From contig NZ_JAVDYB010000001.1 in NCBI RefSeq assembly GCF_031458235.1, positions 7,775,001 to 7,839,000 on the forward strand: 64,000 nucleotides of DNA. The letters run 5' to 3'. The position numbers and the translations under genes were made by a program. The notes beneath the pieces were generated by a model that made no database searches, had not been told where the DNA came from, and saw only the letters and a program-made list of their open reading frames with translations. Shown in pieces: positions 1 through 64,000 of this stretch (positions within the stretch are counted from its first letter, which is position 1; the number at the start of each line of letters is the position of its first letter). Source of the DNA: Catenuloplanes atrovinosus. GTDB taxonomy: Bacteria > Actinomycetota > Actinomycetes > Mycobacteriales > Micromonosporaceae.

Positions 1-324
1 CTGGGTCTGGTGCAGGCCGGCCGGGCCGCCGGCGGTGGGCGGCGGTACAGCGCCCGCGACGTGGCGCTGCTCCGCGAGGTGCAGCGCCTCAGCCAGGAGG
101 AGGGCGTCAACCTGGCGGGCATCAAGCGGATCATCGGGCTCGAGCAGGTCGCCGGTGACCTCCAGCAGGAGGTGCTGGAGCTGCGGGAGCAACTGGCCGC
201 GGCGTACCGCCGGATCGCGGAGCTGGAGTCCATGTCGGCGTACCCGCGCCGTGATCTCGTGCCGACCAGCCAGACCTCGACCGCGCTGGTGGTCTGGCGC
301 CCGCGAGAGAAGCCCAAGTCCTAG
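1..324 (+). CDS. hspR: HspR heat-shock repressor, 3' part only
   Basis: The reading frame is open from base 1, so the start lies outside the window. The visible 107 residues begin with LGLVQAGR and GGGRRYSARDV, the end of a MerR-type winged-helix domain. A helix EEGVNLAGIKRIIGLE and a coiled coil LQQEVLELREQLAAAYRRIAELE follow in outline, which is the HspR pattern. HspR represses dnaK, clpB and lon operons in actinobacteria by binding HAIR inverted repeats, with DnaK as co-repressor. It is normally the last gene of dnaK-grpE-dnaJ-hspR, so that operon should lie just upstream. A perfect HAIR element sits 3.6 kb away in front of clpB (3918-3942), which supports the call. A generic MerR regulator is the only alternative. 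Confidence 0.88.
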   Translation: MGLVQAGRAAGGGRRYSARDVALLREVQRLSQEEGVNLAGIKRIIGLEQVAGDLQQEVLELREQLAAAYRRIAELESMSAYPRRDLVPTSQTSTALVVWRPREKPKS

Positions 325-447
325 CAACAAAATACGAAATGTCGGATTCCTGCCCGGGCGGGGCGGCGAGCGGTTATGGTCACCGAGGGCGCGCGACGAC
401 GAGTCGCGAGGCCGGACGGCCTGTGACAGACGGCTCGCGGCGCCGGT

Positions 448-480
448 CCGGGCGGGGATCCACGGGGGGTCCCCGCCCGG
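448..480. terminator. Hairpin between convergent hspR and the 494-925 gene
   Basis: Eleven-base perfect arms (ccgggcgggga at 448-458 and its complement at 470-480) enclose an 11-base loop. The hairpin sits between two convergent genes and can serve both. No strong T-tract follows, as is common in high-GC actinobacteria. Confidence 0.6.
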
Positions 481-493
481 GCCCGCATATGCG

Positions 494-925
494 TCAGCCG
501 AGTCGGCGTGACTGCCGGACGAGGCCGCCCTCGCACCACTCGTGGTAGTCGAACAGCTCCGGCCGGGCCAGCAGCACCCGGGTGTTGTGCGCCCAGATCG
601 CCATCAGCTCGTCACCCTCGCTCTCCGCCTGCTCCACCATCTTGCGCAGCCGCCGCTTCGGGTGCGCCCGGAACTTCGTCCGGATGCCGTCGGCCGCGTA
701 GATGTAGAGGCAGTGCAGCGCGAACCGGCGGGCCGGGCAGGTCCGGTCCATGGCCAGCTCGAAGAGCGTGCCGACCAGCCGATCGCCGGACACGAGGAGA
801 TCCCAGTCCGCGGGCATCGACTCCAGCGGCACCGAGTCCGGCTGGTACGCCCAGGCGCGCAGCTCGGCGGCGCTGGGATCGACCGGATTCGCGAAACCCT
901 GGAACATTGACTGTTGCACGCTCAC
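494..925 (-). CDS. Conserved actinobacterial protein of unknown function
   Basis: About 143 residues if it starts at the GTG at 925, which has GGAG seven bases upstream; an in-frame ATG at 955 and another at 907 are alternatives. The protein is soluble, with no signal peptide or membrane segment. It is rich in Trp and Arg, with the stretches AWAYQPDSVPLESMP, CPARRFALHCLYIYAADG and FRAHPKRRLRKMVEQAE. It resembles conserved hypothetical proteins of Micromonosporaceae, but I recognise no domain and assign no function. It is convergent with hspR and shares a hairpin terminator with it. The 972-992 inverted repeat (ACGGTA/TACCGT) lies just upstream and could be part of its promoter. Confidence 0.7.
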   Translation of the reverse strand: MSVQQSMFQGFANPVDPSAAELRAWAYQPDSVPLESMPADWDLLVSGDRLVGTLFELAMDRTCPARRFALHCLYIYAADGIRTKFRAHPKRRLRKMVEQAESEGDELMAIWAHNTRVLLARPELFDYHEWCEGGLVRQSRRLG

Positions 926-1032
926 CCTGCGACTCCAGTCCTGCTTACACCCCACTGCTCATTGCGGCGACACGGTAACGCGCCGCTACCGTTCATCGGA
1001 ACCCGGTGGACGTGCCATTTCCGGGAATTGCG

Positions 1033-2247
1033 TTAAAGGTGGGGATCCGGGGTCTGTAGCGCGGCACGGGCCGCCACCGCGGCGGTCCGCCTGCGCAGCA
1101 TCGCCTTGAACCACTCGGTGTCCGGCAGCCGGGCCAGCATCGGGCCGGTGACGACCGTGATCAGTACGTACGCGGTGGCCAGCGACGCCAGCTGCGGCTC
1201 CACCCCGGCCGCCACCGCCAGCCCGGCGATGACGATGGAGAACTCGCCGCGCGGCATCAGCGCCAGCCCCGCCCGGAACCGGCCGGGCAGCGCGATCCCG
1301 GCCCGCTTCGCGGCGAGATAGCCGGTCAGCACCTTCGTGCTCATGGTCAGCACGGCCAGCGCCAGCGCGGGCAGCAGCACGTGCGGGATCTCGCCCGGGT
1401 GCGTGGACAGCCCGAAGAACACGAAGAACACCGCGGCGAACAGGTCGCGCAGCGGCGTGAGCAGCTGCACCGCGTGGTGAGCGACCGGGCCGGAGAGCGC
1501 GATGCCGACCAGGAACGCACCGACCGCGGCCGAGACCTGGAGCCAGTCCGCGAGCCCGGAGACCAGCAGCGTCAGGCCGAGGACGCCGAGCAGCAGCGCC
1601 TCCGCGTCGTCCGCGGAGATGAACGCGGAGATCGCGTGACCGAACCGGATCGCCACCAGCAGCACCACCACCACGGTGGCGACCGCGATGACCAGCGAGC
1701 TCGCGCCGGCCGCCAGTGACACGCCGGCCAGCACCGCGGTCAGGAACGGCAGGTAGAGCGCCATCGCCAGGTCCTCGATCACCAGGACCGAGAGGACCAC
1801 CGGCGTCTCGCGGTTACCGAGCCGGCCGAGGTCGTTGAGCACCTTGGCGATCACGCCGGACGAGGAGACCCAGGTGATGCCGGCGAGCACCAGCGCGGCC
1901 ACCCAGTCCCAGCCCATCAACAGCGCGAACGCGGCGCCCGGCACCGCGTTGAGCACCGCGTCCAGCAGGCCGGCCGGCGCGGACGCACGCAGGTTGCCGA
2001 CCAACTCGCCCGCGGAGTACTCCAGGCCGAGCATGACCAGCAGCAGGATGACGCCCATCTCGGCGCCGACCTCGATGAACTCCTCGCTGGCGGAGAGCGG
2101 CAGCAGCCCGCCGTGCCCGAAGGCGAGCCCGGCGATCAGGTAGAGCGGGATCGGTGACAGGCCGATCCGGCGCCCGAGCCGGCCGAGCAGGCCGAGGGCG
2201 AGGAGGACGGTGCCGAGTTCTATGAGGAGGATGGAGGTGTCGTGCAT
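1033..2247 (-). CDS. CPA2-family K+(Na+)/H+ antiporter, KhtU-like
   Basis: A 404-residue membrane protein with about 12 hydrophobic segments and the layout of CPA2 cation/proton antiporters. It opens with a segment containing ALGLLGRLGRRIGLSPI and has LITVVTGPML near the end. The start ATG at 2247 was chosen over an in-frame codon at 2295 because it falls 7 bases after the stop of the upstream TrkA-C-domain gene. In Bacillus, KhtU is the antiporter and KhtT its cytoplasmic nucleotide-sensing regulator, and the same gene order is seen here. The protein itself has no TrkA-N or TrkA-C tail, which fits a partner supplied in trans. The likely role is cytoplasmic pH and K+ homeostasis. The transported ion cannot be read from the sequence. 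Confidence 0.85.
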   Translation of the reverse strand: MHDTSILLIELGTVLLALGLLGRLGRRIGLSPIPLYLIAGLAFGHGGLLPLSASEEFIEVGAEMGVILLLVMLGLEYSAGELVGNLRASAPAGLLDAVLNAVPGAAFALLMGWDWVAALVLAGITWVSSSGVIAKVLNDLGRLGNRETPVVLSVLVIEDLAMALYLPFLTAVLAGVSLAAGASSLVIAVATVVVVLLVAIRFGHAISAFISADDAEALLLGVLGLTLLVSGLADWLQVSAAVGAFLVGIALSGPVAHHAVQLLTPLRDLFAAVFFVFFGLSTHPGEIPHVLLPALALAVLTMSTKVLTGYLAAKRAGIALPGRFRAGLALMPRGEFSIVIAGLAVAAGVEPQLASLATAYVLITVVTGPMLARLPDTEWFKAMLRRRTAAVAARAALQTPDPHL

Positions 2248-2254
2248 ACGCGCC

Positions 2255-2755
2255 TCAGCCGTCCGGGTCCGACTCGGCCAGGATGGCCGCGACACCGTCG
2301 AGCCCTTCCCTGGTGCCGACGACGACCACGACGTCGCCGGTCTGGAAGGCGAACGAGGGCCCGGGGGAGGCGATCACCTCTCGGTTGCGGAGGACGGCGA
2401 CGATCGACGCGCCGGTGCGGGTGCGAGCCCGGGTCTCCCCGAGCCGGCGGTGCGCCCAGGGGGAGCCGGCCGGGATGGAGATCTGCTCGGTGAGCAGCCC
2501 GGCCGCCTGCGAACGGAGGCCGGCGAGCTGACCCAGCATGAGCGAGGCGCCCAGCAGGTCGGCCAGTGCCTCGGCCTCGTCGTCGGTGAGTGGGAGCGAC
2601 GCGATGCAGGCGTCCGGATCGTCCTGGTCGTAGAGGACCAGGTCGCGCCGTCCGCTGCGATGGGAGACCACGCCGATCCGGCGGCCGGACGCCGTGACGA
2701 GGTCATGGCGCACACCTATGCCGGGGAGAGCTGTCTGTTCGACCCTTACTCGCAC
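2255..2755 (-). CDS. KhtT-like TrkA-C (RCK) regulatory subunit
   Basis: A 166-residue soluble protein. Residues 1 to about 70 form a small domain typical of KhtT/YhaU, with VEQTALPGIGVRHDLVT at its start. Residues about 85-160 form a TrkA-C/RCK domain: EQISIPAGSPWAHRRLGE, then ASIVAVLRN, then GDVVVVVGTREGL. In the Bacillus system KhtT binds cyclic di-AMP or ATP and gates the antiporter KhtU. The antiporter gene starts 7 bases after this stop, so the two are probably co-transcribed and translationally linked. It is transcribed divergently from the secreted Asp-box protein gene at 2885. Confidence 0.85.
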   Translation of the reverse strand: MRVRVEQTALPGIGVRHDLVTASGRRIGVVSHRSGRRDLVLYDQDDPDACIASLPLTDDEAEALADLLGASLMLGQLAGLRSQAAGLLTEQISIPAGSPWAHRRLGETRARTRTGASIVAVLRNREVIASPGPSFAFQTGDVVVVVGTREGLDGVAAILAESDPDG

Positions 2756-2884
2756 GACTTACACGCTACCCAACCGTTTCCTGCTGTCCGTGGACCGATC
2801 ACCTGCCCGGGAACCTCGGCGCCACCTCGGCACTCGTCCCCGTGACCGAGCGTTTCACGCCGATCACCGCGGGGAGGGTGAATC

Positions 2885-3904
2885 GTGTCCAAAAGTCGCC
2901 GGCTGTGCGCACTGCTGGTGGCCGCCGCGCTGGTGCTGTCCGCGGCCCTGACCGCCCGATCCGTGACGGACGACGAGCATCACCCGTCACGGGTACGCCG
3001 TGCGGCCGTCGGGGTCCCGCCCGGCGCCGTGCCGCGGTTGGCGTTCGTCAGTCAGGACGTCGGCTACGCGCTCTACGGCTGCGGCGGCGAGCAGTGCCCG
3101 GCCCCGCTGTTCGGCACCGTGGACGGCGGCGCGACCTGGCGACGGCTCGCGCACCCGGCCACCGGGCGGGTCTCGCTCTACGCCTCGCCGCGCGCGCTGG
3201 TGCTGTGGTGGTCCGCCCGCGATGTCTCGCTGATGTCGACGGATCGCGGCGTGACCTGGACCGAGGTCGAGCGCTCGCTGGCACCGTACCGAGGGATCAG
3301 GGGGTTCTTTCAGGCCGAGGACAGCGGCGGGCTGGTGTCGTGGCGGGACGGCCTGCCGGTACGGGTGCCGGAACGGCCGCCGCTGCCGTTCGTGAGCGCG
3401 GTCGCCACCGGCGCGGACGGCCGCGTCTGGGTGGCGTGCCTGCTGTCCGGCGGCGTGCGGGCGGCCGTCTCCGTGGACGGGGGCGAGACGTGGGCGGTCA
3501 CGCCGGTGGTGCCGCAGGGCGGCTGGCCGGTGTCGCTGAGCCTGCGGGTCTCCGCGGACGGGCGGAACGTGTGGTTGCTCGGCCACCCGTCGGACCCGGC
3601 CGCGTTTCCGCTGCTGTGGACGATGGTGGCGGGCCGGTGGCTGCCGGTGGCGGCGGCCGGTCACCCGCACGTCTTCGACTCCGCGGTGCCGGTGGCCGGT
3701 GGGCTGGTGGTGAGCGGCGCGGCCGGGTCCGGGCTGATCGCGGGTGGCCGATACCTGCCGCTGCGCGGGTGGCCGCCGAGCGACTCCGGGCTGTACCTGC
3801 TGGAGGACGGCACGGTCTTCACCCAGGCGGGCGCCGTGGGCTGGCTGGGCGTCGGCTTCGGAGTGGACCGGCGGTGGACCCGGATCGAACTCCGTCCGGC
3901 GTGA
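2885..3904 (+). CDS. Secreted Asp-box (BNR-like) beta-propeller protein
   Basis: A 339-residue protein. Residues 1-26 form a Sec signal peptide (SKSRRLCALLVAAALVLSAA) with no lipobox. The body is predicted to be beta-propeller. Asp-box-type repeats are visible: TVDGGATW (about residue 80), STDRGVTW (about 118) and SVDGGETW (about 198). Such repeats occur in sialidases, sortilins and photosystem assembly factors, but no sialidase active-site set is visible, so an enzymatic role is not claimed. The GTG start at 2885 is preceded by gggagggtg. The gene lies alone between the divergent antiporter operon and the HAIR/clpB promoter. Confidence 0.75.
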   Translation: MSKSRRLCALLVAAALVLSAALTARSVTDDEHHPSRVRRAAVGVPPGAVPRLAFVSQDVGYALYGCGGEQCPAPLFGTVDGGATWRRLAHPATGRVSLYASPRALVLWWSARDVSLMSTDRGVTWTEVERSLAPYRGIRGFFQAEDSGGLVSWRDGLPVRVPERPPLPFVSAVATGADGRVWVACLLSGGVRAAVSVDGGETWAVTPVVPQGGWPVSLSLRVSADGRNVWLLGHPSDPAAFPLLWTMVAGRWLPVAAAGHPHVFDSAVPVAGGLVVSGAAGSGLIAGGRYLPLRGWPPSDSGLYLLEDGTVFTQAGAVGWLGVGFGVDRRWTRIELRPA

Positions 3905-3917
3905 CGTGGGCAACCCA

Positions 3918-3942
3918 GAGTTGAGTGGAATAGACTCAACTC
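3918..3942 (+). promoter_or_regulatory. HAIR operator (HspR-binding inverted repeat) of clpB
   Basis: Nine-base perfect arms (GAGTTGAGT and ACTCAACTC) are separated by seven bases. This contains the HAIR core TTGAGT-N7-ACTCAA of the published consensus CTTGAGT-N7-ACTCAAG. It lies 58 bases upstream of the clpB ATG, and TAGACT inside it may overlap the -10 region. This is the expected target for the HspR at the left edge of the window. Confidence 0.92.
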
Positions 3943-4000
3943 CGGTGGTGTCATAGAACGCGGGTACACCACGCTTGAAGGTAGCCATCATGGGGAGCCG

Positions 4001-6586
<2,586 letters not shown>

Positions 6587-6610
6587 CGGAAAGATCGGAA
6601 AACGATGTCT

Positions 6611-6637
6611 GAAGGGCCGGGATTTCCCCGGCCCTTC
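6611..6637 (+). terminator. Terminator of clpB
   Basis: Perfect 11-base arms (gaagggccggg and complement) with loop atttc lie 24 bases after the clpB stop. Confidence 0.8.
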
Positions 6638-6744
6638 GCGTTGCAATCTCGACAAGGCGCTTCCGCCCAGGTCGCGGTGGGTGACACGGCTTGCTACCGT
6701 CGGCGGCCAGCGGCACGTGATCTGGCTGAGGGGGAAGCGCCGGC

Positions 6745-7368
6745 GTGAACGGTGGGAGTGCGTACTTCGTGGTCGGCGTCGGCTGCGTGCTCGTGGTCGT
6801 CGGCGTCGTGGTGCTCGCCATCGCGTGGAACAAGTCGCGGAGGCCGGCGCCCGCGCCCGCGCCGAAGGGCACCGACCCGTTCCACACCCGGGACGAGGAC
6901 GCGCTGCGCGGCGACCCGCGCACACTCGCCCCCGGCGACATCGTGGAGATCCGCGGCACCAGTTGGGCCGTGCGCGGCAGCCTGCGGCTCACCGAGGGCT
7001 CCTGGAGCTGGACCGAGCACCTGATCGACGACGCGGCCGGCGGCCAGGCCTGGCTCTCCGTGGAGGAGGACCCGGACCTTGCGGTCGTGCTCTGGCGCGA
7101 GGTGCCGGCCGTGACCGTGACACCCGGCCCGGCCACCGTCGAGCTGGACGGGCGGCGCTACACCAGCGACGAGTCCGGCCTGGCGCGCTTCACCTCCACC
7201 GGCACCACCGGCCTGGACGCGACCGGCACGGTCAGATACCACGACTACGAGGCCAAGGACGGCGCGCTGCTGTCGTTCGAGTCCTACGGCGACTCCGGCA
7301 CGTGGGAGGCCGCCCGCGGCGAGCAGCTGGTCCGTGCCGAGTTCCGGATCTACCCACAGGCGCGGTGA
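6745..7368 (+). CDS. DUF4178-domain membrane-anchored protein, first gene of a six-gene operon
   Basis: A 207-residue protein. Residues 7-28 form one membrane segment (VVGVGCVLVVVGVVVLAIAW), and a Pro/Ala linker leads to a soluble domain. That domain has the DUF4178 pattern of LAPGDIVEIRGTSWAVRGSL, then GSWSWTEHLI and later YHDYEAKDG. The function of the family is unknown. The GTG start follows gaggggga. The next ORF begins one base after its stop, and the run continues through DUF2617, DUF4247, DUF350, a lipoprotein and a spermidine synthase. A shared role in a membrane-associated polyamine process is inference from context only. Confidence 0.85.
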   Translation: MNGGSAYFVVGVGCVLVVVGVVVLAIAWNKSRRPAPAPAPKGTDPFHTRDEDALRGDPRTLAPGDIVEIRGTSWAVRGSLRLTEGSWSWTEHLIDDAAGGQAWLSVEEDPDLAVVLWREVPAVTVTPGPATVELDGRRYTSDESGLARFTSTGTTGLDATGTVRYHDYEAKDGALLSFESYGDSGTWEAARGEQLVRAEFRIYPQAR

Positions 7369-7369
7369 G

Positions 7370-7852
7370 ATGCTCGTCGACCTGACCCTGCCGTACGCGG
7401 ACACCACGGCGGCGGACCTCAGCTTCGCGCTCGGGCTGCCGGCCGCGCCCGCGCTGCACGTGCTCGACCTGCCCGAGCTCGGTCTGCAACTTCGCCTGCT
7501 CGGCGCCTCCCACCAGGTGATGATGGGAGACCTGAGCGAGACCGTGGCGTGCCTGCCGGGCCGCCGTCCCGACCTGCCCGGCGCGGTCGCGGACGAGCGG
7601 TACCGGTTCGCGGCCGAGGTGCGCCGGCTGTCGGCGGAGGAGATGACCGCCGAGGTGGGCCGGCTGCGCGCGGAGCTGTCCGGGCACCCGCACGGGCTGG
7701 TCGGCCAGTTCCCGGGCAGCCCGGACGCGATCACCGCGCTGCTGGCCTACCGGGACGGCGTTGCCGCGGTCGGCTGGCGCACCTGGCACGCCTATCCGCA
7801 GACCGGTGAGCTCGTCGAGACCACCACATCCGTACGACTGGGGGCGGTATGA
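7370..7852 (+). CDS. DUF2617 family protein
   Basis: A 160-residue soluble protein with the DUF2617 pattern: LDLPELGLQLRLLGASHQV, then ETVACLPG and a C-terminal GWRTWHAYPQTGELVETTT. The ATG at 7370 starts one base after the DUF4178 stop, and its own stop overlaps the next start as ATGA, so translational coupling is likely. The family has no established function. The gene family is typical of actinobacteria and is found in this type of operon. Confidence 0.85.
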   Translation: MLVDLTLPYADTTAADLSFALGLPAAPALHVLDLPELGLQLRLLGASHQVMMGDLSETVACLPGRRPDLPGAVADERYRFAAEVRRLSAEEMTAEVGRLRAELSGHPHGLVGQFPGSPDAITALLAYRDGVAAVGWRTWHAYPQTGELVETTTSVRLGAV

Positions 7853-8277
7853 CCAAGCACCGCAGGTGGTTCATCCTGGGAATCGCGCTGGCGCTGGTCG
7901 GCGTGCTGGTGGCCGGCGCGGCGGCGGTCTACGGCAACTTCTCGGCGCGTGGATACGTCGCCGACAAGTTCCAGCGTTCGACCGGCGACGACATCGGCGA
8001 CGAGGCGATGGCGTACACCTCGAACCGGGTGCCGACCGAGGTGGCGTCCCAGATCACCGGCGCCTGGGAGCCCGCGGACCAGGTGGTCGACGCGAGCGGC
8101 GTCTACCTGCGGTACGCGGACGACGCGATCGTCATCCTGCCCGCCGCGGTCGGCTCGCTGATCCTGGTGGAGAAGGTGGACTCGGCGTATCGCCGGCACC
8201 ACAGCCACGTCGGCAACTACTGGGGCTGGGGCCGGGGCACCAGCCTGCGCGGCGGCGGACCCGGTTCGGGCAAATGA
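7849..8277 (+). CDS. DUF4247 family protein
   Basis: A 142-residue protein with one N-terminal membrane segment or uncleaved signal (residues 7-30). The DUF4247-like stretch is GYVADKFQRS, then SQITGAWEPADQVV and LRYADDAIVILPA. The tail is rich in His, Tyr, Trp and Gly (YRRHHSHVGNYWGWGRGTS), an unusual composition that resembles surface or metal-binding tails, though no function is known. It starts at the ATGA overlap with DUF2617. Confidence 0.8.
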   Translation: MTKHRRWFILGIALALVGVLVAGAAAVYGNFSARGYVADKFQRSTGDDIGDEAMAYTSNRVPTEVASQITGAWEPADQVVDASGVYLRYADDAIVILPAAVGSLILVEKVDSAYRRHHSHVGNYWGWGRGTSLRGGGPGSGK

Positions 8278-8304
8278 CGGAAACGACTGGAAGGCGCTAG
8301 GCCG

Positions 8305-8724
8305 ATGGATCTGCTTACCGACCTGCTGGTGACGCTCACGTACGGCGTCATCGGTGTGGCCCTGATGTCCGTCGGCTACCTGCTGGTGGACATCGCTACG
8401 CCGGGCAAGCTGCACGTGCTGATCTGGGAGAACCGGAACAGCAACGCCGCGGTCCTGCTCGCGTCGAACCTGCTCGGCGTCGGCATCATCGTGGTCTCCG
8501 CGATCGTCGCCAGCCACGACGACTTCGTGCAGGGCATCATCGGCACGCTGGCGTACGGCTTCGTCGGCCTGCTGCTGATGGCCGGCGCGTTCCTGCTGCT
8601 GGACGCGGTCACACCGGGCCGGCTCGGCGAGATCCTGGTCCACCCGGAGCCGCACCCGGCCGTCTGGGTGAGCGCCACGATCCACCTCGCCACCGGGGCG
8701 ATCATCGCGGCGGCGATCAGCTGA
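8305..8724 (+). CDS. DUF350 family integral membrane protein (YjfL-like)
   Basis: A 139-residue protein with four hydrophobic segments in two related halves. Each half carries a D-x-x-TPG-(K/R)-L motif: DIATPGKLHVLIW near residue 30 and DAVTPGRLGEILV near residue 100. This internal repeat is the hallmark of DUF350. DUF350 genes are repeatedly found beside spermidine synthase, DUF4178 and PspA-type genes in bacteria. Its stop shares a base with the start of the lipoprotein gene. Confidence 0.87.
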   Translation: MDLLTDLLVTLTYGVIGVALMSVGYLLVDIATPGKLHVLIWENRNSNAAVLLASNLLGVGIIVVSAIVASHDDFVQGIIGTLAYGFVGLLLMAGAFLLLDAVTPGRLGEILVHPEPHPAVWVSATIHLATGAIIAAAIS

Positions 8725-9443
8725 TGGCCGCCACGCCGAGAACGGTTGCCCGCCTCGCGGGCGCGCTCGCGGTGCTGGCCATAGGCCTGGCCGGGTGCTC
8801 GTCGTCGGACAACGGCACCACCGTGCCGGCGCCCACCACCGAGGAGACGACGGAGACGGCCCGGGTGCTCGCCACGGCCACCGGCGTCCAGGGCATGTGC
8901 TACGGCTGGAACCTGCAGGACTCGTCGTCGTACCAGGACCAGGCCGTGAGCCGTGGCTCCAGCCTGGGCCCGGCCGTGGCGGTCGACTCGGACCCGGCGA
9001 AGTGCCGCGAGTACGTCGAGGTCGTCGCGCGGATCACCTACACCTCGTCCAGCAGCGAGTCCGACGACTCCGCGTCGCTGAGCGTGGAGTCGAACAGCCC
9101 GCGCGTGGACAAGTGGCAGCTGACCCAGCGGCTGCGGGAGATGGGCTTCACGGACGACGCGTTCATCAACGACCCGGGCTTCGTCATCATGCACGCCGCG
9201 CTGGCGCTGCCACTGATCACCGCGGAGTCCGGCGCGGCCACGCCGGTGCCGGCCACGGCCCCGTCCGCCGCGACGAACGCGCCGTCCGCGGCGCTGCCGC
9301 CGGCCGGTAACGACTTCCTGCGGGACCGGTGGGGCTTCCTGGTCGCGGCCGGTGTGCTGCTGCTGGTCGGCGCGGGTGCGATCGCGCTCGGCGCGTGGGA
9401 ACGCGGACGGGCGCCGAAGCCGACGCCGCCGGCCGCGAGCTGA
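8724..9443 (+). CDS. Putative lipoprotein with C-terminal membrane anchor
   Basis: A 239-residue protein. It has a lipoprotein signal with lipobox LAGC (Cys about residue 25), a Thr/Glu-rich linker and a small domain with two cysteines (GMCYGW and AKCREY). A Pro/Ala linker and a second membrane segment (WGFLVAAGVLLLVGAGAIALG) follow, then a basic tail. The double anchoring is unusual. No domain was recognised. Start and stop overlap both neighbours by one base, so it is an integral part of the DUF4178-to-spermidine-synthase operon. Confidence 0.75.
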   Translation: MAATPRTVARLAGALAVLAIGLAGCSSSDNGTTVPAPTTEETTETARVLATATGVQGMCYGWNLQDSSSYQDQAVSRGSSLGPAVAVDSDPAKCREYVEVVARITYTSSSSESDDSASLSVESNSPRVDKWQLTQRLREMGFTDDAFINDPGFVIMHAALALPLITAESGAATPVPATAPSAATNAPSAALPPAGNDFLRDRWGFLVAAGVLLLVGAGAIALGAWERGRAPKPTPPAAS

Positions 9444-10996
9444 TGGAGTTCGCCGGACGACCGAGGATCGCCCGGGCCGCGGTGCTCGCGGCGGTCTTCG
9501 TCTGCGCGGCCTGCGGCCTGGTCTACGAACTGGCCCTGGTCGCGCTCGGCAGCTACCTGATCGGCGACACGGTCGGCCAGGCGTCGATCGTGCTCGGCGT
9601 GATGGTCTTCGCGATGGGCGTCGGCGCGCTCGCGGCCAAGCCGTTCCAGCACCGGGCCGCGTCCGCGTTCGCAGCGATCGAGCTGCTGCTGGCGCTGCTC
9701 GGCGGCCTGTCCGTGCTCGGGCTCTACGCCGCGTTCGCCTGGCTCGACCTCTACGCGCCCGCGCTGATCGGCACCGCGTTCGTGCTCGGCGTGCTGATCG
9801 GCGCGGAGATCCCGCTGCTCATGGTGCTGCTGCAACGCATCCGGGAGCAGGCGGCGGGCAGCGCGGTGGCGGACCTGTTCGCGGCCGACTACGTGGGCGC
9901 GCTGCTCGGCGGGCTGGCGTTCCCGTTCCTGCTGCTGCCGGTCTTCGGCCAGCTGCGCGGCGCGCTGGTGGTCGGCGCGGTCAACGCGGTGGCCGGCGTG
10001 CTGCTCGTCTTCACGGTCTTCCGCAAGGCGATGAGCCGGCGGGCCAGGATCGGGCTCGGCGCCGGCTCCGCGGTGGTCGCGCTCACCCTGGGGTACGCGT
10101 ACGCGGTCGCGCACGACTTCGAGGTGACCGCGCGGCAGGAGCTCTACCGCGACCCGATCGTGCACGCGGAACGCAGCCGCTACCAGGAGATCGTGCTGAC
10201 CGAGTCCGCGCCGATCGTCTCCGGCGGCGTCTCCGACATGCGCCTCTACCTCAACGGCGACCTCCAGTTCAGCTCGGTCGACGAGTACCGCTACCACGAG
10301 GCGCTGGTCCATCCGGTGCTGGCCGGCGTGCGCGGCGACGTGCTGGTGCTCGGCGGCGGTGACGGGCTGGCGCTGCGCGAGGTGCTGCGGTACCCGGCCG
10401 TCAGCTCCGCCACGCTGGTCGAACTGGACCCGGCCGTGGTGGACCTGGCGCGGACCCGGCCGGAGATCCGCGCGCTCAACGGCGACGCCTTCGAGGACCC
10501 GCGGGTACGGCTGGTCGAGGCGGACGCGTTCGCCTGGCTGCGCTCCGCCGCCACCCGGTACGACGCGGTGATCGTGGACATGCCCGACCCGGACGAGACC
10601 GCGACCGCGAAGCTCTACTCCGTCGAGTTCTACACGCTGGTCCGCAACGTGCTGGCCGAGGGCGCGCGGATGGTGGTGCAGGCCGGCTCGCCGTACTTCG
10701 CGCCGAAGTCGTACTGGTGCATCGAGGCCACGATCCGCGCGGCCGGGTTCGGCACCACGCCGTACCACGTGGACGTGCCGTCCTTCGGGGACTGGGGCTT
10801 CGTGCTGGCCGCGCCGGGCGGACCCGGCCCGTCCCTGCGCACCGAGCCGCCCGCCACGCCGCGCTTCCTCTCGCCGTCCGTGCTGGCCGCCGCCGCGGTC
10901 TTCCCGCCCGACCGCGGCCCGGTGGACGTGGAGATCTCCACGCTCCTCTCGCCGCACGTGCTGGAGTATGTACGCAGTGAATGGCGCAGTTACTAA
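9443..10996 (+). CDS. Membrane-fused spermidine synthase (polyamine aminopropyltransferase)
   Basis: A 517-residue protein. Residues 1 to about 215 form six or seven membrane segments, and residues about 230-500 a spermidine synthase fold. That domain has YQEIVL, then LYLNGDLQFSSVDEYRYHE, the SAM-pocket motif VLVLGGGDGLALREVL and VIVDMPDPD. These match the catalytic architecture that transfers aminopropyl groups from decarboxylated SAM to putrescine. Because the domain is membrane-linked and follows DUF350 and DUF4178 genes, the true acceptor could be something other than free putrescine (inference). It is the last gene of the operon and overlaps the lipoprotein stop as TGATG. Confidence 0.88.
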   Translation: MEFAGRPRIARAAVLAAVFVCAACGLVYELALVALGSYLIGDTVGQASIVLGVMVFAMGVGALAAKPFQHRAASAFAAIELLLALLGGLSVLGLYAAFAWLDLYAPALIGTAFVLGVLIGAEIPLLMVLLQRIREQAAGSAVADLFAADYVGALLGGLAFPFLLLPVFGQLRGALVVGAVNAVAGVLLVFTVFRKAMSRRARIGLGAGSAVVALTLGYAYAVAHDFEVTARQELYRDPIVHAERSRYQEIVLTESAPIVSGGVSDMRLYLNGDLQFSSVDEYRYHEALVHPVLAGVRGDVLVLGGGDGLALREVLRYPAVSSATLVELDPAVVDLARTRPEIRALNGDAFEDPRVRLVEADAFAWLRSAATRYDAVIVDMPDPDETATAKLYSVEFYTLVRNVLAEGARMVVQAGSPYFAPKSYWCIEATIRAAGFGTTPYHVDVPSFGDWGFVLAAPGGPGPSLRTEPPATPRFLSPSVLAAAAVFPPDRGPVDVEISTLLSPHVLEYVRSEWRSY

Positions 10997-11020
10997 TCTG
11001 AACGTGTAGAGGGGAGCGTC

Positions 11021-11902
11021 GTGTCGAATCCCTACAGTCAAGGCGTCCAGCCGGTGCCACAGCGGCCGGGCGTCGTGACGGTGGCCGGATATCTGTTGTT
11101 CGCCACGGCCGCGCTGACCGTGGTCGGCGTCGTGGCGAACATCGCCTCCATCGGCCCGACCCGGGAGGTGTACGCGGACGCCTACGCCGGGACCCCGGCG
11201 GCCGGCACCGAGGCCGTCCTGGTCGGCGGCGTGGTGTTCGGCCTGGTTATCAACCTGCTGCTCGCCGTCGGCTTCGTGCTGCTGGCGGTCTTCAACAACC
11301 GGGGGAAGAACGCGTCGCGCGTGACGACCTGGGTCATCGGCGGCCTCAGCATCTGCTGCACCGGCTTCGGCCTGGCCGGCAGCGCGCTCAGCAGCGCGAT
11401 GACCAGCCTGGCCGAGGTGCCGGACCAGCCGGGCATGCCCGACCCGCAGGAGATCACCGAGCGGCTGGAGAACGAGATCCCGGCCTGGGCCACCCCGGTC
11501 ACGATCGTCTCCAGCGTGCTCACGCTGCTGTTCCTGCTGGTCGTCATCGTGCTGCTGGCGATGCCCCCGGCGAACGAGTTCTTCCGCAAGCCGGCCGTGG
11601 CCTGGCAGCCGCCGGGCGCCGGCTACCCGGGCTACCCCGGCTACCCGGCGGGCTCGGCGTACCCGCCGCCCAGCCAGGCTCCCTACCCCCCGCAGCCGGC
11701 CCAGCCGGGGACGTACCCGCCGGACTACCCGCCGGCCGGTTCCGCGCCGCCGGACTACCCGCCGGCCGGTCCCGCGCCGCAGAGCCCGCCGCCCCCGTCG
11801 CCGTACGACAACCCGGTGCCCCCGCCGCCGGCCGACCCGCCGTCGCCCCCGTCGCCGCCGTCGCCGCCGTCCTCGGGTAGCGATTCACCACCGCACTCCT
11901 GA
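11021..11902 (+). CDS. Four-helix membrane protein with proline-rich C-terminal tail
   Basis: A 293-residue protein with a short N-terminal PQRPG segment, four membrane segments (about residues 22-42, 67-92, 103-125, 165-185) and a disordered tail of about 95 residues rich in Pro, Tyr, Gly and Ser. The tail contains YPGYPGYP and two exact copies of PPDYPPAG. It resembles the neighbour at 12072 in layout, including the matching RVTTWVIGGL and RVVTWVLCAL segments, so the two are probably paralogues. No function is known. It starts at a GTG preceded by gagggg, 24 bases after the spermidine synthase gene, and a strong terminator follows. Confidence 0.75.
   Translation: MSNPYSQGVQPVPQRPGVVTVAGYLLFATAALTVVGVVANIASIGPTREVYADAYAGTPAAGTEAVLVGGVVFGLVINLLLAVGFVLLAVFNNRGKNASRVTTWVIGGLSICCTGFGLAGSALSSAMTSLAEVPDQPGMPDPQEITERLENEIPAWATPVTIVSSVLTLLFLLVVIVLLAMPPANEFFRKPAVAWQPPGAGYPGYPGYPAGSAYPPPSQAPYPPQPAQPGTYPPDYPPAGSAPPDYPPAGPAPQSPPPPSPYDNPVPPPPADPPSPPSPPSPPSSGSDSPPHS
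11721..11780 (+). repeat. Two-copy 30-bp direct repeat in the proline-rich tail
   Basis: Two adjacent 30-bp units, each beginning cggactacccgccggccggt, encode the repeated PPDYPPAG motif of the membrane protein. They differ by one base (t versus c) in the part visible. This is coding repeat expansion rather than a mobile element. Confidence 0.8.
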
Positions 11903-11911
11903 GCGTTCGCC

Positions 11912-11952
11912 GAGAGCCCCGCCGTGCCACCCGCCCGGCGGGGCTCTCTTTT
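11912..11952 (+). terminator. Rho-independent terminator
   Basis: Perfect 12-base arms (gagagccccgcc at 11912-11923, complement at 11937-11948) are followed directly by tttt. This is one of the clearest intrinsic terminators in the window and ends the 11021 gene, and possibly the operon before it. Confidence 0.88.
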
Positions 11953-11963
11953 CGCCCCGTCGG

Positions 11964-12033
11964 CTAGAGCCCGTGTCGAAGTGGGATGCCGGGCCACGCC
12001 TCGCTCCGACCCCCAGTTCGATACAGGCTCTAG
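11964..12033. mobile_element. 70-bp MITE-like element with 22-bp terminal inverted repeats
   Basis: The left end (11964-11985) and the complement of the right end (12012-12033) match at 19 of 22 bases. Both start CTAGAGCC and run into a TCGAA core and TGGG. The outermost CTAG could be a palindromic target duplication. The internal 26 bases cannot encode a protein. It lies 39 bases upstream of the next start codon. A folded regulatory RNA is the alternative. Confidence 0.5.
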
Positions 12034-12071
12034 TAGGTTCATCGGGACGACGTCCATTTCGAGGGGAACGC

Positions 12072-12734
12072 GTGGTTGCTTCGGGACCGGCGGTGCCTGC
12101 ACCCGCCACGGGTCCGCCGAGGGCGGTGGCGCTCGCCGCGGCGTTGATGATCGGGATGGGCGTCGCCGGGATACTGGCCGCCGCGCTGCACCTGCTGCTG
12201 ACCGTGGACGGGCTGAGCGACTTCGCCGTCGACGCCCGGCGCCTCGGCGCCGACTCGGTGCTGGCCGACCGGGTCGAGGGCGGCATCCGCGGCTCCGCGA
12301 TCGCGGGCGTGGTGCTCTCCGGGATCGCCGGCGTGCTGCTGGTGTCGCTGGCCGTGGGCGTGCGCAGCGGCGTTCCGGCGGCGCGCGTGGTCACCTGGGT
12401 GTTGTGCGCGCTCGGCCTGTGCGGCGGCGCGCTCAGCCTGGCCGTCGGGCTCCTGCAGCGTGACCTGGGCTCCAGCGACCGGCGGGTGGCCGCGGTGCTG
12501 GCCGCGTCCGCGGACGTCTACCCGGCCTGGTGGGTCGCGGCCGGAATCGGGCTTGCCGTAGCGCAAGTCGTTGGTTACTTTCTGGTAGCCGCGCTCCTGG
12601 CGGCCGGGGTGCGCACGAGGCCGGCCCCCGTCGCCCCGCCGGTCATGCCGTTTCCACCCCCGCCCGTGCCCATCGTGCCGCCCCACCCGGACCCGACGCG
12701 GTCACCGTGGGCGCCGCCACCCCCGTCGAGGTGA
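12072..12734 (+). CDS. Four-helix membrane protein with proline-rich tail, paralogue of the 11021 gene
   Basis: A 220-residue protein starting at a GTG with gagggg 6 bases upstream; a longer frame reaching back to 11973 was rejected because it would run through the inverted-repeat element and lacks a ribosome-binding site. It has four membrane segments (about residues 18-42, 70-95, 100-122, 150-175) and a Pro-rich tail (PPPPVPIVPPHP). The motifs RVVTWVLCALGLCGGALSL and YPAWWVAAGIGLA correspond to those of the 11021 protein. Function is unknown. Its stop overlaps the GTG start of the following SDR gene. Confidence 0.75.
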   Translation: MVASGPAVPAPATGPPRAVALAAALMIGMGVAGILAAALHLLLTVDGLSDFAVDARRLGADSVLADRVEGGIRGSAIAGVVLSGIAGVLLVSLAVGVRSGVPAARVVTWVLCALGLCGGALSLAVGLLQRDLGSSDRRVAAVLAASADVYPAWWVAAGIGLAVAQVVGYFLVAALLAAGVRTRPAPVAPPVMPFPPPPVPIVPPHPDPTRSPWAPPPPSR

Positions 12735-13543
12735 CCGTGCCAGACCAGGCCCCGCGCCGCACCGCGCTGATCACCGGCGCGACCGCCGGTCTCGGTGCGG
12801 CCTTCGCGCGCCGGCTGGCCGCGGAGGGGTGGGACCTGGTGGTGGTCGCCCGCGACGCGGAGCGGCTGGCGACGAGCGCGGAGGAGCTGCGCGCGCGGCA
12901 CGGCGTCGCCGTGAGCGTGATCCCGGCGGACCTGGCGACCGAGTCCGGCGTCGGCACGGTCGAGGAACGGCTGCGAAACGCCTCGGCACCGGTCGAACTC
13001 TTGGTGAACAACGCCGGAATCGGTCTGAACAAGGGATTCCTGAGGTCCACGCTCGATGACGAGTTGCGCATTCTGCGGCTGAACGTCGAGGCGGTCATGC
13101 GCCTGACTTTCGCGGTTTTGCCGCAAATGACGGAAAGACGTTCGGGTGATGTGATCAACGTCTCCTCGGTGTCCGGCTACGGCGTCACCGCACCGGGTTC
13201 TACGTACACCGCGACGAAGGCCTACGTCATCAATTTCAGCGAGTCCGTCGGCCAGTCGGTGCGCCGCCACGGCGTCCGCGTGCTCGCGCTCTGTCCGGGT
13301 TTCGTGCGCACGGAGTTCCACCAGCGGGCCGGCATCCCGACCGCGGGCTCGCCCGGCTGGATCTGGCTGGACGCCGACTCCGTGGTCGACGGGGCCTTGT
13401 CTGACCTGCGCAAAGGCCGCTACGTTAGCGTTCCGAGCATGCGCTACAAGATCGCCGCGACCGCGCTTCGGCACGCGCCGCACGCGCTCGTGCGCCGCTT
13501 CAGCGAGGCGGGGAACCGGGCGGTCGGGCGCGGCGCGCGGTGA
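12731..13543 (+). CDS. Short-chain dehydrogenase/reductase (SDR), classical type
   Basis: A 270-residue Rossmann oxidoreductase. It has the cofactor motif TGATAGLG near residue 15, NNAGIG near 90, the catalytic serine in INVSSVSGYG near 138, and Tyr-x-x-x-Lys as YTATKAY near 155. An Arg in VVVARDAERL after beta-2 suggests NADP(H). It is closest in outline to DltE/YqjQ-type general SDRs, and the substrate cannot be predicted. The GTG at 12731 overlaps the preceding stop, indicating coupling to the membrane protein gene. The middle of the gene has a locally lower GC content than its flanks. Confidence 0.88.
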   Translation: MTVPDQAPRRTALITGATAGLGAAFARRLAAEGWDLVVVARDAERLATSAEELRARHGVAVSVIPADLATESGVGTVEERLRNASAPVELLVNNAGIGLNKGFLRSTLDDELRILRLNVEAVMRLTFAVLPQMTERRSGDVINVSSVSGYGVTAPGSTYTATKAYVINFSESVGQSVRRHGVRVLALCPGFVRTEFHQRAGIPTAGSPGWIWLDADSVVDGALSDLRKGRYVSVPSMRYKIAATALRHAPHALVRRFSEAGNRAVGRGAR

Positions 13544-13840
13544 GCCCGCGGCGTCCACCCGGACGGGTGGATCGACGGATCGCGCTCTATCAAATTTGCG
13601 CCTAGCGCGGTAGCGCCGACACGGTCTGTCCCGTTCGACGGTTGAAGCAAATATCTACCGTCATGGTTTCTTTCGGTGGCTGGTGGGTCACCCTCAGGCG
13701 ACGATCGGCCTCGATGGGCTGGTCGGAGCGTTCACCTCAGACCTCTCCGTCACGTCATTCACTCCCCCATCCAACCGATTTTTGCGCGTCGAGCCGGGTC
13801 GACCGTTCGCTTCTCAGCATTGAGCAGTACCCTCAACGCC
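13544..13840. other. 297-bp intergenic region between the SDR gene and pyrE
   Basis: It holds a 7-bp stem with 4-base loop (tccaccc-ggac-gggtgga, 13554-13571) close after the SDR stop, which may terminate that unit. The rest, 13580-13840, is noticeably poorer in GC than the surroundings and should contain the pyrE promoter. I see no convincing coding frame, no PyrR-type leader that I can defend, and no clear -35/-10 pair. Confidence 0.5.
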
Positions 13841-14380
13841 ATGGGCGACCGTGACGACCTGCGTAAATTCATCACTGACTTAGCCGTGGTGCACGGCCGG
13901 GTCGTGCTGTCGTCTGGTCAGGAAGCGGATTGGTATGTCGACCTTCGTCGCGTAACACTGCACCACGCGGCGGCTCCCCTCGTTGGGCGGGTGATGCGAG
14001 ACCTCACGGCGGACTGGGATTTCGACGTGGTGGGTGGCTTGACTCTCGGCGCCGATCCGGTGGCCGTGGCCATGCTGCATGCCGCGGCGGATTCGGATCG
14101 ACCGCTGGATGCGTGCGTGGTGCGGAAGGCCGGTAAGGCTCACGGACTGCAACGGCGCATCGAGGGCCCGGACGTCGCCGGACGGCGCGTCCTGGCGGTC
14201 GAGGACACCTCCACGACCGGCGGCAGCGTGCTGCAGGCGGTCGAGGCGTTGCAGCAGGCCGGAGCCGAGGTAGTGGGTGTAGCGGTTATTGTTGATCGAG
14301 GTGCAGGCGATGCGGTGCGGGCCGCGGGACTGCCCTATCGAGCGGCCTATACATTGGCCGACCTCGGCCTAACGGCCTAA
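13841..14380 (+). CDS. pyrE: Orotate phosphoribosyltransferase
   Basis: A 179-residue protein that transfers PRPP to orotate to give OMP in pyrimidine synthesis. It shows LSSGQEADWYVDLR near the N-terminus, GGLTLGADPVA (substrate pocket) and VRKAGKAHGLQ (catalytic Lys loop). The PRPP-binding motif VLAVEDTSTTGGS spans about residues 119-131. The ATG at 13841 gives the usual family start MGDRDDLRKFI. It is alone rather than in a pyr operon, which is common in actinobacteria. Codon use is somewhat less GC-rich than neighbours. Confidence 0.94.
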   Translation: MGDRDDLRKFITDLAVVHGRVVLSSGQEADWYVDLRRVTLHHAAAPLVGRVMRDLTADWDFDVVGGLTLGADPVAVAMLHAAADSDRPLDACVVRKAGKAHGLQRRIEGPDVAGRRVLAVEDTSTTGGSVLQAVEALQQAGAEVVGVAVIVDRGAGDAVRAAGLPYRAAYTLADLGLTA

Positions 14381-14437
14381 AAGTTTACCGATTCGGACCT
14401 GCTGATATGCAGGCGAATCGATGCTGTAGGTGGAAGG

Positions 14438-14815
14438 ATGGATTTCGTGGGAACTGCGTTGGCCGAACTGACCATGCCTCAGATCTCGCCGCTCGCCGGC
14501 GAGCCGATTGAACGTGCCGACGCCGAGCGTCTGGCGGGTGTCCTCAAGGCGCTCGCCGACCCGGCCCGGCTGCGGCTTCTCAGCCTCATCCAGTCCGCCC
14601 CGGAGGGCGAGGCCTGCGTGTGCGACCTGACCGCGCCACTGGGCCTCTCGCAGCCGACGGTGAGTCACCACCTGCGCATCCTCACCGAGGCCGGCTTGCT
14701 GGAGCGGGAGAAGCGCGGTGTGTGGGCCTACTACCGGCTGGTGCCGTCGGCGATCGCCACGATCGCCGACCTGCTCACCCCGCCGCGGAAGCGGGCTACG
14801 AAGAAGACTCGCTGA
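14438..14815 (+). CDS. ArsR/SmtB-family metal-responsive repressor
   Basis: A 125-residue winged-helix protein. It has LADPARLRLLSLIQ, the metal-site sequence ACVCDLTAPL at about residues 64-73 (Cys-x-Cys in helix alpha-3, as in ArsR/CadC-type sensors) and the recognition helix QPTVSHHLRILTEAGLLE. It should release DNA on binding As(III)/Sb(III) or a soft metal. No efflux pump, reductase or arsM gene is adjacent, so its target is unclear. The next gene is a convergent DedA protein. The start at 14438 follows ggtggaagg. Confidence 0.9.
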   Translation: MDFVGTALAELTMPQISPLAGEPIERADAERLAGVLKALADPARLRLLSLIQSAPEGEACVCDLTAPLGLSQPTVSHHLRILTEAGLLEREKRGVWAYYRLVPSAIATIADLLTPPRKRATKKTR

Positions 14816-14840
14816 GTCTGATGGTCTTACCGCCGGGTGC

Positions 14841-14864
14841 GGCGGGCCGGCTCACCGGCCCGCC
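14841..14864. terminator. Hairpin after the ArsR gene
   Basis: Perfect 10-base arms (ggcgggccgg/ccggcccgcc) with a ctca loop lie 25 bases after the arsR-type stop. There is no T-tract. Confidence 0.6.
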
Positions 14865-14943
14865 GTGCCCGGCACCATGATCGTCGACGCTCGGGTGCGC
14901 GCCGTGGGGACGGCGCTCCGGGCACGGCGATCGGGAGAAGCAC

Positions 14944-14975
14944 AATGGCGCGGCCCCGTCCGGGACCGCGCCATT
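14944..14975. terminator. Hairpin after the convergent dedA gene
   Basis: Thirteen-base arms (aatggcgcggccc and ggaccgcgccatt) pair with one mismatch around a 6-base loop. On the minus strand it begins 26 bases after the DedA stop. Confidence 0.6.
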
Positions 14976-15001
14976 CTCGTGTGTGCCGACCGGGAAACCG
15001 C

Positions 15002-15904
15002 CTACCGGCGCGGGCCCCCGTCGTACCCCTGGCCCTGCTGGGGGTCGTAGCCGCCACCGCCGTAGACCTGACCGGGCCGGTGCTGGTCCGACACGGCCGG
15101 GATCTGCTGCGTCGCCGCCTCGACCACGTGCTCGACGGCCTCGACGATGTTCGCCTCGGCCTCCACGATGCGCGCCTCGGCCTCGGCCGTGCGGGCGTGC
15201 GCCTCCGCCTCCTTGGCCTTGGCGCGGCGCTCGCGGAAGAACTCGAAGAAGACCGGCAGCACCGAGACCAGGACGATCAGCACGATCACCGGCAGCAGGT
15301 AGTGGTCGATGTCCTCCGGGTCGATCACCTTGATGATCTGCGCGGCCAGCAGGTAACCGGCGAGGATGATGCCGTCGGTCCAGATGATCGCGCCGACCAC
15401 GTTCCACAGGAAGAACGTCTTGGCGGGCATGCCGAGCATGCCGGCGACCGGGTTCAGGAACGTGCGGACGATCGGGATGAAGCGGGCCAGCACCACGGCC
15501 TTGGCCGGGCCGTACTTGTTGAAGTAGAACTCCGCCTTGTCGACGTAGTCCTTCTTGAACAGGCGCGACTCGGGGCGCTCGAACATCCGCCGGCCGTACC
15601 TGGCACCCAGCCAGTGGCCCAGCTGGGCACCGACGATGGCGGCGATCGGCGCGCCGATCAGCAGGCCGGGCAGCGAGAGCGAGACGCCGGGACCGAAGAT
15701 CTCCTCCGCCACCGTGGACGCTGCCACGCCCGCGAGGAAGAGCAGTGAGTCACCGGGGAAGAAGAAGCCGACCAGAAGTCCGGTTTCGGCGAAGAGAATG
15801 CCCCAGATGCCCAGCAGTCCGACGGTGGTGATCAGATCCTTCGGATCGAGAGGGTTGACCGCCAGATTGTCGACGATGAGGCGTGCGTTGTCGGCGTTGT
15901 CCAC
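15002..15904 (-). CDS. DedA/VTT-family membrane protein
   Basis: A 300-residue protein. It has the DedA features FAETGLLVGFFFPGDSLL (acidic residue near 40), GRRMFERPESRLF and the ARFIPIVRTFLNPVAG motif with conserved basic residues near 143-150. Four or five membrane segments are followed by a long charged helix (residues about 225-262, repeats of EAEA and EARIVEAEANIVEA) and a Gly/Gln tail ending QGYDGGPRR. DedA/VTT proteins flip phospholipids such as undecaprenyl phosphate or phosphatidylethanolamine in various bacteria. The coiled-coil tail is longer than in E. coli DedA and is typical of actinobacterial forms. Confidence 0.9.
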   Translation of the reverse strand: MDNADNARLIVDNLAVNPLDPKDLITTVGLLGIWGILFAETGLLVGFFFPGDSLLFLAGVAASTVAEEIFGPGVSLSLPGLLIGAPIAAIVGAQLGHWLGARYGRRMFERPESRLFKKDYVDKAEFYFNKYGPAKAVVLARFIPIVRTFLNPVAGMLGMPAKTFFLWNVVGAIIWTDGIILAGYLLAAQIIKVIDPEDIDHYLLPVIVLIVLVSVLPVFFEFFRERRAKAKEAEAHARTAEAEARIVEAEANIVEAVEHVVEAATQQIPAVSDQHRPGQVYGGGGYDPQQGQGYDGGPRR

Positions 15905-15990
15905 GGGGAGACAGGTTACCGCTTACCGGTATGCAGTCCAGACGCGAATCTGTTACGGAGCTGAGGGGGCACCGAGAATTCGCCGGAGAA

Positions 15991-16017
15991 GCGCGGCCGG
16001 GCATTTCCCGGCCGCGC
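15991..16017. terminator. Hairpin between dedA and pnkp
   Basis: Perfect 11-base arms (gcgcggccggg and complement) with a 5-base loop lie 28 bases downstream of the pnkp stop on the minus strand. Confidence 0.7.
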
Positions 16018-16044
16018 CATTCTCACCGTTGTGTGTCTTTACCG

Positions 16045-18582
16045 TCACAGACGGGGGTCGACCGGCTCCGATTCGCACGCCAGAACCGCGAACACCAATT
16101 CATGGATGCGCCACAGCGGCGCGCCCTCGGCGAGCCGGTCCAGCGCCTCCAGGCCCAGGCCGTGCTCGCGCAGCGCCAGCCCTCGCTTGCGGCCCAGCGA
16201 CCGGTTCCGCAGCCGGTCCAGCGTCCCCGGCTCGGTGTACTCCGGGCCGTAGATGATCCGCAGGTACTCCCGGCCCCGGCACTTGATGCCGGGCTGCTGC
16301 GGGCGTCCCTTCGCCGAACGCACCGCCAGGCCGTCGAACGGCTTCACCACCATGCCCTCGCCGCCCGCCTCGGTCAGCGCCAGCCACCAGTCCGTCGCCT
16401 CCGCGACCGCGGCCCGGTCGCCGAGATCCACGACCCGGCGCCGGGTCGGCGTGAACAGGTCCGGGGCGGCCGCGCAGAGCCGGTCCGCCAGCGCCAGGTG
16501 CCAGCCGTGATCCCGCGCGGCGAACGACACGCCGTCCGCCGCCAGCACCGCGAACGGCGCGAGCGTCACGCCGGTCAGCCCGTCGGTCGGCCGCACGTAG
16601 CGCCGGTAGGCGTCGCGGTAGCGGTCCACGTCGCCGGCCCGGCGGGTCATCCGGTCGCGCAGCGTGGTCACGTCCAGGCCACGCCCGGCGGCGTCCGCCA
16701 GCATCGACCGTACGGCCGGCAGCGCGGCGTTCGCGGCCGCGCCGACGCTCGCGTACTGCTCCCGGATCAGCGCGCCGGCCTTGGCGGACCAGGGCAGCAG
16801 CTCACAGTCGAGCAGCACCCAGCCGGTGGACAGCTCGTCCCACAGCCCGGCCGCCGCCGCGGCCGTACCGGCCCGGCGCAGCAGCTCGTCCGTGACCGCG
16901 GGGTCGTCGAAGAACGGCCGGCCGGTACGCGTCCACACCGCGCCCCGGGCCACACCGAACCGCTTGCCCGCCTCCGCGTCCCGGCACAGCAGCACCACCG
17001 CGCGGGAGCCCATGTGCTTCTCCTCGCACACCACCGTGGTCACGCCCGCGGACCGGTAGTCCTCGAACGCCTGCGCCGGGTGCTCCAGGAAGTCGCCGGA
17101 CGGCGCGGTCGAGCAGGGCGCCATCGTCGGCGGCAGCCAGAGCAGCGCGCGCGGGTCGATCGCGAACCGGCTCATCACCTCCAGCGCGGCGGCCGAGTTC
17201 TCCGCGGCGACCGTCACCGTGCCGTACCGCGTCTCCAGGTGCCGGCGGCCGGTCACGTCGGACAGCTCCAGCGCGTCCGCCGGGCGCTGCGCGCCGGGCA
17301 GCGTGTGCAGCGGGCGGACCGGCGCGTAGTGCACCGCCTCCGCGGGCACGCTGACCAGCTCCTTCTCCGGGTAGCGGAGCGCGGTCAGCGAGCCGCCGAA
17401 CACCGCGGCGGTGTCCAGGCAGATGGTGTTGTTGATCCACTCCGGGGTCAGCACCGGCGTGTGGCCGTAGACCACCATGGCCTTACCCCGGTAGTCCTGT
17501 GCCCACGGGTAGCGGACCGGCAGGCCGTACTCGTCGGACTCGCCGGTCGTCTCGCCGTACAGCGCGAACGAGCGGACCCGGCCGGACGCGCGCCCGTGGT
17601 ACGCCTCCTTCAGCCCCGCGTGCGCGACCACCAGCCGGCCGCCGTCCAGCACGTAGTGGCTGATCAGCGACGCCAGGAAGGCGGGCAGGCGGTCGGTGAG
17701 CTCGCGCGGCGCGGCCTCGAGCTGCGCGACCGACTCGGCCAGGCCGTGCGTCAACCGCACGTCCCGGCCGCGCAGCTTGCGCAGCAGCTTCTCCTCGTGG
17801 TTGCCGGCCACGCACAGCGCGGTCCCGGCCTCGATCATGCCCATCACCAGACGCAGCACGCCGGGCGTGTCCGGTCCGCGGTCCACCAGGTCGCCGACGA
17901 ACACGGCGGTACGCCCCCGCGGGTGTCTGGCGGACACCGCGTGCCCGGCCGCGTCCCGGTGCACGTCCCAGCCCAGCGTGGCGAGCAGCGTCTCCAGCTC
18001 GGCGCGGCAGCCGTGCACGTCGCCGACGATGTCGAACGGGCCGGTCAGCTCACGGCGGTCGTTGAACAGCTTCTGGTACGTGACGGTGGCGGCGTCGATC
18101 TCCTCCGGCCCGCGCAGCACGTGCACCTTCCGGAAGCCCTCGCGCTGCAGCCGGGGCAGCGACCGCCGCAGGTCACGGCGCATGCGCAGCAGCACCTCGC
18201 GGCCGAACACGCGGTCCGCCCGCGCCTCGGTGCGCTCCCACGCCAGCGACTCCGGCACGTCCAGCACGATCGCGACCGGCAGCACGTCGTGCGCCTTCGC
18301 GACCCGGACCAGCGCGGCGCGCGCGTGCTCCTGGAGGTTGGTGGCGTCGACCACGGTCAGCCGGCCGGCGGCCAGGCGCTTGCCGGCCACGTAGTGCAGC
18401 GCGTCGAACGCGTCCCCGGAGGCGGACTGGTCGTTCTCGTCGTCGGCGATCATGGCGCGGAACGCGTCCGAGGAGAGCACCTGGGTGGGCGCGAAGTGGC
18501 GGCGGGCGAAGGTCGACTTGCCCGACCCGGAGACGCCGACGAGCGCCACCAGGGAGAGCTCGGGAACGGTCAGCTCGGTCAT
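16045..18582 (-). CDS. pnkp: Polynucleotide kinase-phosphatase-ligase Pnkp (bacterial RNA repair)
   Basis: An 845-residue protein of three domains. The 5'-kinase has P-loop GVSGSGKST at 16-24. The calcineurin-like 2',3'-phosphatase has GDVHG at 187-191, GDLVDRGPD at 230-238 and GNHE at 260-263. The C-terminal adenylyltransferase has nucleotide-binding lysine K522 in EEKHMGSR. With Hen1 it heals and seals tRNA cut by ribotoxins such as colicin E5-like nucleases. All hallmark residues that I can check are present. The start ATG overlaps the hen1 stop as ATGA, so the two are translationally coupled, with hen1 first. Known partners Pnkp1/Rnl belong to a different subtype. Confidence 0.95.
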   Translation of the reverse strand: MTELTVPELSLVALVGVSGSGKSTFARRHFAPTQVLSSDAFRAMIADDENDQSASGDAFDALHYVAGKRLAAGRLTVVDATNLQEHARAALVRVAKAHDVLPVAIVLDVPESLAWERTEARADRVFGREVLLRMRRDLRRSLPRLQREGFRKVHVLRGPEEIDAATVTYQKLFNDRRELTGPFDIVGDVHGCRAELETLLATLGWDVHRDAAGHAVSARHPRGRTAVFVGDLVDRGPDTPGVLRLVMGMIEAGTALCVAGNHEEKLLRKLRGRDVRLTHGLAESVAQLEAAPRELTDRLPAFLASLISHYVLDGGRLVVAHAGLKEAYHGRASGRVRSFALYGETTGESDEYGLPVRYPWAQDYRGKAMVVYGHTPVLTPEWINNTICLDTAAVFGGSLTALRYPEKELVSVPAEAVHYAPVRPLHTLPGAQRPADALELSDVTGRRHLETRYGTVTVAAENSAAALEVMSRFAIDPRALLWLPPTMAPCSTAPSGDFLEHPAQAFEDYRSAGVTTVVCEEKHMGSRAVVLLCRDAEAGKRFGVARGAVWTRTGRPFFDDPAVTDELLRRAGTAAAAAGLWDELSTGWVLLDCELLPWSAKAGALIREQYASVGAAANAALPAVRSMLADAAGRGLDVTTLRDRMTRRAGDVDRYRDAYRRYVRPTDGLTGVTLAPFAVLAADGVSFAARDHGWHLALADRLCAAAPDLFTPTRRRVVDLGDRAAVAEATDWWLALTEAGGEGMVVKPFDGLAVRSAKGRPQQPGIKCRGREYLRIIYGPEYTEPGTLDRLRNRSLGRKRGLALREHGLGLEALDRLAEGAPLWRIHELVFAVLACESEPVDPRL

Positions 18583-20024
18583 GCGGACACCTCCCCGCCG
18601 GTGGCGGGCTCATCGCGGGTGAAGACGGCGAACTGGGTCGGGCTGCCGGTCTCCGGGTCGTCGTCGCCGATGCCGTACCGGCGCACCGCGTACCCGTAGA
18701 GTCCGGCGACCCGGTCGGACCACGCGGCGAACTCGTCGCGGGTCCACTCGAACCGGTGGTCGTGGTGCCGCATGCCGCCGTGCGCCAAGCCCTCGTATCG
18801 CACGTTGTACTCGGCGTTCGGCGTGGTCACCAGCACGGCGTGCGGCGCCGCGTGCCCGAAGACCGCGTCCTCGAGCGCGGCCAGCCGCGGCGGGTCGACG
18901 TGCTCGACGACCTCCATCAGCACGGCCGCGTCGAAGCCGCGCAGCCGGTCGTCGCGGTAGGTGAGGGCGGTCTGCCGCAGCTTGATCCGCTCGCGCTGGC
19001 GGTCCGGCAGCCGGTCCAGCCGCAGCCGCCGCTCCGCGATCTCCAGTGAGCGGGTGGACACGTCCGCGCCGACGATCTCGGTGAACCGGCGGTCCCGGAC
19101 CAGGTCGGCCAGGAGCGCGCCCGGTCCGCAGCCGAGGTCCAGCACGCGGGCCGCGCCCAGCTCGCGCAGCGCGGCCAGCACCGCCTCCCGCCGGCGTACG
19201 GCCAGCGGCTGCGGCTTCTCCGCGTCCGGCGCCTCGATGGTGTCCGGGTCCAGCTCCTCCAGCTCCTCGTCCAGCTCGGCCAGCCGCCGCCGCTCCTCCG
19301 CGAGCCGGGCCAGCGCGGCACCGGCCAGCGCGCGCCGGTGCGCCAGGAACCGGCGGGTGATCAGCGCGCGCTCCGGATGGCCGGCCAGCCAGCCCTCACC
19401 GGCCCGGACCAGCTTGTCGATCTCGTCCGGTGCCACCCAGTAGTGCTTGGCGTCGTCGAGCACGGGGAGCAGCACGTACAGGTGGTTGAGCGCGTCGGCG
19501 AGCCGGAGCGTGCCGGTCAGCCGCAACTCCACGTACCGGCTGTCGCCCCAGCCGTCGTCCAGCGGGATCGGCGTCGCGGACGTGGTCCAGCCGAGCGGGT
19601 CGAACAGCCGCGGCGCCAGCTCCGCACCGCCGCGGCAGCGCAGCACCGGCACCGCCACCTCCAGCGGGATCGCGGTCGCGGCCAGCTCCGGCCGGTCCTT
19701 CGAGGCGCCGCGCAGCGCACTCCGGAACACCTTGCCGAGCGCGGACGCGAGCATGCTGGACGCGGCGTACGGCCGGTCGTTGACGTACTGCCCGAGCCCG
19801 GCCGAGTCCGGCGCCTTGGCCCCGCGCTTGCGCCCCGAGTGCAGCGCGTGCGGATCGATGTCCAGCACCAGCGCCGCCGTGCACCGCTGCGCCGTCGCCT
19901 CCGGGTACATCACGTACGCCTGCCCGGCCGGCATCTCGAGCGCATGCACCCGATCCGGATGCTTGACGAGCAGGAAGCCGAGATCGGTGGCGGGCACGTG
20001 GGTGGTCGAGACGGTCATCAGCAC
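18579..20024 (-). CDS. hen1: 3'-terminal RNA ribose 2'-O-methyltransferase Hen1
   Basis: A 481-residue protein. The N-terminal half (residues 1 to about 240) is the bacteria-specific ligase-activating region; the C-terminal half is the SAM methyltransferase. Visible signatures are VLDLGCGPGALL (SAM motif I), the Mn2+ ligands in MEVVEHVD (E371, E374, H375), TPNAEYNVRYEGL and RHHDHRFEW with H420 to H423. It adds a 2'-O-methyl mark at the repaired RNA break so that it cannot be cut again. I chose the GTG at 20024 (VLMTVSTTHVPATDLG) because it aligns with the usual family start and has ggga upstream; ATG at 20018 is the alternative. Confidence 0.95.
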   Translation of the reverse strand: MLMTVSTTHVPATDLGFLLVKHPDRVHALEMPAGQAYVMYPEATAQRCTAALVLDIDPHALHSGRKRGAKAPDSAGLGQYVNDRPYAASSMLASALGKVFRSALRGASKDRPELAATAIPLEVAVPVLRCRGGAELAPRLFDPLGWTTSATPIPLDDGWGDSRYVELRLTGTLRLADALNHLYVLLPVLDDAKHYWVAPDEIDKLVRAGEGWLAGHPERALITRRFLAHRRALAGAALARLAEERRRLAELDEELEELDPDTIEAPDAEKPQPLAVRRREAVLAALRELGAARVLDLGCGPGALLADLVRDRRFTEIVGADVSTRSLEIAERRLRLDRLPDRQRERIKLRQTALTYRDDRLRGFDAAVLMEVVEHVDPPRLAALEDAVFGHAAPHAVLVTTPNAEYNVRYEGLAHGGMRHHDHRFEWTRDEFAAWSDRVAGLYGYAVRRYGIGDDDPETGSPTQFAVFTRDEPATGGEVSA

Positions 20025-20083
20025 CCGCACATCGTCCCAGCAGACCCCACAAGATCCATTTCTTTTTTCCGGTACGTACGACA

Positions 20084-20116
20084 GCGCCCCGCCGGTCACG
20101 AGGACCGGCGGGGCGC
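20084..20116 (-). terminator. Terminator of the LPXTG protein gene
   Basis: Perfect 14-base arms (gcgccccgccggtc and complement) with a 5-base loop lie 17 bases after the LPXTG gene stop. On the minus strand an A-rich run (ggaaaaaagaaatgg) comes later. It also separates this gene from hen1. Confidence 0.85.
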
Positions 20117-20132
20117 CACGGATCTGACGGTG

Positions 20133-21719
20133 TTACGCGACGAACGTGGTCCGCCGACGACGGGCCAGCAGGAAGCCGGCGACGCCCGCGGCCAGCAGCA
20201 CCGCACCGGCGGCCCCGATCAGCCCGGCCTTGGCGCCGGTGATCGGCAGGGTGCCGCCACCGCCACCCTGGCCGCCCTCGCCACCGGGAGGCGGCAGCGT
20301 GCCGTCGCCGTTGACCAGGATGTACGCGACGTCATTCTTGGCGTTGGTGTCGCCCGAGCGGCCGTCGAGCCACGCCTTCGGGTTCGCGGTGACCGAGCCG
20401 ACCGCGTTGGTCTTCTTCTGGTCGATGCGGAACGTGAAGTCGAAGACCTCCTGCTCGCCCGGGAGCAGCTGGGTGTCGGTGTAGCAGTGGTAGACCGTGC
20501 CGCCGGGGGTGGGGCCCACCCAGCCGTCGGAGGCGTTCGTGTCGTTGTTGCAGGCCTCGTCCACCTCGGTGACCGTCGTTCCGGCCGGCACCTCGACCCG
20601 GATCGCGGTAGCGGAGAAACCGCCCATGCTGCCGTCGAGCAGGGCCGGGCCGTGGTTCTTCACGCCCACCTGGACGGTCGCGGACGTGCCGGCCTCGCCG
20701 TCGAACTCGACCCCGAGCGCCTCCAGATCGGCGGCGTTCGTGCCGGTGACCGCGATCTCGATCATGCCGCCGTTGTCGGCCGGATCGATGTCCACCTGCG
20801 CCCGGCGAGTGGCCGAGGACGCCTCGGTCAGCTCCAGCGGGGCACCCGTGCCCGGGGTGAACGTGACGCCGGCGAACTTCTGCCAGGCGGCCCGGTCGGC
20901 GAACGCGGCCGGTGTCATCCACTCGAAGAAGCCGTACTGCCTGCCCGGCGCGAACACCTGCCCGCTGAGCTGGAGGTCGAACTCGACCTGGTGCGTGCTG
21001 CCCGGCGCGAGCTCGTCGTCGAACTCGCAGTACGTCTGCCGGTAGCCGTTCTGCGTCATGTACTGGCAGTTGCCGTACTGGGCGAGGCCCATGCCCGGCG
21101 TGCCGCTGACCCAGAGCACGACGCCCTCGGCGGTCTTCTCGCCCACGTTCCGGACGCCGGACGCCGCCGCCACGGTGCTGTTCGGCGTCGCGGAACCGGT
21201 GATCTCCTGGGAGGTGGCCGCCAGGTTGACGCCCTCACCAATGGTGATCTTGCTCGTGGTGGTGTGCGAGGCACCGACCGCGGTGACCGTCGTGCTGAGC
21301 GAGCCGCTGGCGTCCACGGCCGCGCCGTCGACCGGGGTGATCACCACGTCGAGGACGCTGAGACCGCCCTCGTTGAACTCGACCGGCCATTCCTTGTTCC
21401 AGGTGCAGGTGATGATCGTGCCGGCGGTGGCGCAGGTGAAGTCGTCCCAGAACTCCTCCGCCTCCGGCGCGATCGTGGCCACGTTCGCCAGGCCGCTCGT
21501 GTCGAACACGATCGAGATGTCGGTCGTGGAGACCGGGTCGACGGAGTACACGTTGACGGACTGCACGATGCCGGGCGAGCCGGCCGCGATGGTCACGTCC
21601 TCGAAGAAAGAGGTCAGGCCGGACTCGGCGGCCTGGGCCGGTGTGCCGGAGACGGCGACCGCGGCTGCGGTGAACGCCACCCCGAGTCCGGCGAGCATGC
21701 GCCGAGAGTTGCGGATCAT
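20133..21719 (-). CDS. Sortase-anchored (LPXTG) surface protein with DUF11-like repeats
   Basis: A 528-residue protein. Residues 1-31 form a signal peptide ending at about AQA. The body is beta-rich with repeated immunoglobulin-like features (VQVGVKNHGPALLDG, a conserved-repeat/DUF11 type pattern) and Cys pairs such as TCATAGTIITCTW. The sorting signal is LPITG at about residue 491, followed by a hydrophobic span and ARRRR. It should be cross-linked to peptidoglycan by a class-E-like sortase. The ATG at 21719 was chosen because it begins the only signal peptide in the frame. It is divergent from an ECF sigma gene, with a DnaA-box cluster between. Confidence 0.85.
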   Translation of the reverse strand: MIRNSRRMLAGLGVAFTAAAVAVSGTPAQAAESGLTSFFEDVTIAAGSPGIVQSVNVYSVDPVSTTDISIVFDTSGLANVATIAPEAEEFWDDFTCATAGTIITCTWNKEWPVEFNEGGLSVLDVVITPVDGAAVDASGSLSTTVTAVGASHTTTSKITIGEGVNLAATSQEITGSATPNSTVAAASGVRNVGEKTAEGVVLWVSGTPGMGLAQYGNCQYMTQNGYRQTYCEFDDELAPGSTHQVEFDLQLSGQVFAPGRQYGFFEWMTPAAFADRAAWQKFAGVTFTPGTGAPLELTEASSATRRAQVDIDPADNGGMIEIAVTGTNAADLEALGVEFDGEAGTSATVQVGVKNHGPALLDGSMGGFSATAIRVEVPAGTTVTEVDEACNNDTNASDGWVGPTPGGTVYHCYTDTQLLPGEQEVFDFTFRIDQKKTNAVGSVTANPKAWLDGRSGDTNAKNDVAYILVNGDGTLPPPGGEGGQGGGGGTLPITGAKAGLIGAAGAVLLAAGVAGFLLARRRRTTFVA

Positions 21720-22138
21720 GTAGGCGGATTCCTCCGTGGGTGATGTCGTCTCCGGCCGGGACCGGGCGCGACAGGGCCCGGCTGAACGCCGTGGGCCCGA
21801 GGGGCACAGAATCGAGAGGAGTGAGTTGGTCCCGGCGGAGACGCATCGATGGCGTGGGCCGGCCTCGACGTTTCCTCCCCGTGGACGAAAGCGAGGGGAT
21901 CTTATGATCGTCGAGATCCGCCGCGCGACCCCGGCTGGACGAATGCTGGGAGTTCTGTCCGAAAGGTTGAGCGGGCCTGTGGACAACCGGGTTGTGGATA
22001 AACCGGCGGCCCTGTGGATAACCCTGGGGATAAGCGCAAAAGCGCAGGTCAAGCCCGGTGGATAACTTTTTTGTGATTGTTCGCAATGATGTGGCGGCCG
22101 GGGAACGTCATCTCTGGGAGAGCACTCGGAGGTGCCCC
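21720..22138. other. 419-bp divergent intergenic region
   Basis: The region separates the surface protein gene (minus) from the ECF sigma gene (plus). The half nearer the sigma gene, 21978-22065, carries five DnaA-box-like nonamers, described separately. The half nearer the surface protein gene (21720-21970) shows no convincing coding frame or repeat; it must hold that gene's promoter and 5' leader. Confidence 0.6.
21978..22065 (+). promoter_or_regulatory. Cluster of five DnaA-box-like nonamers
   Basis: All five lie in the same orientation. TGTGGATAA, the exact complement of the DnaA box TTATCCACA, occurs at 21993-22001 and 22013-22021. Single-mismatch copies are TGTGGACAA at 21978-21986, TGGGGATAA at 22025-22033 and GGTGGATAA at 22057-22065. 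Chance occurrence of two perfect boxes this close is low in GC-rich DNA. No dnaA, dnaN or other oriC gene is nearby, so titration or transcriptional control by DnaA is more likely than an origin. Confidence 0.75.
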
Positions 22139-22618
22139 TTGGACTATGCGGAGTTCGCCGACTCCCGGCTGCCCGCGCTGTCGCGGTACGCGGTCATGCT
22201 GACTCAGGATCCGCATTTGGCACAGGATCTGGTGCAGGAGACGATGGTCCGGGTCCAGCTGAACTGGCGCCGGGTCGCGCGTGCCGACTCGCCCGACCGG
22301 TACGTGCGCCGCATGCTCACCAACCAGTATCTGGACTGGCGGCGCGGGTCCTGGCTGCGGCGCGTGCTGCTGCGGGCCGAGCCGGACGAGGCGCTCGCCG
22401 TACCGGGGGATCATGCCGAGGCGACCGCGGACCGTGACCAGATCTGGGCCTGGCTGGCCCGGCTGCCGCGACGGCAGCGCGCGGCGCTGGTGCTGCGCTT
22501 CTACGAGGATCTGCCGGACGCGGAGATCGCCGAGATCCTCGGCTGCGCGGTCGGCACGGTCCGGGCGTCGATCTCGCGTGCCCTCGCCACGCTCCGGGCG
22601 CAGTTGGTGGAGGTCTAG
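22139..22618 (+). CDS. ECF sigma factor, SigE-like
   Basis: About 159 residues from a TTG start at 22139, which has ggagg seven bases upstream; an ATG at 22058 would give 186 residues but lacks such a site and would overlap the last DnaA-type box. Sigma region 2 contains SRYAVMLTQDPHLAQDLVQE and LNWRRV, and region 4 contains LPRRQRAALVLRFYEDLPDAEIAE and VGTVRASISRALATLR in outline. It belongs to the SigE-type group common in Actinoplanes, paired with a short downstream membrane gene. Here the partner is an LCP protein 6 bases downstream, which may act as an anti-sigma-like receptor or only as a co-regulated target. Confidence 0.88.
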   Translation: MDYAEFADSRLPALSRYAVMLTQDPHLAQDLVQETMVRVQLNWRRVARADSPDRYVRRMLTNQYLDWRRGSWLRRVLLRAEPDEALAVPGDHAEATADRDQIWAWLARLPRRQRAALVLRFYEDLPDAEIAEILGCAVGTVRASISRALATLRAQLVEV

Positions 22619-22623
22619 GAGAA

Positions 22624-23616
22624 ATGATCGAGAACGAGCTGCGGGAGACCTTCACCCGCCACGAGCACCTCGCGCCGGACACCGGGCCGCTCCGCCGGGC
22701 CATCGACGAGACGACCGGGCGCCGCCGTCGCCGTCGCCTGATCAGCCGGTCGCTGGGTGCGGCGCTCGCGGTGACGGCCGTGCTGGCGGTGCCGGCGTTC
22801 ATCGACCGGGAGAGCGGTCGCGCCGCGCCGGTGGAGATCGCGGCCTCGGTGTCGCCGGCGCCGATCGTCGCCGCGGACCGCCCGCTGAACGTGCTGCTGA
22901 TCGGCGCGGACGGGGACGGTGCGGACGCGCGCGCGGACACCGTGCTGATCGCGCACGTGCCGGCCGGCCGGGACACGGTCTACCTGGTGTCGCTGCCGCG
23001 GGACGGCGTGGTGCCGATCCCCGGTCGCGGCGAGGACCTGCTGAACAGGTCGTTCCCGCTCGGCGGGCCGGAGTTGACCGAGGCCACGGTGCACGAGTTG
23101 ACCGGCATCGCGTTCGACGGCACGGTCACGGTCCGCTACTCCGCGGTCGAGGCGATCACGGACGCGGTCGGCGGCGTCGAGCTGTGCCTGGACCAGGAGG
23201 TGGTCTCCCGGCACACCGGGCACCGGTACGCCGCGGGCTGCTCCGAGTTGGACGGCGCGTCCGCGATCGACCTGCTGCGCCAGCGGTACGGCCTGGACCA
23301 GGGCGAGTACGACCGGGACCGCAACGGCCAGCGCTACCTGCGCGCGGTCGCGGCCAAGGCGGCCGGCGCGAGCCTGCTCGACCTGGTCCGCGCCGCGGGG
23401 GACGGGCTCAGCCTGGACCAGGGCGGACTCGACCTGGTCACCGCGGTCGCGGCGATGGACCTGGAGGGCAAGCCGGTCGTCGGCATCACCACGGCGCGGT
23501 CCGGCGGTGCGTCCGGCGCCGCCGACGACGAGGTGCCGGGCACCCTCTTCGGCGCGCTCCGCACCGGTGCGATGAGCGCCTGGGCGGACGCCCACCCGGA
23601 CTACGTGACCCGGTGA
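22624..23616 (+). CDS. LytR-CpsA-Psr (LCP) family protein with anti-sigma-like N-terminus
   Basis: A 330-residue protein. Residues 1-38 are a charged cytoplasmic segment with a Glu-rich start and RRRRRR, like those encoded after SigE-type sigma genes. Residues 41-62 form a membrane segment. The rest is an extracytoplasmic LCP domain with NVLLIGADGDG, ARADTVLIAHV, LPRDGVVPIPG and RQRYGLDQGEYDRDRNGQ, which carry the conserved Asp and Arg residues. LCP enzymes ligate teichoic acids or arabinogalactan to peptidoglycan. Its position six bases after the sigma gene suggests one operon for envelope remodelling. Confidence 0.85.
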   Translation: MIENELRETFTRHEHLAPDTGPLRRAIDETTGRRRRRRLISRSLGAALAVTAVLAVPAFIDRESGRAAPVEIAASVSPAPIVAADRPLNVLLIGADGDGADARADTVLIAHVPAGRDTVYLVSLPRDGVVPIPGRGEDLLNRSFPLGGPELTEATVHELTGIAFDGTVTVRYSAVEAITDAVGGVELCLDQEVVSRHTGHRYAAGCSELDGASAIDLLRQRYGLDQGEYDRDRNGQRYLRAVAAKAAGASLLDLVRAAGDGLSLDQGGLDLVTAVAAMDLEGKPVVGITTARSGGASGAADDEVPGTLFGALRTGAMSAWADAHPDYVTR

Positions 23617-23617
23617 G

Positions 23618-23806
23618 TCACCGGTAGTCGTCGTCGGGCAGGCCCACCTCGAACGCCTGCTCGGCGGCGTCCGCCTCGTTGACGTCCGGGCTGAGCGAGA
23701 ACCGCTCGACGGGGTCGTCGTCGTACCGTGCCGGACGGGCCTGCTCGGCGGCGTCGGCCTCCGGCGTCTCACCATCGCGCAGCGCCAGGTCGTCGGGGTA
23801 GGTCAT
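23618..23806 (-). CDS. Small acidic protein with duplicated EADAAEQA motif
   Basis: A 62-residue, highly acidic soluble protein. The start ATG at 23806 follows gaggaggcgatc, a strong ribosome-binding site. It contains two copies of EADAAEQA, one near residue 17 and one near 46, joined by a basic/aspartate linker, and ends LPDDDYR. Many Micromonosporaceae encode similar short proteins with this motif and no known role. It is tail-to-tail with the LCP gene, one base between stops, and divergent from fba. Confidence 0.7.
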   Translation of the reverse strand: MTYPDDLALRDGETPEADAAEQARPARYDDDPVERFSLSPDVNEADAAEQAFEVGLPDDDYR

Positions 23807-23993
23807 GATCGCCTCCTCACACTCCTTCACGGTACGACCCGAAAGCCTTCCCTGGATCGACCCGCGGAAACCCGTACCGGTAACTCCAGGGCGATGTTCT
23901 CGGCACCCGGCCCGTGCGGGATACTTCCGGCGAAGGACAACGCGGTCCCGCCGGGGGTTCCGGACCCAGCGCACTGATCAAGGAGTTGCTCCG

Positions 23994-25019
<1,026 letters not shown>

Positions 25020-25041
25020 TCCCTTTAGTTCCGATTTCGAC

Positions 25042-25070
25042 ACGGCCGGTCCCGCGAGGGGGCCGGCCGT
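25042..25070 (+). terminator. Hairpin after fba
   Basis: Arms acggccgg (25042-25049) and ccggccgt (25063-25070) pair perfectly. The stem extends inward by four pairs including one G-T wobble around loop gcgag. Confidence 0.65.
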
Positions 25071-25118
25071 TCGTCGTGTGGTTACGATTTCCGACGACTC
25101 GGAACGGAGGTCGCGGGC

Positions 25119-25637
25119 ATGCTCGGCATCGACGGGTACGAGCCGGAGTGGCAGTACAGCTCTCGTGCCCTCGCGGCCGCCCACCGCGCCCGGTTCACCC
25201 GCGTCCTGGACCGCCCGCTCGACGACGCCTGGCTGATGTGGGACCTGGACACCGACGTCTGGTTCTCCGGTGGCCCGGTCATCCTCGGCTTCGGCGACCT
25301 CAACGTCGAGATAACCCACCGCAAGTTCGACGAGTGCGCCATCACCTGGGGCCAGATCGACATGAGCGCGCCGCTGGACTGGCCCGGCCTGCGCCTCGAC
25401 TGGCGCTCCGGCACGCTTCCCGAACTGGCCGCGCTCCGCGGCCGGACGCTGCGCCAGGTCAACGTGATCGAGCGGATCATGCCGTCGCAGTGGCGCCCGC
25501 GCGTGCTGCACGCCGTCGAGCTGGTCTTCGACGGCGCGCGCCTCGCGATCCACAACGCGCTCGACGAGAACGGCATCTCCACCGCCGACGAGGTCAACCT
25601 GCCGATCGGCTTCTGGCACCGCGTCCCGATCGTCTGA
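25119..25637 (+). CDS. Hypothetical protein
   Basis: A 172-residue soluble protein with high Trp content (MWDLDTDVWFSGG, TWGQIDMSAPLDWPGL, FWHRVPIV at the end). Start ATG at 25119 is preceded by ggaacggaggtcgcgggc. There is no signal peptide or membrane segment. No domain was recognised. The frame is well separated from fba and its codon pattern (third-position GC) matches that of a real gene. The 25643 gene is convergent and ends six bases beyond its stop. Confidence 0.65.
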   Translation: MLGIDGYEPEWQYSSRALAAAHRARFTRVLDRPLDDAWLMWDLDTDVWFSGGPVILGFGDLNVEITHRKFDECAITWGQIDMSAPLDWPGLRLDWRSGTLPELAALRGRTLRQVNVIERIMPSQWRPRVLHAVELVFDGARLAIHNALDENGISTADEVNLPIGFWHRVPIV

Positions 25638-25642
25638 CCGGC

Positions 25643-25828
25643 TCAGTCGCCGCCGCCACCCCCACCGCCGCCGTCTCCGCCGCCACCACCGTCCCCGCTG
25701 TCGCCGCCTCCGCCGTCGTAGCCGTGGCCGAAGTCGGAGCCGCCCCGCCGCCGCTTGCGCTTACCGCTCCTGCTGACGAGTAGCACGATGATCAGCAGCA
25801 GCACCGCACCGATCACGAAGATCTCCAT
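25643..25828 (-). CDS. Small glycine-rich single-span membrane protein
   Basis: A 61-residue protein with one N-terminal membrane segment (residues 2-19, FVIGAVLLLIIVLLVS), a basic patch SGKRKRRRGG, then a Gly/Asp-only tail of about 30 residues. The layout, with a hydrophobic helix, an arginine stop-transfer and an acidic Gly tail, is that of a small membrane peptide and not a random frame. No ribosome-binding site of note was verified. It could also be a spurious frame created by GGC/GAC repeats, though its membrane segment argues against that. Confidence 0.5.
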   Translation of the reverse strand: MEIFVIGAVLLLIIVLLVSRSGKRKRRRGGSDFGHGYDGGGGDSGDGGGGGDGGGGGGGGD

Positions 25829-25874
25829 GGACCCAGTGTTCGGTATGGACGCAACGTCCCGTGGTGCCCGGCGG

Positions 25875-27308
25875 TCAGGACAGGCTGGCGCGCTGGGTGC
25901 GGAGTTCGCGCTGGATGGTCTGGACCGACAGGTCGCGCGGGGGCTTGCCCTCGCGCGACGCCAGGGCCGCGGTGACGCCGGCGGCCTGGCCGGTGGCCAT
26001 CGAGATGGGCATGACGCGGTAGGAGGAGTGCGCCACGTGGTCGCCGGAGATCGCGCGGCCGGCCACCAGCAGCCGGTCGGTGTCGCGGGGGAGCAGGCAG
26101 CGGAGCGGGATGTCGTACGAGGTGCCCTGCGGGAGGCGCTTCAGCACGGTGCCGCGGCCGGTCGGGTTGTGGATGTCGACCGGGTACGCACCGCGCGCGA
26201 TCACGTCGTCGAACTTGCGTGCGGACAGCACGTCGTCGCCGGTCAGCGTGTACTCGCCCTGGATGCGCCGGGTCTCGCGGACACCCACCTGGACGCCGCT
26301 CTGGATCGCGTAGGACTGCTCGAAGCCGGGGACGCGACGCCGCAGGAACCGGACGATCTGCGCCATCTGCTCGTGCGCCACCAACTCGGCCCGGGTCAGG
26401 TCGAACACGCTGGTGCCCAGCACGCCGGTGACGCGGGTGGAGTTGACCGCGACCTCGTCGTCGTACGGCGTGGCGAAGAAGAGCAGGTCCTCCCGGGTGA
26501 GGTCGAGCTCGCCGGCCTCGGTGGCCTCGCGGATCAGGTCCCACAGGCCGTAGACGCCGCGCCACTGGTCGGGGTGCTCCCGTACGTACCCGTTGAAGCC
26601 CTGGTGGTCGAACCTGCCCATCCGGAACATGAGCGTCATCGGCTGGGTCAGCCCGTCCTCGGGACGGCCGATCTCGTAGGGGGCGCCGGCCGCGGCCGCG
26701 AGGTCGCCGTCGCCGGTGCAGTCGACGACCACGTCCGCGTCGATGACGATCGGCCCCGACTTGCCCTCGAAGACCACCCGGACGCCGTCCGGCAGGTCGA
26801 TCACGTCGGACGCGAACGAGTGCAGCAGCAGGTGCACGCCGGCCTCGGCCAGCAGTTCGTACGCGGTGAGTTTGAACAGCTCCGGGTCGAACGGCACGGT
26901 GTAGCCGGTCTCCGGGCTCGGCTTGATCACGCCGCCCATCTGGTGCAGCCGGTCCAGCATGGTCCAGAGCACGCCGCCGACGACCGGCTCGCCCTCGCCG
27001 TGGTCGGTGGGGAGCAGCCGGGTGTCGTCGCCGCCGACCGCCTGCTTCATCTCGTTGTGGAAGCTGGTCAGCGGCATCACCAGCGCGGCGGTCGCGTTGC
27101 CGCCGAGGAAGCCGTACCGCTCGACCAGCGTCACCCGCACGCCGGTGGCCGCCGCGCCGAGCGCCGCGCCGATCCCGGACGGCCCGCCGCCGACGACCAG
27201 CACGTGGGTACGGCCGGCGCGACGGGCACGGCGGGCCGGGAGCTCGACGGTCTCCTCGGTGCGGGGCGGGGGCAGATAGGCGGTCGACACGTACGGCGAC
27301 AACGTCAT
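25875..27308 (-). CDS. FAD-dependent oxidoreductase (FAD_oxidored family)
   Basis: A 477-residue flavoprotein. It has the dinucleotide motif VLVVGGGPSGIGAALGAAATG near residue 35 in outline, the glutamate-ending LVERYGFLGG, DADVVVDCTGDGDLA near 210 and a C-terminal FAD-binding stretch RLLVAGRAISGDHVAHSS. It belongs to the broad FAD_oxidored group whose substrates are mostly unknown. It lies 40 bases after a pyruvyltransferase-like gene in the same direction. The C-terminal coordinate is set by the stop at 25875. Confidence 0.85.
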   Translation of the reverse strand: MTLSPYVSTAYLPPPRTEETVELPARRARRAGRTHVLVVGGGPSGIGAALGAAATGVRVTLVERYGFLGGNATAALVMPLTSFHNEMKQAVGGDDTRLLPTDHGEGEPVVGGVLWTMLDRLHQMGGVIKPSPETGYTVPFDPELFKLTAYELLAEAGVHLLLHSFASDVIDLPDGVRVVFEGKSGPIVIDADVVVDCTGDGDLAAAAGAPYEIGRPEDGLTQPMTLMFRMGRFDHQGFNGYVREHPDQWRGVYGLWDLIREATEAGELDLTREDLLFFATPYDDEVAVNSTRVTGVLGTSVFDLTRAELVAHEQMAQIVRFLRRRVPGFEQSYAIQSGVQVGVRETRRIQGEYTLTGDDVLSARKFDDVIARGAYPVDIHNPTGRGTVLKRLPQGTSYDIPLRCLLPRDTDRLLVAGRAISGDHVAHSSYRVMPISMATGQAAGVTAALASREGKPPRDLSVQTIQRELRTQRASLS

Positions 27309-27348
27309 GCTGTATCCCCTACCCCGGCGGTGGTCTGCTACCCCTTTT

Positions 27349-28491
27349 CTACGCGGCGATCAGCGTCCGCGGGCGGATGTTGTCCAGGACCGCGGCCAGC
27401 CGCTCGCCGGTCTCCGCCGACCGGGATCGCAGCACGCCCATCCGCTCCCGCGTGACGGTGACCCGTTCGGGCCGTTCGTCCCAGAGCCGGTCGACCTGCG
27501 CGAGAAGCGGGCCGACCGACTCCCGCATGACGCCGCGAAGCGCGGGCGCACCCGCCTGCTGGGCGAAGTCGAAGACCTTCCCGGCGTACGGCAGCGGCAG
27601 GAACGGCACGCCGCTCAGCCCGCTGAAGATCAAGAAATGGAGTCGCATGCCGACCGCGAGGTCCAGGTGCCGCATCAGGCCGAGCACCTGGCGGGGCCGG
27701 TAATCGCCGTAGAGCACCCGGCAGTCCTGCACCGCGGTCATGTGCGACAGCACCGCGTGCGAATGCCGGATGTCGTCACGCTCCATCGGCACGAAGAGCA
27801 GCTGCGCGTCCAGCCGGTGCACCAGGAAGTCGCCCATCTGCGCCAGCAACTGGTGGTACGACTCCTCGTCCAGGTGCTCCGCGGCCTTGCCCGGCTCGCG
27901 CACGCTCATCCCGACCAGGCGCCGCCCGGCCGGCACGCCCTCGGCGCGGAGCAGCTCCGCGTCGAAGTCCTCCGGCTGGAGCAGCAGCGCGGGATCGGCG
28001 GTCACGGTGATGGTGCGGGTGACGCCGGCCTCCTCGAGGACCAGGCGGGACTCCTCGTCCCGGACCGTGACCTCGACCGCCTCGGAGAGCACCTCGCGCA
28101 CGATCGCGCAGTCCGTCTCCTCGGTGAGCGGGCCGGCGCCCAGCGCGTACGTGAAGACGGGCACGCCGCGCTCCTGCGCCGCGCGCGCGACGCGGAGGTA
28201 CCGGCGCGCCTCGGTGTTGTAGAGGATGCCGCCGCCGCCCAGGATCAGCAGGTCCAGCTCGCCGAGCGACGTCGCGGTCGCCTGGCGGCTGACCCCCTCC
28301 CAGCCGACGACCTCCACTCCCGGGTGCTGCGCCCGGGTGTGCTCCGGGTGACGGGAGAAGACCAGGATGCGGGCGTCCGGGCGCCGGTTGCGCAGATCGT
28401 CGAGCAGGCTGGTGAGAATGGCCTCGTCGCCGAGGTTGCGTCCGCCGTACGAGCCGAGCACGCCCACGGTGGGTCCGGTTCTGTCGAGCAC
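27349..28491 (-). CDS. Polysaccharide pyruvyl transferase family protein (CsaB/WcaK-like)
   Basis: A 380-residue protein. It has TVGVLGSYGGRNLGDEAIL near the N-terminus, LGELDLLILGGGGILYN near residue 80 and GMRLHFLIFS near 285, which are hallmarks of the pyruvyltransferase superfamily. CsaB adds pyruvate ketals to secondary cell-wall polymers; other members modify exopolysaccharides. The GTG start at 28491 follows agggaggtgcgcg, a strong ribosome-binding site, and gives the typical start near the glycine loop. An in-frame upstream ATG at 28557 was rejected. It is probably co-transcribed with the FAD oxidoreductase downstream. Confidence 0.85.
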   Translation of the reverse strand: MLDRTGPTVGVLGSYGGRNLGDEAILTSLLDDLRNRRPDARILVFSRHPEHTRAQHPGVEVVGWEGVSRQATATSLGELDLLILGGGGILYNTEARRYLRVARAAQERGVPVFTYALGAGPLTEETDCAIVREVLSEAVEVTVRDEESRLVLEEAGVTRTITVTADPALLLQPEDFDAELLRAEGVPAGRRLVGMSVREPGKAAEHLDEESYHQLLAQMGDFLVHRLDAQLLFVPMERDDIRHSHAVLSHMTAVQDCRVLYGDYRPRQVLGLMRHLDLAVGMRLHFLIFSGLSGVPFLPLPYAGKVFDFAQQAGAPALRGVMRESVGPLLAQVDRLWDERPERVTVTRERMGVLRSRSAETGERLAAVLDNIRPRTLIAA

Positions 28492-28603
28492 CGCGCACCT
28501 CCCTACGTCGTGTGCGAGCCCGGCGGGCGCCGGGCTCGCACGGGTCCCTACCCTCAACCTCAGGGTGACACACCCGACGAATCGGACGGTTCGTTTGCGC
28601 AGG

Positions 28604-29845
28604 TCAGGCCGTTGTGCGCCCTTCCGCGGCGGCCAGCGCGATGTCCGTGCGGTGGTGCGAACCGGCCAGCTCGATGCCGCTCACCAGGTCGTACGCGGCC
28701 TCGCGGGCGGAGCTCAGGTCCGGGCCGGTAGCGGTCGCACAGACCACCCGGCCGCCGGACGAGACGAGCGCGCCGTCCTCGCGCCGCCGGGTACCCGCGT
28801 GCAGCACGCCGGGCCGTTCCGCGCCGGTCAGCACGCCGCCGGTCCGCGGCGCCTCCGGGTAGCCCTCGGACGCCACCACCACGGTCACCGCGGCGCCGTC
28901 CCGCCAGGTCAGCGGCGGGTGCGCGGCCAGCTCGCCGACCGCGGCGGCGCGCAGCAGCCCGGCCAGCGGCGTGGTCAGCATGGCCAGCACCACCTGCGTC
29001 TCCGGGTCGCCGAAGCGCGCGTTGAACTCGATCACCCGCGGGCCGGCCGCGGTGATCGCCAGGCCGACGTAGAGCAGGCCGGAGAACGGCGTGCCGCGCC
29101 CGCGCATCTCGGCCAGGGTCGGCTGCACCACCTCGGCCATGACCTGCTCGACCAGGTCGTCCGGCGCCCAGAGCAGCGGCGTGTAGGCGCCCATGCCGCC
29201 GGTGTTCGGCCCGGCGTCGCCGTCGCCGACGCGCTTGAAGTCCTGGGCCGGCATCAGCGGCAGTGCGGCCTCACCGTCGGTGACCACGAACAGCGAGACC
29301 TCGGGGCCGGCCAGGTACTCCTCGACGACCACGCGTCCGCACTCGGCCGCGTGGGCCAGCGCCCTCTCCCGGTCGTCGGTGACCACGACGCCCTTGCCGG
29401 CGGCCAGGCCGTCGTCCTTCACCACGTACGGCGTACCGAACTCGTCCAGCGCGGCCGCGACCTCCGCCGGCGTGGTGCAGGTGAACGAGCGCGCGGTCGG
29501 CACGCCGGCCGCGGCCATCACGTCCTTGGCGAACGTCTTCGAGCCCTCCAGCCGCGCGGCGGCGGCGGACGGGCCGAAGACCGCGACACCCTTGGCCCGG
29601 ACCGCGTCCGCCACGCCCGCCACCAGCGGTGCCTCCGGGCCGATCACGACCAGGTCGGCACCGGTCTCGACGGCGAGCGCCGCGACCGCGGCCGGGTCGG
29701 TCGCGGTCACCTCGCGCAGCTCGGCGAGCTGCGCGATGCCGGGGTTGCCCGGCGCCGCGACCAGGTGCTCGACCGCGGGGTCGGCCGCGAGGCCGATGGC
29801 GAGGGCGTGTTCACGCCCTCCGGAACCGATGAGAAGTACGCGCAC
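28604..29845 (-). CDS. purD: Phosphoribosylamine-glycine ligase (GAR synthetase)
   Basis: A 413-residue ATP-grasp enzyme for the second step of IMP synthesis, joining phosphoribosylamine and glycine. It shows MRVLLIGSGGREHAL at the N-terminus, GPEAPLVAG, SKTFAKD, YVVKDDGLAAGKGV (ATP-grasp lysine) and the metal-binding EFNARFGDPETQ near residue 280. Length is normal for the family. It is on the minus strand just after purA, whose stop lies 34 bases upstream of this start, so purA-purD are probably one operon. Confidence 0.96.
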   Translation of the reverse strand: MRVLLIGSGGREHALAIGLAADPAVEHLVAAPGNPGIAQLAELREVTATDPAAVAALAVETGADLVVIGPEAPLVAGVADAVRAKGVAVFGPSAAAARLEGSKTFAKDVMAAAGVPTARSFTCTTPAEVAAALDEFGTPYVVKDDGLAAGKGVVVTDDRERALAHAAECGRVVVEEYLAGPEVSLFVVTDGEAALPLMPAQDFKRVGDGDAGPNTGGMGAYTPLLWAPDDLVEQVMAEVVQPTLAEMRGRGTPFSGLLYVGLAITAAGPRVIEFNARFGDPETQVVLAMLTTPLAGLLRAAAVGELAAHPPLTWRDGAAVTVVVASEGYPEAPRTGGVLTGAERPGVLHAGTRRREDGALVSSGGRVVCATATGPDLSSAREAAYDLVSGIELAGSHHRTDIALAAAEGRTTA

Positions 29846-29879
29846 GCTGGGTGATGCTACCGACGTGGGCTGATCATCC

Positions 29880-31244
<1,365 letters not shown>

Positions 31245-31293
31245 TTACGGCCACGTTGGAGATGGCCGAAAAGATCACGGGAGGCCACCGGCC

Positions 31294-32292
31294 GTGTACG
31301 ACGTGGTGCTGCTCAGCCTCGCTTCCGGCGCGCCCGCCGGCGCCGACGCCTGCGGGCTCGGCGGATCCTGCTGCGGCGGTGCCGAGCAGAAGGAGCAGGT
31401 CGATCGCTCCTGCGCCGAGCCGGGCACCCGCGTGCCGGTGCTCGCCTGCGGCGACGCGCTGACCGCGGCCGGCGCCCGGGTGGAGTACGTCACCGCCCGC
31501 TCGGACGCCGAGATCGACGAGGTGATCGCCCGGCTGGACGCGCCACCCCGCGAGGACGGCCTGACCTGGCCCGACTCGGAGAGCAAGACCCGGGTCGTGG
31601 TCGCGGCCGCCACCGACGCGCAGCTCCGCGCCGTGGTCCGGCGCCTGGTCCGCCGGTTCGCGCCGCCGCCCAGCAAGCGGCCGGCCGAGCTGCCCGACTC
31701 GCGTACCGTGCCGGACCTGCCCGCGCTCGGCGTGCTCCCGCTCGACCCGGCCCGGGCCGGCACCCCCGACGACCTGGCCGCCCGGCTCGGCCTGCCGCGC
31801 GACCCCGCCGCGGTCGCGGCCGCGGTGCTCGGCGACCGCGTCCGGCGCGTCGACCTGCTGCGCACCGATGCGGGATCCGTCACGCTGGACGGGACGCTAC
31901 TCGGCGGTAAGAGTGAGGACGGCAAGCCCTTGCCGTGGCGAGGCAGAGTGCAGGTGGACGACACGGTGTTGAGTGACGGGGAAGAGGGCATCCTGGCGTG
32001 TGCGGTCGGCAACGCGGCCGGCTACGCGACCCTGGACGGTCTTCCGCTGCTCACCGGCGCCGACCCGGGCGACGGTGCGGTCGAGGTGGCCGTGGCGGTG
32101 CCCGTGGTGACCAAGGTCCGGTTCCGCCGTCCCCGGCTCCGGATCGAGGTGCGGCGGGCGCGGGGCCGCGCGGCTTCCGTGACGCCGCGGGACGGGGACG
32201 TGCAGTTCATCGACGACGGGGTGGCCGGCACGCTGAACCGCAAGCGGTCCTGGTGGACCGAGGCGGGCGCGTGGGCGGCGTACGTGAACTAG
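31294..32292 (+). CDS. Protein of unknown function with Cys-rich N-terminus and kinase-accessory-like C-terminus
   Basis: A 332-residue soluble protein starting at the GTG at 31294 (gggaggcc upstream). Near residue 18 it has CGLGGSCCGG, four cysteines of which two are adjacent, and another Cys later in RSCAEPG and LACGD. The C-terminal third (about residues 200-332) resembles in outline the accessory beta domain of diacylglycerol/lipid kinases (ARGRAASVTPRDGDVQF, then RSWWTEAGAWA). I see no clear ATP-binding kinase motif, so this is not called as a kinase. It lies 15 bases before the EspI-like ATPase gene and probably shares its transcript. Confidence 0.65.
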   Translation: MYDVVLLSLASGAPAGADACGLGGSCCGGAEQKEQVDRSCAEPGTRVPVLACGDALTAAGARVEYVTARSDAEIDEVIARLDAPPREDGLTWPDSESKTRVVVAAATDAQLRAVVRRLVRRFAPPPSKRPAELPDSRTVPDLPALGVLPLDPARAGTPDDLAARLGLPRDPAAVAAAVLGDRVRRVDLLRTDAGSVTLDGTLLGGKSEDGKPLPWRGRVQVDDTVLSDGEEGILACAVGNAAGYATLDGLPLLTGADPGDGAVEVAVAVPVVTKVRFRRPRLRIEVRRARGRAASVTPRDGDVQFIDDGVAGTLNRKRSWWTEAGAWAAYVN

Positions 32293-32307
32293 GGGAGGCA
32301 GTGCGCG

Positions 32308-34689
32308 GTGGTCAATAGTTTCCCGGCGGACTCGGACGACGACGAGCCGTTCTGGTCTCCGGACGACGAGGATCCCTCGCCGACGGATTCGCAGCAGAAC
32401 AAGCTGGTGGCACCGCCACCGGCTCCACCGTCCACGCCTCGCGCCAGCGCGCCCGTGCCGCATGAGCAGACCCAAAATCAAGATCAGGATTCAGCGGTAC
32501 GGTCGACGACCGACCCGGGGCCCTCTGCGCCGCAGCCGCCGATCCCACCGCTGCCCGGCCCACCGCCCCTGACGCCACCCGGGCCGGACGCGCGGGCACA
32601 GGGTCGCGTGTCCATACCGGGTCCGGTGCCGCCGGGTCCGGGTCCGGCGCCGGTTCAGCCGGGTCCGGTGCCGCCGGGTCCGGGTCCGGTGCCGCCGGGT
32701 CCGGGGCCGATTCCGCCGGGCCCGAACACCGCTTATCCGGGGCCAGGGCCGGTGCCGCCGGGACCGTCCTATCCGGGGCCGGTTCCGCCCGGCCCGGGTC
32801 CAGTGCGTCCGGGGCCCAATCCGGTGCCGCCGGGGCCGGGGCCGCAGTACCCGAACCAGCAGTACCCGGGGCCGCAGCATCAGCAGCCTTATCCAGGGCC
32901 GCAGTACCCGGGTCCGCAGCCGGGGCCGCAGTACCCCGGGCCGCCGCAACCGGGGCCTCAGTACCCCGGGCCGCCGCAGCCGGGGCCGCAGTATCCGGGG
33001 CCGCAACAGCCGGGTCCGCAGTATCCGGGGCCGCCGCAGCCGGGTCCGCAGCCGGGGCCGCAGTACCCGGGTCCGCAGCCCGGTCCGCATCAGTCCGGCC
33101 CGCAGCAGCAGTACCCGCTGCATCAGCCGCCGGTTCACCAGCAGGGACCGTTGCACCAGCAGGGGCCGCCGGTGCATCAGCCGCCGCCGATGATCCACCA
33201 GCAGCACCACCCGCAGTACCCGCCGGTGCACCAGCAGGGCGCTATCCCGCCCGTACCCCCTGGTCCTGGTCCTGTTCCTGGTCCGCACACGCTGCCGGTC
33301 CCGCCCGGGCCGCAGTACCCCGGCCCGATGCCGCCCGCTCCCGGCCCGACGCCGCCGTTGCCCGGCCCGAACCCGGGTCCCGGTCCGGTGCCGGGTCCCG
33401 TGCCGCCGGGTCCCGTGCCGCCCGGTCCCGGCCCGGTTCCGGAGTTCCCGGCGCCGGACTCGCCGGAGCCGGAGGTGACCAGCGCGCCGCCGGCCGACGG
33501 CGGTGAGGAGGGACAGCCGGAGACCGAGGGCGGCACGCCGCGCCCGGACTTCCCGCGTCCGCCCACACTGGACCGTCCGCCGTATCCGCCGCCGAGCCCG
33601 AACCCGAACCCGAACCAGGGCCAGGCCGTGGTGCCGCAGTGGCAGCAGCAGGTCGCCTACCACCAGCCGGAGACCGCGTACCCGTCGGTGCCGTTCCCGC
33701 CGCAGGAGGGTCAGCCGCCGGTGCCGGACACCGGCTGGGAGCCGGACCCGCACGAGCCGACGCCGACCGCGGACGACTTCGCGCGGCGCCGGACCATGAA
33801 GCCGGCCGACCCGGTCGCCACCATGGGCGTCCGCGCGGGGCTGCGGCACGCCACGTTCGGTCTGGTCTCGCTGGCTCCGGGACGCCGCGAGCAGGAGATC
33901 AAGAAGGACATCGACATGGTCCGCCGGAACTTCGGCGGCCTGCGCCAGGTCACGATCGTCAACCCGAAGGGCGGTGCCGGGAAGACCATCGCGGTGCTGC
34001 TGCTCGCCATGACGTTCGGGCAGCGCCGCGGCGGTTACGTGCTGGCCTGGGACAACAACGAGACGCAGGGCACCCTCGGCATGCGCGCGCAGCAGGACTT
34101 CCACGCGCGTACCGTCCGGGACATGCTCCGCGACCTGGTGAGCTTCCAGGGCGCGAGCGGCCGGGTCGGCGACCTGTCGCAGTACGTGCGCGCTCAGGGC
34201 GAGGGCATGTTCGACGTGCTCGCGTCCGACGAGTCCGCGACCGCGGGCGAGATCCTCACCGCGGAGGCGTTCGCCGAGATCCGCGACGTGGTCAGCCGGT
34301 TCTACAAGCTGATCTTCGTGGACACCGGTAACAACGTGCGCGCGCAGAACTGGCAGGCGGCGATCGATGCCACCGACCAGCTCGTGGTCACCATGTCCGC
34401 GCGTAACGACTCCGCGGAGACCGCCGCCCGCATGCTCGACCACCTGGAGCAGACCGGGCGGCAGCGGCTGGTGCGGCAGGCGGTGACGATCGTGTCCTCG
34501 CCGTCGACCAAGCGGGACCTGGACACCGACGCGATCTTCCGGCACTTCGCGGCGCGGACCCGGGTCGTGCTGTCCGCGCCGTACGAGCGGAGCGTGGACA
34601 CCGGCGAGCCGATCCGGTACGGCACGCTCTCCTCCGCCACGCGCGACGCCTGGCTCAAGATCGCCGCCGCGGTCGCGGAAGGACTGTAG
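32308..34689 (+). CDS. Proline-rich, ParA/MinD-type ATPase (EspI-like)
   Basis: A 793-residue protein. Residues about 25-500 are a disordered tail rich in Pro, Gly and Gln with PGP, QYPGP and HQQGP repeats. Residues about 535-793 form a ParA/MinD P-loop domain, with the deviant Walker A KGGAGKT at 554-560, VLAWDNNETQGTLGMRAQQ, LIFVDTGNN (Walker B region) and TMSARNDSAETA. This layout matches EspI and related ATPases near ESX/type VII secretion loci in mycobacteria. No ESX genes are present in the window. GTG start with aggggagg upstream, 15 bases after the previous gene. Confidence 0.85.
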   Translation: MVNSFPADSDDDEPFWSPDDEDPSPTDSQQNKLVAPPPAPPSTPRASAPVPHEQTQNQDQDSAVRSTTDPGPSAPQPPIPPLPGPPPLTPPGPDARAQGRVSIPGPVPPGPGPAPVQPGPVPPGPGPVPPGPGPIPPGPNTAYPGPGPVPPGPSYPGPVPPGPGPVRPGPNPVPPGPGPQYPNQQYPGPQHQQPYPGPQYPGPQPGPQYPGPPQPGPQYPGPPQPGPQYPGPQQPGPQYPGPPQPGPQPGPQYPGPQPGPHQSGPQQQYPLHQPPVHQQGPLHQQGPPVHQPPPMIHQQHHPQYPPVHQQGAIPPVPPGPGPVPGPHTLPVPPGPQYPGPMPPAPGPTPPLPGPNPGPGPVPGPVPPGPVPPGPGPVPEFPAPDSPEPEVTSAPPADGGEEGQPETEGGTPRPDFPRPPTLDRPPYPPPSPNPNPNQGQAVVPQWQQQVAYHQPETAYPSVPFPPQEGQPPVPDTGWEPDPHEPTPTADDFARRRTMKPADPVATMGVRAGLRHATFGLVSLAPGRREQEIKKDIDMVRRNFGGLRQVTIVNPKGGAGKTIAVLLLAMTFGQRRGGYVLAWDNNETQGTLGMRAQQDFHARTVRDMLRDLVSFQGASGRVGDLSQYVRAQGEGMFDVLASDESATAGEILTAEAFAEIRDVVSRFYKLIFVDTGNNVRAQNWQAAIDATDQLVVTMSARNDSAETAARMLDHLEQTGRQRLVRQAVTIVSSPSTKRDLDTDAIFRHFAARTRVVLSAPYERSVDTGEPIRYGTLSSATRDAWLKIAAAVAEGL
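32929..33048 (+). repeat. 30-bp coding tandem repeat (QYPGPPQPGP)
   Basis: Four adjacent 30-bp units begin at 32929, 32959, 32989 and 33019, each starting cagta(c/t)cc(c/g)ggg. They encode QYPGP(P/Q)QPGP. Shorter partial units flank the array. Differences are mainly at third positions, so the protein repeat is conserved more than the DNA. Confidence 0.85.
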
Positions 34690-34696
34690 CCCCGTT

Positions 34697-34729
34697 CCCG
34701 GCCGGGCAGCTCGCCGCCGCCCGGCCGGG
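34697..34729. terminator. Bidirectional hairpin between convergent genes
   Basis: Perfect 11-base arms (cccggccgggc and gcccggccggg) enclose an 11-base loop, midway between the ATPase gene stop and the convergent DUF3151 stop. Confidence 0.7.
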
Positions 34730-34738
34730 GTCCGGGGA

Positions 34739-35158
34739 TCAGGCGCCGGCGAGCGCGTCCGCCGCGACCGGGTCGCAGTCGCGGAGGAACTGGGCGCAGC
34801 GCGCCGCCTCGTCCGCCTCGCCGATCGCGTCGGCGGCCCGGGCCAGCTCGTGCAGGCAGGCCAGGAAGCCGCGGTTCGGCTCGTGCGACCACGGCACCGG
34901 GCCGTGCCCCTTCCAGCCGTTACGGCGCAGCGCGTCCAGGCCGCGGTGGTAACCGGTGCGCGCGTACGCGTACCCGGTGATGGTCTGGCCGTTGTCGATG
35001 GCCCGCTTCGCCAGCGCCGCCCAGGCCGCGCTGTTCGTCGGGAAACGTGCCGCCACCTGGGCGTAGGCCTCGTCGTTGTCGGCCGCGGCCAGCGCGGCCG
35101 CCGCCTCGTCGTCGCCGGGCAGCAGCGTGGCCGGCGGCTGTGGCATCAGATTCTGCAT
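34739..35158 (-). CDS. DUF3151 family protein
   Basis: A 139-residue soluble helical protein. The DUF3151 pattern is seen as FPTNSAAWAALAKRAI, then GYAYARTGYHRGLDALRR and WSHEPNRGFLACLHELAR, with alpha-helical TPR-like repeats. Its role is unknown, although the family is nearly universal in actinobacteria. In Mycobacterium and Streptomyces the DUF3151 gene lies near purA and fba; here purA and fba are likewise within 11 kb, so gene order is partly conserved. It is convergent with the ATPase gene. Confidence 0.88.
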   Translation of the reverse strand: MQNLMPQPPATLLPGDDEAAAALAAADNDEAYAQVAARFPTNSAAWAALAKRAIDNGQTITGYAYARTGYHRGLDALRRNGWKGHGPVPWSHEPNRGFLACLHELARAADAIGEADEAARCAQFLRDCDPVAADALAGA

Positions 35159-35327
35159 GCGTTCATCTAACCCCGGCCGGGACGACAGCCCGGCGCACCG
35201 TGCCTGGCCGATCGGCTGAGTGTTTCGTCACGCGAGCGGCTCGCACGTCGACGCGCTCGGCCGGTGTCCGCGGATCGTCCGGTGCACTACAAACAGAGGT
35301 CCGGTGCCTCCCCAGGACCCGGAAGTC

Positions 35328-35357
35328 GAGAGCCCGGCGGCACCCCGCCGGGCTCTC
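35328..35357 (+). promoter_or_regulatory. Strong hairpin in the leader of the LOG-family gene
   Basis: Perfect 13-base arms (gagagcccggcgg/ccgccgggctctc) with loop cacc lie 30 bases before the GTG start of the downstream gene. It is followed by ctcctcgat, not by a T-run. It could be a terminator of an upstream transcript, or a transcript-stabilising or attenuating stem in the leader. Confidence 0.55.
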
Positions 35358-35387
35358 CTCCTCGATCGGGTAGGAGACACTGAGCAC

Positions 35388-36581
35388 GTGCCGACCCCTC
35401 CGCCGCATGACGTCCTCGACCATCACGACCACACCGAGTCCGAGGTGGAGACGCGCGCCGAGCTCGACCGCCACCTGGTCGCCGGATCGCTCGCCCGCCT
35501 CGCCGTGCTCGGGCTGACGCTGGACGAGGACCCGCCGGACCTGTCCGCCGTGGACGTGTCCGGCACGCTGTTCCTGGGTTGCGCGTTCGCCTCCGACGAG
35601 GTCGTCGCGGACCTGGTCCGGCGCGGCGCGTCCGTGGTGCCGGCGCTGCGCGCGCTGCCGTACCCGACGCATCCGGCACGGCTCTACACCCCCGAGGACC
35701 TGTCGGCCGGCTTCGCCGAGCACGGCTTCGACGGCATGTACGACACCGTGGTCTACCGGCACTTCCGGGCCAACGGTGGCGCGGTCCCGGAGGTCCGCGA
35801 GGCGCTCGCCCAGCGGCTGCACGACCACGGCATCGACAACGCGCTGGCGTACGCCACGCACGCCTGGCTGTCCGAGCACGGCCCCGCCTCAGTGGTCGGG
35901 GTGATGGGCGGCCACGCCGTCCCGCGCGGTTCCGCCGCGTACCGCTTGGCCGCCACGCTCGGCCGCGAGCTGGCCCGGCGTGACCGCCTGGTCGTCACCG
36001 GCGGCGGCCCCGGCGTGATGGAGGCCGCGAACCTCGGCGCCTACCTCTCCACCCGCCCCGAGGCGGACCTGATCGAGGCCGTCGACATGCTGGCCGCCGC
36101 GCCGGACTTCCTCGACCACGGCCCGTTCACCGAGGCCGCGCTCGCGGTGCGCACTAAGTTCGCCCCCGAGCCGGACTCGTCACCGACCGCCTGGGCCCGC
36201 CGCGGCGGGTTGTCCGTCCCCACCTGGCTCTACGGCCACGAGCCGGCCAACCTCTTCGCCGGCCGGGTCGGGAAGTACTTCAGCAACGCCATCCGCGAGG
36301 ACCAGATCCTCCGCCTCTGCCGCGGCGGCCTGGTCTTCGCCCCCGGCCGCGCCGGCACGGTTCAGGAGGTCTTCCAGGCCGCCACCAAGACCTTCTACGG
36401 CACCGACGGCCCCAGCGGCGCCTACGTCTTCCTCGACGCCACCTTCTGGACCGACACGCTCCCGGTCCGCACCCTGCTGGCCCCTCTCTTCGCCCAGTCC
36501 CCCCACGGCGACCTCACCCCCTCCATCCACCTCACCGACGACGTCCACCACGCGGTACGACTCCTCACCGCCGCGGCATGA
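35388..36581 (+). CDS. LOG-family Rossmann-fold nucleotide-binding protein
   Basis: A 397-residue protein starting at the GTG at 35388 (taggagacac upstream); the frame extends back to 35220 but crosses the hairpin and lacks a site there. It carries VVGVMGGHAVPRGS, the LOG-type VVTGGGPGVMEAANLG near residue 205 and a variant of the phosphoribohydrolase motif, PGRAGTVQEVF, where PGGxGTxxE is usual. LOG proteins release cytokinin-type bases from their monophosphates; larger bacterial relatives such as PpnN cleave nucleotide 5'-monophosphates. The Gly-to-Arg change in the motif makes catalysis uncertain. Confidence 0.78.
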   Translation: MPTPPPHDVLDHHDHTESEVETRAELDRHLVAGSLARLAVLGLTLDEDPPDLSAVDVSGTLFLGCAFASDEVVADLVRRGASVVPALRALPYPTHPARLYTPEDLSAGFAEHGFDGMYDTVVYRHFRANGGAVPEVREALAQRLHDHGIDNALAYATHAWLSEHGPASVVGVMGGHAVPRGSAAYRLAATLGRELARRDRLVVTGGGPGVMEAANLGAYLSTRPEADLIEAVDMLAAAPDFLDHGPFTEAALAVRTKFAPEPDSSPTAWARRGGLSVPTWLYGHEPANLFAGRVGKYFSNAIREDQILRLCRGGLVFAPGRAGTVQEVFQAATKTFYGTDGPSGAYVFLDATFWTDTLPVRTLLAPLFAQSPHGDLTPSIHLTDDVHHAVRLLTAAA

Positions 36582-36635
36582 GAACGGGACCGGATCGCAC
36601 GGGCTAGGCTGCTCTCGGACACCCTAGGAGGCACG

Positions 36636-38240
36636 ATGCCGACGCTGGACCGGCCGCGGATCGAGTATCGAACTCCGGTCGATCTCGTGCGGGAGTTGCG
36701 CAACGGATCGCTGCGCATTCCGCCGTTCCAGCGGGGATTCAAATGGGAGTCGACCGACGTCATCGCGCTTTTCGACAGCCTGTTGCGCGGGTTCCCTATC
36801 GGGAATCTGCTGCTCTGGCGCCGTCCGGCACCGGCGGCCACCGTGCGCATCGGACCGCTCCAGATCGAGGCCGCGCGGATGGACTCGGCGTACTGGGTCG
36901 TCGACGGTCAGCAGCGGGTGACCAGCCTCGGTGGCGCGCTCCTGGCGGCCGAGGAGGCCACGGACCCGCGATTCCGCGTCTTCCTGGATCTGGAGACCGC
37001 CAGATTCCATTCGCTCGGCGTACGGCAGCAGGCGCCGCGTCAATGGCTCCCGGTGAATCAGCTGGTGGAGACGACGGCGCTCCTCACCTGGATGCGGTCG
37101 AATGCCGAGTGGCTGACGGATGCGCACCTCGCGACGGCGGATGCCGTGGCGAAGGCCGTTCGTGAATACCAGATTCCGACGTACATCGTCGACACCGACG
37201 ACGAGAGCGCGCTACGGCAGATCTTCGACCGGCTGAACAACACCGGGAAGCCGCTGACCAAGGCGGAGGTCTTCCACGCCCTGCACTCGGGTCTGTCCGG
37301 GGAGGTTCCGAGCGACCTCCGCAGCATCGGCGCGGTGTCGGCGGAGGCGGGCTTCGGCAGCATCGATGACCGGCTGGCCCTGCGCTGCGTGCTCGCCTAC
37401 CGCGGCGGTGACCTGTTCCGGGACGACTTCCACGACGAGTTCGTCTCCGACACGGACCGCGAGGAGACGTTCCGCGAGGTGGCCACGATCCTGCGTGTCG
37501 TCGTCGACCTGCTTCGCGGTGAGGTGGGCATCCCGCATCTCCGGCTGCTGCCGTACTCGCACGTGATCCCGGTCCTGGTCAGGTTCGTGCGCGTCCACGG
37601 AGAGCCGTCCGATCGGCTGGCACGGTTGCTGCGCCGGTGGGTGTGGCGGGACGCGATCGGCGGGCTGGCCGCCCGGGGCACGAGCGTCGCGGCGGTACGG
37701 CAGGCGATCGAGGTGCTGGACGCGGAGGACCCGTACGACGCGGCGGAGACGCTGCTGTCGCTGGCGGTGGATCGCGGTGACTTCCGGCCGGACCTGTCCA
37801 AGGTGCATCTGAACCACGCGGCCGCGAAGGTCAACCTGCTCGGCCTGCTGTCGGCCCGGCCCGTCGATCCCGCCACCGGGCAGCCGTTCGACCCGGCCGT
37901 GCTGTTCGACGCCGGGCACTCGACGAAGGACATCGTCAAGGAGATCGTCGCCGACCACTCGCTGCCGCTGGCGGACGGCTTCGCCAATCGGGTCGTGCTC
38001 GGGCGCGGACTCAACCGTACGGCGCGGAGCGTGCTGTCGACCGCGTCGGCGGGGGTACGCGCCTCGCACCTCATCGACGACGCCGCGCTCGAATTCCTGC
38101 GGTCCGGCCAGGACACGGAGTTCCTCGAGGCCCGTGCGGCGCTGGTCGAGCGGGCCATCCGCGAGCACGTCGGGGGCATGGCGGAGTGGGGAGCGCGCGG
38201 CGGCCGCTCGATCGCCGACATGATCCGGACCGCGGCCTGA
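36636..38240 (+). CDS. DUF262 (GmrS-like, ParB-fold) protein
   Basis: A 534-residue protein. The N-terminal DUF262 domain shows RIPPFQRGFKWES (R33 region) and VVDGQQRVTSL at 90-98, the ParB/Srx-like motifs found in the GmrS part of GmrSD type IV restriction enzymes. A helical C-terminal half follows; no DUF1524 HNH domain (the GmrD nuclease) was found in this or the next gene. GmrS-type proteins hydrolyse NTPs and control nuclease activity. The stop is one base before the GTG of the frame-disrupted hipA, so the two were once, or still are, translationally linked. A role in anti-phage defence is inferred, not shown. Confidence 0.82.
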   Translation: MPTLDRPRIEYRTPVDLVRELRNGSLRIPPFQRGFKWESTDVIALFDSLLRGFPIGNLLLWRRPAPAATVRIGPLQIEAARMDSAYWVVDGQQRVTSLGGALLAAEEATDPRFRVFLDLETARFHSLGVRQQAPRQWLPVNQLVETTALLTWMRSNAEWLTDAHLATADAVAKAVREYQIPTYIVDTDDESALRQIFDRLNNTGKPLTKAEVFHALHSGLSGEVPSDLRSIGAVSAEAGFGSIDDRLALRCVLAYRGGDLFRDDFHDEFVSDTDREETFREVATILRVVVDLLRGEVGIPHLRLLPYSHVIPVLVRFVRVHGEPSDRLARLLRRWVWRDAIGGLAARGTSVAAVRQAIEVLDAEDPYDAAETLLSLAVDRGDFRPDLSKVHLNHAAAKVNLLGLLSARPVDPATGQPFDPAVLFDAGHSTKDIVKEIVADHSLPLADGFANRVVLGRGLNRTARSVLSTASAGVRASHLIDDAALEFLRSGQDTEFLEARAALVERAIREHVGGMAEWGARGGRSIADMIRTAA

Positions 38241-38241
38241 C

Positions 38242-39092
38242 GTGGCTGCCCAGGTCACGGCCGAGGTACGGCTGCACGGCGAGACGGTGGGTCTGCTCAG
38301 CTCAAGTTCTCGCTGCGCGGCGACCGTCTCACCGTACCGATGCGAAACAGCGACGGTTGGGTGATCGCCAAGCTGCCGGACCGCGCGCTGAACCGGCTGG
38401 CGGAGAACGAGTTCCTGACGATGCGCTGGCTGGCGGTGGCGGGGTTCGACGTCCCGGCGGTCGCGCTGGTCCCGGCCGAGACGCTGCCGACCGTACCGCC
38501 GGGTCTTCTGGAGCCGGGGGCGCCGGCGTACGTGATCGAGCGGTTCGACCGTACGCCGGACGGCCCGGTGCATGTCGAGGACTTCGCGCAGGTGGCGGAC
38601 GTCGGCCCGCGGGAGAAGTACGGCGAGTCCGGGGCCACCTACGACACCATCGGCGGCGTTATCCGCCTGCTGGCCGGCGATGCGGACTTCGAGGCCTACG
38701 TCGATCGCCTCGTCGCCCTGGTCGTCACCGGGAACACCGACGGCCATCTGAAGAACTGGGCGCTGTGGTACCCCGACGGCGTGACGCCGCGTCTGGCGCC
38801 GGTCTACGACTTCCACTCCCTCTCGGTCTACCAGCGCTTCCGGTACCAGCCGCTGGTGCTCAGCCTGGGCGGTGAGCAGACGCCCGAGTACGTGACCGCC
38901 GACCACTTCCGGCGGCTGGCCGAATCCGCCGGCGCCGACCCCGATCGCGTCGGCCGGCGGGTCACCGAGACGATCGCGCGCCTCCGCCAGGCGTGGGAGA
39001 CCGACGCACACCCGGAGGCGAAGCGGCTGTTCCCGGCCCTGGCCGACCACTACGAGCAGCGCCTTCGCCGGCTCCCGCTGACCCACCCCTGA
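38242..39092 (+). pseudogene. hipA-like kinase gene with N-terminal deletion and frame shift
   Basis: A HipA-type N-terminus (VAAQVTAEVRLHGETVGLL) starts at the GTG at 38242, one base after the DUF262 stop, but its frame ends at a stop at 38362-38364. The kinase domain lies in another frame: AQLKFSL from about 38298, then from ATG 38340 a 250-residue kinase with K11, D134 and N139 in NTDGHLKNW, and D157 in YDFHS. Most of the usual N-terminal subdomain (about 100 residues) is missing between the two parts. The catalytic set is intact, so the 250-residue fragment could still be made. Frame-shifted translation or a sequencing error are alternatives. The 3' end overlaps the convergent diguanylate cyclase gene by 131 bases. 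Confidence 0.72.
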
Positions 39093-40677
39093 CGGCCGGG
39101 ACCGGATCGTCAGGGGTGCGGGAGATGCGGTTGCGGCCGGCGTGTTTGGCGGCGTAGAGGGCCGTGTCGGCGTTCTCCAGGAGAGTCTCGGGGGTTTCCG
39201 GGCCGGTGCGGGTGGTGAGGCCGGCGCTGAAGGTGACCGTGACCGTGTGGCCGTCGCCGAGGTCGATCGGGGTGGTGGCGACGCGGGTGCGCAGCGCCTC
39301 CAGGCGGGGGAGGGCGTCGGTGCCGGTCAGGACCAGGACGAACTCCTCGCCGCCGTAGCGGGCGACCAGGTCGCCGGGGCGGGTGGCGGCGGCGAGGTGG
39401 GAGGCGACGCGGGTCAGGACCGTGTCGCCGGCGGCGTGGCCGTACCGGTCGTTGATGCTCTTGAAGTGGTCGAGGTCGATCAGCGCGACCGAGAGCGGGC
39501 CGTCCCCGGCGACCGCGCGGGCCAGGCCGGCCATCAGGTGGCGCCGGTTGTGCAGGCCGGTGAGGTGGTCGCGGAGGGCCTGCTCGGCGAGGTCGGCGCG
39601 GAGCAGTTCGATGGTCTCGAGCTGGCGTTCGAGTTCGCGGCGCTGGCGGTTGAGGTCGGTGACGTCGCGGGCGACGATGGCCCAGCCGACGCAGCGGTCG
39701 CTGCGGCCGTAGAGGCGGCTCACCCGGATGTCGAGGTCGAGGCCGGAGCCGTGCGCGTTCTCCACGGTGAGGTCGCGGTCCTCGCCGGGGAGCAGTGAGC
39801 GGCCGGGCGTCAGGACGGTGGTGGGGCCGAGGAGGTCCGCCATGGTCTGCCCGACGACGCAGGCGGGCGGGTTCGCGGCCAGCAGGCGGAGCAGTGACTC
39901 ACCGGCCGGGTTGAGGTCCAGGACGCGGCCGTCGCGGCCGATCACCGCGACCGCGTCGCTGATCTTCTCGAAGACGCGGCGGTGGGCGACCGGGGCCTGA
40001 GCCGGCATCGACGCGCGGACCACCATCCAGTACATCAGCGGCGCGGTGATCACGAAGCCGAGCGCGGTCAGGTCGGTGAGCCGGCCGTGCTGGGCCAGGC
40101 CGAGCAGGTTGAGCAGCGCCGACGGCATCGAGATCAGCACCGCGAACGCGGCTGCGTGGTAGCGCGTCGAGGTGACCGCCCACAGGCGCACCACGCGGAC
40201 GACCGCGAAGCCCAGGACAACGTAGCTGTAGGCGGAGTGTGCCCAGAACAGCGGCCCGTAGACGGGGACCAGGCCGCCGTCGAAGCCGGTGTTCCGGAAG
40301 CCGGCGAAGAAGAGCAGGTGCCACGGGTTGGTGGCCACGGCCGCCAGGCAGAGCGCCGGCTCGATCGCGAGCAGCGACACGAACCGGCGGGTCGGGTGCC
40401 AGGCGCGGTCCGCCAGCGCGTACGACAATCCCAGCCAGCCGACGACCACGACGCAGACGAAGGCGAACGACGTCGCGATCGTGACCTGGAACAGGCGCAC
40501 GTCGTGCACGGTCAGCTCGATCGAGTCGACGAGGGACCAGCCGGCCAGCCCGAGGTTGAGGAACGCGGTCGCGGCGAAGCCGGTCGCCTCCCGTCGCCGC
40601 CGCCACGCCACCGCCGCGATGCCGGCCGAGACCACGGCCGCGGCCAGGAAGAGCACGCACAGCACCGCGGTGATCAT
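38962..40677 (-). CDS. Membrane-anchored diguanylate cyclase (PAS-GGDEF)
   Basis: A 571-residue protein. Residues 1 to about 215 form seven membrane segments of the 7TM histidine-kinase-type sensor. A PAS domain (about 235-355, VFEKISDAVAVIGRDGRVLDLN) and a coiled linker follow. The GGDEF domain has its active site GGEEF at 442-446 and a product-inhibition site RPGD at 433-436. It should make cyclic di-GMP at the membrane in response to a signal. The ATG at 40677 was preferred because of the g-rich site upstream. A 50-residue Pro/Gly/Ser tail follows the domain and is antisense to the end of hipA, an overlap that may be an artefact of a lost stop codon. Confidence 0.9.
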   Translation of the reverse strand: MITAVLCVLFLAAAVVSAGIAAVAWRRRREATGFAATAFLNLGLAGWSLVDSIELTVHDVRLFQVTIATSFAFVCVVVVGWLGLSYALADRAWHPTRRFVSLLAIEPALCLAAVATNPWHLLFFAGFRNTGFDGGLVPVYGPLFWAHSAYSYVVLGFAVVRVVRLWAVTSTRYHAAAFAVLISMPSALLNLLGLAQHGRLTDLTALGFVITAPLMYWMVVRASMPAQAPVAHRRVFEKISDAVAVIGRDGRVLDLNPAGESLLRLLAANPPACVVGQTMADLLGPTTVLTPGRSLLPGEDRDLTVENAHGSGLDLDIRVSRLYGRSDRCVGWAIVARDVTDLNRQRRELERQLETIELLRADLAEQALRDHLTGLHNRRHLMAGLARAVAGDGPLSVALIDLDHFKSINDRYGHAAGDTVLTRVASHLAAATRPGDLVARYGGEEFVLVLTGTDALPRLEALRTRVATTPIDLGDGHTVTVTFSAGLTTRTGPETPETLLENADTALYAAKHAGRNRISRTPDDPVPAVRGGSAGAGEGAARSGRPGPGTAASPPGVRRSPTPGGGARSSR

Positions 40678-40756
40678 GTGCGCACCCCCCGGACCCGATC
40701 TGGAACGCAGCTCCATCGGCGGGCCGGGGTGGCGGCCTGAGGCGATGTGAGCGGAG

Positions 40757-41968
40757 CTACCGGATCTGGTGCCCGGTGACGGCGCGCGCGATCACCAGGC
40801 GCTGGATCTCGGACGTACCCTCGAAGATGGTGTAGATCTTGGCGTCGCGGTACCAGCGCTCGACCGGGTGTTCGCGCAGGTATCCGGCGCCGCCGAGGAT
40901 CTGCACGGCCCGCTCGGTGACCGCCACCGCGACCTCGCCGGCCTTCAGCTTGGACATCGAGCCCTCGCCGGCCGCGAAGGGGCGGTTGTTGCGGCCCATC
41001 CACGCGGCCCGCCAGACCAGCAGCCGCGCGGCGTCGATCTCCATCCGCATGTCGGCCAGCGCGAACGCGATCGCCTGGTTCTCCACGATCGGCCGGCCGA
41101 ACTGCACCCGGTTCCGCGCGTAGTCCAGCGCGTACTCGTAGGCGGCGCGCGCCACGCCGATCGCCTGCGCGCCGACCGTGGGCCGGGACAGCTCGAACGT
41201 GCGCATCGAGGCCTGGCCTGCCGCGCGCTGGTTGGCGCGTGCCTTGGCCAGCCGCGCGTCCAGCCGGTCCCTGCCGCCGAGCAGGCAGCGCCCGGGCACG
41301 CGCACGTCGTCGAGGAAGACGTCCGCGGTGTGCGAGGCGCGCAGGCCGAGCTTGGCCAGCTTCCGCGGCGAGGACAGACCCTTCGTTCCCGGGGGTACGA
41401 CGAACGCCGCCTGGCCACGGGTGCCGAGCGAGGGGTCGACGGAGGCGGTCACCACGTGCACCGCCGCGATGCCGCCGTTGGTGGCGTACGCCTTCTGCCC
41501 GTTGAGCACCCACTCGTCCGAGGCCTCGTCGTAGACCGCGCGGGTGCGGATCGCGCCGACGTCGGAGCCGGCCTCCGGCTCGGTGGAGCAGAACGCGGCG
41601 ACGGCGGGCGCGGACTCGTCACCGAAGCACGGCGGCACCCACTCGGCGAGCTGGTCGGGCGTGCCCGAGCCGAAGATCGCGGCGACCGCCAGCGACGTGC
41701 CGGCGATCGACATCGCCAGCCCGGCGTCGCCCCAGAACAGCTCCTCGTTGGCGATCGGCATGGACAGCCCGCTCGGGTCGGACCAGGCGTTGGCCAGGAA
41801 CTCGAACCCGTACAGCCCGACCCTGGCCGCCTCCTGGATCACCGGCCAGGGCGTCTCCTCGCGGGCGTCCCACTCCGCGCCGGCCGGGCGGAGCACGCCG
41901 GCCGCGAAGCCGTGCACCCAGTCGCGGAGCGTGGTCTGTTCCTCGTTGAGGTCCAGCGAGAACTCCAC
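40757..41968 (-). CDS. Acyl-CoA dehydrogenase
   Basis: A 403-residue FAD enzyme that oxidises acyl-CoA to enoyl-CoA. It shows [19 protein letters not shown] (FAD and substrate site), [13 protein letters not shown], and the catalytic glutamate in [10 protein letters not shown] near residue 388. [11 protein letters not shown] and [20 protein letters not shown] are standard. It is encoded four bases after an SCP2-domain gene, so they are probably one transcript starting at the operator region upstream of 42425. In mycobacteria, FadE5 lies next to FadA2, FabG4 and HtdX. Confidence 0.92.
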
Positions 41969-41972
41969 GGGC

Positions 41973-42425
41973 TCACGCCTTGGGGATGTCGAACAGCGTC
42001 TGGATCTGCGCGGCGAGGCCGAGGTCGCCCTGCGCCTTGAGCTTGCCGGTCATGAACATCATCACGGGGTTGCCGAGGCCGGCGATCAGCTTGACGAACG
42101 GCACCGGAGCCACCGCGAGCGTCAGGTCGGGCTTGCGGTCCGTGCTCGGTGAGAGCGCGCAGGTGCCGCCGTCGATCACCACTTCGTAGGTGTCCGCGCC
42201 GCCGTCCGGCCGCCCGGTGACGGTCCAGTGGATGACCGCGCTGGTGTCGCCCGCGCGCTCCGGCCGGAACTGCTTCGGCATGCGGCTGAAGACCTCGTCC
42301 AGGATGAGCTGGCGATGCGGGCCGCTCATGATCTCGGTGATCGCGGAGTCCGGCATCGACTTGACGATCCGCGCGAACTCCCGGGGCTCCATCGTGGCGA
42401 AGGTACTGGGATCGAAATCGGTCAT
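41973..42425 (-). CDS. SCP2 sterol-transfer domain protein
   Basis: A 150-residue soluble protein. It has an SCP2-type core ([22 protein letters not shown], then [21 protein letters not shown] and [18 protein letters not shown] in outline). SCP2 domains bind lipids or acyl-CoA in a hydrophobic tunnel. In this setting it may hold acyl-CoA for the adjacent dehydrogenase (inference). Its start lies 24 bases from a 30-bp palindromic operator that it shares with the divergent TetR gene. Confidence 0.88.
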
Positions 42426-42448
42426 TTCCGGCGTTCCTCTCCGCTAAT

Positions 42449-42478
42449 CTACCCTGGCGTAACGTTACGCGTGGGTAG
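42449..42478. promoter_or_regulatory. 30-bp palindromic TetR-type operator
   Basis: The 30-bp palindrome pairs at 26 of 30 bases; only two symmetrical positions fail. The core is CGTAACGTTACG and the ends are CTACCC and GGGTAG. It lies 24 bp from the SCP2 start and 2 bp from the TetR start, so it is placed to block both promoters. Part of it, TACGCGTGGGTA (42466-42477), matches TACCCGTGAGTA at 45305-45316 at 10 of 12 positions. Confidence 0.8.
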
Positions 42479-42480
42479 GT

Positions 42481-43125
42481 ATGCTGACAAGCGTGCCGGC
42501 CTTCAAGCGCCTTCCGCGCGCCGTCCGAGAGCGGCAGATGCTGGACTCGGCCGTCCGCGTCTTCTCCCGCCGCGGCTACCACGCCGCGTCGATGGACGAG
42601 ATAGCCGAGGCCGCCGGCGTCTCCAAGCCGATGGTGTACGCGTACCTCGGCACCAAGGAGGAGCTGTTCACCGCCTGCCTGCACCGGGAGGCGACCCGCC
42701 TGATGGAGACCGTCGCGGGCGCGGTGGAGCCGGACGTCCCGGCCGACCGGCAGCTCTGGAACGGTCTGCGCGCGTTCTTCGACGTCGTGGCCACCAGCCG
42801 GGAGGGCTGGACCGTGCTCTACCGCCAGGCCCGCGGCCTGGAGCCGTTCGCGGCCGAGCTGGCCGACATGCGCTCCCGCATGGTGCGGGTGGTGACCGTG
42901 CTGCTCGGCCGCGCGATGGCCGGCTCCGGCGGCCGGGCCACCGAGACCGAGCTGGAGGTGATGGCGCACGCGCTGGTCGGGGCCGGCGAGTCGCTCGCGG
43001 ACTGGATGACCGACCACCCCGGCGCCGATCCGGCCAAGACCGCCACCCAGATGATGAACGTCGCCTGGCTCGGCGCCGACCGGCTGCTCGGCGGCACCAG
43101 CTGGCACCCGGAGGCCGGCCGCTAG
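42481..43125 (+). CDS. TetR-family transcriptional regulator
   Basis: A 214-residue regulator with the TetR N-terminal HTH: MLDSAVRVFSRRGYHAASMDEIAEAAGVSKPMVYAYLGTKEEL in outline, residues about 20-62. The C-terminal ligand domain contains SREGWTVLYRQARGLE and no recognised ligand signature. It is divergent from the SCP2/acyl-CoA dehydrogenase genes and shares a palindromic operator with them, which suggests autoregulation and repression of the acyl-CoA operon, with an acyl-CoA as the likely inducer. The ATG at 42481 sits only two bases after the operator, so the mRNA may be nearly leaderless. Confidence 0.92.
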   Translation: MLTSVPAFKRLPRAVRERQMLDSAVRVFSRRGYHAASMDEIAEAAGVSKPMVYAYLGTKEELFTACLHREATRLMETVAGAVEPDVPADRQLWNGLRAFFDVVATSREGWTVLYRQARGLEPFAAELADMRSRMVRVVTVLLGRAMAGSGGRATETELEVMAHALVGAGESLADWMTDHPGADPAKTATQMMNVAWLGADRLLGGTSWHPEAGR

Positions 43126-43129
43126 GCGC

Positions 43130-43933
43130 TCACCGCGCGGGCGTGACGCTCCCGGTCAGCAGGGGTTTCCCGGTGCGCGGGTCGGTCACCGCGAACGTGC
43201 GCAGGTCCGTGCCGAACGCGACCGTGCCGGACAGCGGCACCGGCCGGCGGAACTCCGCGGTGATCATGCCGGTGGCGGGCAGCCGGCCGGCCATCGCGGC
43301 CAGGCACCGGGCCAGCGTCCACATGCCGTGCGCGATCGGCGCGCCGAACCCGAACGCGCGGGCGCCCAGCCAGGACGTGTGGATCGGGTTGTGGTCGCCG
43401 GAGACGGCCGCGTACTCCGGGCCGAGGTCCGGCGCCAGTCGCCAGCGCGCGGACGGTGCCGGCAGCTCCGGCGCGTCCCCGGTGCCGGACCGGCCGGGTC
43501 CGCGCTCCCTGCGCAGGTAGGTCGACCACGAGCGCCACGCGATCGCGCCGCCGGAGCTCACCGTGGTCTCCAGGTCGAACTGCCGCCCGCGCGGATGGTC
43601 CCGTAGGTCCACGGCGCGTACCGAGAGGTCCAGCCGGTCGTCCGCGGTGAGCGGCCGCAGCACCTCGATCCGGTTCGCCACGTGCAGCAGCCCGACCGCC
43701 GGGAACGGGAACGCGCGATCCGTCATCAGGTCGAGGGCCACACCGAAACCCAGCACATGGGGGTACGTGGCGGGCAGCGCGTCGGAGAGCCGGAAGCCGC
43801 ACACCCGGTCGTACCGCGCCAGCCGGTCCCGGTCCACGACCACGCCGGTGCGCGCCGCCGTCCGGTCCGGCAGCTCGCCGGGCCGGGAACCGAGCGGCAG
43901 CAGCCCGAGCGCCGCGCGCAGGTAGACCGACAT
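43130..43933 (-). CDS. MaoC-family (R)-3-hydroxyacyl-ACP/CoA dehydratase, HtdX-like
   Basis: A 267-residue protein of two hotdog halves. The C-terminal MaoC domain carries the hydratase motif YAAVSGDHNPIHTS (Asp and His catalytic pair) near residue 180 and GFGAPIAHGMWTL. The N-terminal half lacks the motif. It begins at ATG 43933, which overlaps the FabG4-like stop by one base. In mycobacteria the same gene order gives HtdX-FabG4-FadA2 for fatty acid or PHA-type chemistry. Confidence 0.88.
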   Translation of the reverse strand: MSVYLRAALGLLPLGSRPGELPDRTAARTGVVVDRDRLARYDRVCGFRLSDALPATYPHVLGFGVALDLMTDRAFPFPAVGLLHVANRIEVLRPLTADDRLDLSVRAVDLRDHPRGRQFDLETTVSSGGAIAWRSWSTYLRRERGPGRSGTGDAPELPAPSARWRLAPDLGPEYAAVSGDHNPIHTSWLGARAFGFGAPIAHGMWTLARCLAAMAGRLPATGMITAEFRRPVPLSGTVAFGTDLRTFAVTDPRTGKPLLTGSVTPAR

Positions 43934-45294
43934 CAGGCGCCGATCAGGCTCTGGCCGCAGACGCGCACGACGTTGCCGGTGACGCCGGACGAGCCGGGCG
44001 ACGCGAACCAGGCGATCGTCTCCGCCACGTCGACCGGCAGCCCGCCCTGGCTGAGGCTGTTCAGCCGGCGGCTCACCTCGCGCAGCGCGACCGGCATCCG
44101 CGCGGTCATCGGCGTCTCGATGAAGCCGGGCGCGACCGCGTTGACCGTCACGCCGCGCGCGGCCAGCGCCGGCGCCAGCACCTGGACCAGCCCGATCACG
44201 CCGGCCTTGGAGGTGGCGTAGTTGGCCTGCCCGCGGTTGCCGGCGATGCCGTTCATCGAGGAGACCTGGATCAGCCGGCCGCCGGGCGGCAGCAGGTCCA
44301 GGATCGCGTCGTTGATCCGCTCCTGGCTGGAGAGGTTGACGTCGAGCACGGAGTCCCACTCCGCCGCGCTCATCCGGCCCAGCGTCCGGTCCCGGGTGAT
44401 GCCCGCGTTGTGCACCACCACGTCGACGCGGCCGTGCCGGTCGCGCAGGTACGCGGCGAGCCGAGCGGGCGCGTCCGCGGCCGTGACGTCCAGCTGCAGC
44501 GCCTCGCCACGGATCTCGTTGGCCAGCGCGGCCAGCGGCTCACCGGCGGCCGGCACGTCCAGCGCGATCACGCGGGCGCCGTCGCGGGCCAGCACGCGCG
44601 CGATGGCCGCGCCGATGCCGCGCGCCGCGCCGGTGACCAGCGCGACCTTCCCGGTCAGCGGGTGCTCCCAGTCCACCGAGGACGCCGCGGCCGGCCCGAC
44701 CGCCGGGCCGACACGGACGACCTGGCCGGAGACGTACGCGGAGCGGCCGGAGAGCAGGAAGCGCAGCGTGGACTCCAGGGGCGCGTCCGGCGCGGCGTAG
44801 ACGAGCTGGGCCGTGCTGCCGCGGCCGAACTCCTTGCCGATCGTGCGGACCAGGCCCTCCAGCGCGCGCTGCGCGACCGCCTCGCGCGGCGCGGCACAGT
44901 CCTCCGGCGCGGTGCCGAGCACGATCACCCGGCCGGACGGCAGCAGCGTGCGGGCGTGCGCGTGGAAGAAGTCGTAGAGCGTGCGCAGCCGCTCCGACGA
45001 GGTGACGCCGGTGGCGTCGAAGATCAGCGCGGCGAGCCGGCCGGGCGTGGCGGACGCGCCGGCCTCCACCGCGGCGGCGACCGGGTCGCGCAGTGGCACG
45101 CCGGCCTCATCCAGGATCGCGCGGACCGCCGGGCCCAGCCGCCCGCCGGGCGCCGCGTCGACCAGCACCGGGCCGGTGACCAGCGGGTCGCCGGGGGAGT
45201 AGCGGCGCAGCGGCGTCGGCGCGGGCAGGCCCAGGCGCGTGACGAGCGCCTTTCCCGCCGCGGAGTTGGCGAAGGTCGCGTACCGGTCCACCAT
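43933..45294 (-). CDS. High-molecular-weight 3-oxoacyl-ACP reductase (FabG4-like)
   Basis: A 453-residue SDR of the HMW FabG class. The N-terminal half (residues 1 to about 205) is a degenerate flavodoxin-like domain. The C-terminal half is a full SDR with TGAARGIGAA near 220, HNAGITRD, the catalytic serine in QVSSMNGIAG and Tyr-Lys as NYATSKAG, NAVAPGFIETPMT. The reaction is NADH-dependent reduction of 3-oxoacyl-CoA. It forms a two-gene operon with the dehydratase and is divergent from the thiolase, with the starts 40 bases apart. Confidence 0.92.
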   Translation of the reverse strand: MVDRYATFANSAAGKALVTRLGLPAPTPLRRYSPGDPLVTGPVLVDAAPGGRLGPAVRAILDEAGVPLRDPVAAAVEAGASATPGRLAALIFDATGVTSSERLRTLYDFFHAHARTLLPSGRVIVLGTAPEDCAAPREAVAQRALEGLVRTIGKEFGRGSTAQLVYAAPDAPLESTLRFLLSGRSAYVSGQVVRVGPAVGPAAASSVDWEHPLTGKVALVTGAARGIGAAIARVLARDGARVIALDVPAAGEPLAALANEIRGEALQLDVTAADAPARLAAYLRDRHGRVDVVVHNAGITRDRTLGRMSAAEWDSVLDVNLSSQERINDAILDLLPPGGRLIQVSSMNGIAGNRGQANYATSKAGVIGLVQVLAPALAARGVTVNAVAPGFIETPMTARMPVALREVSRRLNSLSQGGLPVDVAETIAWFASPGSSGVTGNVVRVCGQSLIGA

Positions 45295-45304
45295 AGGCGT
45301 AGCC

Positions 45305-45316
45305 TACCCGTGAGTA
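45305..45316. promoter_or_regulatory. Candidate second site of the TetR-type regulator
   Basis: TACCCGTGAGTA lies between the divergent FabG4-like (start 45294) and thiolase (start 45335) genes. It matches 10 of 12 positions of TACGCGTGGGTA inside the operator at 42449-42478. It is shorter and less symmetrical than that operator, so regulation here is a hypothesis. Confidence 0.5.
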
Positions 45317-45334
45317 AGTCTGGAGGGAGAACTC

Positions 45335-46618
45335 GTGCAGAGCATCCGTCGGGTCGCGATCCTGGGCGGCAACCGCATCCCGTTCGCCCGGTCCAACGGG
45401 CGGTACGCGCAGGCCTCCAACCAGGACATGCTGACCGCCGCGCTGGACGGGCTGGTCGCCCGGTTCGGCCTGGCCGGTGAGGTGCTCGGCGAGGTGGTGG
45501 CCGGTGCGGTGCTCAAGCACTCCCGCGACTTCAACCTGACCCGCGAGGTGGTGCTCGGCTCCCAGCTGGACCCGCGCACCCCGGCGTACGACGTGCAGCA
45601 GGCCTGCGGCACCGGGCTGGAGGCCGCGATCCTGGTCGCCAACAAGATCGCGCTCGGCCAGATCGAGGTGGGCGTGGCCGGTGGCGTGGACACCACGTCG
45701 GACGCGCCGCTCGCGCTGAACGAGGACTTCCGCCGCGCGCTGCTGGAGCTGAACTCCGCGCGCACGCTCGGCGCGCGGCTCCGCGCGGCGGCGAAGCTGC
45801 GCCCGGCCCAGCCGTTCACGCCCCAGCTGCCGCGCAACGCGGAGCCGCGGACCGGCCTGTCCATGGGCGAGCACGCGGCGCGGACCGCGGAGACGTGGGA
45901 GGTCGGCCGGGAGGAGCAGGACGAGCTCGCGCTGCGGTCGCACCTGCGCCTGGCCGCGGCGTACGAGTCCGGCTTCTTCGACGACCTGGTGACGCCCTAC
46001 CTGGGGCTCAGCCGCGATGAGAACCTCCGGCCGGACACCTCGCCGGAGAAGCTGGCCCGGCTCAAGCCGGTGTTCGGGACGTCGGGCGCGCACCCCACGA
46101 TGACCGCCGGCAACTCGTCGCCGCTGACCGACGGCGCGTCGACCGTGCTGCTGGCGTCCGAGGAGTGGGCCGCGGCGCACAACCTCCCGGTGCTGGCCTA
46201 CCTGGGCGACAGCCAGACCGCCGGCGTCGACTTCGTGCACGGCGACGAGGGCCTGCTGATGGCGCCGGCGTACGCGGTGCCGCGGCTGCTCGCCCGCAAC
46301 GGCCTCACGCTGGGTGACTTCGACTACTACGAGATCCACGAGGCGTTCGCGTCGCAGGTGCTGGCCACGCTCAAGGCCTGGGAGTCGCCGGAGTTCTGCA
46401 AGGAGCGGTTGGGCCTGGAGGCGCCGCTCGGCCCGATCGACCGCGACCGGCTGAACGTGAACGGCTCGTCGCTCGCGGCCGGGCACCCGTTCGCGGCCAC
46501 CGGCGGCCGGATCGTCGCCACGCTCGCCAAGCTGCTCAGCGACCGGCCGGGCGGGCGCGGGCTGATCTCCATCTGCGCCGCGGGCGGTCTGGGCGTGGTG
46601 GCCGTCGTCGAGCGGTGA
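45335..46618 (+). CDS. Acetyl-CoA C-acyltransferase (thiolase), FadA2/FadI-like
   Basis: A 427-residue thiolase. It has nucleophile Cys91 in QQACGTGLEA, EDFRRALLELN, the substrate loop NVNGSSLAAGHPFAATGGR with the catalytic His near residue 390, and the C-terminal Cys in ICAAGGLGVV. It condenses or cleaves 3-ketoacyl-CoA. The order MaoC-FabG4 divergent from a thiolase, with an acyl-CoA dehydrogenase nearby, is the same as mycobacterial Rv0241c-Rv0244c. The RBS ggagggag precedes the GTG. A function in degradation of medium or long acyl chains is inferred. Confidence 0.92.
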   Translation: MQSIRRVAILGGNRIPFARSNGRYAQASNQDMLTAALDGLVARFGLAGEVLGEVVAGAVLKHSRDFNLTREVVLGSQLDPRTPAYDVQQACGTGLEAAILVANKIALGQIEVGVAGGVDTTSDAPLALNEDFRRALLELNSARTLGARLRAAAKLRPAQPFTPQLPRNAEPRTGLSMGEHAARTAETWEVGREEQDELALRSHLRLAAAYESGFFDDLVTPYLGLSRDENLRPDTSPEKLARLKPVFGTSGAHPTMTAGNSSPLTDGASTVLLASEEWAAAHNLPVLAYLGDSQTAGVDFVHGDEGLLMAPAYAVPRLLARNGLTLGDFDYYEIHEAFASQVLATLKAWESPEFCKERLGLEAPLGPIDRDRLNVNGSSLAAGHPFAATGGRIVATLAKLLSDRPGGRGLISICAAGGLGVVAVVER

Positions 46619-46734
46619 GTCAGCTCACGGCCGCGCCGTACCCACGCCTGAATTTGATCTTGAAATAGCCGACCATGGATCTTGTCGGCGGGCGGGCGGG
46701 CGGAGACGCAGGTCGAACGTGAGAGACTTCGGCC

Positions 46735-48186
46735 GTGACTTCCCTCCCCGACACCCCCGAGCGCCCCCGCATCCCGAACGTTCTCGCCGGGCGGTACGCC
46801 TCGACCGAGCTGCTCGCGATCTGGTCACCGGAAGAGAAGATCCGCATGGAGCGGCGACTCTGGGTCGCCGTGCTCCGGGCACAGCGCGACCTCGGGATCG
46901 CGCTCCCCGAAGGCGTGCTCGAGTCCTACGAAGCCGTGCTCGACCGGGTCAACTTGGAGTCGATCGCGGCCCGGGAGCGGATCACCCGCCACGACGTGAA
47001 GGCGCGGATCGAGGAGTTCAGCGCGCTCGCCGGCCACGAGCACGTGCACAAGGGCATGACCTCCCGCGACCTCACGGAGAACGTCGAGCAGCTCCAGATC
47101 CGCGCCTCGCTGCTGCTGATCCGCGACCGCGTGGTCGCCACGCTCGCCCGCCTCTCCCGGCTCGCGATCGAGCACTCCGACCTGGTGATGACCGGCCGAT
47201 CACACAACGTGGCGGCGCAGGCGACCACCCTCGGCAAGCGGTTCGCGTCCGCGGCGGAGGAACTGCTCATCGCGTACGAGCGGATCGACGACCTGATCCG
47301 GCGGTACCCGCTGCGCGGCATCAAGGGCCCGGTCGGCACCGCCGCGGACCAGCTGGACCTGTTCGACGGCGACGCGGACAAGGTCGCCGAGCTGGAGCGG
47401 CGCGTCGCGCTGCACCTCGGCTTCGAGCGCGTGCTGGACAGCGTCGGCCAGGTCTACCCGCGCTCGCTGGACTTCGACGTGGTCGCCGCGCTGGCCCAGG
47501 TCGCGGCCGCGCCGTCGTCGCTGGCCACCACGATCCGCCTGATGGTCGGCCAGGAGCTGGCCACCGAGGGCTTCAAGCCGGGCCAGGTCGGCTCGTCCGC
47601 GATGCCGCACAAGATGAACACGCGGTCCAGCGAGCGGGTCAACGGCTTCGCGGTGATCATCCGGGGTCACCTGTCGATGGTCGGCGAGCTGGCCGGTGAC
47701 CAGTGGAACGAGGGCGACGTGTCCTGCTCGGTGGTGCGCCGGGTCGCACTGCCGGACGCGTTCTTCGCGGCGGACGGGCTGTTCCAGACGTTCCTCACCG
47801 TGCTCGACGAGTTCGGCGCGTACCCCGCGGTGATCGGCCGCGAGCTGGACCGGTTCCTGCCGTTCCTGGCGACCACCAAGATCCTCGTCGCGGCGGTACG
47901 CCGTGGGGTCGGCCGGGAGACCGCACACGAGGTGATCAAGGAGCACGCGGTCGCGGTGGCGCTCGCCATGCGGGAGAAGGGCGCGGCCGAGAACGACCTC
48001 TTCGACCGGCTCGCCGCGGACGGCCGGCTGCACCTGAGCCGGGCCGAGATCGACGCGCTCGTGGCGGACCGGGCCGCGTTCGTCGGTGCCGCGCCCGCGC
48101 AGGTGCATGCGGTGGCCGATCGGGTCGCCGACGTGGTTGCCGCGCACCCCGTCGCGGCCTCCTACCAGCCCGCGCCGATCCTCTGA
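46735..48186 (+). CDS. purB: Adenylosuccinate lyase
   Basis: A 483-residue fumarase-superfamily enzyme that acts twice in purine synthesis (SAICAR and adenylosuccinate cleavage). It shows GRYASTELLAIW near the N-terminus, EHVHKGMTSRDLTEN with the catalytic His region, GRSHNVAAQ, and the signature SSAMPHKMNTRSSE near residue 290. Length fits the longer actinobacterial type. The GTG at 46735 was taken. It is monocistronic as far as seen. Confidence 0.96.
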   Translation: MTSLPDTPERPRIPNVLAGRYASTELLAIWSPEEKIRMERRLWVAVLRAQRDLGIALPEGVLESYEAVLDRVNLESIAARERITRHDVKARIEEFSALAGHEHVHKGMTSRDLTENVEQLQIRASLLLIRDRVVATLARLSRLAIEHSDLVMTGRSHNVAAQATTLGKRFASAAEELLIAYERIDDLIRRYPLRGIKGPVGTAADQLDLFDGDADKVAELERRVALHLGFERVLDSVGQVYPRSLDFDVVAALAQVAAAPSSLATTIRLMVGQELATEGFKPGQVGSSAMPHKMNTRSSERVNGFAVIIRGHLSMVGELAGDQWNEGDVSCSVVRRVALPDAFFAADGLFQTFLTVLDEFGAYPAVIGRELDRFLPFLATTKILVAAVRRGVGRETAHEVIKEHAVAVALAMREKGAAENDLFDRLAADGRLHLSRAEIDALVADRAAFVGAAPAQVHAVADRVADVVAAHPVAASYQPAPIL

Positions 48187-48227
48187 CCTTTATCCCGCTA
48201 TAAGAGGCCATGACCGATTCACTGATC

Positions 48228-48259
48228 ACCCGGGGAGCGACCGAGATCACTCCCCGGGT
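48228..48259 (+). terminator. Hairpin after purB
   Basis: Ten-base perfect arms (acccggggag/ctccccgggt) enclose a 12-base loop 41 bases after the purB stop. There is no T-run. Confidence 0.55.
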
Positions 48260-48409
48260 AATCGCTGGTGGTCGGGTCGGCCGGTGCGGTCGGTGCACCG
48301 GCCACCAGGTAGTCTGAGGGCGCTCGCCCCTCCAGGCCGGTGCTGGTGGGCCGGATGGTCACCGCCGGCCGCAGACAGCTAGGACAGCGCAAACAGTCAG
48401 GAGTGCCTC

Positions 48410-48658
48410 GTGGCTCGCGTCGTCGTCGACGTCATGCTCAAGCCGGAGATCCTCGATCCGCAAGGTCAGGCCGTCGCCAACGCTCTGCCCCGGCTCGGCG
48501 TCACCGACGTGACGTCGGTGCGCATCGGACGGCGCATCGAGCTGGAGTTCTCCGGCGACGCCGATCTCGACCGGGTCCGGGAGATCGCCGACAAGCTGTT
48601 GGCCAACCCGGTCATCGAAGACTTCACCATCCACGCCGGCGAGCGGGTCGAGGCCTGA
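48410..48658 (+). CDS. purS: Phosphoribosylformylglycinamidine synthase subunit PurS
   Basis: An 82-residue small subunit. It has [19 protein letters not shown], then [18 protein letters not shown] and a C-terminal [12 protein letters not shown], the classic PurS pattern. PurS bridges PurQ (glutaminase) and PurL (synthetase) and helps channel ammonia to FGAR. The gene is two bases before purQ. The GTG at 48410 is preceded by caggagtgcc. Confidence 0.94.
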
Positions 48659-48660
48659 GC

Positions 48661-49350
48661 ATGCGGATCGGTGTGGTCACCTTCCCGGGCTCGCTGGACG
48701 ACGGCGACGCCGCGCGTGCCGTCCGGCTGGCCGGCGCCGAGGCCGTCCGCCTCTGGCACGCCGACCCGGACCTGCACGGCGTGGACGCGGTGGTCCTGCC
48801 CGGCGGCTTCTCCTACGGCGACTACCTGCGCTGCGGCGCGATCGCCCGGTTCTCCGCCGCGATGGAGTCGATCATCGACGCGGCCAAGGGCGGCCTGCCG
48901 GTGCTCGGCATCTGTAACGGGTTTCAGATCCTCTGCGAGGCGCACCTGCTGCCCGGCGCGCTCACCCGCAACCAGCACCTGCACTTCCGCAACCGCGACC
49001 AGTGGCTGAAGGTCGAGTCGACCAGCACCGCCTGGACCGGCACGTTCACCGACGGGCAGGAGATCCTGATCCCGGTGAAGAACGGCGAGGGCTGCTACGT
49101 CGCGGACCAGCGCACGCTGGACGAGTTGGAGGCGACCGGCCGGGTCGTCGCGCGGTACATCCGGGGGAACCCCAACGGGTCCCAGCGTGACATCGCCGCC
49201 ATCACCAACGAGCGCGGCAACGTCGTCGGCATCATGCCGCACCCCGAGCACGCCGTCGAGGCGCTGACCGGGCCGTCCCTCGACGGTCTCGGCCTGTTCG
49301 CCTCCGTCCTCGCTCACCTCGCCGGAAAGACCACGGCGGTCCCGGCGTGA
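48661..49350 (+). CDS. purQ: Phosphoribosylformylglycinamidine synthase subunit PurQ
   Basis: A 229-residue class I glutamine amidotransferase. The nucleophile is Cys85 in [11 protein letters not shown], and the His/Glu pair is in [11 protein letters not shown] near residue 198. Other family markers are [19 protein letters not shown] and [10 protein letters not shown]. It hydrolyses glutamine and sends ammonia to PurL. Its stop overlaps the purL GTG start, so all three subunits are made from one coupled transcript. Confidence 0.96.
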
Positions 49351-52073
49351 CGCAACCCACCACCGTCTCAAGTGAGGAGACCGCGGTGTCGGTGCCTCCT
49401 GTTCTGCCCGCCCCCGAGTCGACCGCCGCGGAGCCGGTCGACCTCGACGGCCCCGACACGGTCGGCCGCGCCACCGCCACCCCCGGCGAGCTGCAGCCCT
49501 TCGCCGAGCTGGGCCTGCTCGAGGACGAGTACGAGCGGATCCGCGCGGTCCTCGGCCGCCGCCCCACGCAGTCCGAACTCGCGATGTACTCGATCATGTG
49601 GAGCGAGCACTGCTCCTACAAGTCGAGCAAGGTGCACCTGCGGCAGTTCGGCGAGAAGAAGCCGCCGAGCGAGCACATGCTGGCCGGCATCGGCGAGAAC
49701 GCGGGCGTCGTCAGGATCTCGGACACGCTCGCGGTCACCTTCAAGGTCGAGTCGCACAACCACCCGAGCTTCGTCGAGCCGTACCAGGGCGCCGCGACCG
49801 GCGTCGGCGGCATCGTCCGCGACATCCTCGCGATGGGCGCGCGCCCGATCGCGGTGATGGACCCGCTGCGCTTCGGCGACGCGGAGCACCCCGACACCCA
49901 GCGCGTGCTGCCCGGCGTGGTGGCCGGCGTCGGTGGCTACGGCAACTGCCTGGGCCTGCCCAACATCGGCGGCGAGGTCGTCTTCGACCCCTGCTACCAG
50001 GGCAACCCGCTGGTCAACGCGCTCAGCATCGGCGTGCTGCCGGTCGAGCGGCTGCAGCGCAAGGAGGCGGCCGGCACCGGCAACGTCGTCGTGCTGCTCG
50101 GCGCCAAGACCGGCCGGGACGGCATCGGCGGCGTCTCCGTGCTGGCCAGCGCCACCTTCGACGACGGCAGCGAGCAGCGCCGCCCGTCCGTCCAGGTCGG
50201 CGACCCGTTCATGGAGAAGCTCCTGATCGAGTCCTGCCTGGAGCTGTACGACGCCGGCCTGGTCGTCGGCATCCAGGACCTCGGCGGCGCGGGCCTCACC
50301 TGTGCGCTCACCGAGACGGCCGCCGCGGCCGAGGCCGGCATGCGGGTCTGGCTGGAGCGGGTGCCGCTGCGCGAGCCGTCCATGGAGCCGCACGAGATCC
50401 TGGCCAGCGAGTCACAGGAGCGCATGCTGCTGATCGTCGCGCCGGAGAAGCTCGACGAGGTGCTGCGGATCGCCGACAAGTGGGGTGTGCTCGCCACCGC
50501 GATCGGCGAGGTCACCGACGGCGACCGCCTGATCGTCACGTGGAACGGCCACACGGTCGTGGACGTGCCGCCGGGCTCGCTGGTCGACGACGGCCCGGTC
50601 TACCACCGGCCGATGCGCGAGCCGGCCGACCTGATCCTGCTCCGCGCGGACCGGGCCGAGACGCTGCCCCGCCCGGTCGGCGGCGACGCCCTGCGCGAGA
50701 CCGTGCTGCGCATGATCGCCTCGCCGAACCTGTGCGACAAGACCTGGGTCACCGAGCAGTACGACCGGTACGTGCTCGGCAACACGGTGCTCGCCCAGCC
50801 GGAGGACGCGGGCGTGCTCCGCATCGACGAGCAGACCGGCCTCGGCGTCGCGCTCTCCGTCGACGGCAACGGGCGGTACGCGCGGCTCGACCCGTACAAC
50901 GGTGCGAAGCTGGCGCTGGCCGAGGCGTACCGGAACGTGGCCGTGGCCGGCGGCAAGCCGATCGCGGTCACCGACTGCCTCAACTTCGGCTCGCCCGAGG
51001 ACCCGACCGTCATGTGGCAGTTCGCCGAGGCCGTGCGCGGCATCGCGGACGGCTGCCTGGAGCTCGGCATCCCGGTCACCGGCGGCAACGTCAGCTTCTA
51101 CAACCAGACCGGCGCGGCCGCGATCCACCCGACGCCGATCGTCGGCGTGCTCGGCGTGATCGACGACGTGGCCCAGCGGGTGCCGATCGGCTTCACGCCG
51201 TCCGCGCACCCGGAGGGCGACCTGGTCTTCCTGCTCGGTGAGACGCGCAACGAGCTGTCCGGCTCCGAGTGGGCGTGGGTCACCCACGGCCACCTCGGCG
51301 GCGAGCCGCCGCGCGTCGACCTCGACCGGGAGAGGTCGCTGGCCGCGGTGCTGGCCGAGGCCGCCCGCGTCGGGCACCTCACCGCCGCGCACGACCTCTC
51401 CGACGGCGGCCTCATCCAGACCCTGGTCGAGTCGTCGCTGCGGCGCGGCGTCGGCGTCACGGTCACGCTGCCGGACGAGTTCGCGGCCGGCTCGATGCCG
51501 TTCGTCTACCTGTTCAGCGAGTCCGCCGGCCGTGCCGTCGTGGCGGTGCCGCGCGGGCACGAGACCGCGTTCACCGCGCTCTGCGACCAGCACGGGCTGC
51601 CCTGGACCGCGATCGGCACCACCGACGCCGCGAGCGACGCGGTCGAGGTGACCGGCCAGTTCAGCATCCCGCTGGCCGAGCTGCGCGAGGCCCACACGGG
51701 CACGCTCCCGCGCCTCTTCGGGCACGTCGAGGTGCCGTCGGCTCCGGCCGCCTCGGGTCCGGCCACGCCGGTTCCGGCGGCATCGGTTCCGCCCGCTTCG
51801 GCGACCGCGTCCGAGGCGGTCTCCGCCGCGGCGTCCGAGGGCGCGGCCGCGGTGGCGGTCGCCGCCGCGGTGGTCGCTGCCGCGACCGAGGCGCAGGCCG
51901 GGCCGGTCGGCGAGGACCCGGCGCCGGACTCGGCCGCCGGGGCGGAGGAGGGCCTGCCGGCCGCCGCCGCGGACAGCACCCAGGCCGACCCGAGCGGCGA
52001 CGACGGCGTCGTGTCGCCGGCGGACACCGCGCAGACCGAGACGAACGCCGCGGACCAGCCGACGGCCGAGTAA
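49347..52073 (+). CDS. purL: Phosphoribosylformylglycinamidine synthase PurL, with a 114-residue Ala-rich tail
   Basis: A 908-residue protein. The catalytic part (residues about 45-795) has [50 protein letters not shown] and [12 protein letters not shown]-type signatures of small PurL (ATP, FGAR and Mg2+ sites). Its domains follow the PurM-like twice-repeated fold. The final 114 residues are low-complexity Ala, Pro, Ser, Thr and Glu with no similarity to the family, while a typical small PurL has about 740 residues. An N-terminal extension of about 40 residues precedes the core. GTG at 49347 overlaps purQ; GTG at 49386 is an alternative. Confidence 0.95.
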
Positions 52074-52089
52074 CGGCGACACCACGACA

Positions 52090-52124
52090 CAGAGCCCGCG
52101 CCGGTGCGATCGGCGCGGGCTCTG
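52090..52124 (+). terminator. Terminator of the purSQL operon
   Basis: Perfect 14-base arms (cagagcccgcgccg and complement) with a 7-base loop lie 17 bases after the purL stop. Confidence 0.75.
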
Positions 52125-52212
52125 CCGTTCGCCCGATGCGCCGGTGGCGTCATCATGGTGGGCGTCCGGCCGGAGCGGTCCGGCGAACGGCGAGGCGAGG
52201 GCGGGCGACACG

Positions 52213-52986
52213 GTGAGCGGCGAGGCGGATCCGGTGGACGCGGTCTACGCGCAGCCGGGTGCGGGGGTGCGGTTCGACTGGGGGCTGGCCGGCGCGAGCG
52301 AGCTGGGCCGCGTCTGCGCCGCGCTGGTCGTGGTCGACGTGCTCTCCTTCACCACCGCGGTGGACGTGGCGGTGGGGCGCGGCATGCGCGTGCACCCGTT
52401 CCCGTGGAGCGAGCAGGCGGTGGCCTACGCGTCCCGGGTCGGTGCGGTCGCCGCGGTCGGCCGCACCGAGGTGAGCCCGGAACGCCCCTGGTCGCTCTCG
52501 CCGGCCGCGCTGCGCCGCGCGCCCGGCACGCCGGAGCTGGTCCTGCCCTCGCCGAACGGGTCCGCGATCTGCGCGGCGGCCAGCGCGACCGGGCTGCCGG
52601 TGGTGGCGGCGTGCCTGCGCAACGCCCGCGCGGTCGCCCGCTGGCTGCTGCATCAGGGGTACGGCACGGCCCGCGCACCGGTCGGCGTGGTCGCGGCCGG
52701 CGAGCGGTGGCCGGACGAGACGCTGCGGCCGGGGGTGGAGGACCTCCTCGGCGCCGCCTCCGTGCTGGACGGGCTGGCCGGCGTGCGCGGCGGCCTCTCG
52801 GTCGAGGCGGCGGTGGCGCTGGCCGCGCTGAACAGCGTGCCCGACGTGGCCGCCGCGGTCCGCGGCTGCGTCTCCGGCCGGGAGCTGGCCGCGCGCGGCT
52901 TCGCCGACGACGTGGAGATCGCGGTGGAACGCAATGCCTCCACGGTCGTCCCGCTACTGCGCGGCGGGGTCTTCAGCCCCGCCTGA
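52213..52986 (+). CDS. 2-phosphosulfolactate phosphatase family protein (ComB-like)
   Basis: A 257-residue protein. It shows VVVDVLSFTTAVDVAV near residue 40, the active region SPNGSAICAAA near 118 and ERWPDETLRPGVEDLLGA near 170. In methanogens ComB hydrolyses phosphosulfolactate in coenzyme M synthesis; the role in actinobacteria is unknown. The start GTG at 52213 was picked because ggcgaca precedes it, and the earlier ATG at 52144 would give a Trp-rich unlikely N-terminus. It lies behind purL but across a terminator, so it probably has its own promoter. Confidence 0.85.
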   Translation: MSGEADPVDAVYAQPGAGVRFDWGLAGASELGRVCAALVVVDVLSFTTAVDVAVGRGMRVHPFPWSEQAVAYASRVGAVAAVGRTEVSPERPWSLSPAALRRAPGTPELVLPSPNGSAICAAASATGLPVVAACLRNARAVARWLLHQGYGTARAPVGVVAAGERWPDETLRPGVEDLLGAASVLDGLAGVRGGLSVEAAVALAALNSVPDVAAAVRGCVSGRELAARGFADDVEIAVERNASTVVPLLRGGVFSPA

Positions 52987-52998
52987 GCGCCGGAAACG

Positions 52999-53032
52999 AC
53001 GGGGCCCGTGCCGTTCCCGGCACGGGCCCCGT
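52999..53032. terminator. Bidirectional hairpin between convergent genes
   Basis: Perfect 15-base arms (acggggcccgtgccg and complement) with loop ttcc lie between the ComB-like gene and the convergent Gly/Tyr-rich protein gene. Confidence 0.8.
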
Positions 53033-53047
53033 TCTCAGCCGATCGGC

Positions 53048-55180
53048 TCAGTCGTCCATCCAGTCGATGCGACGGTCGCCGCGCTGGTTACCGCCACGGT
53101 TGTCGCGGTAGCCCTCGTCGTCGTAGCCGCGACGGTCGCCGCCCTGCTGGTCATAGCCGCCGCCCTGCTGAGGCGGGTAACCGGGCTGGCCGCCGTAGCC
53201 GCCGCCCTGCTGGTCGTACCCGCCCTGCTGCTGGTCGTAGCCGCCCTGGTCGTAACCGCCACGATCGCCGTAGCCGCCTTGACCACCGCCGTAGCCACCC
53301 GCGGCACCGCCCTGACCGCCGTAGCCGCCACCGGCACCGCCGCCGTAGTTGCCGGCGCCGTACTCGTCGGCGGGACGCCCGCCGCCGTAGCCGCCGCCGT
53401 AACCGCCCTGGCCGCCACCGTAGTTGCCGCCGCCCTGGCTGTTCTGCGTGCCGTAGTCGATCTCCTGGGCGCCGTAGCCACCCTGGTCGGCCCGCTGCCC
53501 GTACGGCCCCGACGGGGTGGCGCCGTAGCCGCCGCCCTGACCGCCGTAGCCGTCCGCACCGCCGTTGTACCGCCCGGTCGGCTCGTCGTACTGGTCGCCG
53601 CCACCGCCGTAGCCGCCGCCCTGGCCGCCGTAGCCGCCGCTGCCGGCCTGGTTGTCGTACCCGCCGTCGTAGTCCCGCCCGCCGGCACCGTAGCCGCCGC
53701 CGGACACGGACGCGGCCCCACCGCCGTAGTTACCGCCGCGGTCGGTGCCGTACCCGCCGCCGCCGTAGTTGTCGTCACCCGCGCCGTAGCCGCCGCCCGA
53801 GACGGACGCGGCGCCGCCGTAGCCACCGCCACCGTAGTTACCGCCCCGGTCGTCGCCGAAGCCGATGCGGGTGGCGTCGTTGCCGCCGCCGAATTCGTCC
53901 TCGGCACCGGCCCACTTCGGGGCGCCCGGCGCGCCGGGGGGCGGCGCACCGTACGGGTCGGGGAACTCGTCCATCGCGGCACGCGGAGTGATCATCGTGG
54001 GCGCGTCGGAGATCGGCGTGGTGATCCGGGTGGCGTCGTCCATGCCGCCCGCGGCCATGCCGGCGCCGCCGACCCGGGTCGCGTCGTCGCCCGGGCGGTA
54101 GACGCCCTGGGACGCGACCGACCCGCGGGTCTTCTGCTCCTCCTCCGCCTCGGCCGCTTCCTTGTCCTGCTTGCGCCGGATCCAGAGCAGCACGACCGTG
54201 CCGACGCCGACGGCGACGAACAGCGCGCCGACGAGCACGATGAACCAGGGCAGGCCACCGTCGTCGTCGCTCTGGTTCGCCGCGTTCGTCGTGTCCGGGT
54301 CGTCCGTGACGTCGGAGACCGGCTCCTCGGACTCCTCGGCCGACTCCTCCGCGGAGGGCGTCGCGGACGGCGACGCGCTGGGGGAGGCGCTGGCCGACGG
54401 GGTCGGCGACGGGCTGGCCTTCGTGGAGGTCATCCGGAGCTCGACGCCGTCGACCGTCGCGCCGTTGCCGCCGTTGATGGCCTGGACGCCGCTGGGCGCG
54501 AAGTTCAGCGCGTTCGCCACGATCTGGATGCTGCCCGGCGTGATCGGCCGGTCCGTCGACCCGTTGAACGTGAACGTGCCACGCCCGTTGGTCGCCGTGT
54601 CGTACCGATGGCCGGCGCCGTCCTGAATCACCACGGCCGCACCGGAGATGCCCTGGCCGGACGCCGAGTCGATGACCCGGCCGCTGATCTTCCTGACCGT
54701 CTGGACCGCGTCCGGGCCCTTGACCGTCAGCGGCTTGGAGTCCTCGGCGGTCTCGGCTCCACCGATCACCGGCGTGCCGGTCGCCCTCACCGTCACGTTG
54801 CCGGACTTGGTCTGGCCGGCACCGAGGTTCGCCCCGGTCAACGTGACGTTGACCGTGCCGTCGCCGGTGAGCTCGCCACCGCACGGGTTGCAGCTGACGC
54901 CGTCGAACACGCCGACCGTCACGGCGATCTTGTCGGTCTGGTTGTCCGCGTCCACCGAGATGGCGAGCGAGGTCGACTGCCCCGATGTGAGCACAGCAGC
55001 GCCGAGAGTAAGGTTCAGCTCGGGCGGATCGGCCTGGGCCGGAGCGGGAGTGAGAAGGAGCGCGCCGCCGGTGAGTGCCAGGACCGCCGCGCCCGCGCGC
55101 AGTAGGCTGACGGCACGCGCGCGTAGTCCACGGCCCTCCTGACCAGCCAAATCGCGCCAGGGCCTTTGGTGTGCTGTCAC
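53048..55180 (-). CDS. Signal-peptide/one-span protein with a 340-residue Gly/Tyr-rich cytoplasmic tail
   Basis: A 710-residue protein from the GTG at 55180 (ggaaggcggtggac upstream). Residues 1-51 hold a long signal peptide (AGAAVLALTGGALLL, then AQA). The extracellular part (about 52-265) has a carboxypeptidase-like regulatory fold (ISGRVIDSASGQGISGAAV). A Ser/Pro linker, a membrane segment near 310 (WFIVLVGALFVAVGVGTVVLLW), a basic RRKQDKE and a tail follow. The tail is made of YGGGGYG-type repeats with Gln, Asp and Arg, and three DATR(V/I) motifs near its start. Such tails are disordered and can phase-separate; DATRI resembles FHA-binding phospho-Thr sites (inference). The gene is divergent from the purF-upstream operon. 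Confidence 0.8.
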   Translation of the reverse strand: MTAHQRPWRDLAGQEGRGLRARAVSLLRAGAAVLALTGGALLLTPAPAQADPPELNLTLGAAVLTSGQSTSLAISVDADNQTDKIAVTVGVFDGVSCNPCGGELTGDGTVNVTLTGANLGAGQTKSGNVTVRATGTPVIGGAETAEDSKPLTVKGPDAVQTVRKISGRVIDSASGQGISGAAVVIQDGAGHRYDTATNGRGTFTFNGSTDRPITPGSIQIVANALNFAPSGVQAINGGNGATVDGVELRMTSTKASPSPTPSASASPSASPSATPSAEESAEESEEPVSDVTDDPDTTNAANQSDDDGGLPWFIVLVGALFVAVGVGTVVLLWIRRKQDKEAAEAEEEQKTRGSVASQGVYRPGDDATRVGGAGMAAGGMDDATRITTPISDAPTMITPRAAMDEFPDPYGAPPPGAPGAPKWAGAEDEFGGGNDATRIGFGDDRGGNYGGGGYGGAASVSGGGYGAGDDNYGGGGYGTDRGGNYGGGAASVSGGGYGAGGRDYDGGYDNQAGSGGYGGQGGGYGGGGDQYDEPTGRYNGGADGYGGQGGGYGATPSGPYGQRADQGGYGAQEIDYGTQNSQGGGNYGGGQGGYGGGYGGGRPADEYGAGNYGGGAGGGYGGQGGAAGGYGGGQGGYGDRGGYDQGGYDQQQGGYDQQGGGYGGQPGYPPQQGGGYDQQGGDRRGYDDEGYRDNRGGNQRGDRRIDWMDD

Positions 55181-55337
55181 GTCCACCGCCTTCCGGGATA
55201 TCTGCTCCCGGCCTCGGACGTGCCGGGGTTCACCCCGTGATTGAGTACACCGTGCGCCACTATGCCTTGTCGGGTACCTCGCGCGCGACCCAGGGGAGCC
55301 ATGAAGTGATGCGGGGACGAAGTCGTATCGTCCCGAC

Positions 55338-55691
55338 GTGTCCTCTCCGCCTAATAAGTCCGCAGTCGTGGCGACAGTTCTGGCCTCGTTCGATGCCGGC
55401 GAGGCCCCCGAGCGCATAGCTCTCCGTGACGCCGTGCGTGCGCTGCTGGCAGATCTCGCCGCGAAGGTTCCCGGCCGATCGGTGGAGGTCCGAGTTCCCC
55501 CGTACGGCGCGATTCAGTGCGTCGAAGGGCCACGTCACACCCGCGGCACTCCACCCAATGTGGTCGAGATGGATCCAGAGACATGGGTGCGTCTGGCGAC
55601 CGGCCGGTTGTCATGGGCGGACGCGATTACTCAGGGACGTCTACGGATCAGCGGAAACCGTGCTGATATATCTAACTACATCCCTATCTAG
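55338..55691 (+). CDS. Sterol carrier family protein upstream of purF
   Basis: A 117-residue soluble protein. It shows RALLADLAAKVPGRSVEVRVPPYGAIQ and WVRLATGRLSWADAI, ending RADISNYIPI, in line with the small actinobacterial sterol-carrier-like protein that lies directly before purF (Rv0807-like in Mycobacterium). Its ligand is unknown. The GTG start at 55338 was used. The 129-base gap to purF contains a possible -10 TACACT at 55766. Confidence 0.85.
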   Translation: MSSPPNKSAVVATVLASFDAGEAPERIALRDAVRALLADLAAKVPGRSVEVRVPPYGAIQCVEGPRHTRGTPPNVVEMDPETWVRLATGRLSWADAITQGRLRISGNRADISNYIPI

Positions 55692-55820
55692 TTGCCCGTT
55701 CAATCACCTGTTGATCGACCGCTGGCAGCCAAAAGGTGGCTCTCTGTCATTCGCTCGGGCTCGCGTACACTGTTCCGGGCGGACGGAACTTCCGCCGGAT
55801 GCACACGGATGGAGCGGCAG

Positions 55821-57416
55821 GTGCCCCGAGGCGACGGGCTGTTGAGCCACGAACTCGACCCCCAAAGGCCCGGCCCGCAAGATGCTTGCGGCGTGTTCGG
55901 AGTGTGGGCTCCGGGTGAAGAGGTGGCGAAGCTCACCTATTTCGGAATCTACGCACTTCAGCACCGTGGCCAGGAGGCCGCCGGCATCGCCGTGAGCGAC
56001 GGCTCCGGCGTGGTGGTCTACAAGGACGTCGGCCTGGTCTCCCAGGTCTTCGACGAGCCCACGCTGGCGAGCCTGCGCGGTCACCTCGCCGTCGGTCACG
56101 CCCGTTACTCCACCACCGGCGGCAACAACTGGGAGAACGCGCAGCCCACGATCAAGGCCACCACCTCCGGCACCACGATCGCGCTCGCGCACAACGGCAA
56201 CCTGGTGAACACGGCCGAGCTGGCCCGCGAGATCGCCGCGCGCGGTCTGGAGGCGGACGGCTCGACCACGGACACGTCGCTGGTCACCACGCTGCTCGCG
56301 TCGTACCCCGACCTGTCGGTGGAGCAGGCCGCCCTGGAGGTGCTGCCGCGGGTGCGCGGCGCGTTCAGCTTCGTCTTCATGGACGAGAACACGCTGTACG
56401 CGGCACGCGACGCCGCCGGCGTGCGCCCGCTGGTGCTGGGCCGGCTGGAGCGCGGCTGGGTGGTGGCGAGCGAGACCGCGGCGCTGGACATCTGCGGCGC
56501 CAGCGTGGTCCGCGAGGTCGAGCCCGGCGAGCTGATCGCGATCGACGAGGACGGCCTGCGCTCGGTTCGGTTCGCGACGCCGGACCCGAAGGGCTGCCTC
56601 TTCGAGTACGTGTACCTCGCCCGCCCGGACACCACGATCAACGGGCGGAACATCTACTCCGCGCGCGTGCAGATCGGCCGCGAGCTGGCCAAGGAGAGCC
56701 CGGTCGAGGCCGACCTGGTGATCCCGGTGCCGGAGTCGGGCACGCCGGCCGCGATCGGCTACGCCGAGGCCTCCGGCATCACGTACGGCCAGGGGCTGTT
56801 GAAGAACGCCTACGTCGGCCGCACCTTCATCCAGCCCTCACAGACCATCCGGCAGCTGGGCATCCGCCTCAAGCTGAACCCGCTCCGGGAGAACGTGCGC
56901 GGCAAGCGGATCGTCGTGGTCGACGACTCCATCGTGCGCGGCAACACCCAGCGCGCCATCGTGCGCATGCTTCGCGAGTCCGGCGCGCTCGAGGTCCACG
57001 TGCGGATCTCGTCGCCGCCGGTGCGCTGGCCCTGCTTCTACGGCATCGACTTCGCCACCCGCGCGGAGCTGATCGCCAACGGCTTGGACACGGAGGGCAT
57101 CCGGCGCGCGATCGGCGCGGACTCCCTCGGTTACATCTCGCTGGCGGGCCTGATCTCCGCCACCGAGCAGCCGAAGACCCGGCTCTGCCGGGCCTGCTTC
57201 GACGGGGAGTACCCGATCGCGCTGCCGGCCGATGACATGATCGGCAAGCACGTTCTCGAGGGCGTCGGCCGCCGGGTCTCCGGTGGCGTGCCGCCCGTGC
57301 CCGCACAGGTCGCGGAGGGTGGGGCCCCCGGCCCGAGCCCCGACCACGAGCTGGAGAACGACGAGGCGGACCTGGTCGCCTCGCCCGGTGGCGGAGACAA
57401 GCCGCATCATTCTTAG
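55821..57416 (+). CDS. purF: Amidophosphoribosyltransferase
   Basis: A 531-residue enzyme for the first committed step of purine synthesis, forming phosphoribosylamine from PRPP and glutamine. The 22-residue propeptide is followed by nucleophile Cys23 in DACGVFG. Markers are YALQHRGQEAAGIAVSDG, GHARYSTTGG, the PRPP loop IVVVDDSIVRGNTQR near residue 370 and Cys ligands for an Fe-S cluster in the CRACFDGEYP part. The GTG at 55821 (MPRGDGLLSHELD, ggagcggcag upstream) was preferred to ATGs at 55809 and 55692. The 25-residue acidic tail is extra. Confidence 0.96.
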   Translation: MPRGDGLLSHELDPQRPGPQDACGVFGVWAPGEEVAKLTYFGIYALQHRGQEAAGIAVSDGSGVVVYKDVGLVSQVFDEPTLASLRGHLAVGHARYSTTGGNNWENAQPTIKATTSGTTIALAHNGNLVNTAELAREIAARGLEADGSTTDTSLVTTLLASYPDLSVEQAALEVLPRVRGAFSFVFMDENTLYAARDAAGVRPLVLGRLERGWVVASETAALDICGASVVREVEPGELIAIDEDGLRSVRFATPDPKGCLFEYVYLARPDTTINGRNIYSARVQIGRELAKESPVEADLVIPVPESGTPAAIGYAEASGITYGQGLLKNAYVGRTFIQPSQTIRQLGIRLKLNPLRENVRGKRIVVVDDSIVRGNTQRAIVRMLRESGALEVHVRISSPPVRWPCFYGIDFATRAELIANGLDTEGIRRAIGADSLGYISLAGLISATEQPKTRLCRACFDGEYPIALPADDMIGKHVLEGVGRRVSGGVPPVPAQVAEGGAPGPSPDHELENDEADLVASPGGGDKPHHS

Positions 57417-57524
57417 GTCCGCACCGGCCGCGACCCACGCCGAACCGTGACGTCGCGGCCGTGCGGCCAGTCAAGCGCGCAGAGCGGCACGCCCGGCCTG
57501 ACGCGAGAGCACAAGGGGAGAAAC

Positions 57525-58664
57525 GTGACGCACGTGACCGAGCGAGCCAACGACGCGGACAGCGGTGACCGGCAGCCGTGGCAGGCCGGTGCCGGCCGGA
57601 GCAGGGGAAAGCGCACGGTCACGTACGCGGACGCCGGCGTATCCATCCACGCCGGCGAGCGCGCCGTCGAGCTGCTGAAGAACAAGGTGCGCCGCGCGTC
57701 CCGCCCCGAGGTCATGGGCGACCTGGGCGGCTTCGCGGGCCTGTTCCGGCTGGACGCCAAGAAGTACAAGAACCCGATCCTGGCCTCGTCCACGGACGGC
57801 GTCGGGACCAAGCTGGTGATCGCCCAGCAGCTCAACATCCACGACACGGTCGGCATCGACCTGGTCGCCATGGTCGTCGACGACCTGGTGGCGTGCGGCG
57901 CCGAGCCGCTGTTCCTGCTCGACTACATCGCCTGCGGCGAGGTCGAGCCGGAGAAGGTGGCGGAGATCGGCGCGGGCATCGCGGACGGCTGCCGCTACGC
58001 CGGCTGCGCGCTGCTCGGCGGCGAGACCGCGGAGCACCCCGGCGTGCTGCGCCCGGACGAGTACGACCTCTCCGCGACCGGTGTCGGTGTGGTGGAGGAG
58101 AGCGAGATCCTCGGTCGTGACCGCGTCGAGGTCGGCGACGTCGTGATCGCGATGCGCTCCTCCGGCCTGCACTCCAACGGCTACTCGCTGGTCCGCCACG
58201 TGCTGCTCGGCGCCGGCCGCATGCGCCTGGAGACCGTCGTCGAGGAGTTCGGCCGGCAGCGCACGCTCGGCGAGGAGCTGCTGACCCCCACCAAGATCTA
58301 CGCCAAGGACTGCCTCGGCATGATCGCCGAGTGCGAGGTGCGCGCGCTCGCGCACGTCACCGGCGGCGGCATCCCCGGCAACCTGGTCCGCGTGCTCCCC
58401 GACCACGTCGACGCCGTGGTCAACCGCTCCACCTGGAAGCCGCAGTCGATCTTCGAGCTGGTGCAGGCCAAGGGCCGCATCGACGACCCGGAGATGGAGT
58501 CGACCTTCAACATGGGCATCGGCATGTTCGCCATCGTCTCCGCCGCCGACGCGGACCGCGCGCTCGCGTTCCTGGCCGGCCGCGGCGTCGACGCCTGGCA
58601 CGCCGGCGAGATCATCGAGGGCACCGGCACGGTCCAGATGATCGGCCAGCACACCCGCGGCTGA
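57525..58664 (+). CDS. purM: Phosphoribosylformylglycinamidine cyclo-ligase (AIR synthetase)
   Basis: A 379-residue enzyme that closes the imidazole ring of AIR using ATP. It shows TYADAGVSIHAGERAVELLK near residue 40, SSTDGVGTKLVIA, VVDDLVACGAEPLFLLDYIA, ALLGGETAEHPG and the ending AGEIIEGTGTVQMIG. Start GTG at 57525 (aaggggagaaac upstream). It lies 108 bases after purF in the same direction, so one operon is likely. A strong terminator follows. Confidence 0.96.
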   Translation: MTHVTERANDADSGDRQPWQAGAGRSRGKRTVTYADAGVSIHAGERAVELLKNKVRRASRPEVMGDLGGFAGLFRLDAKKYKNPILASSTDGVGTKLVIAQQLNIHDTVGIDLVAMVVDDLVACGAEPLFLLDYIACGEVEPEKVAEIGAGIADGCRYAGCALLGGETAEHPGVLRPDEYDLSATGVGVVEESEILGRDRVEVGDVVIAMRSSGLHSNGYSLVRHVLLGAGRMRLETVVEEFGRQRTLGEELLTPTKIYAKDCLGMIAECEVRALAHVTGGGIPGNLVRVLPDHVDAVVNRSTWKPQSIFELVQAKGRIDDPEMESTFNMGIGMFAIVSAADADRALAFLAGRGVDAWHAGEIIEGTGTVQMIGQHTRG

Positions 58665-58680
58665 CGTCGGAGAGCTTTCC

Positions 58681-58719
58681 GGCCGCGCGAGCAGACGCCT
58701 GCTCGCGCGGCCTTTCTTT
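58681..58719 (+). terminator. Rho-independent terminator after purM
   Basis: Perfect 14-base arms (ggccgcgcgagcag and complement) with loop acgc are followed by tttcttt. Confidence 0.9.
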
Positions 58720-58938
58720 GTATATGCCCGCTTCCGGCGTGGTCGCCGGCCGCACGCTCCCGCGGGCACCGGTCGTCGCTGGCGCTCCTCCCTGCACGGT
58801 CCGCGGGTGGTCGCCGAAAAGGTTGCACCCGAGTCGAGTGATCCTCCAGATATGGGATGGGGGGTTCACCCGGCTGGACAGCTCCGCCTAGCCTGAAACG
58901 GCATAACCCGCTGTTCATGCGCGTGAGAGGAGGGTGCG

Positions 58939-60060
58939 GTGGACGATCCGGGGATGCGCGGCATCGCCACCGTCCCGTCATACGTGGTGATGCAGCCGAC
59001 GACGCTGTGCAATCTCGACTGCACTTACTGCTATCTGCCGTTCCGTGCGGTCGACAAGCGCATGCCGGTCGCGGTCGCCGAGGCGGTCGCCGGTCCGGTG
59101 AACGCGTGGGCGCGCGACACCCGGTTCTCCGTGGTCTGGCACGGCGGTGAGCCGCTGGCCGCCGGGCGGGAGGCACTGGCCGCGCTGATGGCCCCGTTCG
59201 CGCCCGGCGTCGAGCATCACGTGCAGACGAACGCCACGCTGATCGACGACGCCTGGTGCGAGTTCTTCACCGCGCACGACATGCGGGTCAGTGTGAGCGT
59301 GGACGGCCCGCGCGAGCGCAACGGCGAGCGCGTCACCCGCGGCGCCCGCCCGGCGTACGACCGGATCGCGCGCGGCATCGAGACGCTGCGCCGGCACGGC
59401 ATTCCGTACTCGGCGCTGTGCGTGGTCGGCGAACCGCACCCCGGCCTCGCCACCGAGCTCTACGACTACTTCCTCGCGCTCGGCTGCGACGTGCTCGGCA
59501 TCAACGTCGAGGAGCAGGAGGGGGTCAACGCGCGCGACAACGGCTTCCCGGCCGAGGCGGTCACCGCGTTCTGGTCCGAGCTGGTCGCGGCCTGGCGGCG
59601 TGACCCGCGCATCCACGTGCGGGAGGTCGAGCTGTCGCTGCGGTACGCCGCCGCCGTGCTGGACGGCACCACCGCCGGCCTGCTGCCCCGCCGCCTCGAC
59701 CCGATCCCCACCATCGCGCACGACGGCTCGGTCGTGCTGCTCTCGCCGGAACTGGCGGGCTTCTCCGACCCGCGGTACGGCGACTTCACCAGCGGCAACG
59801 TGCTCGAGCGCGGGCTCGCCGAGATCCTGGCGGACGCGACCGCGACGCCGTGGATCGGTGAGTTCCTCGCCGGGGTGGAGGCGTGCCGTGCCCGATGTCC
59901 GTACTTCGAGTTCTGCGGTGGCGCGCATGCCGCCAACCGATACTTCGAGCACGGGCGTTTCGACGGTACGGAGACGAACCACTGCCGGAACAGCAAGATC
60001 CGCTTACTGGAGGGAGTGCTGCACCATGCCCGAGATCACCAACCCTCGGCAGCCGGATAG
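58939..60060 (+). CDS. Radical SAM/SPASM-type peptide maturase, AmcB-like
   Basis: A 373-residue radical SAM enzyme. The [4Fe-4S] cysteines are C24, C28 and C31 in CNLDCTYCYL, with SAM-binding WHGGEPL near residue 69. A C-terminal auxiliary-cluster region (GVEACRARCPYFEFCGG, then NHCRNSKI) is of SPASM/twitch type. The start GTG at 58939 has a gagaggagg site. Its 3' end overlaps the start of an aromatic-rich precursor peptide, which makes it the probable modifier of that peptide. I recall NCBI families for cyclophane-forming enzymes AmcB and precursors AmcA that look like this pair; the symbol is withheld because no comparison could be run. Confidence 0.85.
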   Translation: MDDPGMRGIATVPSYVVMQPTTLCNLDCTYCYLPFRAVDKRMPVAVAEAVAGPVNAWARDTRFSVVWHGGEPLAAGREALAALMAPFAPGVEHHVQTNATLIDDAWCEFFTAHDMRVSVSVDGPRERNGERVTRGARPAYDRIARGIETLRRHGIPYSALCVVGEPHPGLATELYDYFLALGCDVLGINVEEQEGVNARDNGFPAEAVTAFWSELVAAWRRDPRIHVREVELSLRYAAAVLDGTTAGLLPRRLDPIPTIAHDGSVVLLSPELAGFSDPRYGDFTSGNVLERGLAEILADATATPWIGEFLAGVEACRARCPYFEFCGGAHAANRYFEHGRFDGTETNHCRNSKIRLLEGVLHHARDHQPSAAG

Positions 60061-60265
60061 CGCCGCCGAGGAGACGCACGACTCGGTGGCCGAGCGGGTG
60101 CGGAGCGCGGGTGCCGGACTGACCGCACTGCTCGACGAGGCGGCGGAGGCACGCTTGCGCCGGGAGGAGACGGACGGGACCGGCGGCTCCAGCGCGGTGT
60201 GCGCGTGGAACCACTTCGAGAACATCCCGACCTTCTACAACTGGAACAACCGCCCTCCCCGCTGA
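60026..60265 (+). CDS. RiPP precursor peptide, AmcA-like
   Basis: A 79-residue peptide. ATG at 60026 has ggagggag nine bases upstream and lies inside the end of the radical SAM gene. Residues 1-50 are an acidic, helical leader (AGAGLTALLDEAAEARLRRE). After GTGGSSAV comes the core with C59 and four aromatic-x-Asn/His triplets: W61-N62-H63, F64-E65-N66, F70-Y71-N72 and W73-N74-N75, ending RPPR. Three-residue cyclophane enzymes link an aromatic side chain to the beta-carbon of the residue two positions on, so each triplet is a possible crosslink (inference). No protease or exporter gene is adjacent. Confidence 0.83.
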   Translation: MPEITNPRQPDSAAEETHDSVAERVRSAGAGLTALLDEAAEARLRREETDGTGGSSAVCAWNHFENIPTFYNWNNRPPR

Positions 60266-60276
60266 GCGGACGCGTC

Positions 60277-60321
60277 AGACTGGCGGATCGTCACAGGGAC
60301 ACTGCGACGATCCGCCAGTCT
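60277..60321 (+). terminator. Terminator of the RiPP cassette
   Basis: Perfect 16-base arms (agactggcggatcgtc at 60277-60292, complement at 60306-60321) enclose a 13-base loop and are followed by ttcc. This closes the cassette just after the precursor. Confidence 0.85.
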
Positions 60322-60421
60322 TTCCGTATGCGCACCATGACAATGACGTCGGCTGCTGAACATGCGCAGGCTGCATCGCGGCGAGGGGTGTGGACACATC
60401 CTCAAGCGATGCGGACATGCG

Positions 60422-60447
60422 TGAGCACGCGGGGGGCCGCGTGCTCA
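60422..60447 (-). terminator. Hairpin downstream of the DUF3073 gene
   Basis: Perfect 11-base arms (tgagcacgcgg/ccgcgtgctca) with loop gggg lie 15 bases after the DUF3073 stop on the minus strand. Confidence 0.65.
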
Positions 60448-60461
60448 GGTTGCCCAGTCAG

Positions 60462-60686
60462 TCAGGAACGACGCCGAGGCGACGACCACGAATCCGTGTC
60501 GTCGTCTACGGTGTCGTCCTCGTCGTCATCGTCGAGGTGTTCGTTGTGCTCGTCGTCGAAGTCGTGGTCCGACTTCCGACCGCCGGTAAGCTCCCGCTGC
60601 AAGGCGGCGAGGTCGGTGTTCGGGGAGTGGTACTTCAACTCCCGCGCCACCTTCGTCTGCTTGGCCTTGGCTCGGCCGCGCCCCAT
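60462..60686 (-). CDS. DUF3073 family protein
   Basis: A 74-residue protein. It opens with the DUF3073 signature MGRGRAKAKQTKVARELKY and HSPNTDLAALQREL, then has an acidic tail of Asp and Glu with HNEHLDDDDEDD. The function is unknown, though the family is conserved in actinobacteria next to purM and bldC. I took ATG 60686 because the signature begins there; the frame extends upstream to 60749. It is divergent from nothing nearby but lies downstream of the dehydrogenase gene in the same direction. Confidence 0.92.
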   Translation of the reverse strand: MGRGRAKAKQTKVARELKYHSPNTDLAALQRELTGGRKSDHDFDDEHNEHLDDDDEDDTVDDDTDSWSSPRRRS

Positions 60687-60825
60687 GGCTCGACCCCCTC
60701 GCACAGAATTCGGGGCAGCCCGAAGGCGGGCCCCGATGACGTCAGGCATCTCTCGTGGCTCTTACGGTACATGGACGAGCCCACGTTCGGCACCTCGGGT
60801 AGCGCACGTTGCCCCTCGCGCGTCG

Positions 60826-61920
60826 CTAAAAGCCGTGGCGCGGCAGAAGAATCCCCCGAAGCCGCCCGACTTCGGCCATTCTGCGCTCGGCCAGGCGGTC
60901 CGCGGCGGCCGCCGGCGGTACGCCATCCGACTCCGCGAGCCGGAGGATCTTCTTCGTGGTGTCGTAGATCTTGCTCGCCCGGTGCTTCGCCCGCTCGAAG
61001 TTGAAGCCCTCGATCTCGTCCGCGACCTGGATCACGCCGCCCGCGTTGACGAGGTAGTCCGGCGCGTACAGGATGCCGCGCTCCTCCAGCAGCTTCTCCA
61101 CGCCCGGGTGCGCCAGCTGGTTGTTGGCGGCTCCCACCACGACCTTCGCGCGCAGCCGCGGCACGGTGTCGTCGTTCAGCGCGCCGCCCAGCGCGCACGG
61201 CGCGTAGACGTCGAGGTCGGAGGTGATCAGTGCGTCCGTGTCGTCGACCAGGTCGACCTGCGGGTACGTGGAGCGCGCCCACGCCAGCGAGGCCTCGCTG
61301 ACGTCCGTGGCCACCACCGACGCGCCGTCCTCGATCAGGTGGCCCACCAGGTACTTGCCGACCTTGCCCAGCCCCGCGACACCGACCCGGCGCCCGGACA
61401 GCGACGGGGTGCCCCAGACGTGCTCGGACGCGGCGCGCATGCCCTGGAAGACGCCCCACGCGGTGAGGATGGAGGAATCCCCCGCGCCGCCGTGCTCCAC
61501 GCTGCGCCCGGTCACGTAGCGCGTCTCGCGCGCGATCACGTCCATGTCCGGCACGTACGTACCGACGTCGCAGGCCGTGTAGTAGCGGCCGCCCAGCGAC
61601 TCGATGAACCGGCCGTACGCGCGCAGCAGCGCCTCGCTCTTCAGCTGCTCCGGGTCGCCCCAGATGACGGCCTTGCCGCCGCCGAGGTCCAGCCCGGCGA
61701 GCGCGTTCTTGTAGGCCATCGCACGTGAGAGGTTGAGCACATCCTCCACCGCGGACTGCTCGTCCGGATAGGGGAAGAAGCGGGTGCCGCCGAGCGCGGG
61801 GCCCAGCGCGGTCGAGTAGATGCCGATGACGGCCCGGAGCCCGGACTGCCGGTCCTGACAGAAGACGACCTGTTCGTGGCCGGTCGGTCCCTGGTCGTCG
61901 GCGTTGGCGAAGAAGGACAT
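60826..61920 (-). CDS. Leucine/valine (Glu/Leu/Phe/Val-type) dehydrogenase
   Basis: A 364-residue NAD+-dependent amino acid dehydrogenase. It shows [22 protein letters not shown] near residue 65-85 with catalytic lysines, the NAD-binding [12 protein letters not shown] near 180 and [20 protein letters not shown]-type ammonia site appears as [14 protein letters not shown]. The best match in context is valine dehydrogenase (Vdh), which in Streptomyces sits in the same block, deaminating branched-chain amino acids. Start ATG at 61920. Confidence 0.88.
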
Positions 61921-62083
61921 GTCTGCTCCCCTGGCGTAGCGGTGTGCCCTTGTGGGGCGTGCGTCTAGGCGGATTGTCGGCGCCTACACAGACCCTAGGA
62001 CTTCGGCGTAGGACTGGGCGATAAGTACCGTGATCGGAGATGCTGTGGGCGAGCCCTTCACCGCGGCGTGGAAGGATCGGGCC

Positions 62084-62926
62084 GTGTCGTCACTGTTCGC
62101 GTCGTACCTGCGGGTCTACGAGCCCTTGACCGCTTTCGACCGGGAGCGTCAGCTGTTCTGGCGGCGGTACGCGCGCGAGGGCCGCGCCATCGCGACCGGC
62201 GATGGCCCGGGACGGCAGCGCACCGCGGTGCTGGAGGCGCTCGGCGCCGGCTGGACCCGCCTGCCCGACCTGCCCGACGAGGCGTACGTGCTGGAGGACG
62301 ACGACACCATCCTGGTCTGCCCGTGGAACCTGCGGCTTCGGGTGGCCGAGGCCGCGCTCTCCGCGCGCGACGGCGTGCCGTCCGTGCTGGCCGACGCGTT
62401 CGTGCCGCCGATCCTCGCCGGTCAGGCGAAGGCCGTGGTGGACGACGCGCGCACCGGCGCCCGCGTGCTGGAGCAGGGCGTGCCGCGCAAGCACGAGCAG
62501 GCGTCCACCTGGGGCGTACCGCTGCGCTGGTTCGTGTTCGTGGACCAGGAGGAGCGGGAACTGGTGACCGGTCCGGGCAACCGCCGGACCCTGCGCTTCC
62601 GCACCGAGATCTCCAAGGCCCGCCGCCGCGCCCACCGGGGCGTCTCGGTGCTGCGCAAGAGCGTCGGGGACGCGCCGATCACCGAGGCGGTGGAGGAGGG
62701 CGCGCGCTGGCTGGAGGAGTTCCACCCGCGCTCGGTGGTGGAGCTCGACTACGCGGGCCTGGTGGATCTGCTGCCCGACGACGCGCTGGAGGCCGACGAC
62801 TCGCCGGCTCTGGTCGCCAAGGGTCTCGCCGGCCTCGCGAACGGGGACGCGGAGGGCGCCACCGAGGCGTACGAGAAGCTCGTCGCCCGCTGGCGCGCCG
62901 TCCAACTCCTCGAGCGATGTAACTGA
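62084..62926 (+). CDS. Conserved actinobacterial protein of unknown function
   Basis: A 280-residue soluble protein. It starts at the GTG at 62084, with ggaagga seven bases upstream; a longer frame from 62030 is possible. Markers are LYLRVYEPL-like ASYLRVYEPLTAFDRERQ, YVLEDDDTILVCPWNLRLR, STWGVPLRWFVFVDQEE, FRTEISKARRRAHRG and a helical tail. It is divergent from the dehydrogenase gene and lies just before bldC, as is also common in Streptomyces. No domain was recognised. Confidence 0.75.
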   Translation: MSSLFASYLRVYEPLTAFDRERQLFWRRYAREGRAIATGDGPGRQRTAVLEALGAGWTRLPDLPDEAYVLEDDDTILVCPWNLRLRVAEAALSARDGVPSVLADAFVPPILAGQAKAVVDDARTGARVLEQGVPRKHEQASTWGVPLRWFVFVDQEERELVTGPGNRRTLRFRTEISKARRRAHRGVSVLRKSVGDAPITEAVEEGARWLEEFHPRSVVELDYAGLVDLLPDDALEADDSPALVAKGLAGLANGDAEGATEAYEKLVARWRAVQLLERCN

Positions 62927-62939
62927 GAGCAACCGTCTC

Positions 62940-62980
62940 GACGGCCGCGGGGCGTGACGACACGCCCACTCGCGGCCGTC
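62940..62980 (+). terminator. Branched hairpin after the conserved gene
   Basis: Outer arms gacggccgcg and cgcggccgtc (10 bp) enclose an inner 6-bp stem (ggcgtg/cacgcc, loop acga). It is 14 bases after the stop at 62926. Confidence 0.65.
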
Positions 62981-63305
62981 TCTCCGTTGTGGACGTCCTC
63001 GATCAGTCGTCGCCCGCTCGATTTGTCATGCAAATGGCGCACATTGCGGGTCGAATCGGGCGTTGGACACGCTCCCAAACCGCGCTAGGCTCGTAAGTGG
63101 CCAGATACGAAGGGTGACTAAGCGTCCAAATAAGTAGGTTTCTGGCGTAGAAAATCGCAATAAATCGGTCATGGCTCATCCGTCCATCCAGGGACGTTAG
63201 TCCGTTCGGCCCATGTCGGACATCGGGGACTAGCCGGACCATGAAAGACGCGTCGGCCGGCGGGACCCCGGCCGATGTCTTTAGGTACCTGTGGAGGAGT
63301 GACCG
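62981..63305 (+). other. Long leader/promoter region of bldC
   Basis: The 325 bases between the hairpin and bldC are poorer in GC than the flanks at 63085-63170 (for example ccaaataagtaggtttctggcg) and contain no supported coding frame. They hold a strong stem (63244-63282, described separately) and the ribosome-binding site gtggaggagtgaccg. The promoter(s) probably lie near 63080-63180 but I cannot name the -35/-10. Confidence 0.6.
63244..63282 (+). promoter_or_regulatory. Terminator-like hairpin in the bldC leader
   Basis: Stem aaagac/gtcttt (outer, 6 bp) and tcggccgg/ccggccga (inner, 8 bp) are separated by small bulges (gcg, t), with loop cgggacc. The 3' side ends in tcttt before aggtacc, so it looks like an intrinsic terminator, ending 23 bases before the ATG. 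Confidence 0.6.
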
Positions 63306-63515
63306 ATGGCATCGCGTACGCACGAACCAGAGCCGCTACTCACGCCGGCCGAGGTCGCGTCGATGTTCCGTGTCGACCCGAAGACCGTGACCCGGTGGGC
63401 GAAGGCGGGCAAGCTCAGCGCAATAAGGACGCTGGGCGGCCACCGTCGCTACCGTGAGTCTGAGGTTCGCGCCCTGCTGCAGGGGCAGATTCCCACGCAG
63501 CGTCAGGGTGACTGA
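63306..63515 (+). CDS. bldC: Developmental transcription regulator BldC
   Basis: A 69-residue MerR-like DNA-binding protein. It shows LLTPAEVASMFRVDPKTVTRWAKAGKLSAI in outline, then RTLGGHRRYRESEV, a near-invariant BldC sequence. In Streptomyces, BldC binds DNA cooperatively as head-to-tail oligomers and delays sporulation genes. Neighbourhood (conserved gene, leucine/valine dehydrogenase, DUF3073, purM) matches Streptomyces. The RBS ggaggag precedes the ATG. Confidence 0.96.
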   Translation: MASRTHEPEPLLTPAEVASMFRVDPKTVTRWAKAGKLSAIRTLGGHRRYRESEVRALLQGQIPTQRQGD

Positions 63516-63549
63516 CGGACCGCTCTTCAAGACCCGCCGGTAGTGCCAG

Positions 63550-63589
63550 GGCGGAGGGAATCACGGCATCGTCCGTGTGCCTCTCCGCC
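63550..63589 (+). terminator. Hairpin after bldC
   Basis: Arms ggcggag/ctccgcc (7 bp) and cacgg/ccgtg (5 bp) stack with an internal loop. It is 35 bases after the bldC stop. Confidence 0.55.
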
Positions 63590-63739
63590 TTCGCTCTGTC
63601 CGGGCCGGCCGCGACGCGGAGCAGACCTCGGTGGGACGTGTTCAGTTGTGCTCGCTGACCTTATATACGCGATCGGGTCGCGAAAGGCTCAACGCGCGGC
63701 GGGCGAGAAGGTTGTCCGCGATCTGACAGGCTGAGAGCC

Positions 63740-64000
63740 GTGAACCCTGAACACCCCGCGCCCCGGCCGCGCATCGGCGACGTCTTCGGCGAGATGCTCC
63801 GGGACGCGTACGCGATCCGTACCGGCATCGGGCGCCGCCCACTGGCCGGAGGCCGGGTGCCGCGCCCGGTCATCGAGATCATCGAGCGTGAGGACGGCGT
63901 GATCAACGGCGCGCCCGCGGAGCAGTACCTGGCGGGCCCGGAGGAGTGGCAGCCGCACGAGCACCGCGCCGTCGCCCGCGTCCGCGGCCGGGTGCTGGAC
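63740..64000 (+). CDS. SAM-dependent methyltransferase (class I), 5' part only
   Basis: The frame opens at the GTG at 63740 (ctgagagcc upstream) and stays open to the end of the window, 87 codons, so the gene is cut by the window edge. The visible part reads VNPEHPAPRPRIGDVFGEML, then IGRRPLAGGRVPRPVIEII and GAPAEQYLAGP, and stops at HRAVARVRGRVLD, where the VLDxGxGxG motif I of class I methyltransferases would follow. That motif itself is outside, so the call relies on the typical leader of a Micromonosporaceae methyltransferase group. Confidence 0.7.
   Translation, partial: MNPEHPAPRPRIGDVFGEMLRDAYAIRTGIGRRPLAGGRVPRPVIEIIEREDGVINGAPAEQYLAGPEEWQPHEHRAVARVRGRVLD

Follow-up and report, generated by a model that had tools for sequence, protein, structure and literature searches.

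The amcBA pair and its family

The window analyzed here, a 64,000-nucleotide stretch of Catenuloplanes atrovinosus DNA, carries between purM and a convergent DUF3073 gene two genes of a predicted peptide-modifying system, amcB and amcA (Table 1). The amcB frame runs from a GTG to a TAG and encodes a 373-residue protein with a CNLDCTYC motif, while amcA runs from an ATG to a TGA in a different frame and encodes a 79-residue precursor peptide, the two genes overlapping by 35 bases. The original prediction of a two-gene unit enclosed by two strong terminators holds, with both reading frames in place, a good ribosome-binding site before each gene, and a promoter of its own. The terminator z values come from folding against shuffles, none of which did equally well at either site. 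The four triplets announced in the precursor core (W-N-H, F-E-N, F-Y-N, and W-N-N) are all present. The precursor ends in NNRPPR (60245-60262), with an extra Pro at a position where 102 of 103 precursors of the same form (form A, see below) have R (NNRPR).

Table 1. Features of the amcBA locus, with positions in the window
Feature	Position	Strand	Basis
Intrinsic terminator 3' of purM	58681..58712	+	14-bp G+C-rich stem, T-rich tail; z -4.2 for folded stretch
Sigma-70-type promoter of the amcBA pair, TTCACC-n18-TAGCCT	58865..58894	+	Comparison of 81 upstream regions
amcB ribosome-binding site AGGAGG	58928..58933	+	Sequence
amcB, cyclophane-forming radical SAM maturase (predicted)	58939..60060	+	NF041718, Radical_SAM, Cys conservation, fold
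amcA ribosome-binding site GGAGGG, within amcB	60009..60014	+	Sequence
amcA, 79-aa precursor peptide	60026..60265	+	NF041722 AmcA_3a
Conserved leader part GLTALLDEAAEARLRREE	60116..60169	+	Near-invariant L, LL, EA, AR, R, E positions
Core AVCAWNHFENIPTFYNWNNRPPR; predicted crosslinks F-E-N, F-Y-N, W-N-N, less surely W-N-H	60194..60262	+	Core invariance, diverged forms
Strong terminator hairpin between convergent amcA and DUF3073 gene	60277..60321		z -6.95

The promoter was not detected by a strict-rule scan of the window and emerged from the comparison of the upstream regions, where TAGCCT occurs in 73 of 81 (versus 1.8 in shuffles) and the complete pattern TT[CTG]AC-n17..20-TAGCCT in 55 of 81 (0 in shuffles). 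This conserved promoter, together with the flanking terminators, argues that amcBA is an independent transcription unit. Cotranscription with purM is unlikely, given the terminator downstream of purM and the promoter that follows it.

The maturase matches the NCBIfam AmcB model (NF041718) over residues 9 to 364 with 516.7 bits, above the curated equivalog cut-off of 425, and the precursor encoded beside it matches the AmcA_3a model (NF041722) with 110.9 bits for a cut-off of 65. Passing both cut-offs confirms the suspected radical SAM/cyclophane RiPP pair and its kinship with AmcA/AmcB. The maturase also matches the Radical_SAM domain. Its second-best model, GrrM/OscB (TIGR04261), reaches 224.5 bits, below the cut-off of 310, and XncB/XyeB (TIGR04496) reaches 55.2 bits for a cut-off of 450, so that the enzyme, although it shares a radical SAM likeness with the triceptide enzymes XncB, OscB (GrrM), and MscB, falls outside the GrrM/OscB and XyeB families. 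The triceptide enzymes link a ring carbon of Trp or Phe to the beta-carbon at position i+2 (PMC11002830).

All 92 purM-linked and all 13 unlinked homologues have Cys24, Cys28, and Cys31 of the radical SAM motif (CxxxCxxC) and Cys316, Cys320, Cys326, and Cys349 of the C-terminal auxiliary cluster. Conserved Cys residues number nine among the purM-linked proteins, with eight present in 92/92. The solved structures nearest by sequence are those of anaerobic sulfatase-maturating enzymes and of ChlB, a RiPP radical SAM enzyme whose structure was solved with its precursor leader. The AlphaFold2 model of the maturase (mean pLDDT 85, pTM 0.86) has as fold neighbors ChlB (TM 0.71-0.73) and anSMEcpe (about 0.67). 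A literature search run without most subscription journals returned no relevant paper on AmcA/AmcB and nothing on the ChlB enzyme.

With these cut-offs passed, the same locus in 80 relatives, and a conserved promoter, the amcBA pair is real, far beyond chance. By its sequence it is a member of the already catalogued AmcB/AmcA three-residue-cyclophane family and no new system: it has in common with that family the adjacent maturase and precursor and the aromatic-x-Asn triplets repeated at the C-terminal end of the precursor, and no sequence difference sets it apart. What is new here is the fixed residence between purM and DUF3073, the frozen core with its pattern of retention, the support for three over four crosslinks, and the contrast with unlinked AmcA_1 copies, to which the promoter is added.

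Residence at purM across Micromonosporaceae

AmcB was found in 160 of 201 sampled Micromonosporaceae genomes. Thirty-eight of the 41 apparent absences belong to nine genera whose sampled genomes all lack AmcB; in two others (G438 and G454) AmcB is cut off at a contig end, and the last (G484) is a fragmented assembly from a bearing genus. Practically all sampled genomes of the 35 bearing genera, Micromonospora and Actinoplanes among them, thus keep the pair. In the phylum sample AmcB occurs in only 2 of 397 genomes, namely C. atrovinosus itself and another member of the Micromonosporaceae, and in a class-wide set of 148 genomes AmcA_3a was not found beyond the family. In the genome of C. atrovinosus, neither the core nor AmcB was found a second time.

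Far from being private to this genome, the homologous pair lies at the same place in the 80 relatives compared, and the order purF-purM-amcB-amcA-DUF3073(-)-vdh(-)-unknown ORF-bldC is found in 79 of the 80 fetched loci, the exception being a contig that ends early. The conserved block comprises purF to bldC only. As first noted for the window, no exporter, protease, or immunity gene is found at the purM locus, and this extends to all 80 loci. The BldC-like developmental regulator of the block (63306-63515) lies 3 kb from the pair and is 99% identical in relatives. In a small group with an F-variant core, purM has moved off and is separated from the pair, whereas DUF3073 is not; e.g., at L099 (62-6802) purF-purM lie on the opposite strand at least ~2.7 kb from amcBA, and amcBA-DUF3073-vdh are still together.

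Frozen core, diverged forms, and unlinked copies

The form A core, AVCAWNHFENIPTF[Y/F]NWNNRP, is identical in 103 purM-linked precursors except for the Y/F position (98 Y, 5 F). In these precursors pN/pS is 0.009 for the core versus 0.60 for the leader, and mean pairwise identity is 0.993 versus 0.50. Synonymous changes do occur within the core (pS 0.34) while replacements are nearly absent, indicating a constraint on the peptide and not on the DNA. An RNA element or other nucleotide-level conservation behind the invariant core is likewise unsupported, in view of these synonymous changes. This invariance, absent from the original prediction, is the main point of interest of the locus. As judged from the diverged precursors, it is clade-wide and not absolute, since forms B and C differ in some genera.

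Form B (AmcA_3b, NF041723) has the same locus and maturase lineage and a core of the type W-R-[P/A]-FED-AFPT-FYQ-F[S/T]N-RP. It differs from form A by the lack of W-N-H, replaced by W-R-[P/A] or by no Trp at all, by the lack of Cys, and by D or Q in place of N in two triplets, the remainder reading F-E-D (F-S-D once), AFPT, F-Y-Q or F-W-E, F-[S/T]-N, and RP. Form C has the core R-W-T-D-V-F-T-T-Q-F-T-E-F-S-N-RPR (RWTDVFTTQFTEFSNRPR) and occurs at the purM locus of L131, L191, and L193; the L193 precursor, the sole one tested, matches no NCBIfam AmcA model (best 12.2 bits, cut-off 65). Altogether, the diverged orthologues retain Phe-x-[N/D], Phe-x-[N/Q/E], and [W/F]-x-N and have lost Trp-x-His; the persistence of F-x-[N/D] is less clear in form C, in which the last two adjacent triplets persist. 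Of the four crosslinks first envisaged, those at F-E-N, F-Y-N, and W-N-N therefore appear better supported than a fourth at W-N-H, the one triplet not kept. In one fragmented assembly only (G428, L196, 1489 to about 2730), the AmcB reading frame runs on into a shortened precursor with the end CESTGTYYNWNNRSR, an apparent maturase-substrate fusion on a long branch.

Some Micromonosporaceae genomes carry a second, unlinked amc copy, whose AmcB has about 41% identity and whose precursors are of the AmcA_1 type (NF041721). Maturase family and triplet logic are the same, and a core such as FDNRPTWDNKGKFDSRPGWDNWNKKK keeps the FxNxPT-aromatic-x-N spacing of the purM-linked core, FDNRPTWDN aligning with FENIPTFYN. 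These copies differ by their place off purM, by cores that differ among themselves in length and number of repeats, and by a pentapeptide-repeat gene 3' of the precursor in the three loci tested (L086, 4838-6878; L092, 4296-6336; L096, 3799-5775), a neighbor that the purM copy does not have. Pentapeptide-repeat proteins are known in connection with immunity to gyrase inhibitors, and those at the three loci could possibly be immunity proteins. Among closely related genomes, AmcA_1 cores too resemble one another to some extent, which makes the contrast with the purM core one of degree.

Role, predicted chemistry, and history of the peptide

Our joint reading, which we hold to be reasonably probable, is that the purM-linked type 3a unit would yield, from its own promoter and under purifying selection, a peptide with at least three crosslinks and one specific role in Micromonosporaceae. 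The near-invariant core and the single fixed chromosomal place favor a conserved endogenous role over that of an antibiotic; hence, the product would resemble an endogenous cofactor, signal, or structural peptide more than a diversifying antibiotic. The contrast between the two kinds of amc locus also supports the view that the purM-linked peptide may serve the producer itself. Going further and seeing in it a Micromonosporaceae-wide core metabolite (signal, cofactor-like, or structural) instead of an accessory natural product is a more tentative proposal, somewhat short of an even chance.

The most serious alternative is an antimicrobial peptide with its protease, exporter, and immunity genes elsewhere in the genome and its core frozen by an invariant target. 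A conserved target could indeed freeze a core in the same way, the related AmcA_1 loci have their downstream pentapeptide-repeat gene, and the characterized radical SAM RiPPs include the antibiotics darobactin and dynobactin (PMC11002830, PMC9055067). However, besides the lack of such accessory genes at the 80 purM loci, the pair is not lost within bearing genera, and neighbors that all make the same peptide would have no means of discriminating kin from rivals within the Micromonosporaceae. We consider this alternative unlikely.

Regarding the chemistry, cyclophane formation by AmcB is predicted from the AmcB/AmcA family and from XncB, OscB, and MscB. In the proposed mechanism, AmcB would bind the helical leader of AmcA (GLTALLDEAAEARLRREE), probably as a docking helix; its radical SAM cluster would form a 5'-deoxyadenosyl radical, the C-terminal auxiliary iron-sulfur cluster being also used; and a beta-hydrogen would be taken from the third residue (Asn) of the aromatic-x-Asn triplets. 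The resulting radical would attack the aromatic ring, joining the beta-carbon to the ring with a loss of 2 Da per ring. At least F-E-N, F-Y-N, and W-N-N would be modified, W-N-H being a potential fourth, and the product would be a conserved peptide expressed from the sigma-70-type promoter of the unit and kept by purifying selection. AmcB could instead, or in addition, make another modification, e.g., a thioether to the Cys of AVCAW. That Cys never varies in form A and occurs in the fused copy (L196) as well, and PapB-type ranthipeptide maturases are distant relatives of the enzyme (53 bits). Yet forms B and C, of the same maturase lineage, lack this Cys, and the top two model matches, AmcB and GrrM/OscB, are both cyclophane forming, which makes such a modification quite improbable.

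As to its history, the purM-DUF3073 interval compared across the Micromonosporaceae holds the pair as a fixed resident, while in the class-wide sample DUF3073 lies convergently 3' of purM in 24 of the 27 genomes whose sequence extends far enough, none of them with AmcB. In the PurM tree (71 rows, the bearing ones including four with AmcB but a precursor that could not be typed), the bearing rows group in a single supported clade (99/96) that excludes the lacking rows, and AmcB and PurM distances are correlated (Mantel r 0.854, 0/999 permutations). These comparisons are most simply read as a single ancient insertion that has since been inherited vertically. The proposed insertion into a conserved block is retained in so far as the block is conserved without the pair elsewhere, with the correction that it is old and not recent, the pair being ancestral in most of the family and kept there. 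Recent insertion of a mobile and self-contained RiPP cassette, which the own promoter, the enclosing terminators, and the adjoining purM and DUF3073 outside the family might suggest, is practically ruled out by the conserved synteny, the congruent AmcB/PurM divergence, the absence of mobile genes from the purF-bldC block, and the position of all lacking genera outside the bearing clade, and the single ancient insertion is still likely.

The majority of RiPPs are accessory products, patchily distributed and variable in their cores. Judged by sequence comparison, the amcBA pair is ordinary in kind, and what is unusual is its strict conservation, its fixed place, and the absence of detectable loss within the clade. 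AmcA_1 copies, found in the same bacteria and more variable, provide an internal contrast to the purM-linked peptide. That 35 genera keep a peptide with a frozen core and three or four predicted rings points to a physiological role in these bacteria.
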